From contig BGKB01000085.1 of NCBI GenBank assembly GCA_003116975.1, positions 462,331 to 526,330 of the forward strand: a stretch of DNA of 64,000 nt, read 5' to 3'. The notes under the pieces were generated by a model. The model did not search any database and was not told the origin of the DNA. It saw nothing but the letters and a program-made list of their open reading frames with translations. The translations under genes and the position numbers were made by a program. This document shows, piece after piece, positions 1 through 64,000 of this stretch. Position 1 is the stretch's first letter. Each line of letters opens with the position of its first letter. Source of the stretch: Aurantiochytrium sp. KH105 (Eukaryota; Sar; Bigyra; Thraustochytrida; Thraustochytriidae).

Positions 1-2
1 CG

Positions 3-233
3 ACGGCGCAGCTCTGGAAACAGATTTCTAGTGCCCTCGAAGCACTCCATGATCACAGGGCGCCACACGGCGTGGTAATGGTGCTGGCGAAGCTTCGAAT
101 CGAGGCTTCAAAGATGCACACCTCTGTTCTCGACGCGCTGCAGCGAGAAGAGACCGTTGCCGATGCACTCTTCGACATGGTTCAGAAACATGAACTTGCT
201 TCCGTTCCCGCTTCGGCTCCGCGTCCTACGTGA
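3..233 (+). CDS. 3' end of an unidentified gene (left-edge partial)
   Basis: An open frame enters from the left edge and ends at TGA 231-233, leaving the last 76 residues. The fragment is mostly helical and mixed in charge, with alternating hydrophobic and charged residues (for example VVMVLAKLRIEASKMH) and a short Ala/Pro-rich tail (SVPASAPRPT). No family can be named from this tail. It converges on the splicing factor encoded on the other strand, whose stop lies only about 57 bases away, so the two 3' UTRs probably overlap. The other two forward frames are closed by stops early in this stretch, which supports this one as the coding frame. Confidence 0.55.
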   Translation, partial: TAQLWKQISSALEALHDHRAPHGVVMVLAKLRIEASKMHTSVLDALQREETVADALFDMVQKHELASVPASAPRPT

Positions 234-289
234 GGGACCAAAAGAAAAGTACTTATTCACCTTCACCAACTATCATGTTGCCAAATCGT

Positions 290-3049
290 TCACCCAAGAT
301 TGAGCCGGGTCTTTTGCCTCAGGCGTACGGCCCGAGGGAGCATTTGCGGCATAGATGCGGCTGGAGCGAGGTATTTCGTCCGCGTAGGCTGCACACTTAC
401 CGTCGTTTCAATGGACGTGCCCTCATCATTGCTGCTGCTGCTGGTGTTGGTTGTGGTGTTGGCCGCAAGTTTAGGCCACGCAAATGACTTTTTATGTAAT
501 GTGGTGCGCGCTTCGTCAGCAGACTTTGCGGTGGTGAAACGCACATCTGCAGAGGCTCGATTTCCCGCAAGGCTGACAGCTTCGATTTCACCGCACGCTC
601 GAAGAGCCTCGGCAAAGGCTGACGTGCCGTGCTTCAGCTCTTCTTCGCTGCAGTGCGTTGGCGGCAAGCCCGTCACGTGCACTGTCCGGGGCGCTTGTTC
701 CGCCGAAATTTCAGGTGTCGCCGCCGCCGCTGTCGTCGCCGTGTCCGAGGCCTTGAGCTGTCGCCTCTCGCCAGGCGCCTTTACCTCACGTAGCTGGAGT
801 GCGCGACCCTCAAGAGGTACACCCTGCAGCTGTGCAAAGGCAGCTTCGGCCATGGGCCGTGCCTTGTAAACGACAGTGCACTGTCCCTTGAATTGGCCAT
901 GCATGTTGCGCTTCATCATCACTCGCAGTACCTTTCCACACGTCGAAAAATGCTGACGGATCGCCTCTTCGCTGCTCTTGTACGATAGATTAATGACAAA
1001 AACACTGCGTTCTCGCTCCGCCTCGCGTTTCGCGCTCTTGGCCTGTGCATCCTCGCTCGGATGCGTACTATCCGTCTCCATTTTCGACGATCCTTCATCG
1101 TGAGCTCCTTGATGGCCGCTCTTTTCCGAGACTTGCGCATCAGAAGGGTTGCCTTCGATCTCCATTCGCGTCACACCGTCCACAAGATCACCATTCTCGT
1201 TCTCGCTTGTCCTGGCAGGCAGAGCGCCTTCTCTTTTGAGCTTCTTTGCACCCGTCCCCGAGACGTTGGCGTTCTTGGCAGCATCGTCACGTCGCAAAGC
1301 CTTGCGCTTGGTCGGTTTCGTACGAGCAGGACGAACATTGGCGGTCGAGTGCACGCGCTCGCGCAAGGAGAGAGTACGGGCAGCCTGCAATTGGGCCTCT
1401 TCAAGGGTTTCGAGCGTTCCGTACTTTGCTTCGAAATCCTCCCACGCACGCGCAACGCCGACTGCAGCACCTGACTTGCTTGTCCCGTGCGATCTTTTCC
1501 GTGCGCCGGCATTTGCGGCTTCATCGAGCGTCTTGGCAACATGCAGCGCACGCTTATAAAGCTTGCGACAGCGTGCCAGGTCTCCATGGCTCCGAAAGAA
1601 AGATATGGCTTTAAAGTAATTCCCAACCGCATCGGGAAGCTCTTCAAGAAGATCATCCCAAAGCTTCGCTGCCCTTTCTCTTGGATTGTTGACGGGCCCA
1701 CCGTCTGTAAAGAGCTCGCTTTGGCAGAGACATCGTGTGTACTCTTCGACAACGCGAAGTCGGAGCGCTGGCTCCCCCGGAAACATTGTGCGCAGAACAG
1801 TGATTGAGTATGCAAATTGCTTGTCAAGCTGATCTTGCAACGCATGGTGCGACTCATTGGCTACGGCGCATCGACGATACACGTGGCAGGATGAGAGAAG
1901 AAAATCGCATAGGTCCTGACTCGCCATCCCAGCGCTCAGACCGCGATAAGTAATCGAAGACACCTGTTCAACAAGAGCCTCCGCGTTGCCGATAACCCGT
2001 TGTTCGCCCACGCATAGACGCTCGCGCCAGAGCGCAAGAATGCCGTGGCACGGACGCAACGCGCGTTCTGCCACAGCTTCAGCGAGCGACAGGTCGCGCA
2101 AATGTAGTCTACAAAAGGAAATGTATCCTTCCCAGAGCGCAGGAGAATGCGCGCCGCAGATGCTCACGGCACGATCAAAGAGAGCGCGCAAAAAGCGTTG
2201 GGCCCATACCTGCGACAAACGTCTTCGGACTTGCTGCTGCATGGCCTCTACATAGTCAATCCACACATCGGCAAGGCCTTCGGGCAGCGCGGAAACGATC
2301 GAGGCCCTTGAAGCAGGCTCTGATTCGGTATAGTGCTGCTCGAGTCGACGCTCGTAGGCGTCGGCGGCGACGGCGAGTTTCTTTTGCTCTTCGCCGCGAG
2401 CCATGGCCGCTTTGGCATCATCGTCAGACATGCCAAGGCGTAATAAACTTGCCATGAGCCCTGCGTCGAGAATGGGGCATTGCACTCGTTCTTCGGCCAG
2501 CGCGAGCTTGGTTCCGACATCACCATTGGATTCTTCAAAGGTCTGCCATGCATTCCAAATGACGACGCCCTTTCGCACATTGAATCCAGCCGAGCGTGCG
2601 GCTTCTTGATAGTCTTCACGGGCGGCTGGTGGCTTTGAAGCAGCAAGACGGCGTTGCCAGAGGTCGACGGAGCACGGATAGCTCTTGAGAGCACGTGCGT
2701 AGAGGTCTGCGAGGTCCCCGCCAAGCTTGCTCTCGTCCTCGACCCAGGCGATCCAATCGGCCTCGCCGAGCTCAAACTTGCTCGCAAACGCCTCTCTGGC
2801 TGCGCGAAGCCGCTCGAGTTCGCCCGCTGACCGCAGTTTCTCGATGAGCGCGGCGTGAGCGCTGGCGCTGTCCTCACTCGCGACTGCTCTTTCGAGCCTT
2901 TCGATCTCGGCCGCCTCATCTGCACTATCGTCAGACTCGGACGCAGAGTCTGAGTCCAGCGCAGGGTCCGCCTCTGGGGCCGCGTCGGCTCCGCGGGCTC
3001 GCCCTGCGTCTTCGTCGCCCTCCGCGCCGCTCTCGAGGTTGCTTGCCAT
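290..3049 (-). CDS. SART3: SART3/Prp24-like U6 snRNP recycling factor (HAT repeats + 2 RRMs)
   Basis: The product (919 aa from the chosen ATG) has an acidic Asp/Ser/Ala-rich N-terminus, a long helical region of HAT-type repeats (about residues 60-580, with the W..W/Y and E-A-x-x-L spacing of that family), a basic nuclear-type linker, and two RRMs near residues 682-757 and 788-855. RRM1 shows the RNP2-like VFVINLSY and an RNP1-like GQCTVVY stretch. The C-terminus is short and basic, where SART3/Prp24 proteins bind the LSm ring. The family helps anneal U4 and U6 snRNAs during spliceosome recycling in the nucleus. The open frame extends 27 codons further upstream to another Met. I chose the internal ATG at 3049 because the residues before it look untypical (LHTLLISKSSNSQTF). 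The second RRM is divergent. Confidence 0.85.
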   Translation of the reverse strand: MASNLESGAEGDEDAGRARGADAAPEADPALDSDSASESDDSADEAAEIERLERAVASEDSASAHAALIEKLRSAGELERLRAAREAFASKFELGEADWIAWVEDESKLGGDLADLYARALKSYPCSVDLWQRRLAASKPPAAREDYQEAARSAGFNVRKGVVIWNAWQTFEESNGDVGTKLALAEERVQCPILDAGLMASLLRLGMSDDDAKAAMARGEEQKKLAVAADAYERRLEQHYTESEPASRASIVSALPEGLADVWIDYVEAMQQQVRRRLSQVWAQRFLRALFDRAVSICGAHSPALWEGYISFCRLHLRDLSLAEAVAERALRPCHGILALWRERLCVGEQRVIGNAEALVEQVSSITYRGLSAGMASQDLCDFLLSSCHVYRRCAVANESHHALQDQLDKQFAYSITVLRTMFPGEPALRLRVVEEYTRCLCQSELFTDGGPVNNPRERAAKLWDDLLEELPDAVGNYFKAISFFRSHGDLARCRKLYKRALHVAKTLDEAANAGARKRSHGTSKSGAAVGVARAWEDFEAKYGTLETLEEAQLQAARTLSLRERVHSTANVRPARTKPTKRKALRRDDAAKNANVSGTGAKKLKREGALPARTSENENGDLVDGVTRMEIEGNPSDAQVSEKSGHQGAHDEGSSKMETDSTHPSEDAQAKSAKREAERERSVFVINLSYKSSEEAIRQHFSTCGKVLRVMMKRNMHGQFKGQCTVVYKARPMAEAAFAQLQGVPLEGRALQLREVKAPGERRQLKASDTATTAAAATPEISAEQAPRTVHVTGLPPTHCSEEELKHGTSAFAEALRACGEIEAVSLAGNRASADVRFTTAKSADEARTTLHKKSFAWPKLAANTTTNTSSSSNDEGTSIETTVSVQPTRTKYLAPAASMPQMLPRAVRLRQKTRLNLG

Positions 3050-3296
3050 TTTTGCCGCCTCGCAGAACGTCTGGCTGTTTGATGATTTGCTTATGAGCAA
3101 AGTATGCAGAGTCAAGGCAAGGCACGGCACGATCGAATGATCGAGATCGCGGCGCCTTCCTCTTGCTCATGGTGCTCAGTCTGTCTGCACCAAGCATTTA
3201 CAGTCAGTCACTCAACACTTTACGGTGCGCAGACGCTCTTTTGCAATGTCAAAATGATGATGATGTTGTTGATTTTGTCTATGAATGAATGAGAGA

Positions 3297-5291
3297 TCAC
3301 GACGAGTACTTTTGCTCGAGATAGTCGCAATAGGCGTTCGCATCAAGCGTCCGACCAGTGACCCGTTTCAAGAGACCCTGAACACCCGAGTCCATGCGGC
3401 CATGAGCATGGACGTTTTCACGGAGCCAGCCGACGATGGGTTCAAAGTTGCCCTTCTCAATCAGACCTGAAACGTTGTCTGCGCCAAGATCACCTTGCAT
3501 CGTTGTAAAAAGCTGATGTGCCGCCATTGCGCCAATAGTGTAGCTCGGAAAGTAACCAAAGTATCCTGCGTACCAGTGCGTGTCCTGCAAGACGTTCTTC
3601 TTGCCATCATCGGCAGGCGGCGCACGGCCAAGAAGCTCGGCATGGGTATCAATCCAGGCCTGAGGCAGGTCTTTGACAGCAAGGGAGCCATCAAAAAGGC
3701 TACGTTCGAGTTCAAAGCGAGCGATCACGTGCAATGGGTATGCGAGCTCGTCGGCATCTACGCGAACAAAGGTATCCGAGCGCGCGTTGAGGCCAGCGAG
3801 GAGAAGGTCCTCTAGTCCTGCGCGCTGATCCTGGTCAAGGCGGCCATAGCCAAAGGTCTGTGCGTAGCGGCCCTGGATCCACTTGCAAAACGGACGACTC
3901 TGGCCAACCATGCGCTCAAGAAAGAGACTTTGTGATTCATGCGTGGCAATGTCGAGAAACGTACCCGCAGGCCATCCTCGAGCGGGTGCCCCGAGCTCAT
4001 AAAGCGCGTGCCCTGCCTCGTGCATTGATCCCATGAGACCCTCGCGCAGGTTGTCAGGATTGTAGCGCGTGGTAATCCGTACGTCTCCATCAGAGATTCC
4101 GATGGAGAACGGATGCACGCTCTCATCAAGGCGCGTCTTGGCGAGCTCCTTGCCGAAGACCGACTTGAGCACCGCATTGGAAAACTCCTTTTGCTTGGCG
4201 ATTTCAAAAGCTGTCCCCGAAGCTGAGGCATCGAGAGCTGGAGAAGGTGCTGCAGCCTCGGCGCCTTGAACCAGAGGGGAGAGACGCTTCTTCAGCGTGG
4301 CAAAGATGTCAGCAATGCCATCCTCGTCAATGTCCATGACATATTCTTGCACAAGGGCACCGTAGGCTCCCTTGGGCGCTGTATCCGGCGCGACTTGGGC
4401 AAGGACGGCAGCTTGGTCGCGGGCAATGTCACGAGAGATCTCGAGAAGGTCGGCAAAGACCGGCTCGACAATCTTCCATTTTCCAAGCTCGCGTGCCTTT
4501 TCCCAGCGAGTAAGGGTCTCCGCTTGCAGCTTGGCACGCTGGGCAACAGTCTTGGACGAAACAGCCTTGTTGAGAGCGAGCTCTCGCGTTGCAAGCTCGA
4601 CACTCCGCTTTTCGAAAGCGTTGAGGTTGGCCTGGACAGTGGGAGATCGCGCTTCTTGCAAGAGACCATCGTATTCGGCGCTCGTATTCATCTCGTGGAC
4701 AACGCGAGTGAGCACGCTCTGCTGGCGGGCTCGCGCAGGCGCAGCTGCGGCGGGCATCATGGTAGATCGATCCCACTGCAGCAGAGCGCCCGCCTCGGAC
4801 AGTGCGCCAGCAGTGTCCCAGTGCTTTTCCAGACTCGTCAGCGGGGCGCGCGCATCTTGCACCGAGACGGCATCAGCGATGCAACGTTGAGGCCAGTCGT
4901 CTCCGATGGGTGACCCGGGCTGTGCGTCGGCAACGACCTCGCCCTGGATCTCCCAGATCCCGGCGTGCAGGTCTTCGGTTTGCGAGGTGAATCCAAGCTC
5001 GTGCAAGGAGCACATCATGCCATTGGACGCTTCGCCCCTGATTTTCGACTTTTTCAACTTCATCTTGGACCATTTCAGGGGTTCTGCCGCCTCGCTCTTG
5101 AGCTCGGGGACTTCGAGTTGCGTACCGACGCGCGCCACGGCCACGCGGAGTCCCTCGCGCACGTTTGGCGCGCCGCAGACGATCTGCAGCGCCTCCTTGG
5201 CGCCCACATCGACCTCACAAAGTCGGAGCTTGTCTGCGTTCGGGTGAGCGGCCACGCGCCGCACCACGCCCAGCACCGCGCGTTGCTGCAT
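3297..5291 (-). CDS. M32 carboxypeptidase fused to a PheT-type tRNA-binding domain
   Basis: Two-domain protein of 664 aa. Residues 1-135 match the tRNA-binding OB domain at the N-terminus of bacterial PheRS beta (HPNADKLRLCEVDVG, then IVCGAPNVREG, then KIRGEASNGMMCS and ELG). Residues about 150-664 are a full-length M32 (carboxypeptidase Taq) metallopeptidase. The expected motifs appear in order: HPF at 393-395, DVRITTRY, zinc-binding HEAGH at 424-428, HESQSLFLE at 451-459 with the third ligand Glu, DADELAYPLH, and LQDTHW near 568-573 followed by GYFGYFPSY. M32 enzymes remove C-terminal residues from peptides. M32 proteins are usually about 500 aa, so the tRNA-binding part is a clean addition. 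The frame continues 11 codons upstream only to a TTG, so ATG 5291 was chosen. It is probably cytosolic, as no targeting peptide is evident. Confidence 0.9.
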   Translation of the reverse strand: MQQRAVLGVVRRVAAHPNADKLRLCEVDVGAKEALQIVCGAPNVREGLRVAVARVGTQLEVPELKSEAAEPLKWSKMKLKKSKIRGEASNGMMCSLHELGFTSQTEDLHAGIWEIQGEVVADAQPGSPIGDDWPQRCIADAVSVQDARAPLTSLEKHWDTAGALSEAGALLQWDRSTMMPAAAAPARARQQSVLTRVVHEMNTSAEYDGLLQEARSPTVQANLNAFEKRSVELATRELALNKAVSSKTVAQRAKLQAETLTRWEKARELGKWKIVEPVFADLLEISRDIARDQAAVLAQVAPDTAPKGAYGALVQEYVMDIDEDGIADIFATLKKRLSPLVQGAEAAAPSPALDASASGTAFEIAKQKEFSNAVLKSVFGKELAKTRLDESVHPFSIGISDGDVRITTRYNPDNLREGLMGSMHEAGHALYELGAPARGWPAGTFLDIATHESQSLFLERMVGQSRPFCKWIQGRYAQTFGYGRLDQDQRAGLEDLLLAGLNARSDTFVRVDADELAYPLHVIARFELERSLFDGSLAVKDLPQAWIDTHAELLGRAPPADDGKKNVLQDTHWYAGYFGYFPSYTIGAMAAHQLFTTMQGDLGADNVSGLIEKGNFEPIVGWLRENVHAHGRMDSGVQGLLKRVTGRTLDANAYCDYLEQKYSS

Positions 5292-5508
5292 TGTCCCTTT
5301 GTCCTCCCACGCGCGACAATTCAAGCCAAACCGAGCCGAGCGAGGTGTCCGTGGCCGCGGGACGGGCCGAAAGCAAGTTGCGGTCTTGGAGACGCGAGAT
5401 CATCGTCCGTCAATCATTCTTCACGCGCTTTTGTTGTTCGACGAGATCGAGAGGAGAGACAAAGCACAGCTCAGACCGTGAACAAACAGCCGCTCGAGCC
5501 TCGGGACG
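5292..5508. promoter_or_regulatory. Short divergent intergenic region
   Basis: About 217 bases separate the start of the peptidase gene (minus strand) from the start of the small membrane protein (plus strand). This is too short for another gene and presumably holds both promoters. I see no canonical TATA box or other recognisable element. Confidence 0.35.
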
Positions 5509-5811
5509 ATGGAGATGGACGCCGACGAGGCGGAGCGCTTCGTCAAGGTGCCGCACGTACTTGCGGCGCTGGCGCTCGCCGTCACGGTGGTCGCCGTTCT
5601 GGTGTACGTGGAGATGCAGGCGCAACCGTGCTTTGTGCGCACGAGTAAGCGATACTTTGCGCGCGGCGTGCGAAGCGGAAGCGCCGCCTTCTCGCGACGC
5701 AAGAGCGGTGCAGGCGAGGACTCGATGATGCTTGTGAGAGAGGCGCCAAGCAGCGATGGAGATACTGGAATGGAGGGTTCAAGTCTTCATGGTCGCGGTC
5801 TCGCTCTGTGA
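5509..5811 (+). CDS. Small single-pass membrane protein, unknown
   Basis: A 100-aa frame with an acidic N-terminus (EMDADEAER), one strong hydrophobic segment (about residues 14-35, LAALALAVTVVAVLVYV), then a basic stretch with RRK and an acidic C-terminal end (MMLVREAPSSD). This suggests a tail-anchored or single-pass membrane protein with the C-terminus exposed, but no family is recognised. The last third lies in a DNA segment that recurs about 201 bases downstream. Between copies the first differences in this frame are synonymous (CTT/CTC, GTG/GTA, AGA/CGA), which supports plus-strand coding. It could be extended or altered by splicing into the second copy. Confidence 0.45.
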   Translation: MEMDADEAERFVKVPHVLAALALAVTVVAVLVYVEMQAQPCFVRTSKRYFARGVRSGSAAFSRRKSGAGEDSMMLVREAPSSDGDTGMEGSSLHGRGLAL

Positions 5812-6070
5812 AGATCTCTTCCTTTACATCACTTCCAAGCAGTTTTAAATGCATCAGCAATTTCGACGTTCTTCAAGTTGGCCGCGTCGTTCGACTTACC
5901 AGCATCGTTTTCTCAATTGTTTTCAATGATGCTCGTACGAGAGGCGCCAAGCAGCGATGAGGAGACTGGAGTGGAGGGTGCACGTCTCGATGATAGGTCT
6001 CTTCCTTTATTCTCACTCCAAGCGATTCCAATGCATCAGCGATCTCGACGCCCTTTAAGGCGGCCGCAAT
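5727..6070. repeat. Degenerate tandem duplication, period about 201 bp
   Basis: A segment starting ATGATGCTTGTGAGAGAGG at 5727 recurs at 5928 as ATGATGCTCGTACGAGAGG. Similarity continues through GCGCCAAGCAGCGATG, TCTCTTCCTTTA and AATGCATCAGC, with small indels, for roughly 130-150 bases per copy. Copy 1 covers the C-terminus and 3' flank of the small membrane-protein gene. Copy 2 keeps the peptide MMLVREAPSSDEETGVEG open in the same sense but has no upstream membrane segment. It may be a duplicated 3' exon or gene end. Confidence 0.75.
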
Positions 6071-6346
6071 ACTCGTCTCGGCAGCCAGCATGAATAAACA
6101 TGTCAGCAGCATCGTTGCTAAGGCGACTTCCGACATCGGTGCACCACTATGCAGCAACAACCTTTGCGACAGGCTGAGGCTGTTAGATTCTTTCTGTCAA
6201 GGAAGCAAAGGCAAAGGCTGTGATTATCATTGGCGACAGAAGAAAGAAAGGGTCAACAAAAAATGATCAATTTCACGCAGTTATAATGCTGCAAAGCAGG
6301 CAGCAGATTATCGTCATCATCGTCATCATGATCCGTATGATCATGA

Positions 6347-8293
6347 TCATGAAAAGAAACGCGAGAGGATGCCGCCACCCGACTTGGACGGAGTCTCATT
6401 CCCTTGCGAGGCGGCCTTTTCCTCTGCGGCAGCCGTTTGTTTTTTGATCCATGGATGGGCAAGTGCGCGGTCGACCGTGAGTCGGCGCTCCGGGTCGACC
6501 GTAAGGCAACGCCGCACGAAGTCCGAGGCCTCCGGGGTAAGGTCGCACCAATCGTCCTGAAAACGAAAGGGCGAGTTCTGCGAGGCAGTGTAATCTGACG
6601 TCTTAAAATCGCGCCATTGCTTGGTTTGCAAATGCGGAAAGGGCAGATAACCTTGAAGCAGCACATACGTAATGACGCCAAGCGACCACATGTCCGAGCG
6701 CGCGCTATACTGGCTCTCGAGCACGACCTCGGGAGCCGCGTAGCTGGGGCTGCCCACGGGACGCCGGAGTGTGCCAGAAATAACAGAGCTGCCGAGCGGC
6801 GCAGTGGCGCTCGCCTTGCTGGGAAGATCGCGCGAGTGGCCAAAGTCGACAAGGACGAGATCGGCTTGGTCCAGCGTCGACGCAGGAGTGCGCAGCATTA
6901 TGTTCTCCAGCTTGATGTCCAAGTGCGCGACGCCATGCTTGTGCACGTGTTGGAGCACAGAGAGCAAGTCGCGCACGGCGCAGGCGGCATCAGTCTCTAA
7001 TTGGCGGTCAAAGTCGTGGCTGTTGAGAAACGAAAAGAGGTCCCCACCTGTACAGTACTCGGCCACAATGTGAATATTAATGGGGGACTCGAAGGACTCC
7101 ACAAAGCGGAGCAAATGTGGGTGCGGCGACAACCGCCGCAGCACGCGCACCTCGTGGCGTACTGAGCCCACGTCTTCCTTGCGAAAGAATTTTTGAAATT
7201 TGTTGCAGGTCTTGACAGAGTACGCGTCGTTCGGGTCGGCGCAAACCTCGGCCACCAGGCGCTTCCCCGTAAGTCTGTCAAAGATCGCTCCGGCCCTCGC
7301 AAAATCGGTGGCCTTGAGCCGATGTCCAATGCGGACCACGCCCTGTCGGCCCTCGCCGAGATAGCCTTTGGCCGTCATGTCCACCTCGTACGTGTCGCAC
7401 AGTCGCGGCTCGTGCAGGGTCATGAGCTTGTCGGCAATGCGGGTCCGCAGGTGCGTAAGGTCCACGAACTTGCCCCGATGATTAATGACGTCGTCTCCGA
7501 GGCGACGGACAACAGATCGCATGGGCTTAATGCGGCCCTTCTTTTTGGGGCCCGACGACGCCAGCGATTTGAGCGGCATGGTCACGCTCCGCTTGCACAT
7601 GAGTCGATCGATGGGTGTCGAGCTCACGACCGTGGATTCCAATACCTGCGTCGGTTCGCAGGCCCAGGTCTCCTCCGGGCAGCGCTTGCCCATGACCTCT
7701 CCCCAGTCTCCATCGGGGCAGACGCTAATGGCGGGGACCACTCTGCCCGCGATGCAGCTGCTGGGCGACGACCCGCACGTTATTGACGGCAGCACGAGTC
7801 GTTGCAGCTGCGCCACCTCGAACATGGCGGCGCGGCGCGCGGACCACTCTTCCGTCTCGCGCGCGAACTTTGACGCGGCGGCCTCAGCCTCGGAGGCTTT
7901 GTTCCCGCCGCCGTGGCCCCCCTTGGCGCCGGCCCCCTCGCCGTCGCGCAGGCGCTCGTGCACGCTCGCCGACAGCGCGCGTTTCCATGCGTCTCGCGTG
8001 AAGACCTTGCCGCCCTCGGACACGCCCTTGCTGGCGGCCGAGGCGGCGCTGCTCGAGAGCGCTGCGCCCCTCGCGCGCGCGCCGCGCGTCCTCGCTGCGC
8101 CGCCCGCGGTCCTCCTCGCCGCCGCCGCCGCCACGGGCGCCGCCGCGGGCGCCGTCGGCGTCATCCTCGGCGTCGGCGTCGAGGATCGGGTCCATGGCGC
8201 CGCCAGGCTCGCCTTCCCGCGCGCGGCCCCGCCCGCGAGCGCGGCGCCCCTCCGCGCGGGCGCCCTCCGCGCCGCGGCCCCCGCGAGCGCCAT
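6347..8293 (-). CDS. CAMK-like Ser/Thr protein kinase with atypical catalytic loop
   Basis: 648 aa. The N-terminus is Ala/Arg-rich and could be an organellar presequence or simple disorder. Residues about 60-300 have no recognised domain. The kinase domain spans about 302-620. It has a Gly loop LGEGRQGVV (312-320), Lys361 in YSVKTCNKF as the likely VAIK lysine, Glu381 in RHEVRVL for helix C, HLDIKLEN at 457-464 with catalytic Asp459, DFGHS at 483-487, APE at 520-522 and the DMWSLGV helix. Order and motifs resemble the CAMK group. Two oddities are that the catalytic loop lacks the HRD arginine (Leu instead) and the usual Pro after Lys, and that the N-lobe carries about 25 extra residues between Gly loop and Lys. 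All catalytic residues are present, so it should be active. The frame opens at GTG 8320; the first ATG is 8293. Confidence 0.88.
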   Translation of the reverse strand: MALAGAAARRAPARRGAALAGGAARGKASLAAPWTRSSTPTPRMTPTAPAAAPVAAAAARRTAGGAARTRGARARGAALSSSAASAASKGVSEGGKVFTRDAWKRALSASVHERLRDGEGAGAKGGHGGGNKASEAEAAASKFARETEEWSARRAAMFEVAQLQRLVLPSITCGSSPSSCIAGRVVPAISVCPDGDWGEVMGKRCPEETWACEPTQVLESTVVSSTPIDRLMCKRSVTMPLKSLASSGPKKKGRIKPMRSVVRRLGDDVINHRGKFVDLTHLRTRIADKLMTLHEPRLCDTYEVDMTAKGYLGEGRQGVVRIGHRLKATDFARAGAIFDRLTGKRLVAEVCADPNDAYSVKTCNKFQKFFRKEDVGSVRHEVRVLRRLSPHPHLLRFVESFESPINIHIVAEYCTGGDLFSFLNSHDFDRQLETDAACAVRDLLSVLQHVHKHGVAHLDIKLENIMLRTPASTLDQADLVLVDFGHSRDLPSKASATAPLGSSVISGTLRRPVGSPSYAAPEVVLESQYSARSDMWSLGVITYVLLQGYLPFPHLQTKQWRDFKTSDYTASQNSPFRFQDDWCDLTPEASDFVRRCLTVDPERRLTVDRALAHPWIKKQTAAAEEKAASQGNETPSKSGGGILSRFFS

Positions 8294-9753
8294 CGCACGC
8301 ACGCCGCACGCCGCACGCACGCACGCACGTGCCCGAAGCGCTTCTGCGCGGCCTCGACTCCGCCAGGAAAAGGAGAAGAAGGAGAAGAAGAAGGGGGCGG
8401 CTGCGGCGCCGCAAGTGGGCTATTCGCGCGCGGAAGCGGGCGGAGGGCGGATAGCCGACTTGCACCCACCGCAGTTTCATTCACTTGGCCGCGCCGAGGA
8501 TCGCGCGAGCATTGGTTGCATTGCATCGCGGCCATCGTCGCGTCGCATCCACTCTCTTCGAGTTCTTCTTCTTCTTCGAGTTCTTCGTCTGTCGTCGTCG
8601 TTGGCGTCGGCGTCGATGCGATTGGTTTCCTCGAGAAGAGCCGCGATGACTCCGGCGGGCAGGCTGTCGGTCTTGCCGGAATCGTGGTCGCCTTGGCTCG
8701 GCGTGTGTGGACTTCGACTTCGACTCCTCGCTCGCGGGCTGGCAAGGCCCAGCCAGGACGTGACGCGCAAGGCGGAGACGTTCCTCCGCGTTCGGAGCGA
8801 GGCGACGGCGAGGCGGCGGAGGCTCCTGATCTCGGCGGCGTGCGGGACGACGGGTGGATGCGGCTACAGCTACCAGCTGCAGCTGCAGCGCATGGCATGC
8901 AGATGCCGGCCCAGTCAGTCACATTTACACTCCTGGCGGCGCGGAAGAGAACAGATTTTGGCGTCGACCGTCCGTCTCAGGCCGGCCACCATGGATGGCC
9001 ACAATATGAGCCAGCAAGTACGCGTGAGCCAGCGATGTCGCCAGAGGATTGGGAATGAAGGAACGAGAGGGCGCGGATGATGATGATGGCTGTGGATGAG
9101 GACGATGAGGATCAATGAAAAGGTGGAGGCATGCCAAGAAAAGGGTAATCTTGAGCGACACTGACCATCGCAGTTTATACACATGAGTTCGTTCGGATGG
9201 GTCAATGTCCTCTTGTAGTACTACCACTACCCATAACACGGTGTCGACGCGTGCTCGCGAGCCGTAGCAGCAGCCAAAGCGATCCATTATGATGATCGTT
9301 GCTCCCGGAACAGTCCTCGCTCGCGCTTATCAAACTCTCCGTGCATACCCACCCACCCCCATGCAATGCATACCTTCGCATCGCCTCGCATCACCTCGCC
9401 TCGCCTCGCGATGCTACGGCGCGGCGCCGGAACACAACAACCTCCACGACAAAGGTTGTATCATAGAAGAAGAAGAAGGTGTTCGGGAAAAACTTGCATC
9501 GTCATCGATCTTGAGGAGGAGAAAGCTACTGCTGGGTGCACTTTCGCGATATTGTGCGGCTGCTAGCTTGGCGACAACTAGACCGCCATCGCGTCCGCGC
9601 ACGCGCTCCGAGCGACCCTCTCCAGGCGACAAGCCGGCCTCCGCACCGTGCTAGTCACGCCACGCGACCCACCAGCGAGCCCGCGAGCGAGCAGGCGAAC
9701 GAAGCGGCGGCGTCGGCAGTGCAACACAACATCGACAACAGCACCCACCCACC
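8294..9753. promoter_or_regulatory. 1.46-kb divergent intergenic region
   Basis: This lies between the kinase gene (minus) and the AsnRS gene (plus). It is GC-rich near the kinase start, with Arg/Ala-coding shadow frames, TCT/TTC-rich runs around 8565-8595 and CTCGC repeats around 9380-9410. Long frames exist on both strands but have low-complexity composition and no recognisable domain. No RNA gene was identified. It presumably holds both promoters and leaders. Confidence 0.4.
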
Positions 9754-12060
9754 ATGACGGCCGCCTGGGTCTTGCACGCCCTACCGGGCGATAACGCGCG
9801 CACGCTGCGCGTGCAGAGCGCAGCGAAGCTCACTGGCGCGGAAATGGAGACCAAGTTGCTCAAGAACGCCCCGAAAAAGGGCACGAGCCCGACGAACAAG
9901 CTGCCAGCGCTGTGGAAGGGATCCGACGGGTGCGCGGCCTTTAGCTCCGTCTCGGCCATGAAGCTGCTCGCGCGCGCTGCTGACGGTGCCGATAGCAAGT
10001 TCCTCGGTGGTGCAGATGCCGCTACCAAGGCCGAAGTCGACCAGTGGATGGAGTACGCCGTCGACGTTCTCGACCCCCTCGCCGAGGTCGCCTGCCTCAA
10101 GGCCGGCACGTCGCTTGCCAAGGTCGCAGGTGATGCTGCAGATGAGGTCACCGCCCGGTCCACCAAGGCTCTCGTCGATGAGGTCTGCGCCGTTGTCGAC
10201 AAAAAACTCCGCAAGGCTTCCTACCTCGTGGGCGATGCCCTCACCTTTGCCGATGTCGCCGTCGCCAGCGCTCTGGTCGGCCCTCTCCGCTCCGCCATCG
10301 AAGCCAAGCCCCGCCAGAGCAAGCTTTCCAACGTCTCGCGCTGGTTCGAAACCATCCTCAAGGAATCCAGCATGGATGCCTGCCTCGAGAGTCCGTTCTC
10401 CTTTTACGCTGGCAAGGCCGCTCAGGCTGCTGCCGCCGGTGAGGCCGCTGCCAAGGCCGCTGCCAAGGCCACCTCCATCACCGGTGCGGCCATGGGCGCA
10501 GAGCAAGTGCCCATGGGCAAACTCTTTAAGCGCTCGCACTCGCGCGTCAAGGATATCCTCGAGACCGATAGCAAGACTGCCGTCGGCAAGACCGTTTCAG
10601 TGTGCGGCTGGGCGCGCACCGTGCGCTCCGCAGGCAAGGGCTCGCTCGCCTTTGTTGAGCTCAACGATGGCTCTTGCCAGGCCAGTCTTCAGGTGGTCTG
10701 CAGCGCTCAGGATACCACCAACTTTGATCAACTTGTTGGCGCCGGTGGCGTCGGCTCTTCGCATCGCTTCGTTGGCACTCTTGTCGCGCCGCAGCGCGCC
10801 GAGCAGGCCATCGAGCTTAAGGCCGACATCGTCGAGGTCCTCGGTACTGTCGATCCCAAGGAATATCCTCTCTCCAAGACCGGCAACAAGTCTGCTGGCC
10901 ACAGTGTGGAGTTCCTTCGTGAGCAGGCGCACCTTCGGGCGCGCACCAACCTCATTGCCTGCGTGGCCCGCGTTCGTAACGCCTGCGCCTTTGCCATCCA
11001 TGACTTTTTCCGCCTTCAGGGCTTTCAGTACGTGCACACGCCAATTATCACGGCCAGCGACTGCGAGGGTGCCGGTGAGATGATGGCTGTCACCACTATG
11101 CTCGGCAAGGCTGAGGAGAACAAGGGTAAGCTTCCCACGGTCACGGCCGAGCTCGCAAAGAAGTACGCGCTCGATGACCCGAACACCAAGCTCAAGGAGG
11201 GTGACGTGGACTATACCAAGGATTTCTTTAGCAAGCCTGCTTTTCTCACGGTCTCCGGACAGCTCAACGTGGAGACCTATGCCTGCGCCCTCTCCGATGT
11301 TTATACCTTTGGCCCTACCTTTCGCGCGGAGAACTCGCACACCTCCCGCCATCTTGCCGAATTCTGGATGGTCGAGCCCGAGCTTTGCTTCGCTTCGCTC
11401 AAGGATGACATTGACCTTGCCGAGGACTTTATCAAGTACTGCACCCAGTACGTGCTCAAGAACTGCGCTGCTGACATTGACTACTTTGAGAAGCACACCG
11501 AGGAGGGCCTGCGCGACCGCCTTCTCAACGTCGTCGACACGCCATTCAAGCGTCTCTCTTACACGGAGGCCATCGAGATTCTCAACAAGCCAGAGCACCT
11601 TAAGACCGAGGACGGCTCTGCCCGCTTCGAGGAGCACCCGGCATGGGGCATCGATCTCGGCTCCGAGCACGAGCGCTACCTCTGTGAGAAGGTCTTCAAG
11701 GGCCCTGTCGTCCTCACTGACTACCCGGCCGACATCAAGGCCTTTTACATGCGCCAGAACGAGCTCGACAAGGAGGGGCGTCTCACTGTACAGGCGATGG
11801 ATATCCTCGTGCCCCGAATTGGCGAGCTTGTTGGTGGCAGCGCGCGCGAGGAGCGCCTTGGCCTCCTCGAGAAGCGCATTACGGACATGAACCTCAAGCC
11901 CGAGGACTTTAGCTGGTACTGCGACCTTCGCCGCTTTGGTACCGTCCCGCACGCCGGTTTTGGTCTTGGCTTCGACCGCTTTGTCATGTTCGTTACGGGT
12001 ATTGCTAACATCCGTGACGTTATCCCCTTCCCCAGGTATCCCGGTGTTTGCGCTTTCTAA
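9754..12060 (+). CDS. NARS: Asparaginyl-tRNA synthetase with N-terminal GST-like domain
   Basis: 768 aa, starting in a good context (ACCATGA). Residues about 1-215 form a GST-like fold; the C-terminal GST part (about 85-215) carries the signature YLVGDALTFADVAVASAL and a WFETIL helix, as in eEF1B-gamma and other synthetase appendages. An Ala/Lys-rich linker (220-245) leads to the OB anticodon-binding domain (about 278-375, VSVCGWARTVRSAGK). The class II catalytic core follows, with motif 2 (GPTFRAENSHTSRHLAEFW) and motif 3 (GFGLGFDRFVMFVTG) near the C-terminus. The core is an AsnRS rather than AspRS type by overall pattern. It charges tRNA-Asn in the cytosol. The appended GST domain suggests docking to eEF1 or another GST-bearing synthetase. 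It ends with TAA. Confidence 0.93.
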   Translation: MTAAWVLHALPGDNARTLRVQSAAKLTGAEMETKLLKNAPKKGTSPTNKLPALWKGSDGCAAFSSVSAMKLLARAADGADSKFLGGADAATKAEVDQWMEYAVDVLDPLAEVACLKAGTSLAKVAGDAADEVTARSTKALVDEVCAVVDKKLRKASYLVGDALTFADVAVASALVGPLRSAIEAKPRQSKLSNVSRWFETILKESSMDACLESPFSFYAGKAAQAAAAGEAAAKAAAKATSITGAAMGAEQVPMGKLFKRSHSRVKDILETDSKTAVGKTVSVCGWARTVRSAGKGSLAFVELNDGSCQASLQVVCSAQDTTNFDQLVGAGGVGSSHRFVGTLVAPQRAEQAIELKADIVEVLGTVDPKEYPLSKTGNKSAGHSVEFLREQAHLRARTNLIACVARVRNACAFAIHDFFRLQGFQYVHTPIITASDCEGAGEMMAVTTMLGKAEENKGKLPTVTAELAKKYALDDPNTKLKEGDVDYTKDFFSKPAFLTVSGQLNVETYACALSDVYTFGPTFRAENSHTSRHLAEFWMVEPELCFASLKDDIDLAEDFIKYCTQYVLKNCAADIDYFEKHTEEGLRDRLLNVVDTPFKRLSYTEAIEILNKPEHLKTEDGSARFEEHPAWGIDLGSEHERYLCEKVFKGPVVLTDYPADIKAFYMRQNELDKEGRLTVQAMDILVPRIGELVGGSAREERLGLLEKRITDMNLKPEDFSWYCDLRRFGTVPHAGFGLGFDRFVMFVTGIANIRDVIPFPRYPGVCAF

Positions 12061-12298
12061 AAAGCACCTTATCACCACAACAAACCAGCTCACAACAAAA
12101 AAAAAATCAAAAAAATTCTCACAGATAATTTTCACAGCAGCATTTTTTCACTTGATGGTCATCACAGCCTTTCATACACATATATAAAAATTGCACGAGC
12201 GGACGACGCTCGCTTTCATCCTCGTCTCCCACTCTCGCGAACAGCCCCTCTCCCACTTTTCAAAAACAACACTCTTGTAAGTGATAAAGGAATTCGCA
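12061..12298. other. Convergent 3' intergenic region
   Basis: This lies between two convergent genes and contains A-rich tracts (12098-12118) and ACACATATATAAAAATTG around 12176. It is consistent with 3' UTR and polyadenylation signals. No gene is seen. Confidence 0.4.
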
Positions 12299-13913
12299 TC
12301 ATGCTGTCTCGGCGAGCCTTGCTAGCTCGGGCACGGCACAACATCCTTCCATTGTACGCACAGAAAAGTGTGCCAATACACCTCTGTGGTCCGAAGCCCA
12401 GATTCGCGACGCTGGATGTTCCATGCCTACCGTGTTTCTTTGCCCTTTCTTCTTGCTCACCTTGCTATCAAAATGCAAGGGAGCATCAGGGTCTAGGATC
12501 GCGTGCTGTCCAATGAGTTCGACACGTTCTGTGCGTAATCGTGATCCACGTGCAAGCATGAAATCAATCCGTTTCTTCGGTTCGTCGCTCGGAAATGTGA
12601 ATGCCTGATCTAAATCATTCGGGTTCAGGGATCCTTGGCGCGGCTCCGCACTTTCCCCATGATACTCGAGCCAGACGTCCCGAAAACCACGACCCTGCAG
12701 AGGCTCCAAGGCAGGAGATCCAGGCTCGTCGTTGACATCGCCTGCAAAAATCTGGGCAATGGGCATTCCGTTCCCGTTCTCGTCGCGTTTTTCGTCAGCA
12801 AAGTCCATTACTTCGCGCGAACCTTTCAAGCGCGAGGCAGGATTCAGCGAAAAGTGAGAGGTAAAGGTGTCTATAGCACCTACGTTGGGTATCGCAACAC
12901 GGGCATGCAAACACACACGCTGATGAAAGTCATGTTCATTCTGTACTTGACGACTCAAGAGCTTATAGCTGGAGTCGATAATGGGATAACGTGACAGGAT
13001 GCTCACGCCCTCGTCACCTTCATAAGAGAAGCCATTCCCTACAAAACCCATCGCGGGTTGGTGGACAAAGTATGGGTATGCTAGCTTTTGCAGCAAGTGC
13101 TCAAGCTGACATGGCCCATGTGCGATTCCAAAGGTGGTGTCAAAGCGAACTTCTTGTAAGATGACAATGTCAGCGTCCGCCTTGATGATTGTGTCAACGA
13201 GCATTGCGAGCCGACGGCCGTACCGCGCGTCTCGTGCTGTTTGGTTCCACATACTTCCTTGATGCGGCATTGTATTCCACACATTGTACGAAAGAACACG
13301 GAGTTGGCTTGATTCGTCCTCGACCGACGAACAAGGGACGGTGAGAGATTTCGGTGGTTTTTGCAATCTTGTAAGTCGCCCGTGCAAGTATGATTTTCCG
13401 TCCCGATGAAGCAGAATAAAGCGCTCCTCATCCATCGAGTGGCGGCCTTGTACCGCCGCCCAAACAAAATACAAGGCTCCTGCCGATGGTAAGGTAGGGC
13501 TCAGTCTGCCGATAGGGTCTGTCACGAAGAGTTCCATGCGATCGACACGATGAATCGTGAAATTGGCCCCCAATACGGGTGCACGGGGTTCTGCGGAAAA
13601 AACGTTTCGCCACCGTTCCCAAATCTCGTCAAGGACGCGCGCAGCGCTACAGATTCTATCATCAACTGGCCTTGCATCTCTCGTTGCCGCATACATAGCA
13701 ACGTGTCCGTATGCGAAACCGGAGCATGCCAAGGCACTTTTTGTTAAGCTGGGAAAGTGTTCTCGCTTCTCGGGGACAAGCCACGTGCCTTGTCTCCGCG
13801 GCAGCTCCCGCTTGCACGCAGGCTGGCCAGGTCCGTCCTCCCAGTCTGCAGCTTCGCCGAGTCGCGCAGCCCATGCTGCTCCGGTCGTTGACGTTGGAGC
13901 ATTTCCCACTCCT

Positions 13914-13944
<31 letters not shown>

Positions 13945-14005
13945 GTGCTGCGACCACGAACGCAAGCGCAAGAGCAAGGCCACAGCTGGCGATCCCACGA
14001 AGCAT
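12299..14005 (-). CDS. Secreted endonuclease/exonuclease/phosphatase (EEP) family protein
   Basis: 568 aa from the ATG at 14005, which puts a clear signal peptide at the N-terminus (MLRGIASCGLALALAFVVA, then an Ala run). A longer start at 14080 is possible but would bury that segment. Residues about 75-240 are a Cys-containing region with no named domain. The C-terminal half carries the EEP metal and catalytic signature in order: LSYNVWN, DIVILQEV (metal-binding Glu), SRYPI, FTSHFSL, FAGDVNDEPGS (the GDxN motif), RIDFML and SDHRGVLAHF (terminal SDH). EEP enzymes cleave phosphodiesters in nucleic acids, inositol lipids or sphingomyelin. Substrate is not determined here. Secretion and the ILSRYP/SDHRGV style fit a neutral-sphingomyelinase-like or extracellular nuclease role equally well. 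Confidence 0.8.
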
Positions 14006-14707
14006 TATCGTGTTGTCTGCCGACAGTTCATGAGGGAGATGTTGTTGTGGAGCTGCAACTGCAAACCTTGGGCTCTTCATCACAACGAGAGAACTTTTTT
14101 TTTTTCTGAAAGATTTTGATCCGTTACGTTTTCTGGCAGCCGGGCCCCAGGCCGCTTCGCTGCTGCAAGCGCTGTGCCGCCATTGATATGGTAGTATACC
14201 ACGCGTGCACAGCGAGCGTGCAAAATTTCCACTTTGTGTCGCATTGCGCAGCCGGATCGTGTTGCCGAGGCAAATCTGGCAGGTTTTAGGTTACTTATAA
14301 ATGCAAGGTTCTCTTTTTTGCGCCTCGCCGACACAAAGGCAGAGTTTATCATAACCCACACCACACATTATAAAATACGCACTTTGTTAACGCTTTGGTT
14401 GGAAGGATAAAAGTAAGGTGGCGGCGGCAGCGGCGGCGCGGATGGTGTGCACCGCCGATAGAGATTTTCCCTTGTGTTGGGAACGTCTGCTCGTGAAGAG
14501 GAGAGGCATCGGCAAAAACACCAGTCAGCAAGCGAGCACTTGAGTGCGACGTGGCGTGGCGTGGCGTGGCGTGGCGTGGCATTGTGTAGCCTGCCGCGAG
14601 ACGTGAGCGAACCGGACTCGCACAACTCTGACTCAAGCTCGGCTTGCTTTGCAAAGGCTTTGCCTGACTTTGCGGCGCGTTCGACGAAGTCGCTTGCTGA
14701 GAACAAG
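14006..14707. other. Divergent intergenic region with (GTGGC)6
   Basis: About 700 bases between the EEP gene and the next plus-strand gene. GTGGC is repeated six times at 14551-14580. The downstream ORF stays open across the repeat, but its composition there is not protein-like, so I treat it as 5' UTR or promoter. No RNA gene is seen. Confidence 0.45.
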
Positions 14708-16351
14708 ATGTCCTCCAATCTGCAGCACGTCGAGTCTGCGCCCGCTCTATTGCATCATTTTACCCCCAAATACGACGTCTTCGGACATCACCTGCCCGTC
14801 GGCAAGGGCAGTGGTCTTGGTCATCCCGAGGCAAGACGAGCACCGCGAGCTGATTACCCTGACTCCTGGCAGGCCGAGGTTAGTGTCGCGACCAAGCCAG
14901 AACTTCTCGAAAAAAGACGCAATCAGGATGCTGCAACCGTGGCAAGAGCACAGTCTGCCGTTGTGATTCGCTCCATTGCCGAGCTCACAGGGAGCAAGCA
15001 AATGGAAGGACTCGTGCAGGGCAAATTTCACGCTGTCGAGCACGCAGAGACCAAATCGCGGTCAAAGTTGCTCGAAAATCAAAGAGCCGAGAGACTCGGC
15101 GAGATCCAGTCCTCCGTTGCAAGCTACGTCAACCCCAAGGAGGTTCTCTACAAGTATGCAGACACGCTCGAGCTCGGCAAGCTTGCCAAGCCCTGCGTCC
15201 TTCTTCCTCTCCCAGAAAAGATCAAGGGCAAAGCGAATAACCCTGCGAGCCCGAACCCAACCAAAACTACAGGAGGCGCTCTGGAAGCAAATGCAAAGCG
15301 TCGCATCGGACCTGAAGTCGAGATTATCCGTGACAGACCGGCACCACCAGGGCTTGGGTGGCGCCGAGAGCCCCGTACTCAGCGTGACATGATTGTAGAG
15401 AGGGCACACGAGGCAGCATTGGAGCAAGCTCGTAATTTAGAAAACTATCAGCCGCGTGAGCGTGTTCTCCGCACTCGACCACGCGTACCGGGACCACTTC
15501 ATCACATTGAGATTGATGATCATGACTTTGGCCGCTCGACGAAGAAACAGTATCCTGAGGCGCATACGCAGAACAAGCTCTTGACCGTGCGAAGAGAAGA
15601 TCTTCGTGTGGAGCTGGAAGCCGCACGTCAGACGGCCGAGGCCAAGACTCTTGCGATCACGGATCAAATTACGCAGCCCGTTCTACGAAGCGCTGCACCG
15701 TGGTGGGATCTGGAAAAGACTCCAAAGCAGTTGCAGGACATGAATGAAAAGCGTGCCGCACTTGAGCAAGACTTTGAGCGTCGTAAACACGAAATTTGTG
15801 AGCATCCTTCACGCTCGGGACAGTTTCGCGCTCTCGAGCTTGAACTCCGGGCAAGGCGCGGGAAACTTGCAGATAAGCCCTCGCGCGTCGCGGCAACTGC
15901 AGTCGATGCTCTTCCACGAACCAAGCATACGCGCAAAAACCGATTTACAGACGCTGTAATTGCGTTTCGGAACAAAGGTCGCAAGCCCGAGCTGGATGCA
16001 AACGGGAAGAAATTGTGTCTGGACCCCGGTGAGGGCAACCCCTTGTATTCTTCCTTTACACCGGACAACAAGTTTCTGGAGCGAGGCGATCGGCTCGCTG
16101 CGGATCGAGCAACGCGAGAAAAAGAGGCAGACAAGCTCATGGGCAACGTGCTACCAAAGCGTCTCTACGTCATTTCTCGGGCCAGCTCGAGCCCTGCGCT
16201 ACTCCGGGATAGTCGGACGCAATCTCGACAGGACGCAGCCAACGCGCAGCAAGCGCTCGCCAGCTCACCATTGGGGCCCGGAGCTGTTTTGGGCGGTCAG
16301 CTGGATCCCGAGCGTATCCGCGCAGGTGGTTTTGAGATTCCCCTCGATTGA
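14708..16351 (+). CDS. Conserved-looking hypothetical protein, helical and charged
   Basis: 547 aa, using ATG 14708 (AACAAGATGTCC). The frame is open 78 codons further upstream across a GTGGC repeat, which reads as leader. The protein is highly charged with no membrane segment. Its features are an N-terminal motif with aromatic residues (FTPKYDVFGHHLPVGKG), Arg/Glu-rich helices (residues about 190-420), proline-rich joints such as PRVPGPLHHIEIDD, and a short C-terminus GGFEIPLD. No domain is recognised. The mixture of short aromatic/Pro motifs and helices resembles microtubule-inner or axonemal proteins, and ciliary genes occur elsewhere in the window, but that is only a suggestion. Confidence 0.7.
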   Translation: MSSNLQHVESAPALLHHFTPKYDVFGHHLPVGKGSGLGHPEARRAPRADYPDSWQAEVSVATKPELLEKRRNQDAATVARAQSAVVIRSIAELTGSKQMEGLVQGKFHAVEHAETKSRSKLLENQRAERLGEIQSSVASYVNPKEVLYKYADTLELGKLAKPCVLLPLPEKIKGKANNPASPNPTKTTGGALEANAKRRIGPEVEIIRDRPAPPGLGWRREPRTQRDMIVERAHEAALEQARNLENYQPRERVLRTRPRVPGPLHHIEIDDHDFGRSTKKQYPEAHTQNKLLTVRREDLRVELEAARQTAEAKTLAITDQITQPVLRSAAPWWDLEKTPKQLQDMNEKRAALEQDFERRKHEICEHPSRSGQFRALELELRARRGKLADKPSRVAATAVDALPRTKHTRKNRFTDAVIAFRNKGRKPELDANGKKLCLDPGEGNPLYSSFTPDNKFLERGDRLAADRATREKEADKLMGNVLPKRLYVISRASSSPALLRDSRTQSRQDAANAQQALASSPLGPGAVLGGQLDPERIRAGGFEIPLD

Positions 16352-16638
16352 TTCTGGAGCGACAGTGCTCTTCAGATGACCCCACCAGTTTGCTTTGCTT
16401 GAACTCTCTTAGCTCTGCTTGGCTCTGCTTAGCTTTGCCCTGCCGGTATCAAGTACGAAAAGGATTACCTTCCAGCCCCCCAAAAAACATACATTGAATC
16501 AAAAACAGAATAGAACCAAAAAAACTAATTCAAACTCGGATGAAACGAAACAAATGTGGTGTTGTGGTCAATGTGTTGATGAACTAAAAGAATTTGCCAT
16601 GGCGTTGCTCATTTGGCTTGGAACCATTTTCATTGTTT

Positions 16639-19600
16639 CTACTGTGATGAAAATTCTGCTGCGCTCTCCTTCTCCTTTTGCTCGTCTTGATCCACAAGAT
16701 CCTGCGCGGGACTTGGATCGTCGTTGCGAACGCCAGTGCCCTCGTCCTGCGAGACAACGCTCTCCAGCTTGGTTTCCTCCGGCAGCTGCATGAGCTCAGC
16801 AAGCTTTGTACGGTAAATAAAGCCCCGCATCGCCGATTGCAAGAGCATAATGGCATTCACTTGCGCCGCATTGTAGAGAATGTGCTCGCGCGAGGTACCC
16901 ATCTTGCGCAGCATTTTGGCTTGATTGTTCTCCTTGCGTCCCAGCAGCTTTTGAACAAGCTTGTTGTCTTCAGGAATTGAAATCTCAGGCATCGCCTTGC
17001 TTGTGAGCTCCGTGAGAACGTCACTAAAGGCCACCGAGCCATGAATAGTCGGCACGTCGAGGCTGCGAATCAGCGCGTTCGCCAACTTTCGTACGGAAAG
17101 CCCGCATGCAACCGAGCGAGGAGTGTTGCGCACGCCCAGAGGATATGGGACATGGGAAACGAGCTTGATGAGAAGCTCTTCGCGAATCAGCATCGTTCCC
17201 TTTGGATCTAGCTTGGACCACTCCTCCTTGAAGGCCTCAATGTGCTCCTCGCGAACTGTGCTCGCCGCTGCAGCGCCCTGATCTGCAAATTGATCGAGGA
17301 TGATGGCGGTGATCATGGAGAGAAGCGTGTATGATGAGAATACGAAGAAACTGCAAAAATAAATGGGTGCAAAGATTGGGTAGCCGCAGTTGCCTGCATC
17401 CTCCGAGCAGTACGGCTCCTCAATCATGCAGTCGTGCATGATTCCGTTGAAAGACTCGCCCGTGCTCACGCGGAAAAGTGTCGAGACGGAAACGAAGAAC
17501 CCGTTGAAGTTCGCATCGCTGTTGAGCAAGTCACCGTGCTTGATGTTGGCAAAGAGATTCATGCCGAGAATCGCGTAAATGAGAATGAGCAATAAGAAGA
17601 TGCCGCCAACATTTAAAATTGCCGGAATGGAAAACACAAGCGTACGGAAAATGGCAAGCAAGCCTGGACTTGTGCGGACAAGTCGAAAGATGCGCGCCAC
17701 ACGGAAAATGCGCAGAAGCGACGCGAGGGGGCCCAGGCCGCCCATGAGACCCAGATAGCCAAAGATGACGAGCGAAAAATCAAAGCAATTCCACCCTGAC
17801 TTGAAGTATGCGAGACGGTGCGCATAGAGCTTGAGAGAAGCCTCGATGGTAAAAATGGCAAGAAAGACCCAATTCAGCGACTTTGTGACTGTGAGCAAGG
17901 TGCCCGAAATAGATTCCGACTGCAGCATCATCACAAAAGTGTTGAGGAGAATGAACGACATGATGACGAATTCGAAGCGACGAGAGGTGACGAGCTTCCA
18001 TACCTTGAGTCTCAACTTGTCCTTGGGCGGACTGGTGAGCTTTTTCGGTTTCTCTTGCATCGTCTTTTTGATGGTCGCAAGCCACAGCTTTTGCTCTTCG
18101 GTGAGAAGACCGCTGCCATTCTGCTTTTCCTTCATGTCGTTGAAGTTGTCAATAATGACGCCCACAAAGACGTTGATCATTAAGAAGGAACAGACGAGGA
18201 TCACAAGGATGAACCAGATGGCGACAGAGCCATTTTCACGATGCGGCCATGCAAGCATCGGCTGATCTGGACCCACGACATCCATCGCAGCGTACATCAT
18301 GTCCGGCCACATCTCCCCGGAAACGACTTCGAAGACGACGAGCAGCGACTGGCCCACGTTGTCAAAGTTGTACGTGTTGAAGCGACCGCCATGAGGTCCC
18401 CAAATCCGAGGGAATTCAAATTCTGTCCCGTTGCAGCCGTTCTCGCCGCAGCGCATACATTGCTCAATAAGAGAATCTGTGGCCAGCACACCGCAGTCAG
18501 AGAGCGTCGGCGTCCAGGTTTCATCGGCCAAGCACATTGATTTGTTCACTGTCGGACCTTGCAGACTGGGATCGTTGCAAGAGTTGAGGCCGCCCGCAAA
18601 GCTCTGAACGCCGATAATGGCGAAAATAAGCATGAACAAGAGAACCACTACCGACACGTTGGCAATTGCTGGAATGGCGGCAATAATCGCATTCACCACC
18701 AAACGCATACCGGGGCTCCTGCTGATCACGCGCAAAGGTCGCAGCGCACGTAGGGAACGCAGAGACTTGAGCGCCTTCATGGCTTTATCGCCGCCGAGCA
18801 CAAGCGAGCTTATGGAGACGAGAACAATGCCAAAATCGAGCACATTCCATCCACTGCGCAAGTACGAGTGCTTGTGAAAGAGGACACCGAGTGCAATCAT
18901 CTTGAGAACCATCTCAATGATGAAGAGCACATTCAGAACAATGTCCATGACGTAGAGAAAGCTGAAAAACCCCTTGCAGGTCGTCTCTTTGCACTCAGAG
19001 ACATATGGCTCTTCTGCTGCCAGCAATACCGTGGAAATGCCGATAAGCAATAGAATAAAGTTGTCAAACTTGCCGCTGTTGACCAGCTTGAAGCAAGCTT
19101 GGCGGAACCAGTTGTCAGGCGGAAGGAGAAAGAAGGCACGGGCTGTCGGGTGCATGGTCATCTTGTTGGGATTCGGAGGCCGCGCTTCAACGTCATCTCC
19201 ATCGAAGCAATCATCATCGCGTTGGCTGGAGGTACGCCGCAGCGTCTGCGAGCTGATCCGCCTTCCAGTCGACGCAAATTGTGGATCTGCGTGAACGCCT
19301 ACAGGCTTTGCGTCCTTCTTCATGGTCGACTCGCTGCTTTGAGGCATGGCTGGTGTGATGGATGCACCGGAAGCCCGTGCTTGCAAACGTCGCTTCGACT
19401 CTTGCCGAAGGGTTTCTGCCGCTTCCTCAAGAGCTTCGACCCGGTCGTCAGCCTCGAAGCGCGCGAGCAGAATGGCCAGAAACAGATTGAGGACCATGTA
19501 CGTTCCGACAATGTTGAGCGCGATAAAGTAGACCCAGGCAATCTCGCCATTGACGCGCTTACCAATGTACATGACCTCGTTCCAGTTCTCGCCCGTGAGC

Positions 19601-22008
19601 ACTTGAAAGACGGTGACGAATCCCCACGCAAAGGAGTCGAAATTGGCGCGCGGCGTCTCCTCGAGACATCCTTCGTAGTCTTCAGGGTCATCGCAGAAAT
19701 GATTTGCCGTCCATTGGCCGCCAAAAAGCTGCATCCCAAGCAGCGTGAAGATGAACATAATGATGACAAGGAGAATAGCAGCGTTTGTCACATCCAAAAT
19801 GGAGAGCAAGATAGTGTGCAAAAGCTTGCGTAGATTCTTCCAGCTTCGCGCGAGCTTGAAGACACGCATGAGACGAAAGGTGCGCAGCGCCCCGAGACCC
19901 GTTCCGCCTCCCTCTGCATCCATGACGAGCTCCACGAGCGAGATGGTGACGATGACAAAGTCAAAAACGTTGAAAAAGTCTTTGGCATACTGCCTCGGCC
20001 CGAGTCCAATGAGTTTGAGGCCCATTTCGATTGTGAAAGCAATGGTGAATGTGGCATTTGCAGTATCCTGAAAGGCGCGCTCATTTGCGGACATGTTGTG
20101 ATGCTCCATACTGAGTGTAATCGTGTTCAGCACAATGAGAAGAGTGATGAAGCCCTGAAAGACGTCCGATTGTACGAGAAGGAAGACCCAACGAATGGGC
20201 TCCGGGCCGTAGGGTTCCAAGACAGTGCCTTCAGCGAGAGCACTTGCCATCGTGGACTGCCGTCGGACGCGTCTCTGACTCTCTCCAGCGGCGATGAGCA
20301 CCGCGTTTCCGCCGGAGGCCTGGTGCGTTACGCGCGACTGTTTTCCACTCCCTGAGTGCGCAGACCCATCTTGCAGCGCCTCTGTGGTCTCTTTGGTTTC
20401 CGCCGCAGGCACGCCAAGAGCGTCACTAGCATCTGGGGCAACGTCGTGGGTCACTGAGCTCGCTTGAGAGCTGGGGATGCCGCTTCGTTTCCTGCTAGCC
20501 TTGTCTTCTTCTTCCTCCTCTTCAATGCGCAACGTTTCGTCCTCCTGATCAATCGCAGCCTCGTAGGCCTCATTGATCACAGCTAGGGTGAGCTCGAGCA
20601 TGAAGAAGGAGCACATCCAGAGCATGATAAAAAAGTACATGAAGATGACAAACGAATGACCAAATGAAGCTTGCAAGCCATACATGATATCGGACCAGCC
20701 TTCGAGCGTGATGGAGGTCATGATCGAGAGCCATGCGTAGCCAATTGTGTCAAAGTTTGCAAAGCCATCTCCTAATTGATTCTCACCCGTGTTGAGGCAA
20801 AAGGAAGTTACTTCGAGCGTTGGCAAGCTACGTTTGTATCGTTGCGTAAAGGTTCCATTCTCGCTCTGGAAGAAACCAGTGCTGGCACCACTTGGAAGGG
20901 AGTCCGGGATCCCTTCGAGCATCTCTTTGGGTAGCACAACGGTCTCCTCAATGATACTGTCCTCGCCGGGGAGGTAGTCTGGATTGATGATGATTGTAGG
21001 GTCTCGCTCGTAGCACTGCGGGCCCGCAAGCGTAAGGCAATCTTCTCCTGACCGCGTCCATAGCGAAAAAGGAAAACTGACTGTGCTTGTGTCTACTGTT
21101 GATGCGCATGGAAGCGGACAAGGCGCCTCGTCGCCTTCAACAAGAGACATAAATTCGAACTGAGACCCAAGCTCATAAGTGCCACTGCCCGAAGGGTCTA
21201 CATAGTAACACCGCCCTGTGAGCGTCCCCGAGAAGAGCTGAAGACCGACAATGCCAAAGACGGTGAAAAGGAAAAGACAAAGAAGCATGACGTGCAACAT
21301 GGACCGGATTGACGCAATAAGCGCACTCACGATTGGCCGCATGCCTGGAATACTTGAAAGTGTCCGCAGCGGGCGGAGAACACGAAAGGTCCGCAGCGCC
21401 GACAAATTGGCAATGCCAGGCACATAAGACAGCCAGCCAACAAAAACGACGACAAAGTCGAGAAGATTCCAGCCATCCCGTAAATAGGTCCCTCGCTGTG
21501 AGATAAAACCCAGTGCGATAATTTTGACAGCCATCTCGAATGTAAAGAGAATATTGAAGAGCACCTCTGCTGAGGACTGGATCTCTTTGAGGTACGGGGT
21601 GGCGCATTTGTTGTACATGTCGCCGACCAAGAGGTCTGATTCAATGCAGCACTTGGAGCCACGCGTGACATCATTCTCGTCAACGAACTCGTTATACATG
21701 TTGCATTTGTAGGTGAAGTTTGTCACGTCCACTTTTACGATTGCCGAATCACTCATTTCCTCCGTAGTGCAGCAAGTGGCAAAGGGTTCTGTCATGGCGA
21801 GAATGAGACAGTTTGTAAGAATTAGAATGAGAACGCTGGCCCTGAAGATTTTGTGATGCATGATATCAGTGCACAATCGACGTAATGCGTTTTGTCGCGA
21901 GAACACGCCGAGCGAGCGAACGCTGCCAAGGTTATGCATTGCTGAGAGATCTTTCGATTTGGCCTGTGAAGCATTCTCTTCCAGGGGCTTTCCTGGTGAC
22001 GACGCCAT
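16639..22008 (-). CDS. Four-domain voltage-gated calcium channel alpha-1-like (EEEE filter)
   Basis: 1789 aa with four homologous six-helix repeats. Each S4 shows Arg/Lys every third residue (LRTFRVLRPLRTL, LRTFRLMRVFKLAR, LRSLRALRPLRVI, LRIFRVARIFRLVR). The four pore loops read TLEGW (about residue 431), TGENW (805), SGEMW (1232) and TGESF (1517). All four filter positions are Glu, as expected for a Ca2+-selective channel rather than a Na+ channel. After repeat IV come an EF-hand-like stretch (FKEEWSKLDPKGTMLIREELL) and an IQ-like helix (ILLLQSAMRGFIYRTK-type, about residue 1720), as in animal Cav C-termini. The I-II linker is acidic and Ser-rich. It acts in the plasma or flagellar membrane. 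The long frame is uninterrupted, so the gene has no introns. Confidence 0.93.
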   Translation of the reverse strand: MASSPGKPLEENASQAKSKDLSAMHNLGSVRSLGVFSRQNALRRLCTDIMHHKIFRASVLILILTNCLILAMTEPFATCCTTEEMSDSAIVKVDVTNFTYKCNMYNEFVDENDVTRGSKCCIESDLLVGDMYNKCATPYLKEIQSSAEVLFNILFTFEMAVKIIALGFISQRGTYLRDGWNLLDFVVVFVGWLSYVPGIANLSALRTFRVLRPLRTLSSIPGMRPIVSALIASIRSMLHVMLLCLFLFTVFGIVGLQLFSGTLTGRCYYVDPSGSGTYELGSQFEFMSLVEGDEAPCPLPCASTVDTSTVSFPFSLWTRSGEDCLTLAGPQCYERDPTIIINPDYLPGEDSIIEETVVLPKEMLEGIPDSLPSGASTGFFQSENGTFTQRYKRSLPTLEVTSFCLNTGENQLGDGFANFDTIGYAWLSIMTSITLEGWSDIMYGLQASFGHSFVIFMYFFIMLWMCSFFMLELTLAVINEAYEAAIDQEDETLRIEEEEEEDKASRKRSGIPSSQASSVTHDVAPDASDALGVPAAETKETTEALQDGSAHSGSGKQSRVTHQASGGNAVLIAAGESQRRVRRQSTMASALAEGTVLEPYGPEPIRWVFLLVQSDVFQGFITLLIVLNTITLSMEHHNMSANERAFQDTANATFTIAFTIEMGLKLIGLGPRQYAKDFFNVFDFVIVTISLVELVMDAEGGGTGLGALRTFRLMRVFKLARSWKNLRKLLHTILLSILDVTNAAILLVIIMFIFTLLGMQLFGGQWTANHFCDDPEDYEGCLEETPRANFDSFAWGFVTVFQVLTGENWNEVMYIGKRVNGEIAWVYFIALNIVGTYMVLNLFLAILLARFEADDRVEALEEAAETLRQESKRRLQARASGASITPAMPQSSESTMKKDAKPVGVHADPQFASTGRRISSQTLRRTSSQRDDDCFDGDDVEARPPNPNKMTMHPTARAFFLLPPDNWFRQACFKLVNSGKFDNFILLLIGISTVLLAAEEPYVSECKETTCKGFFSFLYVMDIVLNVLFIIEMVLKMIALGVLFHKHSYLRSGWNVLDFGIVLVSISSLVLGGDKAMKALKSLRSLRALRPLRVISRSPGMRLVVNAIIAAIPAIANVSVVVLLFMLIFAIIGVQSFAGGLNSCNDPSLQGPTVNKSMCLADETWTPTLSDCGVLATDSLIEQCMRCGENGCNGTEFEFPRIWGPHGGRFNTYNFDNVGQSLLVVFEVVSGEMWPDMMYAAMDVVGPDQPMLAWPHRENGSVAIWFILVILVCSFLMINVFVGVIIDNFNDMKEKQNGSGLLTEEQKLWLATIKKTMQEKPKKLTSPPKDKLRLKVWKLVTSRRFEFVIMSFILLNTFVMMLQSESISGTLLTVTKSLNWVFLAIFTIEASLKLYAHRLAYFKSGWNCFDFSLVIFGYLGLMGGLGPLASLLRIFRVARIFRLVRTSPGLLAIFRTLVFSIPAILNVGGIFLLLILIYAILGMNLFANIKHGDLLNSDANFNGFFVSVSTLFRVSTGESFNGIMHDCMIEEPYCSEDAGNCGYPIFAPIYFCSFFVFSSYTLLSMITAIILDQFADQGAAAASTVREEHIEAFKEEWSKLDPKGTMLIREELLIKLVSHVPYPLGVRNTPRSVACGLSVRKLANALIRSLDVPTIHGSVAFSDVLTELTSKAMPEISIPEDNKLVQKLLGRKENNQAKMLRKMGTSREHILYNAAQVNAIMLLQSAMRGFIYRTKLAELMQLPEETKLESVVSQDEGTGVRNDDPSPAQDLVDQDEQKEKESAAEFSSQ

Positions 22009-23179
22009 TGTTGCGATTCACGAGTCCTCGACCGCAGCGGTATGCACTCACTCGCACGAGCGACGAGCTGCCGTGCCGGTCTTCACTTTAAACTTTGCAA
22101 CGTGAAGAACCCTTGGTCTTGCGAGCAGTATTGAGGTATTGGGTGTATGATGTTGGTCTATGTAAAGACTTCGCCCGTTTCCTGCCGGCCAGCCGACCAA
22201 GGGAACGGGGTTAGCCAGCCGGCCAGCAAGGCCGATCGCGCGCCTGCAAGGCCGATTGCAAATCACTTGCTACGTTTCGCTCGTCACGCCGCAGGAATGT
22301 ATGTGCCTACCTCCTTGCTATCGCCCTTGCTTGCTCGTTGACTAGGCTCAAGGAAGTCTTTGAAATAATGGTAGTGGCAACTACGCAACGGCCAGGACGC
22401 AGCTGTGCCGAGACGCTCGACGCGTATTATCAACCACGCGTCCAGCCAAGCTTCTATCAGGTTCTGGGCCAAAGTATAGCGCTTGGCTTGCTGCTCCGTG
22501 CCGTTCCCTCGTCGCGTCGCGCTCCGCTGCGCCGCGTCGCAGCCTGGCCGGCCTGGCCTGGCCTGGCCTTGCGCCAAGTTTTGCCCCAAGAAATGGTTTA
22601 TGCTACCTTTGCTTCTTTCAAAGCTGACGGAGCTTTGTGTGCATGCACAGACGAAGCAAAGCGCGCGGCTTGTCGGTCGACAGCTCTTCTTTGCAGCTCT
22701 CGCTGGCGGTTCAGCAGAACGACAGTCTGACTGTCAGCCAGGTGGTTTCAAGTTCAACTTGCTTGGCAAAAGCCGATGCTGGGGTGAAAGCTTGCCAGCT
22801 CTGCTTCCGAGCCGGCCGCGTAAGACTGGAAGCAACGAAACAGACGTCTTGAGCGCGTCTCTCTGTTATTTACTGTCAGACAGAGTCAGTTTCGGGCGCA
22901 ACGTTCGAGACGAAGACGAATGATGGCGTGCATTCATGTCTACTACTACTGTTACTACTATTATGAGATTCAACGGTACTTTTTTTTCACCCTCCAAAAA
23001 AGGCCTAACTTTTTTCTCTTTTCAAGTTTTATTGGGGGGATGAGAAGCAAAACGGTGTGGGAAAGGGAAAGGCTCCCTGTGGCTGGCTGCTATTATTTTG
23101 ACTAGACTGAGGGCTAGATAGGGAGATATGAAGATCCCATGCAAGATCTTTGTGTCTTGGTGTAAAGATCTTTAAGGAC
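22009..23179. other. 1.17-kb intergenic region, no gene seen
   Basis: This lies between the 5' end of the channel gene and the 3' end of the MFS gene, both on the minus strand. It has GGCCTGGCCTGG repeats near 22545-22570, CTACTA-type repeats near 22940-22965 and T-rich tracts near 22980-23025. Short frames are present, but none has domain-like sequence. It probably holds the channel promoter and the MFS 3' flank. Confidence 0.45.
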
Positions 23180-24700
23180 TCATGAGGTCTGCGGCCGAAC
23201 CTGGCCAACGCCATCAATGCGCTCGCGGTAAAAGAGCAGCATGGAAAACACGCAGACGGCGATAAACTGCACAATGGCCGTCGCGAGAAAACTGGCACCG
23301 TAGCCGTACTTGTCGCAGAGGATGCCGCCCAGAACAGCGCTACCGCTCCACGAAAATTGCGAAACCGAGTCCATGGAATTCCACCATGCGCGACTGGATT
23401 TGTCGACGAAGTCAATAAGGATAGACTTTCGAATCGGCGCGCAGCAGTTCATGAAGGCCGTGCGGACAATAAAGATGGGAACAATGACCATGGGCTCTTT
23501 CCACAGCGCCTTGTCCTTGCTTTGGCCCATTTGGTACATGGCAAAGAGCAGAATGACACCCGAGGTGCTAAAGAAAATCGGAACACGCACGCGGCCAAAG
23601 TATTTGATCATACGCGTGGCGATGACAGAGCAAACGACAATTGCGAGGGGCGAAATGACGTAAATGGCATTGACCTGACCGGGCGACATGCCAGTCTCCT
23701 CCTTGAAAAAGAGCGGAAAGAACTTTATCGTCATCCCTGATGCAAGGCCAAAGCTCACGTCGCAAGCAAGCGTGATGCGCGGGATCCAGAATTTGGCGCC
23801 ACGAAGACTTGCCGCCGTGGAGGAACCAGCAGACTCTTGACGCAAAAGAGGCGCATCTGCGTCGGCAGCTTCAATGTTGCGAACAGGCTCGTCACCGTCA
23901 GACAAGGCATGGTCTCTGCTCTCTGCCAGCGCGTGTTGCTCGGCCTCGATCTCGGCGGTCGGGATGGCGGCATACGTGAGGTCCGAGGCGTCCGGAACAC
24001 CGAACTCGGGAGACTGGGGCACGGCCTCGCTCTCGTGTCCAAGCGCGTGCTTGTCGCGAAGCAGCAAAAGCAACATGGCTGGAATGAGAGTGAGTCCAAT
24101 GCCCACGTAGAAAACGGTGCGCAGTTGAGGGCGCGTCCAGGTGTCACCGATGAGCACAAAGAGAACTGCAGAGAGACACGGCCCGGTCGCGCGGAAAAGC
24201 ACTCGAGCGATAAACTTGGCCGTCGTTACCACAGGTCTTTCTTCCGTATGCAAAGAGTCGTGAAAGAGTGCCTCTAAGGAGCCGCTGCTAGATCCGTCGA
24301 AAAAGCCGAACATGCCAAGCGCAATACACATGAGCACGTATTCGATGACGCCGCTGTCTGGGACGTTGTCGTACGATGCACCAACAGCTAACGTCACGAT
24401 GAACACGCACACGGTGAGGACGCCAACGCCGCTGGCAACGCGCAGAACGCGTTCGCGACCGTACTTGTCGCCCATGTAGCCGCTTGGGAGGGCGGCCATT
24501 GCTTGCACAGCGCCCTGGAGGCCTTCAGCAATGCCTACGAGGGTGTTCTTGCCGGGAGGAATTGTCTTGAGATACCCGCTGAGCACCGAGGTTCCCCAGA
24601 GCCCAAGGGCGAAAGAGTACGTTGCCGTGTACATGAGCGCCGCACGCACGTTCGGATTTTTCCATGCCCGGAGGCCCTGGACCTCCTTGAAAAAGCTCAT
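23180..24700 (-). CDS. Major facilitator superfamily transporter
   Basis: 506 aa with about 12 predicted membrane helices in two halves, separated by a long acidic hydrophilic loop (about residues 225-300, rich in Asp, Glu and Ala). The loop between TM2 and TM3 carries the MFS motif A variant GYMGDKYGRERVLR. A second copy-like IATRMIKYFGRVRVP lies in the C-terminal half. Aromatic and Pro residues mark the expected helix breaks. Substrate cannot be inferred; the sequence is not clearly a sugar or phosphate porter. It is probably a plasma-membrane or vacuolar transporter. The start at 24700 gives a short cytosolic N-terminus. It is divergent from the acetyltransferase gene, with a GC-rich promoter region between them. 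Confidence 0.85.
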   Translation of the reverse strand: MSFFKEVQGLRAWKNPNVRAALMYTATYSFALGLWGTSVLSGYLKTIPPGKNTLVGIAEGLQGAVQAMAALPSGYMGDKYGRERVLRVASGVGVLTVCVFIVTLAVGASYDNVPDSGVIEYVLMCIALGMFGFFDGSSSGSLEALFHDSLHTEERPVVTTAKFIARVLFRATGPCLSAVLFVLIGDTWTRPQLRTVFYVGIGLTLIPAMLLLLLRDKHALGHESEAVPQSPEFGVPDASDLTYAAIPTAEIEAEQHALAESRDHALSDGDEPVRNIEAADADAPLLRQESAGSSTAASLRGAKFWIPRITLACDVSFGLASGMTIKFFPLFFKEETGMSPGQVNAIYVISPLAIVVCSVIATRMIKYFGRVRVPIFFSTSGVILLFAMYQMGQSKDKALWKEPMVIVPIFIVRTAFMNCCAPIRKSILIDFVDKSSRAWWNSMDSVSQFSWSGSAVLGGILCDKYGYGASFLATAIVQFIAVCVFSMLLFYRERIDGVGQVRPQTS

Positions 24701-25459
24701 CTTGCTCGTCTCTCTACCTGCCGACCGGTTGCTCCCGCGCTAGTCTGCTCTCGAAAGATGCGAGGAACGAGCTCGCAAATTCGAGTACGAGGAGGAGGGT
24801 GGCTTTTGGCGTGGGTCGCTTCGTCTCCCCTCGTCCTCGCCGAGCCGCAACTTTCCGGGTCTCCTGGCGTTCAAACTACGGAAGACTGGCCAGCTTCTTC
24901 TTCGCGATTCCGCGTTTCCGCTCGCGCCGCTGCTCCTCTCGGCTGCCCGCAAGCCTGAGCGCCTTCACACACACAGAGAGCGAGAGCTCGGTGACGGTCG
25001 CGGCGCTGATGACGTCGCCACAGCCGCTGATGATCAGATCACCGCCGATGCTCTTCGCGTCGCGATGTCGCGCGACGGCCAAATCTTCTTTGGCAGTCGC
25101 TTCGCTTCGCTCCGCTCCGCCCCGCTCCGCCCCGCTCCGCCCCGCTCCGCCCCGCTCCGCTCCGCTCCACCCCTGCCTCGGGCGCGAGGGCCGGGCGCGA
25201 TGGCGGTCTGCCCGAACTGTCTCGAGACAAGACACGGCCGGGATGGAGCGAGATAACGAAACATATTTGAGAGAGGGAGAGAGACGCGCATGCAGACGCC
25301 TATCTTCTCTCGGCTCGCCGCGCCTCGGTGCGCGCGCGGCGTCGGAGGCCCGCGACGCGCGCGCTCTCCATTTGCTCGCGCGCGCGCGCGCTCGCTCGCC
25401 CGCGCTCCTCGCCCGCGCGCCTGCCCGCGCGGGATTTCCGTCCGCGAGGGACGGCCGCC
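24701..25459. promoter_or_regulatory. Divergent promoter region with GC-box-like tandem repeat
   Basis: About 760 bases between the MFS gene and the acetyltransferase gene. At about 25100-25170 the unit CCCCGCTCCG is repeated several times, flanked by shorter CGCTC runs. These resemble clustered GC boxes and are the most striking regulatory-looking element here. The forward frame through CGCGCG-rich 25380-25430 is open but reads as Arg/Ala low complexity and is treated as leader. Confidence 0.45.
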
Positions 25460-28400
25460 ATGGAGAAGGAGGCGGAGCCGCACATGGCGGCGCCCGAGAC
25501 GGCGCAGCAGGAGCAGCAGCAGCAGCAGCAGCAGGACGAGCGAGCGACAGCGGTGCCCCTTGCGAGTGCGGCTGCAGCTGAGCCACAGCAGCAAGATGAG
25601 CAAGAACAGCAGCGAGAGGAGCGAGAGCGAGAGGCCACGAAGAAGGAGCCGCTCGAGGGGACCTCCTTGCAAAGCGCGCTCAAGGCCCAAAAGCTAAGCG
25701 TGTTGCGGCTGTGGCGCGAATGGGCCGATAGTGAGGCCAGCGCACGCAGAGCGCAAGACCCAGATGCTGACGCTAACGGTGTTGCCTCGGAATCTGCTGC
25801 CAACGATGCCAACGCCGACTCGAAGGCTGTACCCCTCAAGCCCGAGGATAACGCCAAGACACCCGAAAACGTAGTGGAAAAGCGGCGACCGCGCGCGCTG
25901 TCTCGGGAAGAGGTCCAGGCACTATCTGTTGTTGGGGGCGCCCTCATGAGTGATGAGGACTTGAAACACCACCTTGAGGACCTGGGCAAGGAGAGCAACC
26001 GCGTCTTTACGCCGCTAACCTTGCTCCTACGTAGGCTCTACGAGCACAAGATGAACCGAGGCATCTTTAACAATCCGGTCGATCCTGTAGCTCTCCAACT
26101 TCCCACATACTTTGACGTTGTCAAGTCCCCAATGGATCTTGGTACAATGCGAAAAAAATTGCAGAGACACGAGTACGCGGACTTGGAGGCCTTTGGACGT
26201 GACGTGGAGCTTGTGTTTAGCAACGCAATGCTCTTTAATCCTCCGCGATTTGCAGTCCACCAGGCAGCAAAGAAACTAAACAAGGCCTTCCACGCCGACT
26301 TTGACAAGCTCGTGGCCGAACATCGCGCGCAAGAGGCGGCCGCCGTCACGCACTCGTGCGAGTCGTGCAAGGGCGCCACTTGCGAGCTGTGCGGTCGTGG
26401 CTGTCTGCACTTTCAGGAACCCGCACTTCGCTGCAGCGCGCCGTGCAAAGCGCGCATCAATCGAAATGCTGTCTATTATCGCTTTGGCGGCGACCGTGGA
26501 CAACATTGGTGCAACCGCTGCTACACGGCTCTGCCAGAGCACTTTTTGGGTGTGCTCGGCCAGCCGATGCGCAAGAGCGAATTGGAGCGGCGTGTGAACA
26601 ATGACGTCTATCGTGAACCCTGGGCTCAATGTGGTAACTGTAGTCGAAGAGTCCACCAGATCTGTTCCCTTTTTCACTCCTCAATTGTGCGTAGCGGGAC
26701 ACTTTTCCGCTGCGCCATTTGCGTTGCCGCATCGCGTGGCCTCAAGTCGAGCGTACGGCACCTTTCAACAAACGGCGCAACAAAGGCGGACACTTCCGTT
26801 CCTGCGCAAAAAATAAACGCTGCAGAAGAAAAGGAAGATCCCTCCGTCTCCGCCTCTGCCGCCCCGACCGACCTTGCTGTCCCTGCGCAAAGCGCGGACG
26901 TGGCTGCTCCAACTCAAGTCGTCGGTGAAAAGAGGCAATTGGAAGCCACCGAGGATCCGCCTGCGAAACGGCAGCGGTCCGAGGAAAGCGGTGACGCGAA
27001 CGCTGGGAATGGAGGAGAGGCCAATGGCGGGAGCGTCAACATGTCTTCGCCGCAGGAAACGGTGCAGGGCGTATTGCGTGATGCCGACCCTTGGGCAGAC
27101 TCTTTACCGCACACAGCCATGGGCGCTTACCTCGAGGACCAGGTGCGCAAGGTCGCGTGTGCGCAAGCGTCGCAAGAGTTTGCAGATTCAATCACTTTGC
27201 GCGTGGTTTCGAGCCGGGATGTCGTCACCGAGTACGAGGCAAGAGCATTGCGTTGGATTGAAGCGCAACGCAAATCGTGTGGGGACGCGTATGCTGGGAC
27301 CGATTTTGCGCGACGTTTTCCGTGCCGGTCCAAGACGGTGCTGCTCTTTCGACGCATCGATGGAATTGATGTGCTGTGCTTCGTTCTCTATGTGCAAGAG
27401 TATGGCGCCAGTTGTCCTGCGCCTAACAAAGGCTGTATTTACGTCTCGTACCTTGATTCAGTGGCGTACATTGAGCCTGCGGGTCTGCGCACGGCTCTGT
27501 ATCAAGAAGTGATGGTGAGCTACTTTCGTTGGTGCAAGGCGCGAGGCTTTGAGACATGTTATATTTGGGCTTGCCCGCCGCAGCGCGGAGATGCCTACAT
27601 TCTCTATTGCCATCCCAAGTGGCAGCGTTCGCCTGGTATTGAGCGTTTACGCAAGTGGTACGCGCAGATTGTCCAAACATGCAAGGACGAAGGTGTGGTC
27701 TTGGCTGAGACAAATTATTACGACAAACACCTCTCGCAATTTCGCCCACTCCTCAACACGCGGTCGTCCCGAGGCCGCCGTCCACCAGCGGCTCCAGGGC
27801 CGCCTGCTTCAGCCGTGCCATCAAGTGCAGCAGGCGGCGGCGGTGGCGGCGGCGGTCTTTACGGTCCGGGCAAGCCCAGTGCAGCAGCCGCACAAAATAG
27901 GGGGTTAGGATTAGGAGGAGGGGTGATCCAAGGCGGGGGCAAACCGAGCTCAGTTCTCAATGCAGGAGCGTACGGGCAATCTTTTGGCGCAGATCGACCA
28001 GCGTCTCCAACGTCACCAACGACTGCGGTTATGGCGGGCACTTTTGGGCCGTCCCAAATTCAATTTCCGATCGAGACTGTGCCTTATTTCTATGGCGATT
28101 ATCTTCCGAACGAGGTGGAGTCACTGTTGAACATTTTGCGGAATCCTCGTGATGGCGCGGACAACCGGCTCCAGTCTTCTGTCGACGAGCAGATTGCTGT
28201 ATGGTGGCGTGAAGTCTGGGGCGTGCGAACGCATGCTACACTCCTGCAAGGCTCTGGCAAAAATGCTAATGCCGATGTTCGCGCAACGTCTGCTACTCAA
28301 AATGCTCAGAATTCTACGGGAGCGGCAACGGGTGACAACGCGGCTGCGGCTGCAGGGGCCACAACGGTGGCGACCGCCGGAAACGCTTCCACTACACTCA

Positions 28401-28939
28401 AACCGACAGCATCTTCAATTCCTGCGGTGGCTCCCGAGGGTAAGGGCGGAACTCTGGAGGCAGTGCGGTCCCCAATGTGGAAGGTGGCGCCGACCGTGGA
28501 TCTGGAAGACGCAGATCTTCACAAGGGCTTCGCCTCGCCGCAGCAACGCAATGATTGGCTCATGCGTCGGCTCGCGGCAGCCATCAAGCCAATGTCCGAA
28601 AACTTTCTCGTTCTGACTTTGAATGAGGCTTCTCCTCTTCAAGGACCATCGGCTGCCAATGGCGGCTCAGCCGAGAATGCACTGCCTCCCAAGGTCACGG
28701 ACTTGGGTGGGGTGCTGCTCACGGACGACACAAGCGACCCGGATCCAGTTCTCCCTCCGGGCATCTTTGACACGCGCATGGAGTTTCTCGACATTTGCAA
28801 GCACAATAGTATTCAATTCGATGAATTGCGTCGTGCCAAACACTCGTCGCTTGTGCTCATGCACTACCACAAGAAGGCCACACGCCAGGGGCTCAAGGCC
28901 GTCACCCCTATTGCTCGTCGCCGAAACCTCGCTGGCTAA
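25460..28939 (+). CDS. p300/CBP-type histone acetyltransferase (KAT3 core)
   Basis: 1159 aa from ATG 25460, which sits in an ideal context (GCCGCCATGG); the upstream open frame is Arg-rich leader. A Gln-rich N-terminus is followed by a bromodomain (about 187-295, with YFDVVKSPMDLGTM and the acetyl-Lys-binding Asn in MLFNPPR). Next come RING-like and PHD Cys/His modules (about 300-430, for example CGNCSRRVHQIC). The KAT11 domain begins near 577 with ITLRVVSSRD, then KTVLLFRRIDGIDV, VQEYGASCPAPN, YVSYLDSV and IWACPPQRGDAYILYCHP; in p300 the Trp and Tyr of that last motif are key catalytic-site residues. A Gly/Ala-rich insertion (about 775-870) precedes PYFYGDYLPNEVE. The C-terminal subdomain ends in FDELRRAKHSSLVLMHYH. 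TAZ1, KIX, ZZ and TAZ2 are absent. It acts as a nuclear transcriptional co-activator. Confidence 0.92.
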   Translation: MEKEAEPHMAAPETAQQEQQQQQQQDERATAVPLASAAAAEPQQQDEQEQQREEREREATKKEPLEGTSLQSALKAQKLSVLRLWREWADSEASARRAQDPDADANGVASESAANDANADSKAVPLKPEDNAKTPENVVEKRRPRALSREEVQALSVVGGALMSDEDLKHHLEDLGKESNRVFTPLTLLLRRLYEHKMNRGIFNNPVDPVALQLPTYFDVVKSPMDLGTMRKKLQRHEYADLEAFGRDVELVFSNAMLFNPPRFAVHQAAKKLNKAFHADFDKLVAEHRAQEAAAVTHSCESCKGATCELCGRGCLHFQEPALRCSAPCKARINRNAVYYRFGGDRGQHWCNRCYTALPEHFLGVLGQPMRKSELERRVNNDVYREPWAQCGNCSRRVHQICSLFHSSIVRSGTLFRCAICVAASRGLKSSVRHLSTNGATKADTSVPAQKINAAEEKEDPSVSASAAPTDLAVPAQSADVAAPTQVVGEKRQLEATEDPPAKRQRSEESGDANAGNGGEANGGSVNMSSPQETVQGVLRDADPWADSLPHTAMGAYLEDQVRKVACAQASQEFADSITLRVVSSRDVVTEYEARALRWIEAQRKSCGDAYAGTDFARRFPCRSKTVLLFRRIDGIDVLCFVLYVQEYGASCPAPNKGCIYVSYLDSVAYIEPAGLRTALYQEVMVSYFRWCKARGFETCYIWACPPQRGDAYILYCHPKWQRSPGIERLRKWYAQIVQTCKDEGVVLAETNYYDKHLSQFRPLLNTRSSRGRRPPAAPGPPASAVPSSAAGGGGGGGGLYGPGKPSAAAAQNRGLGLGGGVIQGGGKPSSVLNAGAYGQSFGADRPASPTSPTTAVMAGTFGPSQIQFPIETVPYFYGDYLPNEVESLLNILRNPRDGADNRLQSSVDEQIAVWWREVWGVRTHATLLQGSGKNANADVRATSATQNAQNSTGAATGDNAAAAAGATTVATAGNASTTLKPTASSIPAVAPEGKGGTLEAVRSPMWKVAPTVDLEDADLHKGFASPQQRNDWLMRRLAAAIKPMSENFLVLTLNEASPLQGPSAANGGSAENALPPKVTDLGGVLLTDDTSDPDPVLPPGIFDTRMEFLDICKHNSIQFDELRRAKHSSLVLMHYHKKATRQGLKAVTPIARRRNLAG

Positions 28940-29820
28940 ATAAGCTCCTCCCGCCTTTAGCGGCGCGCTGAGCGTTTTGTCTTCGAGCGTCGTGCGTCGA
29001 GTGCCAAGCGTCGAGGCATCGAGATTCGATCCACCGCAGCGTTGTCTGCTACTTGCCAGTGTGCCTAACGCCGCTATTCTAACGAATCAAATGAAGATGC
29101 TCGCCGTCGAACAGGGGCGCGAGAAAAGCTTGTCGACGGCATCCTTCGCGCTGTAAGCGCAACTAATCTAGTGTGCGTCTCTAAACGGCCAGCTGACATC
29201 TTTGCGCTCTTGGAAGCGCAAGTGACTGACTTCCAGGAGATTGTAAAAACATCCAATCTCGGAAAGCGCAAGTCTGCGGGGAAAGACGATCAATTCATCA
29301 CAATGCTGCTTTGTGTGCACTGGTCTGGGTTTTTCTACAATTGCTCAAGGTATGCGCACTATTTGCACATCTGAGCCTCTTGTGCATCTATCTCACCGGC
29401 CGGTGCTGCAAATGGACGGGCTAGCGAACACTATACGAACCCTACATCTCTCTCGCTACGCATGTTCTCTTGAATTATCCAGATTTATTTCGGGGTTGTG
29501 CAGAAGTGATTTTTTGTTCCCGCTTGTTTTCTCTTGAGTTGTCAAGCCAAGCCTCAGCACACAGAACCCCAACCTAACCGCGGACGCTAGAGAAGGTCGC
29601 TCACGTTGCGCGCGAGCGATCCCCCAAGAGTTTGAGCGCGTGCAGGGCCCAACGGGCGAGAACGGATCGTGCGTCCACCCGGGCTTCGTCGCAGTCCATT
29701 GCCGTCCTCGTGCGTGAGCAAAGGTAGCGTGGTTCTGCACGAGCTGAGGCGAAGTTGCGCTTGGCGCAGCCTAACCGTAAGCTGCCTCGAGCAAGCTCGC
29801 GTGTGCCTGTCGCCGGTAGG
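28940..29820. other. Intergenic region upstream of the transposon gene
   Basis: This holds the 3' flank of the acetyltransferase gene and the leader of the transposase gene. I looked for piggyBac-type TTAA target sites and terminal inverted repeats. No TTAA is visible here, and no inverted match to the downstream flank stands out. A protein-like fragment at 29062-29374 is listed separately. Confidence 0.4.
29062..29374 (+). pseudogene. Protein-like fragment without ATG start (possible exon or remnant)
   Basis: A stop-to-stop frame of about 100 codons has a composition like a real protein: mixed charge, LVDGILRAVSATNLVCVS, then DIFALLEAQVTDFQEIV. It has no ATG at its beginning and no recognised domain. 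A good 5' splice site (TCAAG|GTATGC) lies near its end at about 29349. It could be an exon of a spliced gene, a remnant of an older insertion, or chance. Confidence 0.25.
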
Positions 29821-31566
29821 ATGTCGCAGCAATCGACGTGCGCAAGTTGCGGAGAGACCGGTCACAAGCGCTCGTCGTTTCGTGGCTGCAAGAACTACAC
29901 GCCTCGCAAACGAAAGACTGTCGAGGCCGCACCTTCTGGTTCAGCAAGTGAAGCGTCAGCGCCGACTCCTACGCAGACGGCTTGGACACTCTTGCCATCT
30001 CCAAACACGTATGAATTGGAGTATTCGGCGGATGTACGTTCGCAGATTTTCATGCCTGGGCTCAAGCGTCAGTGCAAAGACATCCATGATCATGTAACTA
30101 CCGAAGGAAAGACGTTGTTTCGCAACGTCGAGAATGCCTCCGGGATCAAAGCAATGCACGTCGCGTATCTCGTCATGGGCAGGGTTGTTTCGCGAATGGT
30201 CCCTTCCATCAACGAAGGTATTCGCAGACTTGACCCTGACGTAGAAAGGGTTGATGAAGCCGAGTTCCTGCGGTTCGTGGGGGCTCTTATTTTCTTCCAG
30301 ATGACCACCCTGTCTAGGAGCGCTGGCATGATGTGGCTTCAAGTTACTCTGGGCCAAGGGCACCCGCTTCCCCTTGAGCGTTTCAAGCAGATTTTAAAGC
30401 ACGTGAGTGCGATCGACCCTTCCAGCTTCCAGACGAGCGGAGCGACATTTGGACCGAGCACGGACTTGGTGGAGAGCATGAGACACTTTGAACAGTCCCT
30501 CTTTGTCAGCACGCGTAGACTAACCGCGTCGCACGACGGCATACTCGTCGTAGATGATGAGCTCGTGGGAACCCGCTCAGAAGAGGTGCATCAGGCCGAC
30601 AGCGTCAAGAATGATGCAGTTGCCGACTCTCTTCTTCGCATCATGCACGCTGTCCGGCACAATGGCAGGGAATACAATCAAGCTGCAGCCGTGGAAAGTC
30701 TCCTCACCGATGTTGATGTCTTCAATGGTCAACGCGGATCACTTCGATCCGTCGGCATGACGGCCGACCGCGGATATAGTAAGAGTAAGCTGTGGTCGGC
30801 GATTCTCGCTCGTGGTGCGTGGTTCCTCATGATTTCCAACACTGCGGGCGACCCTTTCGTCCCCTTAGATGCGGCCCTGAAGAAGGTAGAGAGCGCTGAA
30901 ACGAGATTGGCGAAAGTGCGCGCCCAACGCCGCGACATCAACGAGAGCCGTGCTACATCTTCGTCGCAAGTGAATGCCTCGTCGCAAGAGAATACTTCGT
31001 CGCAAGAGAACTCTGCGTCACGAGAGAATCCTGCGCGAGGAAAATTTGGCCGCCAACGCGAAACGCTTGAGAATGTCAAGGCAAGGGCGATCAGCGCCAA
31101 GGTTTCAAATTTCGACCCGAACTTTGTCATAGACGATGCGCCACTCCTGGGCCGTGAATTATACGCAGCAACCTCGAGCGTGGGTGAAGGAACCTCAAGA
31201 AAGTCGCTCATGGCGATTGCTTTCAGAGACTATCAAGACTGTGCTTCCGAGAATCCGACCAGAGTACTTCGCTTTGTGACGAGTGGATTCAGCCACGAGA
31301 AGAAGCTTCCACGTACGATTTGCATGGAGCCCTTGGACTTTCCAAAAGGGACCCGGCTGTCCAAAGGTGTTCTCTTTTACCCGTGCAGCACAAGCAGCAA
31401 GTCTGTGGCATTACGAACAATGGAGCAAGCTCTCAAGTCTCGTGGGGTGCTTCCCCTTACGTGTTGGCAACGTTGCGCGGACTGGTCTGTGCTCCGGACG
31501 ATGGTTCTCACTGGTACAACTAGTCACCTCCTCGCACGCCAATCTCCGGAGGCACGCCGCTTTTAA
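29821..31566 (+). CDS. piggyBac-like transposase, N-terminal part (zinc knuckle + DDE domain)
   Basis: 581 aa from ATG 29821; the frame upstream opens only at TTG. Residues 7-23 form a zinc knuckle (CASCGETGHKRSSFRGC, ligands C7, C10, H15, C23). The piggyBac DDE_Tnp_1_7 domain starts near residue 145 (DEAEFLRFVGALIFFQ, then LERFKQILKHV). Candidate catalytic acids are Asp245/246 in ILVVDDELVG, Asp316 in MTADRGYSKSKLW followed by the typical LARGAWFLM strand-helix, and Asp470 in AIAFRDYQ followed by RVLRFVTSG. The order and local patterns match the three-Asp triad of piggyBac transposases. A Ser/Gln/Asn repeat (about 380-405) sits between D2 and D3. The frame ends at TAA and continues directly into the next ORF. 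The protein would excise and integrate DNA, normally at TTAA. Confidence 0.72.
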   Translation: MSQQSTCASCGETGHKRSSFRGCKNYTPRKRKTVEAAPSGSASEASAPTPTQTAWTLLPSPNTYELEYSADVRSQIFMPGLKRQCKDIHDHVTTEGKTLFRNVENASGIKAMHVAYLVMGRVVSRMVPSINEGIRRLDPDVERVDEAEFLRFVGALIFFQMTTLSRSAGMMWLQVTLGQGHPLPLERFKQILKHVSAIDPSSFQTSGATFGPSTDLVESMRHFEQSLFVSTRRLTASHDGILVVDDELVGTRSEEVHQADSVKNDAVADSLLRIMHAVRHNGREYNQAAAVESLLTDVDVFNGQRGSLRSVGMTADRGYSKSKLWSAILARGAWFLMISNTAGDPFVPLDAALKKVESAETRLAKVRAQRRDINESRATSSSQVNASSQENTSSQENSASRENPARGKFGRQRETLENVKARAISAKVSNFDPNFVIDDAPLLGRELYAATSSVGEGTSRKSLMAIAFRDYQDCASENPTRVLRFVTSGFSHEKKLPRTICMEPLDFPKGTRLSKGVLFYPCSTSSKSVALRTMEQALKSRGVLPLTCWQRCADWSVLRTMVLTGTTSHLLARQSPEARRF

Positions 31567-33360
31567 TTGAAGACTGCGTGGGAAGTCCATCGCATTAATG
31601 AAAGAACGTCCGACGATGACAACAGCGACTCGTCCGTCAGCCCTGAGGGTGCCAGCAGAGTCCACGAGGACGCTGGCAGCGAAGGCCCGGACGAGGACTC
31701 CGATGGAGATTCTGGGGATGCTGAGAACGAAGCTGAAGACCACGACGGCGACGGCGCCAGCACTGCTGAGCTCGATGACAACGACGCCGAGTCCGTTACT
31801 AGCGACTTAGAGGACAATCGCGGCGATCTTGAGGAAGCAGATGATGAGGGTTTTCAGGACGGCATTGAAGCCTTCGACACAGCAGTGGAGAATAACCCGA
31901 ACGAGGTTCTTCGTGCTGCGGCAGAGTCGCTTATGGCCTCTTGGTTTTTCTCGCGCGGAGTCGTGACAAAGCAAATGAAGACAGGAACCAATAACAAGGC
32001 CAACCTTTTCAAATCCATACAGAACCAGGTTTGGTGCCGCCATATCTTTAAGGTCGGCTTGCTTTCGCGAGAAAGAGAACCATTTCTGGCCGTCTCCAGT
32101 GATGCCGTCGCGCAATTGACGGCGCCCGGCAAGGGTCCAAACACAAGTCAAATTCTTGCAAGTGTCGAGATCAAAACGAGGTCATCAAATGAATCGCTCG
32201 AACGAGCAACAAAGATTCAACAGCAAAGGGGCCGTTACTTCTCCTGCAAGGTCGGTGATGATCTTTGGTGGTCGATCATTCCGGATCAACATCGAGGACA
32301 AGTTCTTCACCAGGCCATGGTCCTTGACATTGATGCAGTCCTTTATGTTGAAGGGAGCGTCACCGAGGTCCTCTTTGCGTGTCTCGTGCAGGTTCCACGA
32401 AGTGTACGGAGCGCATATAAGGCGGCTCTCATGCGGTTCGAAAACCTATTTTCGTGGGCGTATGTTGGTCTCGAGGACGACACTCCACCCCCGTCTCCTC
32501 CTGCCGCTTATTTCAATGAGGAACATCGCGCCATAATCTCGTCGCATATTCGCCTCTGGCGTGCGCTCCGGCGGAAAGTCCAGGGAGGCCCACTTCGTCC
32601 TATCCGCGTCTTCAAAAGCCTCGCACAGGTTGTCTACAACACAATGAAAGGCAGAATGGACGGCCATTCCCAGTTCGTCGCCGACATCGATTCAAGAGGA
32701 TCATTTTGCACAAATCTTCAGCAGAAAGTCGCATTACAGGGGATTCTACAATTAGTGGTCAACTCCTTTATCATTTTCATGGTCGTTCACGCATGCACCA
32801 AGTCGAACGGCACCTTTGACTTCCAATGGGACTCACTCGAGTCTTTCCGTAGAGCATGCAACGAGACACTATCTGTGGACGCCTTTGTGATGGACCTTGC
32901 AATGCAGTTCACGAAGCATAGCACGGATTTTTTAGGACTCCAAGTTTCAACCCCAACGTCTCAGACACGAGTGCCTTCGCCAGTAGCTAGTGACTCCGCA
33001 GTCTCAAGTACTTTGGAAATCTCCTTGGACATGGCTCACGCGATTGTGGCTCGTTGTCCTGGAAAACGTGCAAAGAAGCGCCGGAAGTGGTTTAATACCG
33101 ACGAGCACGGAAGACGCGTGAGACTTTGTTCAAACCTACCTCATCAGTCTGTTTCGCTAGGTTTGTATGACAATGGCTCGCCAAAAGTGAGTGTTTGTGC
33201 GCTTTGTGGGCCCGGTTCCCAAGCCACCCGTGAATGCTCTATCTGCAAGGTTGCTCTTCATTGCCAGGTGAATCATAAAACCTCTTCGCAAAGTACAAGT
33301 TGTTTCGAAAGATGGCATAGTCTGCAGTCGCTCGACCCGCATCATCACTCTCAGGCCTAA
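31567..33360 (+). CDS. Continuation of the transposase frame: acidic linker + YqaJ-like PD-(D/E)XK nuclease + C-terminal zinc module
   Basis: 597 codons in frame with the preceding ORF, directly after its TAA. Residues 13-105 are very acidic (Asp/Glu/Ser). Residues about 118-275 match the YqaJ/lambda-exonuclease branch of the PD-(D/E)XK nucleases. A GTNN.A helix at 140 stands where the family has GTxxE (here Lys replaces Glu). FLAVSSDAV at 173-181 has Asp179 for the SPDG motif, ASVEIKTR at 198-205 has Glu201 and Lys203, and a downstream QVLHQAMVL helix has the Q-x3-Q pattern of motif IV. The C-terminus (about 540-590) is the Cys/His cluster typical of piggyBac transposases (CALCG, CSICKVALHC, then CFERWH). 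The first ATG is at 31933, so independent translation would lose the linker. Conservation of the nuclease residues suggests recent function. Confidence 0.65.
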   Translation: MKTAWEVHRINERTSDDDNSDSSVSPEGASRVHEDAGSEGPDEDSDGDSGDAENEAEDHDGDGASTAELDDNDAESVTSDLEDNRGDLEEADDEGFQDGIEAFDTAVENNPNEVLRAAAESLMASWFFSRGVVTKQMKTGTNNKANLFKSIQNQVWCRHIFKVGLLSREREPFLAVSSDAVAQLTAPGKGPNTSQILASVEIKTRSSNESLERATKIQQQRGRYFSCKVGDDLWWSIIPDQHRGQVLHQAMVLDIDAVLYVEGSVTEVLFACLVQVPRSVRSAYKAALMRFENLFSWAYVGLEDDTPPPSPPAAYFNEEHRAIISSHIRLWRALRRKVQGGPLRPIRVFKSLAQVVYNTMKGRMDGHSQFVADIDSRGSFCTNLQQKVALQGILQLVVNSFIIFMVVHACTKSNGTFDFQWDSLESFRRACNETLSVDAFVMDLAMQFTKHSTDFLGLQVSTPTSQTRVPSPVASDSAVSSTLEISLDMAHAIVARCPGKRAKKRRKWFNTDEHGRRVRLCSNLPHQSVSLGLYDNGSPKVSVCALCGPGSQATRECSICKVALHCQVNHKTSSQSTSCFERWHSLQSLDPHHHSQA

Positions 33361-34356
33361 GCTTGGAGTCAAGGCCTCGAACGGCAAGTAGGCCTAGACA
33401 AGAAACTGGCGAACCGGCGAAAGGTCGAAAAGAAGAGATAACGACCAGGCGATAACAACACATACGCAGGCTCGGCTCTCATGCTCGACAAGTTTGAAAG
33501 GAAGGCTCACAACCCGTAAAAACCTAATTTAACATCATGTTCCATCGCCCAGCACCCCACCCCGCCAACCACGAGAAACATTCCACCATCGCCTTTTCCC
33601 TGCTCGTGCCCTCCCCCAAAGAAAGCATAGTTTCCCTCCGCGTTCACGCTCGATGAAGATGCCCTGTTCGCCTGGCTGGCGCTCGTCGAGCTTTTCTGGC
33701 CTTGGCTTGCCTCCAGGAGCCCCAACTAACAGCACGCGAACGAACAAAACACGATGATCGCGATGATGTCATCATGAGGTCGTCGCTAGGACAATCTCGC
33801 CCCAAAAAGTCTCGTTGAAGCTGCTGAGGCGGACGAGGCTTTTCCGGCGCGCAAAGCCCGTTTCGCTCCCGGCGCGGCGCGGACGGCGGCTGCGGCGCGT
33901 GGCAGCGCGGGCCAGCCAGCCAGCCAGCCAGCCGACCGGCCGGCCGCAGCGAGCGAGGGAGCGACGCCTCGCGCGGGCGCGCCTTCGCAGGCGGGCGCGG
34001 CGAGAGAAACCCCGGCTGGCGTGCGCCAGAACGGCGCTCGACACGGCCCGGTCTGCTGCGCCGCGGCGAGCGGGCGAGACGCGCGAGGCCGGGGCCGCGG
34101 CTGGCGAGGGAGGGCGACGTGCAGGACGCTGCGAAGGGCCCTCGCTCTCGACGTCGCCTTCTCTTTTCGTGGGAAATAGTATCTCGCCGGCGGCTACTTC
34201 TTCGTTGGAGCTAGCTAGCTCGTGGCCCAAGAGCAGAAGCGGAAGCTCAGCCCAACTCCACTCCCGGTCACTCCGCTCGCTCGACGCCGTTTGGTATCGC
34301 GCAAGCCTCGAGCTGCGCCTGTGCGTGCTTGCGGTTGTTTGTGCGCGTGTGCGAAA
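33361..34356. other. Intergenic region and leader of the NIPA-like gene
   Basis: This begins with the transposon gene's 3' flank, which contains TTAA at 33529-33532. A GC-rich stretch follows with CCAG repeats (about 33910-33935) and CCGGCCGGCC. The sequence CTAGCTAGCTCGTGGC at about 34210-34225 recurs at about 46758-46773. The frame upstream of the NIPA ATG opens only at GTG. No gene is seen. Confidence 0.4.
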
Positions 34357-35889
34357 ATGTTGAATCTGTACACGTTGATCGGCGCCCTCGTGGAGGTGCT
34401 GGGCGCTGACTTCTTCACGGTAGCTGGACTCGCGATGCAAAAGGTCGCCGTCATGAAACTGATTGAGAACAATAGAATGCATGGCGCCGTAGAGCCAACG
34501 GGTTCCTCGTTTCGGGCTGGTAGCGGCGCTGGCGGAGGTTACGCCGCACTCGCCGAGGAAGAGGACGAGGGGGAGGAGACCGAAACAGATAGCGAGATCA
34601 TGACAGTTTTTACAGAGAGGAGCATGCGCGAAGCCAATGCCATCAACGACACGCAGGTTCCAGATAGCTTTGAGCTGATGCGAAATTGCGGCTGGTTGCT
34701 CGGACTGATCGTCTTTATTTTGGGCAACGCCCTTGAGCTCTTCGCCATGTCGCTGACATCGCAAACCAATGTTGCGTTGCTTAGTAACTTTACGCTGGTG
34801 TGGAACGCAGCATTCTCCGTGTTCATCTTCCAAGAGACCTTTCATCTCTTTCCGCCACAGCGCGAATGCTCGTGGGACGTTTTGGTACGGCGCTGGGACG
34901 CGTTACACTGCACAATCCTCATTGTCGGCTCTTGCGTCGCCGTCGTCTTTACGCCTGCGACGCCAGAAGACGATATGGACTCAAAAGACCTTCTCCACCG
35001 ATGGACCGAACCGCCATACTGCTATTGGGGTGGTTTCATGCTGGTAACAATGTTCATCACGTCGTTGTTTCTCGTCAAGAACTGGCGTAATCACAAGACG
35101 GGTAACTTGAATGCCGCGCTCATTGCCGGTCTGTGCGGCTTCATGTCGGCGTTTTGCGCGACTCTCTCCAAGGTGGCGACAACTCTCATTTCCAAAACAA
35201 TTCGAGGCAAGAATCAATTTGATTCTCCCGAGGCGACCTTTTTGTGTGTTCTCTGGGTGTGCATGCTCATCAGCCAGCTGGCGCTCCTCAATGTAGGCCT
35301 CGGCGCTTTTGAGCAGGGCCTTGTAGTCCCCATCTACGAGATCGTTGGCACCTTGGCAACGATCGTGTCTGGTGTCCTCTTTTATCAAACATACCAGGAC
35401 TTTACGACACCAGACTGGATCGGCTTTACGACGGGCGTTGCGCTCATGAGCTGGGGGGTTTACTTGGTTGCCCATCGCGAGGTTCACACGCAGCAGGAGC
35501 TGAGCGACTTTCTGCACGCGAACCTTTCGCACATGGACGACCTCTTGCACTTGGGCCATTTTGAACGGCGCACGCGGTCGGCCGACATGCTCGACGTTGA
35601 GACGGAACCAGGCACAATGGAGGATGCGGAGCGGTCTCTCTTGCACACATTCCGGCGCGCCGCCTATTCTGAAGTGAGCGATGTGCACGAGGGTCGACCG
35701 GGATTTACGAACAAGATTTTACAGCGCATCCAGGGCGAGGATGCACAGACGCCCCCGGGAACGCCAGGGCGCTCGCCCAAGGCTGGCCGCTCGCCGGGAT
35801 TTATGAATGGAGCCAGCGCGGCCACGGCGTCGACTTCTGACGGCATCGCGGCCATCCTCGAGCGCTCGAGGTCAAGGAATGGGCGGTAA
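34357..35889 (+). CDS. NIPA-like magnesium transporter (DMT superfamily)
   Basis: 510 aa from the first ATG (34357). About nine hydrophobic helices are visible. The first, LYTLIGALVEVLGADFF, is followed by an Ala/Gly and acidic cytosolic loop (EEEDEGEETETD). The family-like helices are NCGWLLGLIVFILGNALELFAM, TNVALLSNFTLVWNAAF with the following FQETF, a middle region with GGFMLVTMFITSLF, AALIAGLCGFMSAFCATLSKV, and near the end LVVPIYEIVGTLATIVSGVLFYQ. These match the NIPA/DUF803 layout of the drug/metabolite transporter superfamily, members of which move Mg2+ in endosomal or plasma membranes. A long hydrophilic C-terminal tail (about 410-510, Ser/Thr/Pro-rich) is likely regulatory. The extra loop after TM1 and the long tail make it larger than typical members. 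Confidence 0.78.
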   Translation: MLNLYTLIGALVEVLGADFFTVAGLAMQKVAVMKLIENNRMHGAVEPTGSSFRAGSGAGGGYAALAEEEDEGEETETDSEIMTVFTERSMREANAINDTQVPDSFELMRNCGWLLGLIVFILGNALELFAMSLTSQTNVALLSNFTLVWNAAFSVFIFQETFHLFPPQRECSWDVLVRRWDALHCTILIVGSCVAVVFTPATPEDDMDSKDLLHRWTEPPYCYWGGFMLVTMFITSLFLVKNWRNHKTGNLNAALIAGLCGFMSAFCATLSKVATTLISKTIRGKNQFDSPEATFLCVLWVCMLISQLALLNVGLGAFEQGLVVPIYEIVGTLATIVSGVLFYQTYQDFTTPDWIGFTTGVALMSWGVYLVAHREVHTQQELSDFLHANLSHMDDLLHLGHFERRTRSADMLDVETEPGTMEDAERSLLHTFRRAAYSEVSDVHEGRPGFTNKILQRIQGEDAQTPPGTPGRSPKAGRSPGFMNGASAATASTSDGIAAILERSRSRNGR

Positions 35890-36396
35890 TTATTTTGGAG
35901 ACAGTGGCAAGCTATAGACTTGATTCGATTGAGTGTGACTGAGTCTGAAAATCCGAAGAAAAAAGCAAAACACGAGATGCGATAAGACGAACGCACGCAC
36001 ACAAGGGAACAAGTTGCCAAAGCTAGCTAGCTAGCTGGCTGGCAACGGCCAATATATGCAACCTACAGCACGTAAAATAGATTCTGTGTGAGTGAATGTG
36101 AATTGATTGTGATGAAAGGAGCGTCTCGCACCGCGAGCGATCCATGTGCGCCGGGTAAAGAGACAAAACGCAGACCAAGATGATGAATTGGACAGTGCCC
36201 TTTCAAACCAGCACGCACGCACGCAAGCAGGCAGGCAGGCAGGCAGACACGCACGCACGCAGATATCCAACAGCCCTGCTCATCGTCCCAGTCTTCTCTT
36301 TTAGCAAAAATGAGAATGGAAGAAAAGGGGCGGGTCACAGGCGGAAAGAGACCCCATAAAGAGGAACGTATGCGAGGGGAGGGAGCGGCGGCAAGC
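35890..36396. other. Convergent 3' intergenic region with CAGG/CACG repeats
   Basis: This lies between two convergent genes. It contains AGCTAGCTAGCTAGCTGGCTGG at about 36022 and tandem CAGG then CACG units at about 36210-36262. No gene or RNA is seen. Confidence 0.4.
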
Positions 36397-37584
36397 TTAG
36401 GCCGTGGCAGGCTTGGCGTTGCGGGTGGAGCGGAACTTGGTGGCGGTGCGCTTAAGCGCATCATCGGTCATGAACCAAGACTTGAGAACCTCAAAGGCAG
36501 CAAAGCGAATGGCGTTGTTGGGGACGACCTTCATGGCGTTGGCCGACATACCCTTGTAGTAGCCAAGAGGGCCCTCGTCCTTGAGAATGGTGGCGAAGGC
36601 GTTGATAGTAGACGAATAGTTCTTTCCTGCGAGCTGCATGCGGCGGCGCACAGTGTCGAGCGGGTAGCAGGCGGTCTGCGCAATGATACCGGCGCAAGCA
36701 CCGAGGCCAAGGATTACAGCCGGGTTGCGAGCCTGGAGCTCCTTCTTGTTCATCTTGACGTCGCCGTAGTACCAGGTCTTGAGCGTGTCAAAGGAGGCAA
36801 AGTTGATGGCGATAAAGGGAGACAGCGAGAGCATGGCCGGCGTGTAACCCTTGTAAAAGGTGCGCAGGCCGTTTTCGGCGTAAACGGAGCGAATGGCGTC
36901 ACCGATGCCGCGGAGCTCGGCCTGGGTTTGCAGGCGAATGCGCACTACATCCATGGGGTGCGTCACGGTGGCGGCAGTCATGCCGGAAAGCGCACCTGCC
37001 ATTAACCGCACAGGCACGGTCATCTTCTCACCATCGTTGAGCAAAAGAGACTTGTACTTGTCGTACGAGACAAATTGCGTGGCAGTGTGAGGTACGACGC
37101 GAACACAGTTGGTCAAGTTGCCGCGCCACAGCCGCATGACGCCCTCGTCTTTGATAATTTGGCGCGCCGTGCCGAGGACGGAACCGTATTTGGCCTCGGT
37201 GCCTTGCAAGTGCGAAGTCTGCATAAGGATCTTGACGCGATCGAGAGGTGCCACCGTCGAGCGGGCAATGGCGCCTGCTGCGCCACCGCAGGCCAGCGAT
37301 GTCATGGTCTTTTGGAGCTCAATACGCGACTTGACCATGGCATTTTCCGCCTGAAGCTCGCGCTCCTCAAGCTTGACAACCTTGGCATTCAGCTTCTTGA
37401 CAATATCCACAAGCTCCTCCTTGCTGTAGTTGATAATGGTATCCTCGTTGAGCGCCTCGAGTGTGGTGTCCTTGGCCTGCTCGAGGTCCGCCTTGGCCTG
37501 GTCAAGCAGCTCCTGCGCGCGCTTGACGGCGGCCTCGGCCTCCTGCAGCGACCCGGGCGCGATGTTCGACCCTCGCAGCACCAT
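36397..37584 (-). CDS. Mitochondrial carrier (SLC25) with N-terminal coiled coil
   Basis: 395 aa. Residues about 12-95 form a heptad-type coiled coil (EAEAAVKRAQELLDQAKADL and later LVDIVKKLNAKVVKLEE). The carrier core (about 98-390) contains three repeats of about 95 residues, each with the Px[D/E]xx[K/R] signature: PLDRVKILMQ, PMDVVRIRLQ and PLDTVRRRMQ. Matching G-x(n)-F/YKG segments are visible (for example LRTFYKGYTPAM and LGYYKGMSAN). The signature set is closest to nucleotide/CoA-type carriers (SLC25A42 and ATP-Mg/Pi branch) rather than the classical ADP/ATP carrier, whose RRRMMM is replaced here by RRRMQL. It acts in the inner mitochondrial membrane. The coiled-coil N-terminus is unusual for this family, which is normally about 300 aa. 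Confidence 0.87.
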   Translation of the reverse strand: MVLRGSNIAPGSLQEAEAAVKRAQELLDQAKADLEQAKDTTLEALNEDTIINYSKEELVDIVKKLNAKVVKLEERELQAENAMVKSRIELQKTMTSLACGGAAGAIARSTVAPLDRVKILMQTSHLQGTEAKYGSVLGTARQIIKDEGVMRLWRGNLTNCVRVVPHTATQFVSYDKYKSLLLNDGEKMTVPVRLMAGALSGMTAATVTHPMDVVRIRLQTQAELRGIGDAIRSVYAENGLRTFYKGYTPAMLSLSPFIAINFASFDTLKTWYYGDVKMNKKELQARNPAVILGLGACAGIIAQTACYPLDTVRRRMQLAGKNYSSTINAFATILKDEGPLGYYKGMSANAMKVVPNNAIRFAAFEVLKSWFMTDDALKRTATKFRSTRNAKPATA

Positions 37585-38287
37585 CTTCTCTGCTCGTCGA
37601 CGACGAAAGACTCGCGCAGACTCTCCCGCCCCGCGCCCAGGCTCGTCCGGGCTCGCCTTCGCGCAGGTCCGGGCTCCTTGCTGCCGCCGCTGCCGCCTCT
37701 CCGCTGCTGCGTCGCCGCCTCTCCGCTGCGAATCGAGGTCTGGCCACGAGAGCGACGGTCGCGTGCGGCCCCTTAATCAGGCTCGCCGGGCCCGCTCCCA
37801 CTGGGCGCCTGTGAGCGGCGCCCATTCTGCACTTGCGCCGCGCGCCGCAAGTCGGCTATCGCGCTATTCCGCACTTGCGCGCCCCGCGCGATCGAGCCGG
37901 TCGCGCTCGCGAGGCGCCCCGCCTGGCTCGTAGTTGCTGGGAGGGGCAGGCCCGCTTCTGGTGGAGAGGTGCACGTCCGACGCGGAGGGGGGGCACGGAT
38001 GCCCACCAGACAAAGAGGGAGGAGGCCGGCCGCGACGGGGTTCTAGGGGAACAAGGAGAGGCAAGGCGCGGCGCTGCGCGGGGACTTGAGAGCGCTCGAG
38101 CAGAGCTGCGCAGAGTTCGCGGCGAGGGCGCGGAGCGAGGCGCAGGACCGAGCACGAAGCTGGCTCGCGCTGCAGGAGCGTCGACGGAAAGGGAAAGCGC
38201 GGATATTCGGCCTCGGGCGCGGGGTGGAAAGGTTATTGTGCGCGTGCGCGCGTGCGTAGACAACAGCAAGCAGCAGCAAGAGGCACC
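37585..38287. promoter_or_regulatory. Divergent GC-rich intergenic region
   Basis: This lies between the carrier (minus) and a small plus-strand gene. It is very GC-rich with CCGCCTCTCCGCTGC repeats around 37700-37730. Frames on both strands are open because of composition, not coding. It presumably holds two promoters. Confidence 0.4.
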
Positions 38288-38770
38288 ATGGACAAGAGTT
38301 CGCTGCTGGACCTGTTGAGACTTTCGAGTCAGACCGTGGCTGAAGGCGGCTGGGCTGGCAGCTGCGATGCCAAAGTCCCAGCTCCGTTTGGCAAACGATC
38401 GTGGCAGAGTGTCAAGGCCTTTGATGAAGCAATCATGGACCGCTGGTTCGAGGATCTCAAGACAAAGCAAAAGCGCGCAAGCAAAGCCAGCGCCATCAAG
38501 TTGCATCGCAGACTCAGTCAGCAGTCCATGAAAGCTTGCAAGACCCGGGGACGATCTCCCATTGCGCTCTACGAGGATCATCTCGTGCAAACGCACGGCC
38601 CAAGTTTGGGTCGCGCACTAGCCCGGGGAACGGCAACCACCGCGCCCGGCGTGACAATTGGAGAGAGGCCGCAAACACAAGAGAGCAAAGATTATGTACG
38701 GGAAAACAAGCTCCACCTGCGCCGTCTCATTCTGCCCTCGATTGACGACCCTCACACTACCGTGGTATGA
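38288..38770 (+). CDS. Small basic hypothetical protein
   Basis: 160 aa from ATG 38288 (GGCACCATGG context). The protein is basic and helical with no membrane segment. Notable parts are an N-terminal LLDLLRLSSQTVAEGGW, a conserved-looking FGKRSWQSVKAFDEAIMDRWFEDLK, a Lys/Arg-rich helix, and a C-terminal segment LHLRRLILPSIDD. No domain is recognised. It precedes, convergently, the CCDC39 gene. Confidence 0.6.
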   Translation: MDKSSLLDLLRLSSQTVAEGGWAGSCDAKVPAPFGKRSWQSVKAFDEAIMDRWFEDLKTKQKRASKASAIKLHRRLSQQSMKACKTRGRSPIALYEDHLVQTHGPSLGRALARGTATTAPGVTIGERPQTQESKDYVRENKLHLRRLILPSIDDPHTTVV

Positions 38771-39240
38771 AGAAGCAAGCAAGCTGACTGACTGACCTCT
38801 TGCGCGTTGAGTTCCGTTTGCTAGCCCGTTCATTAGCTTGTTAGCCGCCGGGCCGGAGAACGAGCATTTGAGCTAGTGAAATAATCACCGTGGCAACTTG
38901 TTCAGACGCTACATTAACAAAAAACAAAATGTATCCTCTCCTACGTAAAATGGAAATGACAGAAACGTGTGGCCTAGCTTGCGATGAGATTGTCGCTTGA
39001 TTTGTCAAGCAATCTTTGATGCCAAAGAGGACCGAGCTGCGTTGCAGCTAAAGGTCGATCGAGGTGCAGGTGAAGGTTCTTGGAAAAAGAAAATACAAAA
39101 ATTCCCACCCGGTGCAAGATGCATCAAGTCTTAGAACAAGCACAAAATGAGGAGTTTTACTGCACATAAAAGGGGAGGGTGAAACGTTGTTCGACAGAGC
39201 ACGCTGCTGCAAGACGGAAGATGCATAAAGGGTGTTCGGC
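38771..39240. other. Convergent 3' intergenic region, nothing seen
   Basis: 470 bases between the small gene and the CCDC39 gene, more AT-rich than the coding sequence (for example AACAAAAAACAAAATG at about 38920). This is consistent with the two 3' UTRs. Confidence 0.4.
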
Positions 39241-42087
39241 TTAGGCGACATCGAAACCCATGGAAGGCGTCTCTGGCGGGGCTGAGGGAATGTTGAGGCC
39301 AAAGCGGCCGAGATGAAGCTGAAGGTCGTCCTCCATCTCGGGAAATTCCTTGGTCAGCTGACCGAGCGTGTACAGCACACTGTCTCGAGTTTGATTGAGC
39401 AGATCGTTCTTGAAGATTGTCTCGTGAACAGACTCCTTGTCCCGCGAGAGACCAAGGCTTTCGCGATGCTGGTAGCGGTGTTCGCGGAGCTTGGCATTGG
39501 CACGGTCGAGCTGGGCCTGCTGTTGGCCAACCTCTGCCACGACTTGCTCATGCGTCTGGTCGAGATGAAGGCTGTTTTCGGAAGCCACCTTGGCCTGCTC
39601 GTGCAGCTGCTCAATACGACGCTTGTCTTCGGCAAGGTCGGCGATGAGTCGCTGGAGCTCCTTTTTCTTTTTGAAGGCAGTGTCGCGCGCAGCCTCCGTC
39701 TCTCGGACGACACGGCGAAGTTCCATTGCATCGTGTGACTTTGGATTGGCGCGATGCGCAGCGGTGCGCGATTTGGAGTTGATGGCGTTGATATCGGCCA
39801 GTGTCTCCTCGAGGGCCCGGATCTCGCGCGTGGCCTTGCGGATCTCGGCGTCGAGCTCGTCACCCTCGCGCTGGAGCTCCTCGCGCCGCTGCGCCGCAGC
39901 AATAACAAAGTACGCCTGTGATCGCTCTTCGCCATCTTCACCGACTTCGGGGCTTTTGGCGATTGTGGCGAACTTCTTTTCGAGCTTTTGCACACGCAAC
40001 TTGCAGTCTTTGGCCTCCATGGCAATTTTATGACGCTCCTCTTCGGCAAGCTTGGCGCGTGCGCGCTGCATGTCTGAGTGGACCTGAATTTCCTTTTTGC
40101 GTTCCTGCATGCTCATTTCAAGCTGAAACTTGCGGTTTTCGAGGCCATACACCTTGTCAGCGCGCTCATTGAGCTGGTCGCGCAAACTCTTGACCTGGAG
40201 CTTCATGAGATCGTGGTTGACCATGGCGTCTTCCTTTTGCTTCATGATGCCCTGCAGGCTGTTTTCGGCGCTGCCGTTCTCAAGCTTGAGCTCGTGCAGG
40301 CGTGCGGAGAGCTCCTTGCGCTGTTCTTTGGCACTGACGGCGGCACGTTTGGTACTGCGCAGCTCATCCTCGAGGTTCTTGACCTGCGAAAGGAGCATTC
40401 CATTCTGAGACTGTGCAGCCTCGAGTTCTTGCTTGCACTCGGCGATGCGCTTGTTGAGCACCTTTTTCTCATCGTCGGATCGAATGCCCTTGGCGCGCGC
40501 GACGCGGCGCTCGAGCTGCTGGATCTGAAACTCTGCAGTGTAAACGAGCTCTTTTTGGCGGAGTGACTCCTCATCGAGACGCTGGATCTCGTGCGAGAGA
40601 TTCTTGCCAGTGGCCTGAGCGCCCGAAATCTCTGCGAGCAAATTTGCCTCGCGCTGTCTGCTTTGAAAAAGCGCCTCGGACTCTCGGAATGTCACATCTT
40701 TGAGATGCGCGAGAGCCTGCTCGACGGCCTTGACCTCGGCCTCGCGCGCGTGCAAGGCCTCCTCGGCGGCGCTGGCGCTAAGTTCGGCTGTGGACGTGTC
40801 GTTCCGGGCTTCCTCAAGGGCCTGCTTGGCAACCTGGAGGCGTTCTCGGGCGCCATCAAGCTTGGTCTGAGCTTCTTCGATACCGAGCTTGGCGTTGACG
40901 ACCTTTTGCCGGGCAATTTGCACCTCGTTGGAAGCCTTGGCAACCTCGGTCTTGCGAAGCTCGACCTCGGCGCGAAAGTTTTCCACGCGTTCCTTGACTT
41001 CGACTTCCTCGGCACGTTTCTTTTGTAGGATGCGATCAACAAGCTGTGACTGGGTCTCCATCTCCTGGCAGTCTGCCTCGAGAGCCTCGAGACGCGCCTT
41101 TTCCGCGCCGAGGTCCTTTTTGGCATGGCGCAAATCACTTTTGCTGATGGCAAAATTCTCTCCTGCTTTTTGAATGTCCTCGTCGCGAGCCTTGACCTGT
41201 GCAATGGCGTTCTGCCACTGGTGGATGACGTCTTGGCGCTCTCGGTGTCGCGCCCGGAATTCCTCTGCCGTCTTGTCAAGCTCGATTTGCTTGGCCTGCG
41301 TCTCGGTGACTTCCTCATCGAGGAGCTTGCGTTTCTCTTGCAATTCGACGGTGAGCTTTTCGATGGTGAAATTGAGCTCCTTTGTTTTGGCATCATCTGA
41401 CTTCATGTAGCGCTCAAAGGCATTTTTGTCGTCCTCATTTTGTGTCATGGCCAGGGTCCACTGCTCGAGTTCTTCCTGGTTAAAGTTCATGCTCACCTTG
41501 AACTTGTCCATGAGGTCATTGCCCTTGAAAATTTCGTTTTGCACGGCGCTAAGCTGAGTCTGCAGATCCTCCTTTGCTGTGTCTGTCTTGGCGATTTCGA
41601 GCTTGACGCGGCCAGCCTCGCGCTTGGACATTTGCTCCATATGCTTTTCGGTGTCGAGCTCTTTGCGTTTGGCCTCGAGAAGCTGCTGGGTGTGACGAAA
41701 CTCTTGCTGAACGCTCTTTACGTGCTCTGCCATGGCGCGCTTGCGCTCTTCGTGCTCGAGGAGTTTCTCCTGTGCCTTTTCCAGCTCGAGCTCGAGCTGG
41801 CTAATATGTTTGTGCAGCTCGCGGTTCTCGCGATTGGCAAAAAGCGGCACCCCTCCATCAAGGGCCATGTCATCGTCGTCCTCGTCCTCGTCTTGGTCAA
41901 GGTTTTCGACGTTGTCGTAGCCCTCGTCGCTGGCTCCGACCCAGCGCGTCGCGCCGTTGTCGTTCACCGAGGTGTTGTCGAGCTCCTTTTCCTCTTCGAC
42001 TTCATCTTCGTTGGCGCCAGCCTCGAGGCGGTCCTTTTTATCATCTTCATGCTCGTCGTCAGCCACTTCATACACCGGGATGTCCAT
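39241..42087 (-). CDS. CCDC39: CCDC39/FAP59-like axonemal ruler protein
   Basis: 948 aa, almost entirely coiled coil after an acidic N-terminus (about 1-80, with EDEDDDDM). Diagnostic stretches aligned from memory with animal CCDC39 include ELDKTAEEFRARHRERQDVI followed by HQWQNAIAQVKARDEDI, FQIQQLERRVARAKG, and EERSQAYFVIAAAQRREELQ followed by REGDELDAEI. CCDC39 with CCDC40 forms the 96-nm ruler along doublet microtubules that positions radial spokes and inner dynein arms. The length matches the animal protein (about 940 aa). The short C-terminal tail ends in a Pro/Ser segment. It lies head-to-head with a dynein light-chain gene, which supports a ciliary role and possible shared regulation. 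Confidence 0.88.
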   Translation of the reverse strand: MDIPVYEVADDEHEDDKKDRLEAGANEDEVEEEKELDNTSVNDNGATRWVGASDEGYDNVENLDQDEDEDDDDMALDGGVPLFANRENRELHKHISQLELELEKAQEKLLEHEERKRAMAEHVKSVQQEFRHTQQLLEAKRKELDTEKHMEQMSKREAGRVKLEIAKTDTAKEDLQTQLSAVQNEIFKGNDLMDKFKVSMNFNQEELEQWTLAMTQNEDDKNAFERYMKSDDAKTKELNFTIEKLTVELQEKRKLLDEEVTETQAKQIELDKTAEEFRARHRERQDVIHQWQNAIAQVKARDEDIQKAGENFAISKSDLRHAKKDLGAEKARLEALEADCQEMETQSQLVDRILQKKRAEEVEVKERVENFRAEVELRKTEVAKASNEVQIARQKVVNAKLGIEEAQTKLDGARERLQVAKQALEEARNDTSTAELSASAAEEALHAREAEVKAVEQALAHLKDVTFRESEALFQSRQREANLLAEISGAQATGKNLSHEIQRLDEESLRQKELVYTAEFQIQQLERRVARAKGIRSDDEKKVLNKRIAECKQELEAAQSQNGMLLSQVKNLEDELRSTKRAAVSAKEQRKELSARLHELKLENGSAENSLQGIMKQKEDAMVNHDLMKLQVKSLRDQLNERADKVYGLENRKFQLEMSMQERKKEIQVHSDMQRARAKLAEEERHKIAMEAKDCKLRVQKLEKKFATIAKSPEVGEDGEERSQAYFVIAAAQRREELQREGDELDAEIRKATREIRALEETLADINAINSKSRTAAHRANPKSHDAMELRRVVRETEAARDTAFKKKKELQRLIADLAEDKRRIEQLHEQAKVASENSLHLDQTHEQVVAEVGQQQAQLDRANAKLREHRYQHRESLGLSRDKESVHETIFKNDLLNQTRDSVLYTLGQLTKEFPEMEDDLQLHLGRFGLNIPSAPPETPSMGFDVA

Positions 42088-42661
42088 CGTGCTCGCGTTT
42101 GTGTGGATTGAGACTGCTTGCGGCTGGATCGATGGTCTGTTGGCCTTGTCTCTTCACCGCCGGCGCCGGCGCCGCCGCTCGTCAAAGCTGGCGCACGGAC
42201 AACACCGCGCCGTGAGCGCGACAAACTCGTCTTTACAATCACACCACGCACTACGTTTCAGGTGGTTGCGTTTGCAGTACAAGCTAATGTACAGCGAGGG
42301 ATTGAGCGAACGAGCGAGCCGAGAGAGGTGCGTGGAGATAGATAGAGCGCTCTCAGAAGACTGCTTTCTATCCGTTGAGCTAACTTAGCAACGGACCTTA
42401 AATTTCCACTTGGCCCATTATAAGCAAAGAGTCCCATTTTACGGAGAGGTCAGGTGCAATGCCACCTTAACGTACAAATTTGCCTGCCGTTGGGAGCAGA
42501 GCTTGAGCGCACGCAAGAGGCCCAATCTGCAAGACAGCGGGGAGGGAGGCTTGCGCGCGCGCAGGCGCATACGCGCGTGCTTTATTTGGACGTGCGAGAG
42601 CCTTGTTGCGCAGCGGCGACGCGGGACGGATTAGAACGAGGGGTTTGGCCTTGTTTTAACG
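42088..42661. promoter_or_regulatory. Bidirectional promoter region of two ciliary genes
   Basis: 574 bases separate the start codons of the CCDC39-like gene (minus) and the Tctex1 light-chain gene (plus). It contains GGCGCCGGCGCC-type GC runs near 42160-42180. Small frames here are not protein-like. No RFX X-box with both half-sites was found. Confidence 0.45.
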
Positions 42662-43447
42662 ATGGCAGACTTGCGCACGAAGCGAGTGCTGCATGAGAAC
42701 ACGTACCAGACGACCCTCTCGTACAAGGAAAAGTAGGTGCATCGCGCAAGGATGGTGAAGCGGGGAGGACGAGACGGCGCGTTGTCGATGAAGTGTTTAG
42801 CATCGTGCTGACGAATGTAAACTTTTGCTTTCCTTGCAACGCATCGCGCAGGTTTCCAGTCAGCCTTGTGCAGCACACGATTCAGGAGCTTCTCAATGAT
42901 CGGCTCAAGGACCAAAAATACCAGTCCGACATGGTCTCTGCCTGGTCAAAAGAGATTTCTGATGAGGCCAAGCGCCGCATCAAAGGTACGTGAATGTACT
43001 GCATCATCATGATTATCACGATTATTGAATGAGTTCTCAGGGGAAAGGTCAGAATATACTCACGGTGCCTGGATGGATTAAATTTGGTGCAAAAATGTAA
43101 AGATTTGCGCTTGAACCGATACAAGATTATTGTACAAACAGTGATTGGTGAGAAACGTGGTCAGGGGGTCCGGTACGTTTGATCAATTCGAGTGATCTTT
43201 TTTTGTTTGGTTTTTCTTTGCAAAATACGCTCGCACGTCTAACGAAAATAGGACACAGGTTTGGTACGCGGTGCTTTTGGGATGCTGAGACGGACGCATC
43301 AGCCTCTGCATCATATTCAAATGTAAGTGAGCGTACGTTTCCGGTTCTGCGTGAATACAGTTCTGACTAAATTTTTTGCCCAACTTCTGGGACATGCAGG
43401 ATTCGCTTTTTGCGGTCGTCGTTGCGTACGGCGTTTGGGTATACTGA
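42662..43447 (+). CDS. Tctex1-type dynein light chain (DYNLT2B/TCTEX1D2-like), five exons
   Basis: Exons are 42662-42732, 42852-42985, 43103-43172, 43259-43322 and 43400-43447. All four introns (119, 117, 86 and 77 nt) have GT..AG ends (GTAGGT, GTACGT, GTACGT, GTAAGT donors). Phases agree and the joined frame is open for 128 aa to TGA 43445-43447. The protein reads as a complete Tctex1 domain: ENTYQTTLSYKEKFPVSLVQ, YKIIVQTVIGEKRGQGV, RFGTRCFWDAETD, then NDSLFAVVVAYGVWVY. It most resembles TCTEX1D2, which keeps CFWDADTDNY-type and DSLFCVVAAFG-type motifs. Such light chains belong to IFT dynein-2 and inner-arm dynein I1 complexes. No single exon is long, so ORF calling misses it. It is head-to-head with CCDC39. 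Confidence 0.88.
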
Positions 43448-44239
43448 ATGTGAGAAGAAACACCTTCGTAAAACAAATTTGATTGAATTCTCGAATTGCG
43501 CATTGTTTTTAGAGTGTGAGGTCTTTTGCTTTCGTTTTTTTTTTTGTTTTTTTTTCAGATGGCTTTCTGAAGCAAATGGACGTGGCAATTCTTGTTCTCG
43601 ACAAGACCTTGACTTTTTGTTCTGCATCCTGTTTTTCGAAAAATGTAGCAAAAAAGTCTTTTGCAAAAAGTAAAAATGTACCGAAAGGGGTTTTCCCGTT
43701 CTTGGCGGCAGCATCTCAAAGCAACCATCATCATCACTCGAAGAACTGATGTGCACTCATCAGGACAAGGAGACGCAAGCTTCAATGCATTCGATCGAAC
43801 GTCCTTGCGGCACTTCTTGACCGTGCGGCATCCTGTGACATAACATGTTTCGGTCATTTCAGAGCTGGGGTGCTTTGTTTACCTTGCCTTGCAGCAAGGA
43901 AAAAAGTGACTCTCTTGACTGTGGGTGTTCGTTCGCCAAGGTGTGCACCCCGGCGCGGTCCGTTGTTCGGGAACGCGCGGCGGCACGTGAGGTTTTGCAA
44001 TTTTGGAGCCAAGCGAAAGCAAGCGAGCTAGCAAGCGAGCAAAACAAGCGAGAAAGCAGACAAGCAGTCGCAATCTGCGCAGGGTCGGGCGGCGGTAGAC
44101 GTCGCGGGGCGAGACCGGCTTTGGCGCAAGCCGGCGGAGTTTGCCTCCTTGTCTGTGCGTTTGCGCAGGAGCGTTTCTCTTTGTGCGTGCGTGTGCGCGT
44201 GCGCGTGCGCTTGCAAGCCAAAGCGCTAAAAAGGCCAGG
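43448..44239. other. Intergenic region with a T-tract resembling a 3' splice site
   Basis: Between two plus-strand genes. A long T-rich tract ending in TTTTTTTTTCAG then ATGG lies at about 43535-43563. It looks like a 3' splice acceptor, but the following frame stops within a few codons. It may mark a 5' UTR intron of the next gene or an alternative end of the light-chain gene. GCGAGCAAGCGAG repeats occur near 44020-44060. Confidence 0.35.
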
Positions 44240-45037
44240 ATGGACAGCGAGGAGACGGCGGTGCAGGACTTTCTGAACATCCTTGAGGAGCACAGGAAGA
44301 ACTGCGAGCGGTCAGGGAAATATGTTGAGGCGGAGATTGCGAAGAACCGTCTTGAGGAGCTCAAGCTGCACGAGGAGAACAGGCGACGCGAAGCCTTGCG
44401 ATCGCGGCAGATTGCGGAGCGGCTGGGCGTCGAAGAAGCGCACATGCTGGAGTTCCAGCAGTTTAATCTGTGCTGGGACAAGAAATTTCGCGAATATGAC
44501 AGCCATGCAGAGGACCTCGTGCAAAGTATGAAGGCGCGGCACAAGCAGGAGCTGGCGGATTGGCAAAAGCAAATGATTGGCGAATCGCAAAAGCGCATCA
44601 AATTTTCCAAGGAGCTCTTGAACCTGCGACGCATCCAAGAGGTGTTGGCAAAGCAAAAAGACTATCAACAGGCTGCGCTCATGAAGGCCCGGGCCGACAA
44701 TTTGGAGGCATGGGAGCTGGAGAAGCTGGGCAATCGCAAGCAGCAGGACCTCTTTTTGAAGGAGCAGCGGTTCAAGAAGCGGCAAAAGGGTGAGCTGGAG
44801 GCGCTGACGAAGCGCGTGGAGACGGGGCGCGAAGAGCAAAAGAAGCAGCGTCAGCTCGACTTGGAGCGACTGTTGCAGCGTTATCAGAATGTCAAATCGG
44901 AGCTCGAGGCGCAGCAGAACCTGGAGCGAATTCGTATGGACAAGTACGCGAACCAGTCGTCGCTAACGATGGGGACTGTACGCGGCGCGGGTGGGCCGTC
45001 GGGAAAGCGTGGGAAGCGAATTTCCCAGAAGAAGTGA
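44240..45037 (+). CDS. Conserved coiled-coil protein, probably ciliary
   Basis: 265 aa from ATG 44240 (CCAGGATGG); the upstream frame is Cys/Arg-rich leader. The protein is almost all helix: an N-terminal helix pair (TAVQDFLNILEEHRKNCERSG, KYVEAEIAKNRLEELKLHEE) then LEFQQFNLCWDKKFREYDSH and Glu/Gln/Lys-rich heptads to about residue 225. A basic Gly/Lys tail ends the protein. I recognise the style of a family found in flagellated protists but cannot attach a name. The CDYN-type light chain and CCDC39 just upstream make a ciliary or basal-body role the best guess. There is no signal or membrane segment. Confidence 0.68.
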   Translation: MDSEETAVQDFLNILEEHRKNCERSGKYVEAEIAKNRLEELKLHEENRRREALRSRQIAERLGVEEAHMLEFQQFNLCWDKKFREYDSHAEDLVQSMKARHKQELADWQKQMIGESQKRIKFSKELLNLRRIQEVLAKQKDYQQAALMKARADNLEAWELEKLGNRKQQDLFLKEQRFKKRQKGELEALTKRVETGREEQKKQRQLDLERLLQRYQNVKSELEAQQNLERIRMDKYANQSSLTMGTVRGAGGPSGKRGKRISQKK

Positions 45038-45155
45038 GCGCAGAGGTAGGATATTTGCCAAAGATGTTAGATATTTCTCGTGTGTGTGTGTCTTGTTGCT
45101 TTGATTTTGTTACTTTTTTTTTGACCATCGACGGGCTGACTGCCTCTGATTGTGA

Positions 45156-45236
45156 GTGAGTGAGCAAGCGAGTGAGCAAGCGAGTGAGCAAGCGAGTGTG
45201 CAAGTGATTGAGCAAGCGAGTGAGCAAGTGAGCGAG
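45156..45236. repeat. 12-bp tandem repeat (GAGTGAGCAAGC), about seven degenerate copies
   Basis: A head-to-tail run of GAGTGAGCAAGC with a few substitutions, in the 3' intergenic region (45038-45433) between two convergent genes. It would read SEQASEQ in one frame, but this is a repeat artefact, not a gene. Confidence 0.8.
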
Positions 45237-45433
45237 AGTAATAATACACGAAGCAAAATACGTATACAGGGGCCGGCCATGCAAGCATACCCTCTTATAG
45301 GCTACATTATCGTTGCGAGACGCGAGATGCGTTTGCGAACGTTTTCTTTCTTGTTTGTTCATCTTGATAATTATTTCTCGCACTCTGTGCGTGTCTCATC
45401 TCGACTTATGACTGGGCACTCGGACAGAGTTCG

Positions 45434-46570
45434 TTAAAGTCCCGATCCGGGAGAACTCGGTCCCTCAGACGAGGAAGAGCTCTGACTGGACGTGGAGGAG
45501 AGAGGCGAGTCCGGGAGCGCCCGTGTCTTGGGCATGAGATCCCGGAGTCTCGTTTGAATGTGTTGCAAAAAGAGCATGGAGGCCTTTTGCTCTGCGGCAT
45601 TCCATGTACAGGGGGCGCTGCGGGCGTCGCGACGCACGAGACGCGCACGTTTGCGAGTGGCGCCGAGACGCGGTGCAGCGGATGGTTGGTCTTGGGACTT
45701 GACGTCTGCCGTGGTTGAGGACAACGTCAGGTTCGAGCGAGGACGCTTGAGGCTGCCGGTAAGGGCGGGGGACTTGAAGACGCATTTATCGGCGCCTACA
45801 ACGGGTTTGGGTGGCTCGAGGTGCGTGCCTGTTGTCCTGTTTCCGCCGCCAATGTCCATCGTGCACATGAGTTTGCGTGTGGAGGCGATGTCATCATCAT
45901 CGTCATCGTTGTTTGTTCGACGGCTGTCGGGGCCGGTCAAGGTCTTGGCTGCGACGGAGGCGGCCGAAAAATCGTTCGCGTCATCGGTGTCAAAAAAGGA
46001 GGTTCCGCTGCATTGCAGCTCAGTGCTGCGCACTCTGCGGTGGCCTCCTTGAGACATTGCCGGCATGGAGGGACTGGCGCCAGGCGCTGGTTCGACGAGG
46101 TCTTGACGCATGTGCATGGCTTCGGTTTTGGACGTGTGGGAGAAGATGTTGGACCGGTTGAGATTGTGGTTTTCCGAGACATCTTTGTCAGTGTTGGCGT
46201 TGTTGTTGGAGTCATTGTGGCGACGCTGAAAGCCCGTTTGCAGAAAGAAAGAGGTCGCCTTGTCGAGAGACCTTCTGTGCTGCCTCTGTTGCCTTTGCTG
46301 CTTTTCTTGAAATACACGTTGCTGCGGTCGCATCGGGTGGCGACGCTTCTCCATTTGGCTGGGGCGGTGGACGGGGCGCTTGAGGGGCGCGTGTTCCTGG
46401 TGCTCAGCGGCTACTTTTGCCGTCTCGTCTCGCAGATTGATGAGCGTAGGGGCGGGAGACTGGTCCCGCGGCTCGCCGTCAACCTCGTCGTGCGTTTTGG
46501 CTTCTTCGCAGAGGTCGTCCCCGAGGCGGGGCACGTGCAGCGGCCTCGTTGCAACGTCCACGCCAGCCAT
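45434..46570 (-). CDS. Disordered hypothetical protein
   Basis: 378 aa from the internal ATG 46570; the open frame extends upstream to 46756 but is Arg/Ala/Ser leader-like. The sequence is rich in Asn, Ser, Gln, Pro and charged residues, with a run of six Asp (NNDDDDDDIAS), a basic patch (ATRKRARLVRRDARS) that could be a nuclear signal, and a Ser-rich C-terminus. A short hydrophobic helix near the end (MLFLQHIQTRLRDLM) may be a binding helix. No domain is recognised. Antisense frames here are open too, but they read as hydrophobic low complexity. The gene is plausible but not certain. Confidence 0.5.
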   Translation of the reverse strand: MAGVDVATRPLHVPRLGDDLCEEAKTHDEVDGEPRDQSPAPTLINLRDETAKVAAEHQEHAPLKRPVHRPSQMEKRRHPMRPQQRVFQEKQQRQQRQHRRSLDKATSFFLQTGFQRRHNDSNNNANTDKDVSENHNLNRSNIFSHTSKTEAMHMRQDLVEPAPGASPSMPAMSQGGHRRVRSTELQCSGTSFFDTDDANDFSAASVAAKTLTGPDSRRTNNDDDDDDIASTRKLMCTMDIGGGNRTTGTHLEPPKPVVGADKCVFKSPALTGSLKRPRSNLTLSSTTADVKSQDQPSAAPRLGATRKRARLVRRDARSAPCTWNAAEQKASMLFLQHIQTRLRDLMPKTRALPDSPLSSTSSQSSSSSEGPSSPGSGL

Positions 46571-47072
46571 GCGTGCGTCTCGTTTCCGAGATGCGGGTCT
46601 GTGTTGTGCGCAGGCGTGCGTGCGTGCGTCTGCGAGCTGCCCCCGCTCTCTCTGTCTTTCGCGAGCGCTCGGGCTCGCTCCGCTCTCTTTGCTTTTGCTT
46701 GCTTTGCCTGCCGCGCGGTGAAACAGGTGTGCGGAAGAGCCGGGTTTGTCTAGCAAACTAGCTAGCTCGTGGCTGAGAAGCGGCGGGTTCTCCTCCTCCC
46801 TTGGGTCGAGTAGAAGGTTCGTCCACCCAGAGCGTGCCTCGCTAGATTGGGTTGGTTGGTGCAGGCGCCCCGAGACCGAGTCTGAGACCCTCGCGTGCGC
46901 GCGTTGCTCTGCTGCTTACGGAGGTCTGGCGACCAGCAGAAAAGCAGAGAGACTGGCGACGCGAGCTGTCGCGCGGCGTTCCTCGGCCGGAGTGAGCCTG
47001 TGACTGTGAGCCCGCTGTGCCGGGCCTCGTCTGCTTCCCCTCTGTGCTCTCTCTCTCTCTTGCTAGCTAGCT

Positions 47073-47086
47073 TACCTGTACAGGTA
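47073..47086. repeat. 14-bp perfect palindrome TACCTGTACAGGTA
   Basis: Perfect dyad within AGCTAGCT-rich flanks, lying in the gene-poor region. It could be a binding site or chance. No neighbouring gene has been established. Confidence 0.5.
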
Positions 47087-48218
47087 GCTAGTTCGCTAGC
47101 TGCTGTGTATGTAAGTATGTCTACACTAGCAGCGGTTGGTCCTCCTCCTCGCCTGGTCTCGTGGGTCCCAGAAACAGGAGGCCCAGGCGCGCGCGCGCGT
47201 TGAGCTTGGCTTCGTCTCGCGACCTGAACCGTGGTCGCCCGCGTCGAAAGCGGGACTGGACAACGACGACGACGAAGAAGGCGAGCGGGTGAGCGATGGC
47301 CGGCGCGAAGCAGGGCCTCTCGTCTGGCTGGCTGGCTGGCTGGCTGGACTGACTGACTGACTGGACTGGCCTGTCTTGGAGGAGCGGCTCTCCTCCCTCT
47401 TTATTCGCTATTGGCCAGGGCCGCCCCGGCTCGCCGCGGCTCGCGCGAGGTTCTTTCTTTCTTTCTTTCTTTCTTTCTTTTTCTCCTGGCGCTCGCGGCG
47501 CTGCACTGCACTGCTCTGCTCTGCCGCGCTGCGCTGCGTCGCGAAGGGCTGCCGCGCTGCTGCTGCTCTGCTGCCGCCTTGGACGCGGAAGGGGGGGTTT
47601 CGCGAGAAGGTTCGACTTGGCTGGCAGGTGGGCTAGAATGTGATGGATGGAGGACGATGATGTCTCGCCTCCTCGTGGGACTGACTGACTGACTGACAGA
47701 CACAGACTGATGCCGAGCTCGGCTCCTCGCTCCTGCGCGCGCGCGCGAGCGCTCGCGCCGGTTCGGGCTTTGCTCGTCCCTGCCCGCGCGTCTGCGCAGC
47801 GCTACGCCACGCCGCGCGGCGCTGTCGGCGTTTCGAGTCGAGTCGGGTCGAGTCAAGTCGAGTTGGGTCGACTTTGGTTTGCTTTACACTGCTCTGCTCT
47901 GCTTTGGCGCAGCCTGCCTGGCTGGTTTCCTGCGCTTTTTCTTTCTTCCCTGCACCGCCTTCCTCTCGTCGGTTTCCGCACGGAGCAGCCGCGCGTGGCT
48001 CGCCAGCTTCTGGTTTGTTGCCCGTCTGCAGCGGCAAGCAAGCCGTGCTGCTCTGCGCCTGGCAGTGGCTGGCTAGCTGGCCGCGGCCTCGGGGCCGAGC
48101 AGGCTCGCTCGCTGCGGCTGGTCGGCGGGTCGGCTGGCCGGCTGGCTGGCTGGATCTGATCATTCGCGACAATAAACAGCTTGCTCGGTCCGCTTGGGTC
48201 TGATCGGGCCTCCCCATC

Positions 48219-48219
48219 N
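48219..48219. other. Undetermined base (N)
   Basis: The only N in the window, inside the repeat-rich gene-free region (CCCATCNGCC). It marks an unresolved call or a join made in assembly. Confidence 0.95.
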
Positions 48220-48639
48220 GCCACAGAGGGCGGCCTTCGTCATATTTTTGATGATCGACTCATTTTTCACCCTTGCTACAGAGGGTGTACTTGGTCGTTT
48301 TTTTCATGCTGTGCCTCGCTGTGCGCCCATTTTTTCCTACCCCCCTCCTCTCCATGCTACCCCCCCCGGCAAGCGCACTGGGTCTGTTAAATTTCGCCGC
48401 CTCGAAGCCGCGTGGAAAACCTTCCAACGAGAAAAAAAATAAAAATAAAAATGACAAGTATTGTCGCGAATTTTGCGCGTCAGCTGGCTGGCTGGCTGGC
48501 TGGGCGGCGGCGAGCTCGCGGGGCCGGCGGGAGGGAAAGAGGGAGGGAGGGCGGGCGGGGGCGCGGGTCCGCGTCCGCGCGTCTGCGTCTGCGTCCGCGT
48601 GCGTCGCGTCCGCGGGTCGGTTTTGGTCTGCGCGGCTTG

Positions 48640-48740
48640 GGATTTGAATTCGAATTCGAAATTCGAAATTCGCTTTTGAATTTGAATTTGAATTTGAACT
48701 TGGATTCCCGTTTTGAATTCGAGGACTTCGAATTCGGGTT
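48640..48740. repeat. AATTCG/AATTTG hexamer repeat array
   Basis: Several tandem GAATTC, GAAATTC and TTTGAA units, an AT-rich island in GC-rich surroundings. GAATTC units are self-complementary, so the array can fold into hairpins. Confidence 0.7.
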
Positions 48741-49152
48741 TGCCGGGATGATGGACCACGCAAAGCAGAGAAAACAAAAAGAGAGGGGAGAGAGGTGATC
48801 ATTATGAAAAAGAAGGAAGAACTTTTTTCAAATTTGCAAGTGGCAGTGACCGCGCGCGCGCGGATCGGAGCCTGCTCGCCCGCCGCGCCTCGCCTCGCCG
48901 CACGCTTGCCCTCGCCTCGACCCCGCCCCGCTGCACCCGCGCGAGCGACGCGAGCGTTCGCGCGCGCCCGCCAGCTAACCGCCGCGCAGCGCCGCGCCGC
49001 GGCGGCCCCGCCGGGCGGGCGCCAGGCAGGCGTGGACTGGCCGCGGGACCGCTCCGCTGCCGGTCGGCCGGCGGCCCGCAGGCGGCTGCCAGACCGCGCT
49101 CCGGCTGAAAATATGGCCGCCTGCCTGCTGCAGAGCTGCGTGCCGCGCACGT

Positions 49153-49183
<31 letters not shown>

Positions 49184-51519
49184 CCGCGCACGCCCGCCGC
49201 TCCGCTGCGCCTCCGCCTCCGCGCATCGACCACGACCTGCCCGGCGGAGCGGCGCCGAGGATTCAAATCGGAGCCGCATGGGGCAGCGCGGGGGCCTGCG
49301 CTGCTGCGGCCTCGCCGCGACGTGCAGCTAGAGAGCGGCCGCGGCGCGGCCAGGCACGAGCAAGCAAGGAGTCCTGCGCGACCGCAGCTCTGGTCGGTCG
49401 GTCGGCCGGCCAGCCGCCTCCCGCCGGAGAAGAATTCGCCAGGAAGCAAGGAAGGGATGGATTCGAATGCAAATGCATGCATGCTCGTGCATGCGTTGAT
49501 TTGAATGGAACGTGACACCCAGCATCCGAGCCACCGCGCATCCCAGCCCACCCACCCAACGCGGGGCAGCGCTGCACGAGGCGGCGCAAAAGACTGCGGC
49601 CCGTGCCGCGCCGCGCCGCTCCAGCTCCCGCTTCGCTCTCCACTCCACTCGGCGCGGCTCGACGCTGGCACGCTGTGGAAGGCGAACGAATGAACGAAGG
49701 AACGAATGACAACCTGATCAATCAGCCAAACACACGAACTCGTTCGTTGCCGTCGGCCGCAGCGACGGCCTGCGCCGCGACTTGGCTCGGCTCGGCTCCG
49801 CTCGGCGCCGCTCGGCGTCGCTCTTCTGCTCTGGCCGTGCTGCGACCGACCTTCTGGCTCACTACGTTCCGCTTGCTGCAGCTGCTCTGCTGGCGGACTC
49901 GACGCGACGCCGCCTCGCGGAGAGAGAGAGGCTCCGTGCGCTGCGGCCTCGGGCAGCGCGTGCGGGATGAACCATCGCTCGCTCTCGCTGGTCGCATTTC
50001 GCACGGAGCCGCGGCGCGGCATGGACCTCCTCGTACGTACGTGGGTCGCGCGCCATGCCACTTCTCCGCGAACAATGCGATGCCCGCATCTGCATTACTG
50101 CAGCGCAGGGGCTGGTCGCCTCGCCTCGGCGCCATAGCTTGAAACGATCGCAGCAGCAGTTGCAGCCGCTGCTATGCAGTTAGCTGCTGAGCTGCCTGAT
50201 GCACGCAGCAGCAGTGCGGGCGCGCGCACGCACGCACGCACGCACGCACGGAGTGTGCGCGCTGCGAGTCGCCGAACGGCGCGCGCTGGCTAACCTCGCC
50301 GCTGCCGCTGGCCAGCCCTCCGCTGCCTTTTCCCGCCACTGCCGCTGACATAGTAACCTCCCGACTTACCCGTCGCAATAGCCGCAGCCTCCGCGAGACT
50401 CGCAGGCACCACGGCGGCTGACTGACCGACCGACCACGGCCTTCCCTCTGGAGACCGGAGCGGCAGGCGGCCAGCAGCCATTGGTAGCCAGCAAGGTCGC
50501 ATCGACCTCAGCTGTCGGTGCGCCAGCGCGCGGCACAGACGACACGGACGGACTCTTTTGACGATGGCACGCGAGCAACGCAAGCGACCGCAGGCCTGGA
50601 GACCTCGGGCTTTGGGGCGCCTCGCTTTCTTTGTTTTTGACTTGGGTGCAGGCGCCGGGACTGGTCGCCAGCCAGCTCGCCGCGCGGACAAAGGGCCTGG
50701 CGGCGGCCGCCCAGCAGACTGCAAGGGTAGTGGGGTTGGACGGATGGAAGGATAAAAAAGGATGGGCTCGTCTTGTCCGTGGGCGTCGTTGTCCCCTGTT
50801 TTTGCTTTTCATTGGCCAGCCAGGTTCCCAAACGCCTGTGACCACTGACAGGAAGATCACCACATCTCAGCTAGCAGTACACACTTCGGGTGTGTGCTTG
50901 TCACTTTTGCGTTGCGCGTGCGAGACGAGGAGACGGACAGTTGGACCAGATGCGTTTGCCAGTCGTAGTCAGCTGCAGTAGCACCAGCTGCAGGCTGCGA
51001 CTGCGACTGGCAATGCAGCCACAGCCAGCAGCTGCAGCAGATTTTAGCCACGGCGACAGCGATGATGCCTGCCTGCCTGCCGTCAGTTGTGTCCGCGGCG
51101 GTCAGGTAAGGGATCGACACACATGCGTTCGTTCGTTCGTTTGTTTGTTTGTTGGCCTGATCGTTGTCTTGTCTTGTCTTGTCAGTCCGGCGACTGAGCT
51201 ATTGATCGCCTCTGCCACAGCCACTGCCACTGCCATCGAGATCTCGATGCCATCGTTGGCATATTTATCATGGGTGTGCGACGCGCTCACTCACATCAAT
51301 GCATTTCTTGGTCGCAGCAACGGCGACTGCGGCCCTTAAAAGACCGAACGTTAGAGACGCACGGACTCACGCACGCACGTGACAGTGAATCGAAACTTCT
51401 TGTCACGGTGCTTTTGCATCTTTGATCTTCATGGATCTTGCCTGTGAGTGGTTTGTTGCCTGGAGAACTTGGCAATGCGTTCGTTGCTCCCGTCGAGCAT
51501 ACAGCAAACAGACGTCAGT

Positions 51520-51520
<1 letters not shown>

Positions 51521-51577
<57 letters not shown>
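51521..51577. repeat. (CAG)19 trinucleotide repeat
   Basis: Nineteen uninterrupted CAG units. On the plus strand one frame would read poly-Gln, but the flanking frame is short and has no protein-like context, so it is probably noncoding. Confidence 0.9.
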
Positions 51578-51578
<1 letters not shown>

Positions 51579-53589
51579 TGACGATGAAATCGAAGGCCAT
51601 CTCGATGGTCACATCGCTCAGTCGGTAGCCTGGATTTCATTTACAGTCAATCTAGGTAGATGGCTAATCCAGGCTCCGTGCCGACGTCGCTACGATGCTT
51701 TTCCCTCCTTTCCTCCTTCTCATCACCATCCGCTGTAGTAATAGGACCGAGGATAGGCCTAGTCTCTAATAGCCTATTATGATTGAGCATCAAAGGACGT
51801 CAAGAGGCCCGCTCACCCCGCAAAGGCGAGTATCGTTGTGGAGTGGCTGCCGCACCGGTGGGACGTACATGCTGTGCTGCTGCTACTGCTGCTATCTCTC
51901 CGTTTGTCCCGTTTCTTTTGGACTGCTTCAACTTGGGGCTCGCGCAGCTACACAAACGAGAACACAAATGCCTTCTATGCTTGCCGCCTCTGGCAATCTT
52001 GACCAAGCTTGCCTGCACTTGCTTTCCTTGCTTGCTTCATCACCCCCCATGTCAGGCTGCCAAGCCCCATGCACCTGGCTGGCAGGCCACCTGCAGATGC
52101 TGTGCTGCTGCTTGCAGTTGCTTGCATGCCCGGTCGCTGTCGCATGCAGCACGAGCGGCGGCACCAGTGTGGCATGGCAACGCAGGCCAAGGCAAGAGTC
52201 AAAGACCCCGCTGTGGAGCTTTTGATCCCCGCGGCTCGGGTCCGCTCCGCACCCTGCCCACGCCCGCCACTGACTGCGCGCCCACTGGCCTCGCTGGCTG
52301 GCTGGCGGGCTGGCGGGCGGGCGCGCTGTGCTTCGCGAGTGCTGGCGGCGCGGCCCGCCTCCTTTGTCTCGCGCGGACCCGGGGTCCCCGCGCCGCCGGG
52401 AAGCGGCCGAGGAATGTTCGAGGCCTGGCGGGGGCCGCCGACCGCGCCAGCGAGGCCGGGCAGACAGACCTGGCCGGCCGCCGGGAAGCGCCGGGGAGCG
52501 CCCGGGAAGCGGCAGCGGCCAGGCCGCGGTGTACCTCCTGCGCTCTTTTCATCAGGCGAGGCGAGACGAGAGGGCTGGCAGCGAGTTGCTTCCCTTCCGC
52601 GAGGCCTGGCCGGCTCGCTGCTGCAGCTGGCTGCGTGTTTAGAATTATAGTCTGAGCGTCGCGGTCCTGTGTTGCGGTTCGGCAGCGGCTGGCTGTCTGC
52701 ATGTCTGCACTGCTGGCAGCAGTGGCTGGCCATGGTGGCAGCCGGCCAGCTGTTCACTGGCAGCTACAGCTGCAGGTGGAGTGGCTGCGATGACGGCTTG
52801 TGTGCGTGGTGGCCTGGTCTGTCGCGGCTGTGGTCGGATGGACGCTGTGGATGATTGTGAGATTGATCTTCTCGAGGGTGACGCTACTGCCACAGCTGGC
52901 TGGCCGGCCAGTGGTAGGATCTGCAGCTGCTGCCGCAGCGCATCCTCGCGCACAGACAGACAGTCGATTGCGAAGCTTGGCTGGGCGGTTGCAGGCTAGC
53001 AGACAGGCAGAGGGCGATAGGCAAAGTCAAGCGCCTAGGTGTTAGTTAGAAAAACGATAAGAGCTCGGCGAGGGCGTGTTGGACCGAAGTTAGAGAACAC
53101 ATGAAGTCCACAGCGTTGATCCGTTGGTCCCCACAGCAGACTCCCTATGCTTCCCACTGCGAGGACGAGAGGATTTGCGATGGGTGCGAGTTCCCGCTGT
53201 CGAGCGAGGCCCACCGGCACCTGTTGCGGCAACTGAAGGCCCAAAGCTTCCCCAGGGTCCCAAGTCTTCTTACACAGCCCCCCTCCTACGTCACGCCGTC
53301 CCCTCGACCGGGTCTCGCGCGCTTGCCTGGGGGGGCACCAAGAGAGTATCCGCCAAACATGGGTTTCCGGAGCAACCTTACACGCTTCGCCCCGCCCGCC
53401 ATCGCACCCCGCGCCTCTCGCTCCTCGCTCCTCTCCTCGCCGAACGCCTCATCCATGGCGGCTCGCCGCGCGGCACGGTCTCCACGGAGTTTTTCGGCTG
53501 CCTGCAGCAGCTGCAGCGGCCACTGCTGGCGAGGCGTGGGCGAGCGGGCGGGCTTGGAAGATTATAGCGAAAGAGGAAGGCAGGCGGCC

Positions 53590-53640
53590 AACGCGTGCTT
53601 GCTTGCCTGCTTGCCTGCTTGCCTGCTTGCCTGCTTGCCC
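53590..53640. repeat. CTGCTTGC 8-bp tandem repeat
   Basis: Five or so head-to-tail copies of CTGCTTGC in the gene-poor region. The same tetranucleotide families (CTGC, CTTG, CAGG) recur through 49-55 kb. Confidence 0.75.
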
Positions 53641-54232
53641 TCCCACCACTGACTGGCGCACGCGTGCGCTTGCGCATTATTCCCGCGCGGGTAGACGGGC
53701 GTAGGTGCCGTCTAGGGGAAACTGGCATGGATGCATGAGGCAGGTGTTTTGCTTTGACTTGCAGTTGCTGGAGAGCGCTGAGACAGCAAGTGTGGATTGC
53801 GGGGTTTGCCCCATTTCCGCGCGCGTTTGGCGCAGTGTAGACGATGGTGCGGGGCCCGGTGCAAGTGGGGGAAAGCGCAGAGAAAGAAGCGCAGCCCGCA
53901 ACAAATTCGAAACCGGAGCGGCGCCATCTCGCCTCGGCTTGCCTCGCCTCGCCTCGTCGCCCGTCGGCACCGGCCAGCGCAGGCAGCGAGCGAGCGAGCG
54001 AGCGAGCGGCAGATAGACCCCGTTGCCGCCGGCCCTGCCCGCGTCCGTCACCGCCGTCGCTCGCCGGCGCGCCTGCGAGTCTGCGGGCGCAGGAAGCCCA
54101 ACTGGGTTTGAACCGACATCGGCCAGCGAGCGAGCTCGCTCATCCAGGACAGACAGATACATAGATCGACAGACCGTCACGCCTCGCCTCGCCTCGCCTC
54201 GCCTCGCCGCACGGCTCCGCCTCAGGCGCGCC

Positions 54233-54234
54233 AG

Positions 54235-54270
<36 letters not shown>
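54233..54270. repeat. (GCAG)n tetranucleotide repeat
   Basis: About nine GCAG units in tandem, about 730 bases upstream of the histidine-kinase start. Confidence 0.8.
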
Positions 54271-54996
54271 TCTCCCGCGCTCGCCCGGGGCGCCTGCGGA
54301 GCGCCCGCGGCCGACGAAAGTTTGGCCGCGCTGCTCTCCGAGGACGCGCGCGAGGTCCCGCGATCGCGAGTGGCGCCGGGCGGCCTCCCTCACTCCAGGC
54401 TTCCTTCCTCCCCTGCCTGCCTCAGTCTCTGTCGCGACGCGTCGGCCGTCGATCTCGATCGGTCTCTCGCTCGACCTCTCGATCCATCCGTCGATCTCTC
54501 CGTCGCCGTCCTCTCTGCCCGCCCCGCCTCCTCCTCGCCTCGCCTCCCCTCACCTGGCCGCGCTCGCGGCTCCAGGCCTGCCTTTTTCCCCGCCGCTCGC
54601 GCTCGCTCTGCTTCCTCCCCTTCCTGGCCTGCGCCGGGACCGCCTCGCGGCCGACGGCAGGGCGGAGCAGAGCCGGGTGGGCGAGCGAGGCCGCAGAGCG
54701 CGAGCGCGAGCGCGAGGCCGGGCGGGCGGGCGGGCGGGCGGGCGTACGCCGGCGTCGCGTGGCCGGCCGGAGCGAGCGAGCCGGGGGAGACCCCTTCCAG
54801 CCTTTTGCTTCCGGGCGGCTGGCTTCGGAGCGGCGCGCGCGGGGGGGTTGAAAGGGGAGGGAGGAGAAGGCGACAACAAAGCAGGAAAAACCGCGCGGGC
54901 GGGCGGGTGGGCGGGCAGGTTAGCTCGCTCGCTCGCTTGCTTGCGTTGCCTGCGTTGCCTGCGTTGCCTGCGTGCAGGGGACGGAAGACAGGCAGC

Positions 54997-57021
54997 ATGG
55001 GCGAGGATGCCGTCGTGCAAGTCTGCGAGGCGCTCTTTGCTGACGTCAAGGGCCTCGGGCTCGCCGTCGTCCGACCGAACAAAACGCTCTCGGGCGCAGC
55101 CGCCACAGACAACGCAGCCTCACCATCACATCCCGAGGCCGACCTTTCGGGCAGCGACATTTGCAGGAGTACGAGCGACAGCACCAGCTCCAGCACCAGC
55201 ACCTCGGCGTCCATGACGCTCTCCTCCGTGGAGACAAGCTCCGAGGCGTCCTTGCTCCCTCACAGATTATCGCCCCTGGGCAAAGGTACACTCGTCTTTG
55301 CCAATCAGGCTTTCCGTGAACGCTTTCAGGGCTCCGTCAATGCTGACGCTGCTGTCATCGACATTGATGACATCTGCGCCGCAGAGCCCGACACCGTCGT
55401 ACGCGAAAAGGTCTTTCTCGACAAGACGTACCTGGTGCTCGAATCAGAAACTGCACAGGTCGCCGCACATCGCGCGAGCGTCGAAGTTGCTCAAAAGCAG
55501 CTCCAGTTCGTCGCGCAAGCCAGCCACGAGATCCGCACACCCCTTGCCGGCCTCCTCGGCATGATCGAATGCCTCGACGACGACATCTCGAGTGGGCCAG
55601 CCACAGCGAACTCCACCTCGCCCACCTCGCCCCGAAACTGCTGTTCGTCCTGCGCCTCGACCTCGCCAAGCAACACCGTCTCCGCCAAGCTCCGCCGTCC
55701 CGGCAGCAAACGCGACGTCGCAAACGCTGCCATCGCGGCTGGCACCTCTGACGTGCTGCGCCAGTGCGCAAATACCCTCCACGCCGTCGTCAATGACGTG
55801 CTGGACCTCACCGCCTGCTCTTCTAACCAAGTGCTCTTGCGTCCTAGCCCCATCAACATCAAGGGCGACTGCATTGACCGCGTCGTCGGTCTCTTTGATC
55901 GTATCGCTACGCAACAGGAGAGCGAAATCGTTTGCGAGCCTCTCGACGACAATTTTCCCAACTTTGTCCTCGTCGACGAACACCGGCTCAATCAAGTCGT
56001 CTCCAACTTGGTCGGCAACGCTGTAAAGTACACGCAGTCCGGACGCATCGTCATTCGCGCCTCTCTTGTCCAAGGATCGGACGCTGAAAACGATACACTT
56101 GACAGTAAACTAGACGACTCACAAGGCCAGCAAAACAGCGACGCCTCACAACATCGCATCGCTATCGAAGTCGAAGATTCTGGCATGGGCATTAGCGAAG
56201 CTGACCAGATGCGCATCTTTGAGCCCTTTTACCAAGCCAAAGACACTCCCCGCGCGACCATCAAGGCAAAAAAACGAGTGCCCACTGCCGTCTCGGGAAA
56301 CAAAGCCTCTTCAGAAGATGGGCGGCATCGCGATGCGCCCCTGTCTTCCTCAGGTCTCGGGCTCGCTATTTCCCGCGACTTGGCTCGGCTCATGGGCGGC
56401 GACGTCATCGTCAACAGCACCTTGGGACAAGGGTCTACCTTTCGCTTTGAGTTTGCCTTTGCCGAGCCCTCGCAAGAAGAGATTCGTGCGTCTCTTGCAT
56501 CAACATCCATTCCCTCGACCTCGCGCTCCACCTCGGGCCGCGCAAGACGTCCGTCTTCGCGGAAGAGTGACGCCAAATCCAGCAGCACACCCGTTGATTT
56601 GGTTTCTGGCGCCCAGTCCGACGCCACGCGCGATCCCGCCGTCAAGGTTCTCGTCGTCGATGACAATCTCGTCAATTGCCAAGTGTGTACGCGCCTTCTC
56701 AAACGACTCAATGTAACCTGTGACGTTGCCCATGACGGACTTGAGGCCGTCAAAATGTACGAGAAGAACCACTATGCTCTGATTTTCATGGACTGCCACA
56801 TGCCGAACCTCGATGGTTTCGAGGCTACCCGTCGGATTCTCTCCTCGGCGGCCGGCAGCGACGCCAAGGATCCGGTCATTGTCGCCATGACTGCATCCGT
56901 GATGGCCCGCGATCAAGCGAAATGTTTTGACGCAGGCATGCACGAACTTCTTCCCAAGCCCTTTACAATGGACTCGCTTCAGCGGATCATCGACAGACTT
57001 CACGGAACAGTGTCGTGCTGA
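54997..57021 (+). CDS. Soluble hybrid histidine kinase (PAS-like, HisKA, HATPase, receiver)
   Basis: 674 aa from ATG 54997 (GCAGCATGGG); the long upstream frame crosses repeats and is leader. A Ser/Thr-rich N-terminus leads to a PAS-like segment (about 95-150, TLVFANQAFRERF). The HisKA helix carries the phospho-acceptor His177 in QASHEIRTPLAGLLGMIE. The ATPase domain shows the N box (NQVVSNLVGNAVKYT), G1 (EDSGMGISEADQMRIFEPFYQ-type) and G2 (SGLGLAISRDLARLMGG, GQGSTFRFEF). The C-terminal receiver (about 550-670) has the VLVVDDN acidic pair, phospho-acceptor Asp599 in IFMDCHMPNLDG and Lys in LPKPF. No membrane helix is seen, so it is cytosolic or nuclear. It would autophosphorylate and relay to an HPt protein. 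Confidence 0.92.
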   Translation: MGEDAVVQVCEALFADVKGLGLAVVRPNKTLSGAAATDNAASPSHPEADLSGSDICRSTSDSTSSSTSTSASMTLSSVETSSEASLLPHRLSPLGKGTLVFANQAFRERFQGSVNADAAVIDIDDICAAEPDTVVREKVFLDKTYLVLESETAQVAAHRASVEVAQKQLQFVAQASHEIRTPLAGLLGMIECLDDDISSGPATANSTSPTSPRNCCSSCASTSPSNTVSAKLRRPGSKRDVANAAIAAGTSDVLRQCANTLHAVVNDVLDLTACSSNQVLLRPSPINIKGDCIDRVVGLFDRIATQQESEIVCEPLDDNFPNFVLVDEHRLNQVVSNLVGNAVKYTQSGRIVIRASLVQGSDAENDTLDSKLDDSQGQQNSDASQHRIAIEVEDSGMGISEADQMRIFEPFYQAKDTPRATIKAKKRVPTAVSGNKASSEDGRHRDAPLSSSGLGLAISRDLARLMGGDVIVNSTLGQGSTFRFEFAFAEPSQEEIRASLASTSIPSTSRSTSGRARRPSSRKSDAKSSSTPVDLVSGAQSDATRDPAVKVLVVDDNLVNCQVCTRLLKRLNVTCDVAHDGLEAVKMYEKNHYALIFMDCHMPNLDGFEATRRILSSAAGSDAKDPVIVAMTASVMARDQAKCFDAGMHELLPKPFTMDSLQRIIDRLHGTVSC

Positions 57022-57878
57022 TTTAAGGTATCACGCTCACGCGCAAGGCCTTCCACGCTAATTTTGTTGCCGTTGCCGTTGTCGTCGTTGTTGTTGTTGT
57101 TGATGTTGTTGACATCGTCAACCTTGACATCGTCATTGTGTGATCTTTCTCAATAGAGCTAGCGCGCTCTCACAGTTCATGCATGCAAGCTTCTGTTCTC
57201 GGGGTCAATCTGCCAGTGCGACCCGGGCCGCCTGTATGCAACTCATGCAACTCATTCGCCTACTCAATTCCTCCTCCGAGCAGCGGCAGTTTTTGCCCAT
57301 TTTTGACACTGCCCCGTATCTGCTCTTTCCTCTTCACACTCCTCCACACATTCATTCGTCCACCCTATCTATGCCGCTTCTTACGCGCGCGCGCTATAGC
57401 TCTCACGTAAATTCACATTTCATTCGCGGGCTTTGTCCGCTTCTTTCAAAAGTTCTTTTTCTTTCCAGTTTTTCTGCGGTTGCTTCGTGACAAAAGAGGC
57501 CGCTTCTTTTTCATTCTCTTATCGTTTTCATCCACGCTGTTACAGCAGCTCTCCCAGATGGTGACGACAATGACCCACTTGTGTGACTGCGAACCGTAAT
57601 TCGTGCTGGTGAGCATGCATTTGTCATTCGATCTAATCCAAGAAAGACAGACCTAAAGGCAAACAAACGAACAGACAAAATTTGTTCATTCCGTGCGTGG
57701 TTGGCCTTGCACAAGCTCGCTCTCTTCTCGAAAAGATGCAGTGGTCGGTAAAGAAGTGGCGACTCACGCCCACTGACATTTCCGCTAATCGCATTCGCCA
57801 TGATGGCTCTCCTCAGTGAGCTTTTCCACGTTGATGACGATGACCCCAAGTCGAACTTGCTTGATTGAAATAAAAGCC
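57022..57878. other. Intergenic region, nothing recognised
   Basis: About 860 bases between two plus-strand genes. It has GTT-rich repeats (about 57065-57110) after the histidine kinase, then pyrimidine-rich sequence (about 57260-57530). Small frames show no domain. It presumably contains the 3' UTR and the next promoter. Confidence 0.4.
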
Positions 57879-59804
57879 ATGGCACAGCAAACCATCAATA
57901 GGAGGGAGTCAGACGCAGCGAGAGGGCGGCTGCGCTCCGTCGCGTGGCGCGGCGCGTACGCAGAGATGGCGCAAGGCCCCGTGCGGCGCTCGGGCGAGAG
58001 CAGGACTGACGATGCGCTCAGCGACGACGAGGAGTTCGGCCTCCTCGAAGACTCACGACGCCCGGCAGCGGCCGGGGCGTCTGTGGCGGCATCGTCGACG
58101 CGGGCGTCTAGCTTGCGGCGTGACCAAGCCGGATGGCGTCTGCCCAGCTTTACCGCGAGAATCGTCTTACTCGCAGGCTTTCTTCTGCTCGTCAGTCTCG
58201 CAGCCCTTGCCAGCGTACCAGAGTATCGGTCAGCAATCGGGTCAAAAAGCAGTGAAATGCTTGCCTCCCTGCAAGCGTCTCTGCGCGGGCAAACGGAAAC
58301 GGACGATGGCGACAACGTTGCACCCAGTCAGGCGCCCACGACCCAATACCTTACTGAGACGCGCCCTACCGAGGCAAAGCCCGACTGGAAAGATAAATCG
58401 GAAGGCAAGCGCAAATTCAAAGAGCAATCCGGGACTTGCTACTTTCGCAACATCATTCGCAGAGTCAACAATCGCCCTGGACACCACCTCAACTGCTATG
58501 CGGCCTGCACAGGCATCAATTTGCGTCTGCGCGCCAATCAGGCAGATCGGGAGTGCGTTGGCTGGACCATGGTACGCAAGATCGCCTGCGAGCCGGGCTC
58601 AACCACTTGTGACCAGGTCAAGGTGGGCAGCAATACTTGCCTCCTCCACCATCGCTTTGAGAGCGAAGGATCTTATCAAAGTGAAGCATGCGTCTCTGGA
58701 AAGCTTCTCAAACGCGACCTTGTTCTGGGCAAGCGCAAAAACAAGGGCTCCTCCTCCTCCTCCTCCTCCTCCTCGACGTCCGATGGCACCGACTTTGACC
58801 TCAACGCAACGGATAGCACCGACAACGATTCTGACTCCTACGACAATGAGACGCTTGGGTCGTCGCTGACCGTCGAAGACTTTGCACGAACATGCCCGGC
58901 TCGCTTTGCAGCCGTAGGGGACGTCAAACGACCTCTCCGCGTCTTTGTTGCTTGCCTTCAGGCAAGTGGATGCACGCTGCTCTCCTATCTCTTGGCGCAA
59001 CGTGACCGCACGGCCTCCATCCTCGATGTCGGTGTGCGCCAAGAACTTCCGCCGGCCTCATTCTACAAGTTTGCGGAGGCAGGCTATCCCAATATTGATA
59101 CGATTGTACTCAAATACCCCATGCGAGGCAGCGACGCCATCAGCCCAGACGCCTGGATTGCCAATGTCAAGGACAACTTCAAACCCGACGTGACTCTTTT
59201 GTTCCTCCGAAACCCTGTCGACATGTATTTGCACCTTATCAACCACGTTGGCACAAACTTTGCAAACGCCATTCCTAGCGATGCTGATCTTGCCCGCTGC
59301 GAGGCACTCAAGGGCGATGACTCGTACGGTCTCACCTGCGGATCTCCCGAATCCAAACTTCGTGCCATCAACCAGGTCTATCGCGACCGAGACTCTCTCG
59401 GCGTGTCCGCCATTGTACGTTTTGAAGACATTTGCAACGATCGCCTGACGCTCAAGGAAACGCTTGAAGGAGCCGGAATCTGTATCGACGAGGCCGATTT
59501 GCGACAGCCCAAATGGAGCGTGGTAGATGTCATGCGCTTTTCCCTCAAGTACTTCCCAAGCGGAAAGAGCAAGGGAGGTATCTTCTGGGGCCCGGGGGAT
59601 CTTCGAAATACCTTTCACAATCTTGCAGGCGATCGCGAGACCGAAGAGAGAGCCTATCGTCTCTGCAAAAAAGAACTCTCTACCAATGTTCGAATCAAAT
59701 TACTCGCACACTCGGTTGCACCCTTTTCCGGAATGTCTCTTTCCGACGTGGACGACGTTGTCGCAAAGGCGGCCCCGGACATTGTTGAAGCGTACAAAGT
59801 GTGA
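57879..59804 (+). CDS. Type II membrane protein with PAN/apple-like module and sulfotransferase-like domain
   Basis: 641 aa from ATG 57879 (AAGCCATGGC); upstream the frame opens at GTG only. There is an Arg-rich cytosolic tail, one membrane helix (about 93-113, IVLLAGFLLLVSLAAL), a stalk with Thr/Glu/Pro, then a Cys-rich module (187-274, with CVGWT and CLLHH, ending CVSG) whose spacing resembles PAN/apple domains. A run of nine Ser and an acidic linker precede the catalytic-looking domain (about 350-640). This has a P-loop-like LRVFVACLQASGCTLLSYLL (5'-phosphosulfate-binding-type) and LFLRNPVDMYLHLINH (3'-phosphate-binding-type RNP-x-D). This matches Golgi sulfotransferase logic, transferring sulfate from PAPS to glycans. 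The motifs are degenerate (Cys where Gly/Thr is usual), so activity is unproven. Confidence 0.6.
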   Translation: MAQQTINRRESDAARGRLRSVAWRGAYAEMAQGPVRRSGESRTDDALSDDEEFGLLEDSRRPAAAGASVAASSTRASSLRRDQAGWRLPSFTARIVLLAGFLLLVSLAALASVPEYRSAIGSKSSEMLASLQASLRGQTETDDGDNVAPSQAPTTQYLTETRPTEAKPDWKDKSEGKRKFKEQSGTCYFRNIIRRVNNRPGHHLNCYAACTGINLRLRANQADRECVGWTMVRKIACEPGSTTCDQVKVGSNTCLLHHRFESEGSYQSEACVSGKLLKRDLVLGKRKNKGSSSSSSSSSTSDGTDFDLNATDSTDNDSDSYDNETLGSSLTVEDFARTCPARFAAVGDVKRPLRVFVACLQASGCTLLSYLLAQRDRTASILDVGVRQELPPASFYKFAEAGYPNIDTIVLKYPMRGSDAISPDAWIANVKDNFKPDVTLLFLRNPVDMYLHLINHVGTNFANAIPSDADLARCEALKGDDSYGLTCGSPESKLRAINQVYRDRDSLGVSAIVRFEDICNDRLTLKETLEGAGICIDEADLRQPKWSVVDVMRFSLKYFPSGKSKGGIFWGPGDLRNTFHNLAGDRETEERAYRLCKKELSTNVRIKLLAHSVAPFSGMSLSDVDDVVAKAAPDIVEAYKV

Positions 59805-60336
59805 TTTACAACATGGCAAGGCAATCAAATCAGCTGATGCGACAGTGACGGCCCAGAAAGCTTTTCGAGGAAACGAACAGCTTTTGAGTCCGGACATGTA
59901 GTGCACGCGAGGACCTTTTTTTTTTTCTTTTATAATTAACTTTCAAAGGCCTCGCACGGTGAAGACGGACATCCGACTATTTTGAGCATCAGCAACATCA
60001 TGCGTTGCGCTCTGAGCTTCTCGCATTGCAATGACGATTGTCAAGCTTTATTGTGCAGTGCACGCTTCGGGTCACACTTATGCCGAAACAGAAAAGCGGA
60101 CGAGGCATGTTCATTGAAACCAAGCAATGTTTAGGGACGTACTTGACACTTTGCGACTGAACAACAATCATTGACCTCATTGCTGTGGCATTGTCATCCT
60201 CTCAGAATACAAAACATACTTTCACACGCACACGTAGCATAGATGACACAAAGTCAAACAAACTAACATTGAGGGTATTTTTTTTCATACAACAGATAAT
60301 TACAGGCACTTGATGTTTTGCCGCTCGCTCGCTTGG
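59805..60336. other. Convergent 3' intergenic region, nothing seen
   Basis: 532 bases, AT-rich, with T/A tracts (TTTTTTTTTTCTTTTATAATT at about 59918 and TATTTTTTTTCATAC at about 60277). It holds 3' UTRs of the sulfotransferase-like and Kdo-transferase-like genes. Confidence 0.45.
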
Positions 60337-61803
60337 TCAGCGATGCGAACGCTCTTCACGGAGAATTATTTCCCAGACAATGCTCAATGCAGCCAATGCA
60401 CTTTTGGCCGAAGAATTTGTCACATAAGCGGCCTGCTGCGGCATCGGGTCTGCGAGGCGCTTTTCAAGGCGTGCGTGTACCCGAGAAGCAAGATCAACGT
60501 GATCTTCGACGGCAACCACACCCGAAACGAGAGGTTCGATGGATTGGGCCGCCGAACCCTGAAGCACAAGCGAGCAACCTGCGAAAAGAGCCTCGCGGGC
60601 ATTGTGCACACCTTTGAAGCGACTCACGGGCAAGGATCCACCAATGAAAGCCACATCAACGTAACGGTAGAGATGTGCAAGAATTCCAAGCGAATCCACA
60701 ATAATAATGCACGACGATTGTCGCAAGTTTTGAAGCTGCGCGTCCTGATGCGCAAGTTCACTCCATAAAAGCACCATCGGCTCAATTTCTACGTCTGCAA
60801 GCGCTCGACGAACGTCTTGCAAAGCATCTGGACATCGCTCGGGGTGACGCGGGGCAATAAAGGTAACAAGATTGGTATGGCCATAACGTGAGGAACTGAG
60901 CTCCGCATGCGCCTTTGCAAGCTCCATCTCCTCGCCTGCATGCGTGGACCCGGCAATCCACGCTCGCTGTCGCAACGTTGAGGCAATGGGCATGAGGACC
61001 TTGTCAACGCTTTGCACAGCCGATTTCTCTTGAAATGCGAATGGATCATCCGTTTTCAGATCAACGACCGCGTCAATGAGCGGCGGCGGCTTTCTTGTGG
61101 AAAGCAGTCCAGGCGCAGCACGCAAAGCAGTCTCGATGCGCTTTGCGTCTTGATCGGAGCGCGCAACAATTGCGTCGAAACAGCCAAGAGTGGATGCGAG
61201 CAGCGCTCGAGACCACGAAAAGAGTTGCCAGCGAGTCATCGAGCGCTGCGATAATCTTGCATTGACAAGGATCATGGGTGTCTGACGCTCGTGCAGAGCG
61301 TGCAAGGTGCACGGCCAGAACTCGGATTCAACCCATATGACGAGGTCAGGTTTCCAGGCCTCGAGAAAGCAATCGACACGATGCGGAAAGTCGAGTGGCG
61401 CCAGTCCAAACGAGACACGTTCCATCGCGTCCGGTTGACGCACTCGCACTCGAGAAGGCACAACGGCAAGCGCCGAAGCCGAGCTGCACGTCACGAGGAC
61501 GTGCGTTTCGACATCGCGCTCCAAGAGCTTGCCAACGATCCCAACGGCACAGAGTCCCTCTCCGACCGATGCAGCATGGATCCATGTCAGGCGTCCTCCA
61601 CGTCGCTCGTTGCGAGCAAATTTGCGAGGCCACGGCACCTCGGCAGAGGGCCAGAGGCTAATAATATCTTGGGCCTTGGCGCCGCGAGCGGCAGCAGCAA
61701 GTCGAGCTCGAGCCCGTCGCGAGCGAACGAACTCTGCGAGACGCGCTCCGCCGATCCTCTCGAGCGAGGCCGCGAGCAGTCGCCACGCTCGAGCGGCCCC
61801 CAT
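60337..61803 (-). CDS. KdtA/WaaA-like Kdo transferase (GT30), probably mitochondrial
   Basis: 488 aa from ATG 61803; an alternative Met lies 21 codons upstream. The first about 45 residues are Arg/Ala-rich with no acidic run (RLLAASLERIGGARLAEFVRS), as in a mitochondrial presequence. The enzyme core matches bacterial WaaA: WIHAASVGEG at 75-83 with the catalytic-type Glu82, VTCSSASAL, PLDFPHRVDCFLEAWKPDLV, VESEFWPCTL, ILVNARLSQRS, WIAGSTHAGEE, LVTFIAPRHPER, then IVDSLGILAHLYRYVDVAFIG and HNAREALFAG with the acceptor-loop Glu. WaaA moves Kdo onto lipid A precursors. Plants have a mitochondrial KDTA homologue. It is shared with the DPH3 gene by a short divergent promoter. Confidence 0.85.
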   Translation of the reverse strand: MGAARAWRLLAASLERIGGARLAEFVRSRRARARLAAAARGAKAQDIISLWPSAEVPWPRKFARNERRGGRLTWIHAASVGEGLCAVGIVGKLLERDVETHVLVTCSSASALAVVPSRVRVRQPDAMERVSFGLAPLDFPHRVDCFLEAWKPDLVIWVESEFWPCTLHALHERQTPMILVNARLSQRSMTRWQLFSWSRALLASTLGCFDAIVARSDQDAKRIETALRAAPGLLSTRKPPPLIDAVVDLKTDDPFAFQEKSAVQSVDKVLMPIASTLRQRAWIAGSTHAGEEMELAKAHAELSSSRYGHTNLVTFIAPRHPERCPDALQDVRRALADVEIEPMVLLWSELAHQDAQLQNLRQSSCIIIVDSLGILAHLYRYVDVAFIGGSLPVSRFKGVHNAREALFAGCSLVLQGSAAQSIEPLVSGVVAVEDHVDLASRVHARLEKRLADPMPQQAAYVTNSSAKSALAALSIVWEIILREERSHR

Positions 61804-62101
61804 CTCGCTTTGCTTCGATCGCTTTGCTTGCTTGCTGCTCCTTGGCAAGCTTGGCAAGAACTGCACTTGCCCTCCGAGTCCTTCCCTTCACCTTTGCATT
61901 TATGTTGCTTCGTGACCACCCACCACCACTCGACACCACCAGCAAAAGCGCAAAGACCATTGACAGTGAGTGACTGCCTGTGGACGCTGTTGCCTGCGCG
62001 CTTGGCACGCAGAGCCGAGGAACGGCTGAGCGAGGCGCGAGGCAAGGCGACCGGCTTGCAAGGGATTTGTTGCCGCTGCAAAGGCAGGCGACGGCGAGAC
62101 A
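61804..62101. promoter_or_regulatory. Short divergent promoter region
   Basis: About 300 bases between the Kdo-transferase-like gene (minus) and DPH3 (plus). It contains CTTGCTTGC and ACCACCACC runs. No specific motif is recognised. Confidence 0.4.
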
Positions 62102-62569
62102 ATGGCGGCTTGGGATGACATTGACTTGGACGACATGACGTTCTCAGAGAAGGACGACTTGTACACGTACCCGTGCCCGTGCGGAGACGACTTCTTCATC
62201 ACGGTGGATGATTTGCTTGGCGCAGAAGATCTCGCGCCTTGTCCGAGCTGCTCGCTCCTCATCCGTGTTGTCTACGACCCAGAGGCCTTTCTGGAGAGCA
62301 TCGAGCTCGAGGAAGAGGAGCACGAGGAGCACGAGAAGGATGAGGACAAGGCGAAAAGTGCAGAAAATGCCAGCAATGAAGAAGGGAAAGACGTCGTTCA
62401 GGGTGATGCCCAAGAAAAGGCAAATGATGCAGATGTCATGCCGCCAACCTTGCCAAATCCCTCCTCCGCAACCGAAGCCGCAGAAATTGAGGTCGTGTCG
62501 GCGCTCGATAAACTGGAGCTCGCAGATGAGGCAGGTGGACCGCGTGACGTTGATGTTGTGGACGTTTAA
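62102..62569 (+). CDS. DPH3: DPH3-like CSL zinc-finger protein with acidic tail
   Basis: 155 aa. The CSL zinc finger fills residues 15-62: YPCPCGDDFFI with Cys25 and Cys27, and CPSCSLLIRVVYD with Cys47 and Cys50. DPH3 delivers electrons to the Dph1-Dph2 iron-sulfur enzyme for diphthamide on eEF2 and also works with Elongator in tRNA wobble-uridine modification. Typical DPH3 is about 80 aa; here an acidic, Glu/Ala-rich tail (about 65-155, EEEEHEEHEKDEDK) doubles the length. It ends with TAA. Confidence 0.88.
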   Translation: MAAWDDIDLDDMTFSEKDDLYTYPCPCGDDFFITVDDLLGAEDLAPCPSCSLLIRVVYDPEAFLESIELEEEEHEEHEKDEDKAKSAENASNEEGKDVVQGDAQEKANDADVMPPTLPNPSSATEAAEIEVVSALDKLELADEAGGPRDVDVVDV

Positions 62570-62914
62570 CAGACACAATCAACATCGCTCTCGTTTCAAG
62601 CGAAAGCATTTCACGCACAACGTGAAGAGTTTGAGTTCTGAATTGAAACACCAAGCAGCAAAAGAAGGATGCTCGTGCAGGAGAACATTCGGAACGCCTC
62701 GAAATCTTACAATACCTCGGCTTTTATCTTCTTCTGAGACAGCAAGCGTCACCCATCGTCATCGCCTTCGACATCAATTTTAGCAGCTAAACGGCAACGT
62801 TTGCATTGCTTGCGTTTGCTGAAGAGCGAGGCGAAATGGATATCAATTAAACCTTTTCGAAAAAAGCACTTCACTTGTGGAGCAGATCGCACACGCAAGC
62901 CTTTTTTAATCAAT
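62570..62914. other. Convergent 3' intergenic region, nothing seen
   Basis: 345 bases between the DPH3 gene and the right-edge GAF gene. No gene or RNA is recognised. Confidence 0.4.
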
Positions 62915-64000
62915 TCAGTTGACCGCGTCGATCTGGGAGAGCGCAATGGCGAGCGCAATTTGAGGAACCAGATCCGCCACGACAGTGTCCACGACGGACG
63001 GCGCCGTATGAATTCCCCATGGCAAAGATATCTGCAAAACGCCCCAGAGGCGTTTTTCATTGTGCCCGATCGAGACCGCATAGATGGGTGCTGCAATGAG
63101 CGCAAGGCCCTCGGTCTCTAGATCAATATTTGCATTGAAACGTGGATCGTTGTATGGATCTTCGAGACAAAAAGCAAGGCCAGAACGTACGATGTCGCCT
63201 GCAAGACCCGAGTTGGCGACGCACGAACTGCGATTCATGGAGTCCCAGTCGTCGTGAAGAAGTCTCGCATAGGATGCAACAGGGACCCAATGCAAGGTTC
63301 CTGGTGCCTGAGAGTCCGAAGCAGGCGGTGCTCTTCGTGCAAAAATGCGACAGCGACGTGCGCCCGGCAGCGTTTCAACGACCTGGATCTCGAGCCGGCG
63401 GAGAAGTTCGCATTTGGCGCCTTCTGTTTTACGGGCCGAAGGCGGCGCTCCAAGTGATCGGGCGAGGCCGCGCGGAAAGTGCAACATGGCCTGGATTGCG
63501 TTGTCATGAGAGCGCATGTGCTGCATGACGCGAATGTTCTCCAAGACCCAGAGCGCGGCATGCGCAAAGAGACTGAGTGCCAGGACCTGGGCATCGGAAA
63601 ATGTTCGATGTGAGGTTGGGTGGGACTTTGACGCCGACTTGCTGGCCTGTAGAATGGCTACTGGCTGGTCCGTCTGCGGCTCCGTGGCTGCCGCAGTGGG
63701 GGACCCATCCGAGTAGGCGCTCGTGTCCCGGAAGATGGGGATCGTGGCGAGACTCTGTTTCGAGTAGCCTTCGCCTTGAGCAGATGTTCCCGCAAACTCG
63801 CGAACCGAGCCGAGATGATCAACCTTGGGATTATAGACATAGTCCGGGTTGTCTCCAAGAACACAATTGTTGAGGACAACACACTTTCCATTGCGCGCGA
63901 CATGCCCTGCAATACCACTGTCGGCCTCGTCTCGAAACGAAACTTCAACCATGCTACCTTTGCGTGCACTTCGCGTCCACATGTTCTCCTTGTTGTGTTC
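62915..64000 (-). CDS. GAF-domain protein (right-edge partial)
   Basis: The frame is open to the right edge with no stop before it (EHNKEN precedes the first Met at 63982), so the N-terminus lies beyond the window. The visible 361 residues hold two GAF-like domains. The first has EADSGIAGHVARNGKCVVLNN and LATIPIFRD. The second has SGLAGDIVRSGLAFCLEDPYNDPRFN and ALIAAPIYAVSI, with RLWGVLQIS. GAF domains bind cyclic nucleotides or small ligands, often in phosphodiesterases, cyclases or histidine kinases. No catalytic domain is visible in this C-terminal part, so the effector, if any, would be N-terminal. Spacing and the helices between domains (about 130-190, DAQVLALSLFAHAALWVLE) fit a signalling protein. 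Confidence 0.75.
   Translation of the reverse strand, partial: EHNKENMWTRSARKGSMVEVSFRDEADSGIAGHVARNGKCVVLNNCVLGDNPDYVYNPKVDHLGSVREFAGTSAQGEGYSKQSLATIPIFRDTSAYSDGSPTAAATEPQTDQPVAILQASKSASKSHPTSHRTFSDAQVLALSLFAHAALWVLENIRVMQHMRSHDNAIQAMLHFPRGLARSLGAPPSARKTEGAKCELLRRLEIQVVETLPGARRCRIFARRAPPASDSQAPGTLHWVPVASYARLLHDDWDSMNRSSCVANSGLAGDIVRSGLAFCLEDPYNDPRFNANIDLETEGLALIAAPIYAVSIGHNEKRLWGVLQISLPWGIHTAPSVVDTVVADLVPQIALAIALSQIDAVN

Follow-up and report, generated by a model that had tools for sequence, protein, structure and literature searches.

A piggyBac-like transposase of Aurantiochytrium sp. KH105 that carries a lambda-exonuclease/YqaJ-type nuclease

How a cut-and-paste element multiplies, and what repairs the break that it leaves at the donor site, is a standing question. 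A locus of Aurantiochytrium sp. KH105 raises the more specific question whether a transposase can itself carry an exonuclease of the recombination type, which would make copy gain and donor repair testable in one protein. The locus lies in a stretch of 64,000 nucleotides from contig BGKB01000085.1 that was analysed as a whole and is referred to as the window. The genome (G000) comprises 76 Mb in 367 contigs and appears to hold both haplotypes.

Domain composition of the transposase frame

The sequence from 29821 to 33360 of the window is translated in one phase, but a TAA triplet splits it into two ORFs, 603 and 597 aa long (Table 1). The single reading frame assumed in the initial annotation is therefore not confirmed for the window copy. 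The C184 allele lacks the TAA and is open over 1210 codons, of which 1179 remain when counted from the first Met. The acidic linker and the C-terminal Cys/His module are seen in the same phase, as had been proposed, and the suggested zinc knuckle is present as a cysteine/histidine pattern but yielded a weak profile match.

Table 1. Features of the transposase locus in the window.
Feature	Position	Strand	Basis or remark
Relic element copy	29440..33390	+	~29440, degenerate 5' terminus; 33390, last base aligned with deletion derivatives
Transposase frame, 1179 codons including one stop, plus final stop	29821..33360	+	Sequence
Candidate N-terminal zinc knuckle C7-C10-H15-C23 (CX2CX4HX7C)	29839..29889	+	zf-CCHC, E 0.22 only
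piggyBac transposase N-terminal part (helical, DDBD-like)	30082..30552	+	PF13843 match below cut-off
Putative first catalytic Asp D245 (DDELVG)	30553..30555	+	hmmsearch alignment to piggyBac D268
Putative second catalytic Asp D316 (ADRGY)	30766..30768	+	Motif order and conservation only
Start of YqaJ-like domain (QRCADW...TGT), 5' of the stop	31462..31530	+	Homologous to start of Pfam YqaJ in P0003
In-frame TAA stop	31564..31566	+	Not present in C184 allele
Acidic linker inside nuclease region	31600..31845	+	Sequence
PD-(D/E)XK nuclease core, residues 711-889	31951..32487	+	
Nuclease Asp D761 (SPDG motif)	32101..32103	+	Family alignment
Nuclease ExK, E783 and K785	32167..32175	+	Family alignment
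QxxH(Q) motif, Q827 to H830	32299..32310	+	Family alignment
YNxxKGxxD motif, putative third catalytic Asp D947	32635..32661	+	Aligned to piggyBac D447; downstream part versus piggyBat
C-terminal Cys/His module C1126, C1129, C1139, C1142, C1161, H1166	33121..33318	+	piggyBat alignment and conservation

The nuclease residues named in the initial annotation (Asp179, Glu201 and Lys203 in the numbering of the second part) correspond exactly to D761, E783 and K785 when the joined frame is numbered and represent the D, E, K catalytic set, which is invariant in the window and in the five related proteins P0001 to P0005. The nuclease exhibits the PD-(D/E)XK fold, with lambda exonuclease as its top structure match. 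The accompanying GTxxE-like and QxxxQ-like elements occur in the expected order and QxxH(Q) is present, but the Glu of GTxNE is replaced by Lys726 in the window copy. Searches with phage exonuclease families resulted in matches below E 0.001 in three out of six proteins (L070, L076 and the diatom relative P0003), the window reaching only 0.11, and a RecE-like PHROG was detected in L076 with an E-value of 2.3e-6. When only the nuclease region was searched against the PDB sequences, none of the 19 matches was a PD-(D/E)XK nuclease.

Of the Pfam profiles, YqaJ matched P0003 with 28.9 bits, above the cut-off of 22, but the window yielded no YqaJ match, and its residues 121-233 matched positions 13-127 of PF13843 with 20.8 bits (E 2.7e-4; cut-off 22.4). 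In the seven family members scanned, YqaJ was found below the cut-off in L070 and L076 and not in the other five; likewise, DDE_Tnp_1_7 scored 20.3 bits in L067 and 14.4 bits in L076, both below the cut-off, with five members lacking a match, and DDE_Tnp_1 matched residues 462-605 of L068 (E 9.8e-4), also below the cut-off. Removal of the nuclease in silico left a PF13843 match in one of four members, which did not extend across the join, and a PDB search with the N-terminal part alone contained no transposase among eight matches.

In the whole-family profile, D245 is aligned with D268 and D947 with D447 of piggyBac, and a third stretch places the Cys/His module on residues 519-573 of piggyBat; piggyBac (E 0.022) and piggyBat (E 0.045) were the only transposases among 18 matches, headed by a zinc protein, an NSE1 homologue, at E 0.013. 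The profile of the region downstream of the nuclease, including the third Asp and the Cys/His module, retrieved piggyBat as the top match among 177635 distinct PDB sequences (E 1.2e-7), followed by piggyBac (E 0.082); its alignment to piggyBat consists of two stretches and again bears on the Cys/His module. The third Asp within YN..GGVD, together with the C-terminal Cys/His module, is a hallmark of the piggyBac superfamily; in the window this motif reads KGRMD instead of the family form YN..KGGVD.

A piggyBac DDE domain with three Asp had been predicted upstream of the nuclease. The alignments of D245 and D947 agree with the presence of such a domain, but the third Asp follows the nuclease. 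Placing the nuclease between the DDE domain and the zinc module was therefore incorrect; judged from the sequence, it most probably lies inside the DDE catalytic domain, after the second Asp and ahead of the third. In piggyBac, the fifth strand of the RNase H fold is described to be followed by an insertion domain (residues 372-433) that interrupts this fold, and D447 comes after that domain (PMC7351741); since the nuclease precedes D947 in the same manner, its predicted site is at or beside the insertion-domain position. This suggests that the insertion-domain site of a transposase can accept a whole enzyme. The whole-protein model, which has a mean pLDDT of 38 and is of low quality outside the nuclease, was too poor to show a joint RNase H fold.

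Distribution and conservation of the nested arrangement

Ten loci, including C184, were fetched whole and had been picked because searches showed open frames. All ten of these selected loci consist of single frames of 1210-1348 codons (1179-1344 aa counted from the first Met) with both halves inside, which corroborates the linkage expected from the initial annotation and rules out that the halves are separate genes or that their frames run together by chance; with likely alleles counted as one, they reduce to eight loci. All ten share one order of motifs. In the family alignment it runs through DDELVG with the first Asp, ADRGY with the second, the strand-like RVLRFV, QRCADW...TGT, the acidic linker, GTxNE, SPDG, ExK and QxxHQ, and YN..KGGVD with the third Asp and then the Cys/His module appear only after QxxHQ. 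The genome also contains broken copies (C158, C241 and C73) and deletion derivatives (C1, C242, C12 and C67). The counts of 42 and 47 from the genome searches include pieces, alleles and relics, and a multi-copy number cannot be taken from them at face value, as many pairs are about 95% alike over whole loci and look like haplotypes.

By our grouping, the arrangement is common to about 11 diverged families of this genome, some of them with degenerate motifs, and to the 1192-aa JGI protein P0005, which originates from outside this genome and contains both parts in one protein. A chance origin of the joined arrangement is thereby excluded. The nuclease and the region downstream of it are covered by P0001, by P0002 and by the two Nitzschia proteins. 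Since the last search of public proteins with alignment A2 found no further relatives, those outside this genome are restricted to P0001 to P0005; in viral contigs, none of 56 pattern matches was confirmed. Ordinary piggyBac-like loci of the genome, of which three out of six were searched (L001, L003 and L005), revealed no YqaJ match at E 0.01.

Distances calculated for the upstream part and for the nuclease were closely correlated among 12 representatives (r = 0.947, permutation p 0.0002), and dN/dS, pooled over six copy pairs, amounted to 0.36 in the nuclease (individual pairs 0.20-0.54) compared with 0.44 in the upstream part. These data support the view that a nuclease of the lambda-exonuclease/YqaJ type is a physical part of the piggyBac-like transposase and has been conserved with it.

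Termini, target duplication and identity of the element

Two deletion derivatives of the window subfamily, C1 and C242, are 1978 bp in length, differ at seven positions and are located in unlike flanks. They end in CCCTAAC...GTTAGGG, in accordance with the CC[C/T] termini of the piggyBac superfamily; the termini of other subfamilies are CCCGATGA and CCCCATCC, and a further one reads CCCTATCTCAGAG. Homology of the window copy to these derivatives extends from about 29458 in a relaxed search (strong from 29559) to 33390. Accordingly, the ends of the element were mapped in the derivatives but not in the window, where the 5' end is degenerate (CCCTAC, lacking ATAT) and the sequence past 33390 revealed no 3' terminus. 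A third terminus-like site is present at C1:443146.

Both ends were read for seven insertions, five of which have ATAT at either end and none TTAA, the duplication characteristic of piggyBac; the remaining two have the flanks ATAA/ATAT (C242) and CTTC/CTAT (C12). Copies with an end missing or not found (C67, C17, C36:402k, C103 and C84) are not included in this count. In an eighth insertion, C73, ATAT flanks enclose a perfect 13-bp repeat; the search pattern that led to it favours flanks resembling ATAT. The joined flanks of three insertions all have uninterrupted counterparts, with 98, 78 and 93% identity, and each of the five empty sites read for them, including C85:187361-187652 on the window's own contig, contains ATAT only once where the element is inserted in the occupied counterpart. 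The empty sites of the C36 insertion may be paralogous, since its flank belongs to a repeated family with 32 matches. The ATAT flanks along with the single-ATAT empty sites clearly indicate that the target duplication is the 4-bp sequence ATAT and not TTAA.

Over a length of 6.5 kb that includes the flanks, the sequence of the window locus is 95% identical to that of C184. Since one haplotype carries the stop, the window copy is best read as a dead, immobile piggyBac-type relic. That it might instead be a domesticated host gene is very unlikely in our estimation: it is present in both haplotypes, one of which retains the 1179-aa frame, and lacks a recognizable 3' terminus, but the other allele is interrupted, deletion derivatives of its subfamily have moved, and the haplotype dN/dS of 0.475 is similar to that of most mobile families and unlike the values of C23/C296 (0.21) and C69/C133 (0.23). 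A low value of 0.27 was also obtained for C34/C65, in which the motifs are largely conserved. Even less probable is the assignment to KolobokE, which combines a Kolobok transposase with a lambda-exonuclease-like nuclease and is described to share the nuclease fold and a 4-bp AT-rich duplication (PMC9587614). The third acid is an Asp in a GGVD-type motif that matches piggyBac and piggyBat, the termini are CCC/GGG instead of 5'-RR/YY-3', and the nuclease stands before the end of the transposase domain and not downstream of it; in view of the termini and of the position ahead of the third Asp, we reject a Kolobok membership.

Possible roles of the nuclease

All six putative catalytic residues, three of the DDE triad and three of the nuclease, are kept in eight of the 19 aligned rows, whereas three rows lack residues of the triad only, three of the nuclease only and five of both. 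The nuclease D, E and K are retained in eight of the 11 rows whose triad is intact versus three of the eight in which it is broken, but as these rows are related and partly allelic, hence non-independent, such co-retention is an indication of activity and falls short of proof.

The reading that we favour by a narrow majority of belief is that of a piggyBac-type relic with a nested lambda-exonuclease-fold nuclease, in which the DDE site would excise the element and insert it at ATAT by the hairpin route of piggyBac and the nuclease, located near the transposon tip, would act on the DNA ends arising from excision. The nested motif order, the long shared history of both parts, the CCC...GGG termini and the ATAT duplication constitute the computed part of this reading. 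The most likely action would be a resection of the 5' ends at the donor break, which may steer repair from rejoining to homologous copying and thereby restore the element at the donor site, and one protein could then both move the element and process the broken ends. A transposon that handles DNA ends or directs repair by itself had been suggested in the initial annotation, and such a role is still the foremost candidate. That the nuclease acts on donor ends in favour of homologous repair is what we primarily infer for its role, more weakly than the DDE hairpin route. The full version of this idea, with two nuclease sites in one catalytic domain and a transposon that guarantees its own duplication because the exonuclease resects the donor break and homologous repair replaces the departed element, is possible but tentative. 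The clean ATAT empty sites are as compatible with seamless excision as with pre-insertion sites and lend no weight to resection.

Two further roles are each rather improbable in our view, although parts of the data point to them. The nuclease fold might be an enlarged insertion domain that grips the transposon tip or the target, its chemistry being dispensable. The insertion domain of piggyBac is reported to line the DNA channel (PMC7351741), and a hairpin just downstream of that of piggyBat to touch the tip (PMC11707139); the eight rows that lack D, E or K, three of them with an intact DDE triad, would also fit a dispensable chemistry, but a purely structural role would not need the retention of all three residues in the other 11 rows and in P0001, P0002 and P0003. 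Alternatively, and with similarly low probability, the nuclease might trim flaps, gaps or hairpin-derived overhangs during excision and integration and help to set the ATAT target, with no part in donor repair. It stands just ahead of the YN..GGVD helix, where Y439 and N440 of piggyBac are described to contact the TTAA hairpin (PMC7351741), and the change of target from TTAA to ATAT counts for such a role; against it, the DDD site by itself suffices for both steps of piggyBac in the piggyBac studies considered.

Compared with piggyBac and piggyBat (PF13843), the family shares the DDD-type motifs, the YN..GGVD helix, the C-terminal Cys/His module, the CCC termini and a 4-bp duplication, whereas it is about twice as long, has the YqaJ-like insert before the third Asp and uses ATAT instead of TTAA. 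With lambda exonuclease, LHK-Exo and YqaJ (PF09588) it shares the nuclease fold and the D, E and K residues; in those structures the nuclease is not part of a transposase, whereas here it forms one domain of a transposase and contains a long acidic insertion. ISL2EU elements likewise encode a DDE transposase and a YqaJ exonuclease, but the accounts cited describe two separate ORFs and a transposase of the PHIS superfamily (PMC4482050, PMC9179366); a separate YqaJ ORF of this type was not encountered in the ten loci picked for open frames. Among the literature matches listed, titles and abstract openings described no piggyBac-type core with a nested nuclease. The idea is less isolated than the initial annotation had it, since ISL2EU and KolobokE already carry accessory nucleases of this fold. 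Assuming independence, the present family would be the third case in which a cut-and-paste transposon recruited this nuclease fold, and the only one of the three with the nuclease inside the catalytic core.

A natural piggyBac relative with ATAT targeting also offers a way to study what determines the choice of target. Non-TTAA duplications of piggyBac have been noted in seven bee species, where they are ascribed to possible mutation (PMC10140906).

Candidate domesticated genes

Among the relatives of the fusion between a piggyBac-like transposase and a YqaJ-type nuclease, the DDE and nuclease residues were lost in those on contigs C23/C296 (L056, L057) and C69/C133 (L058, L059), yet long open frames were retained in both haplotypes, haplotype dN/dS was low (0.21 and 0.23, respectively) and matching termini were not seen within the locus stretch examined. 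Accordingly, both are candidates for domesticated genes. Another candidate is the ordinary piggyBac-like gene L001/L002 (C193/C261), with a frame of ~1545 codons and a haplotype dN/dS of 0.15, which matched the whole Pfam family PF13843 and gave no YqaJ match in the domain scan.

Deletion derivatives and a probable non-autonomous derivative

Deletion derivatives in the source genome, located on C67 (L020) and C12 (L021), shared 96-99% identity by aligned piece with the copy on C83, which suggests that the C83 subfamily was active recently. Six matches in the same genome (C16, C49, C15, C44, C106 and C164) covered one common span, 458-593 of the second part of the window's fusion frame, with near-equal scores and stops within; they probably represent a repeated non-autonomous derivative.

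Surroundings of the window copy

Genes flanking the fusion copy
Product	Position in window	Domains
p300/CBP-like acetyltransferase	25328-28936	bromodomain, HAT_KAT11
NIPA-type magnesium transporter	34222-35886	

No tandem repeats with a score of at least 150 were detected in the window. AT skew was strong in two 2-kb stretches, 40001-42000 (-0.34) and 46001-48000 (-0.35).
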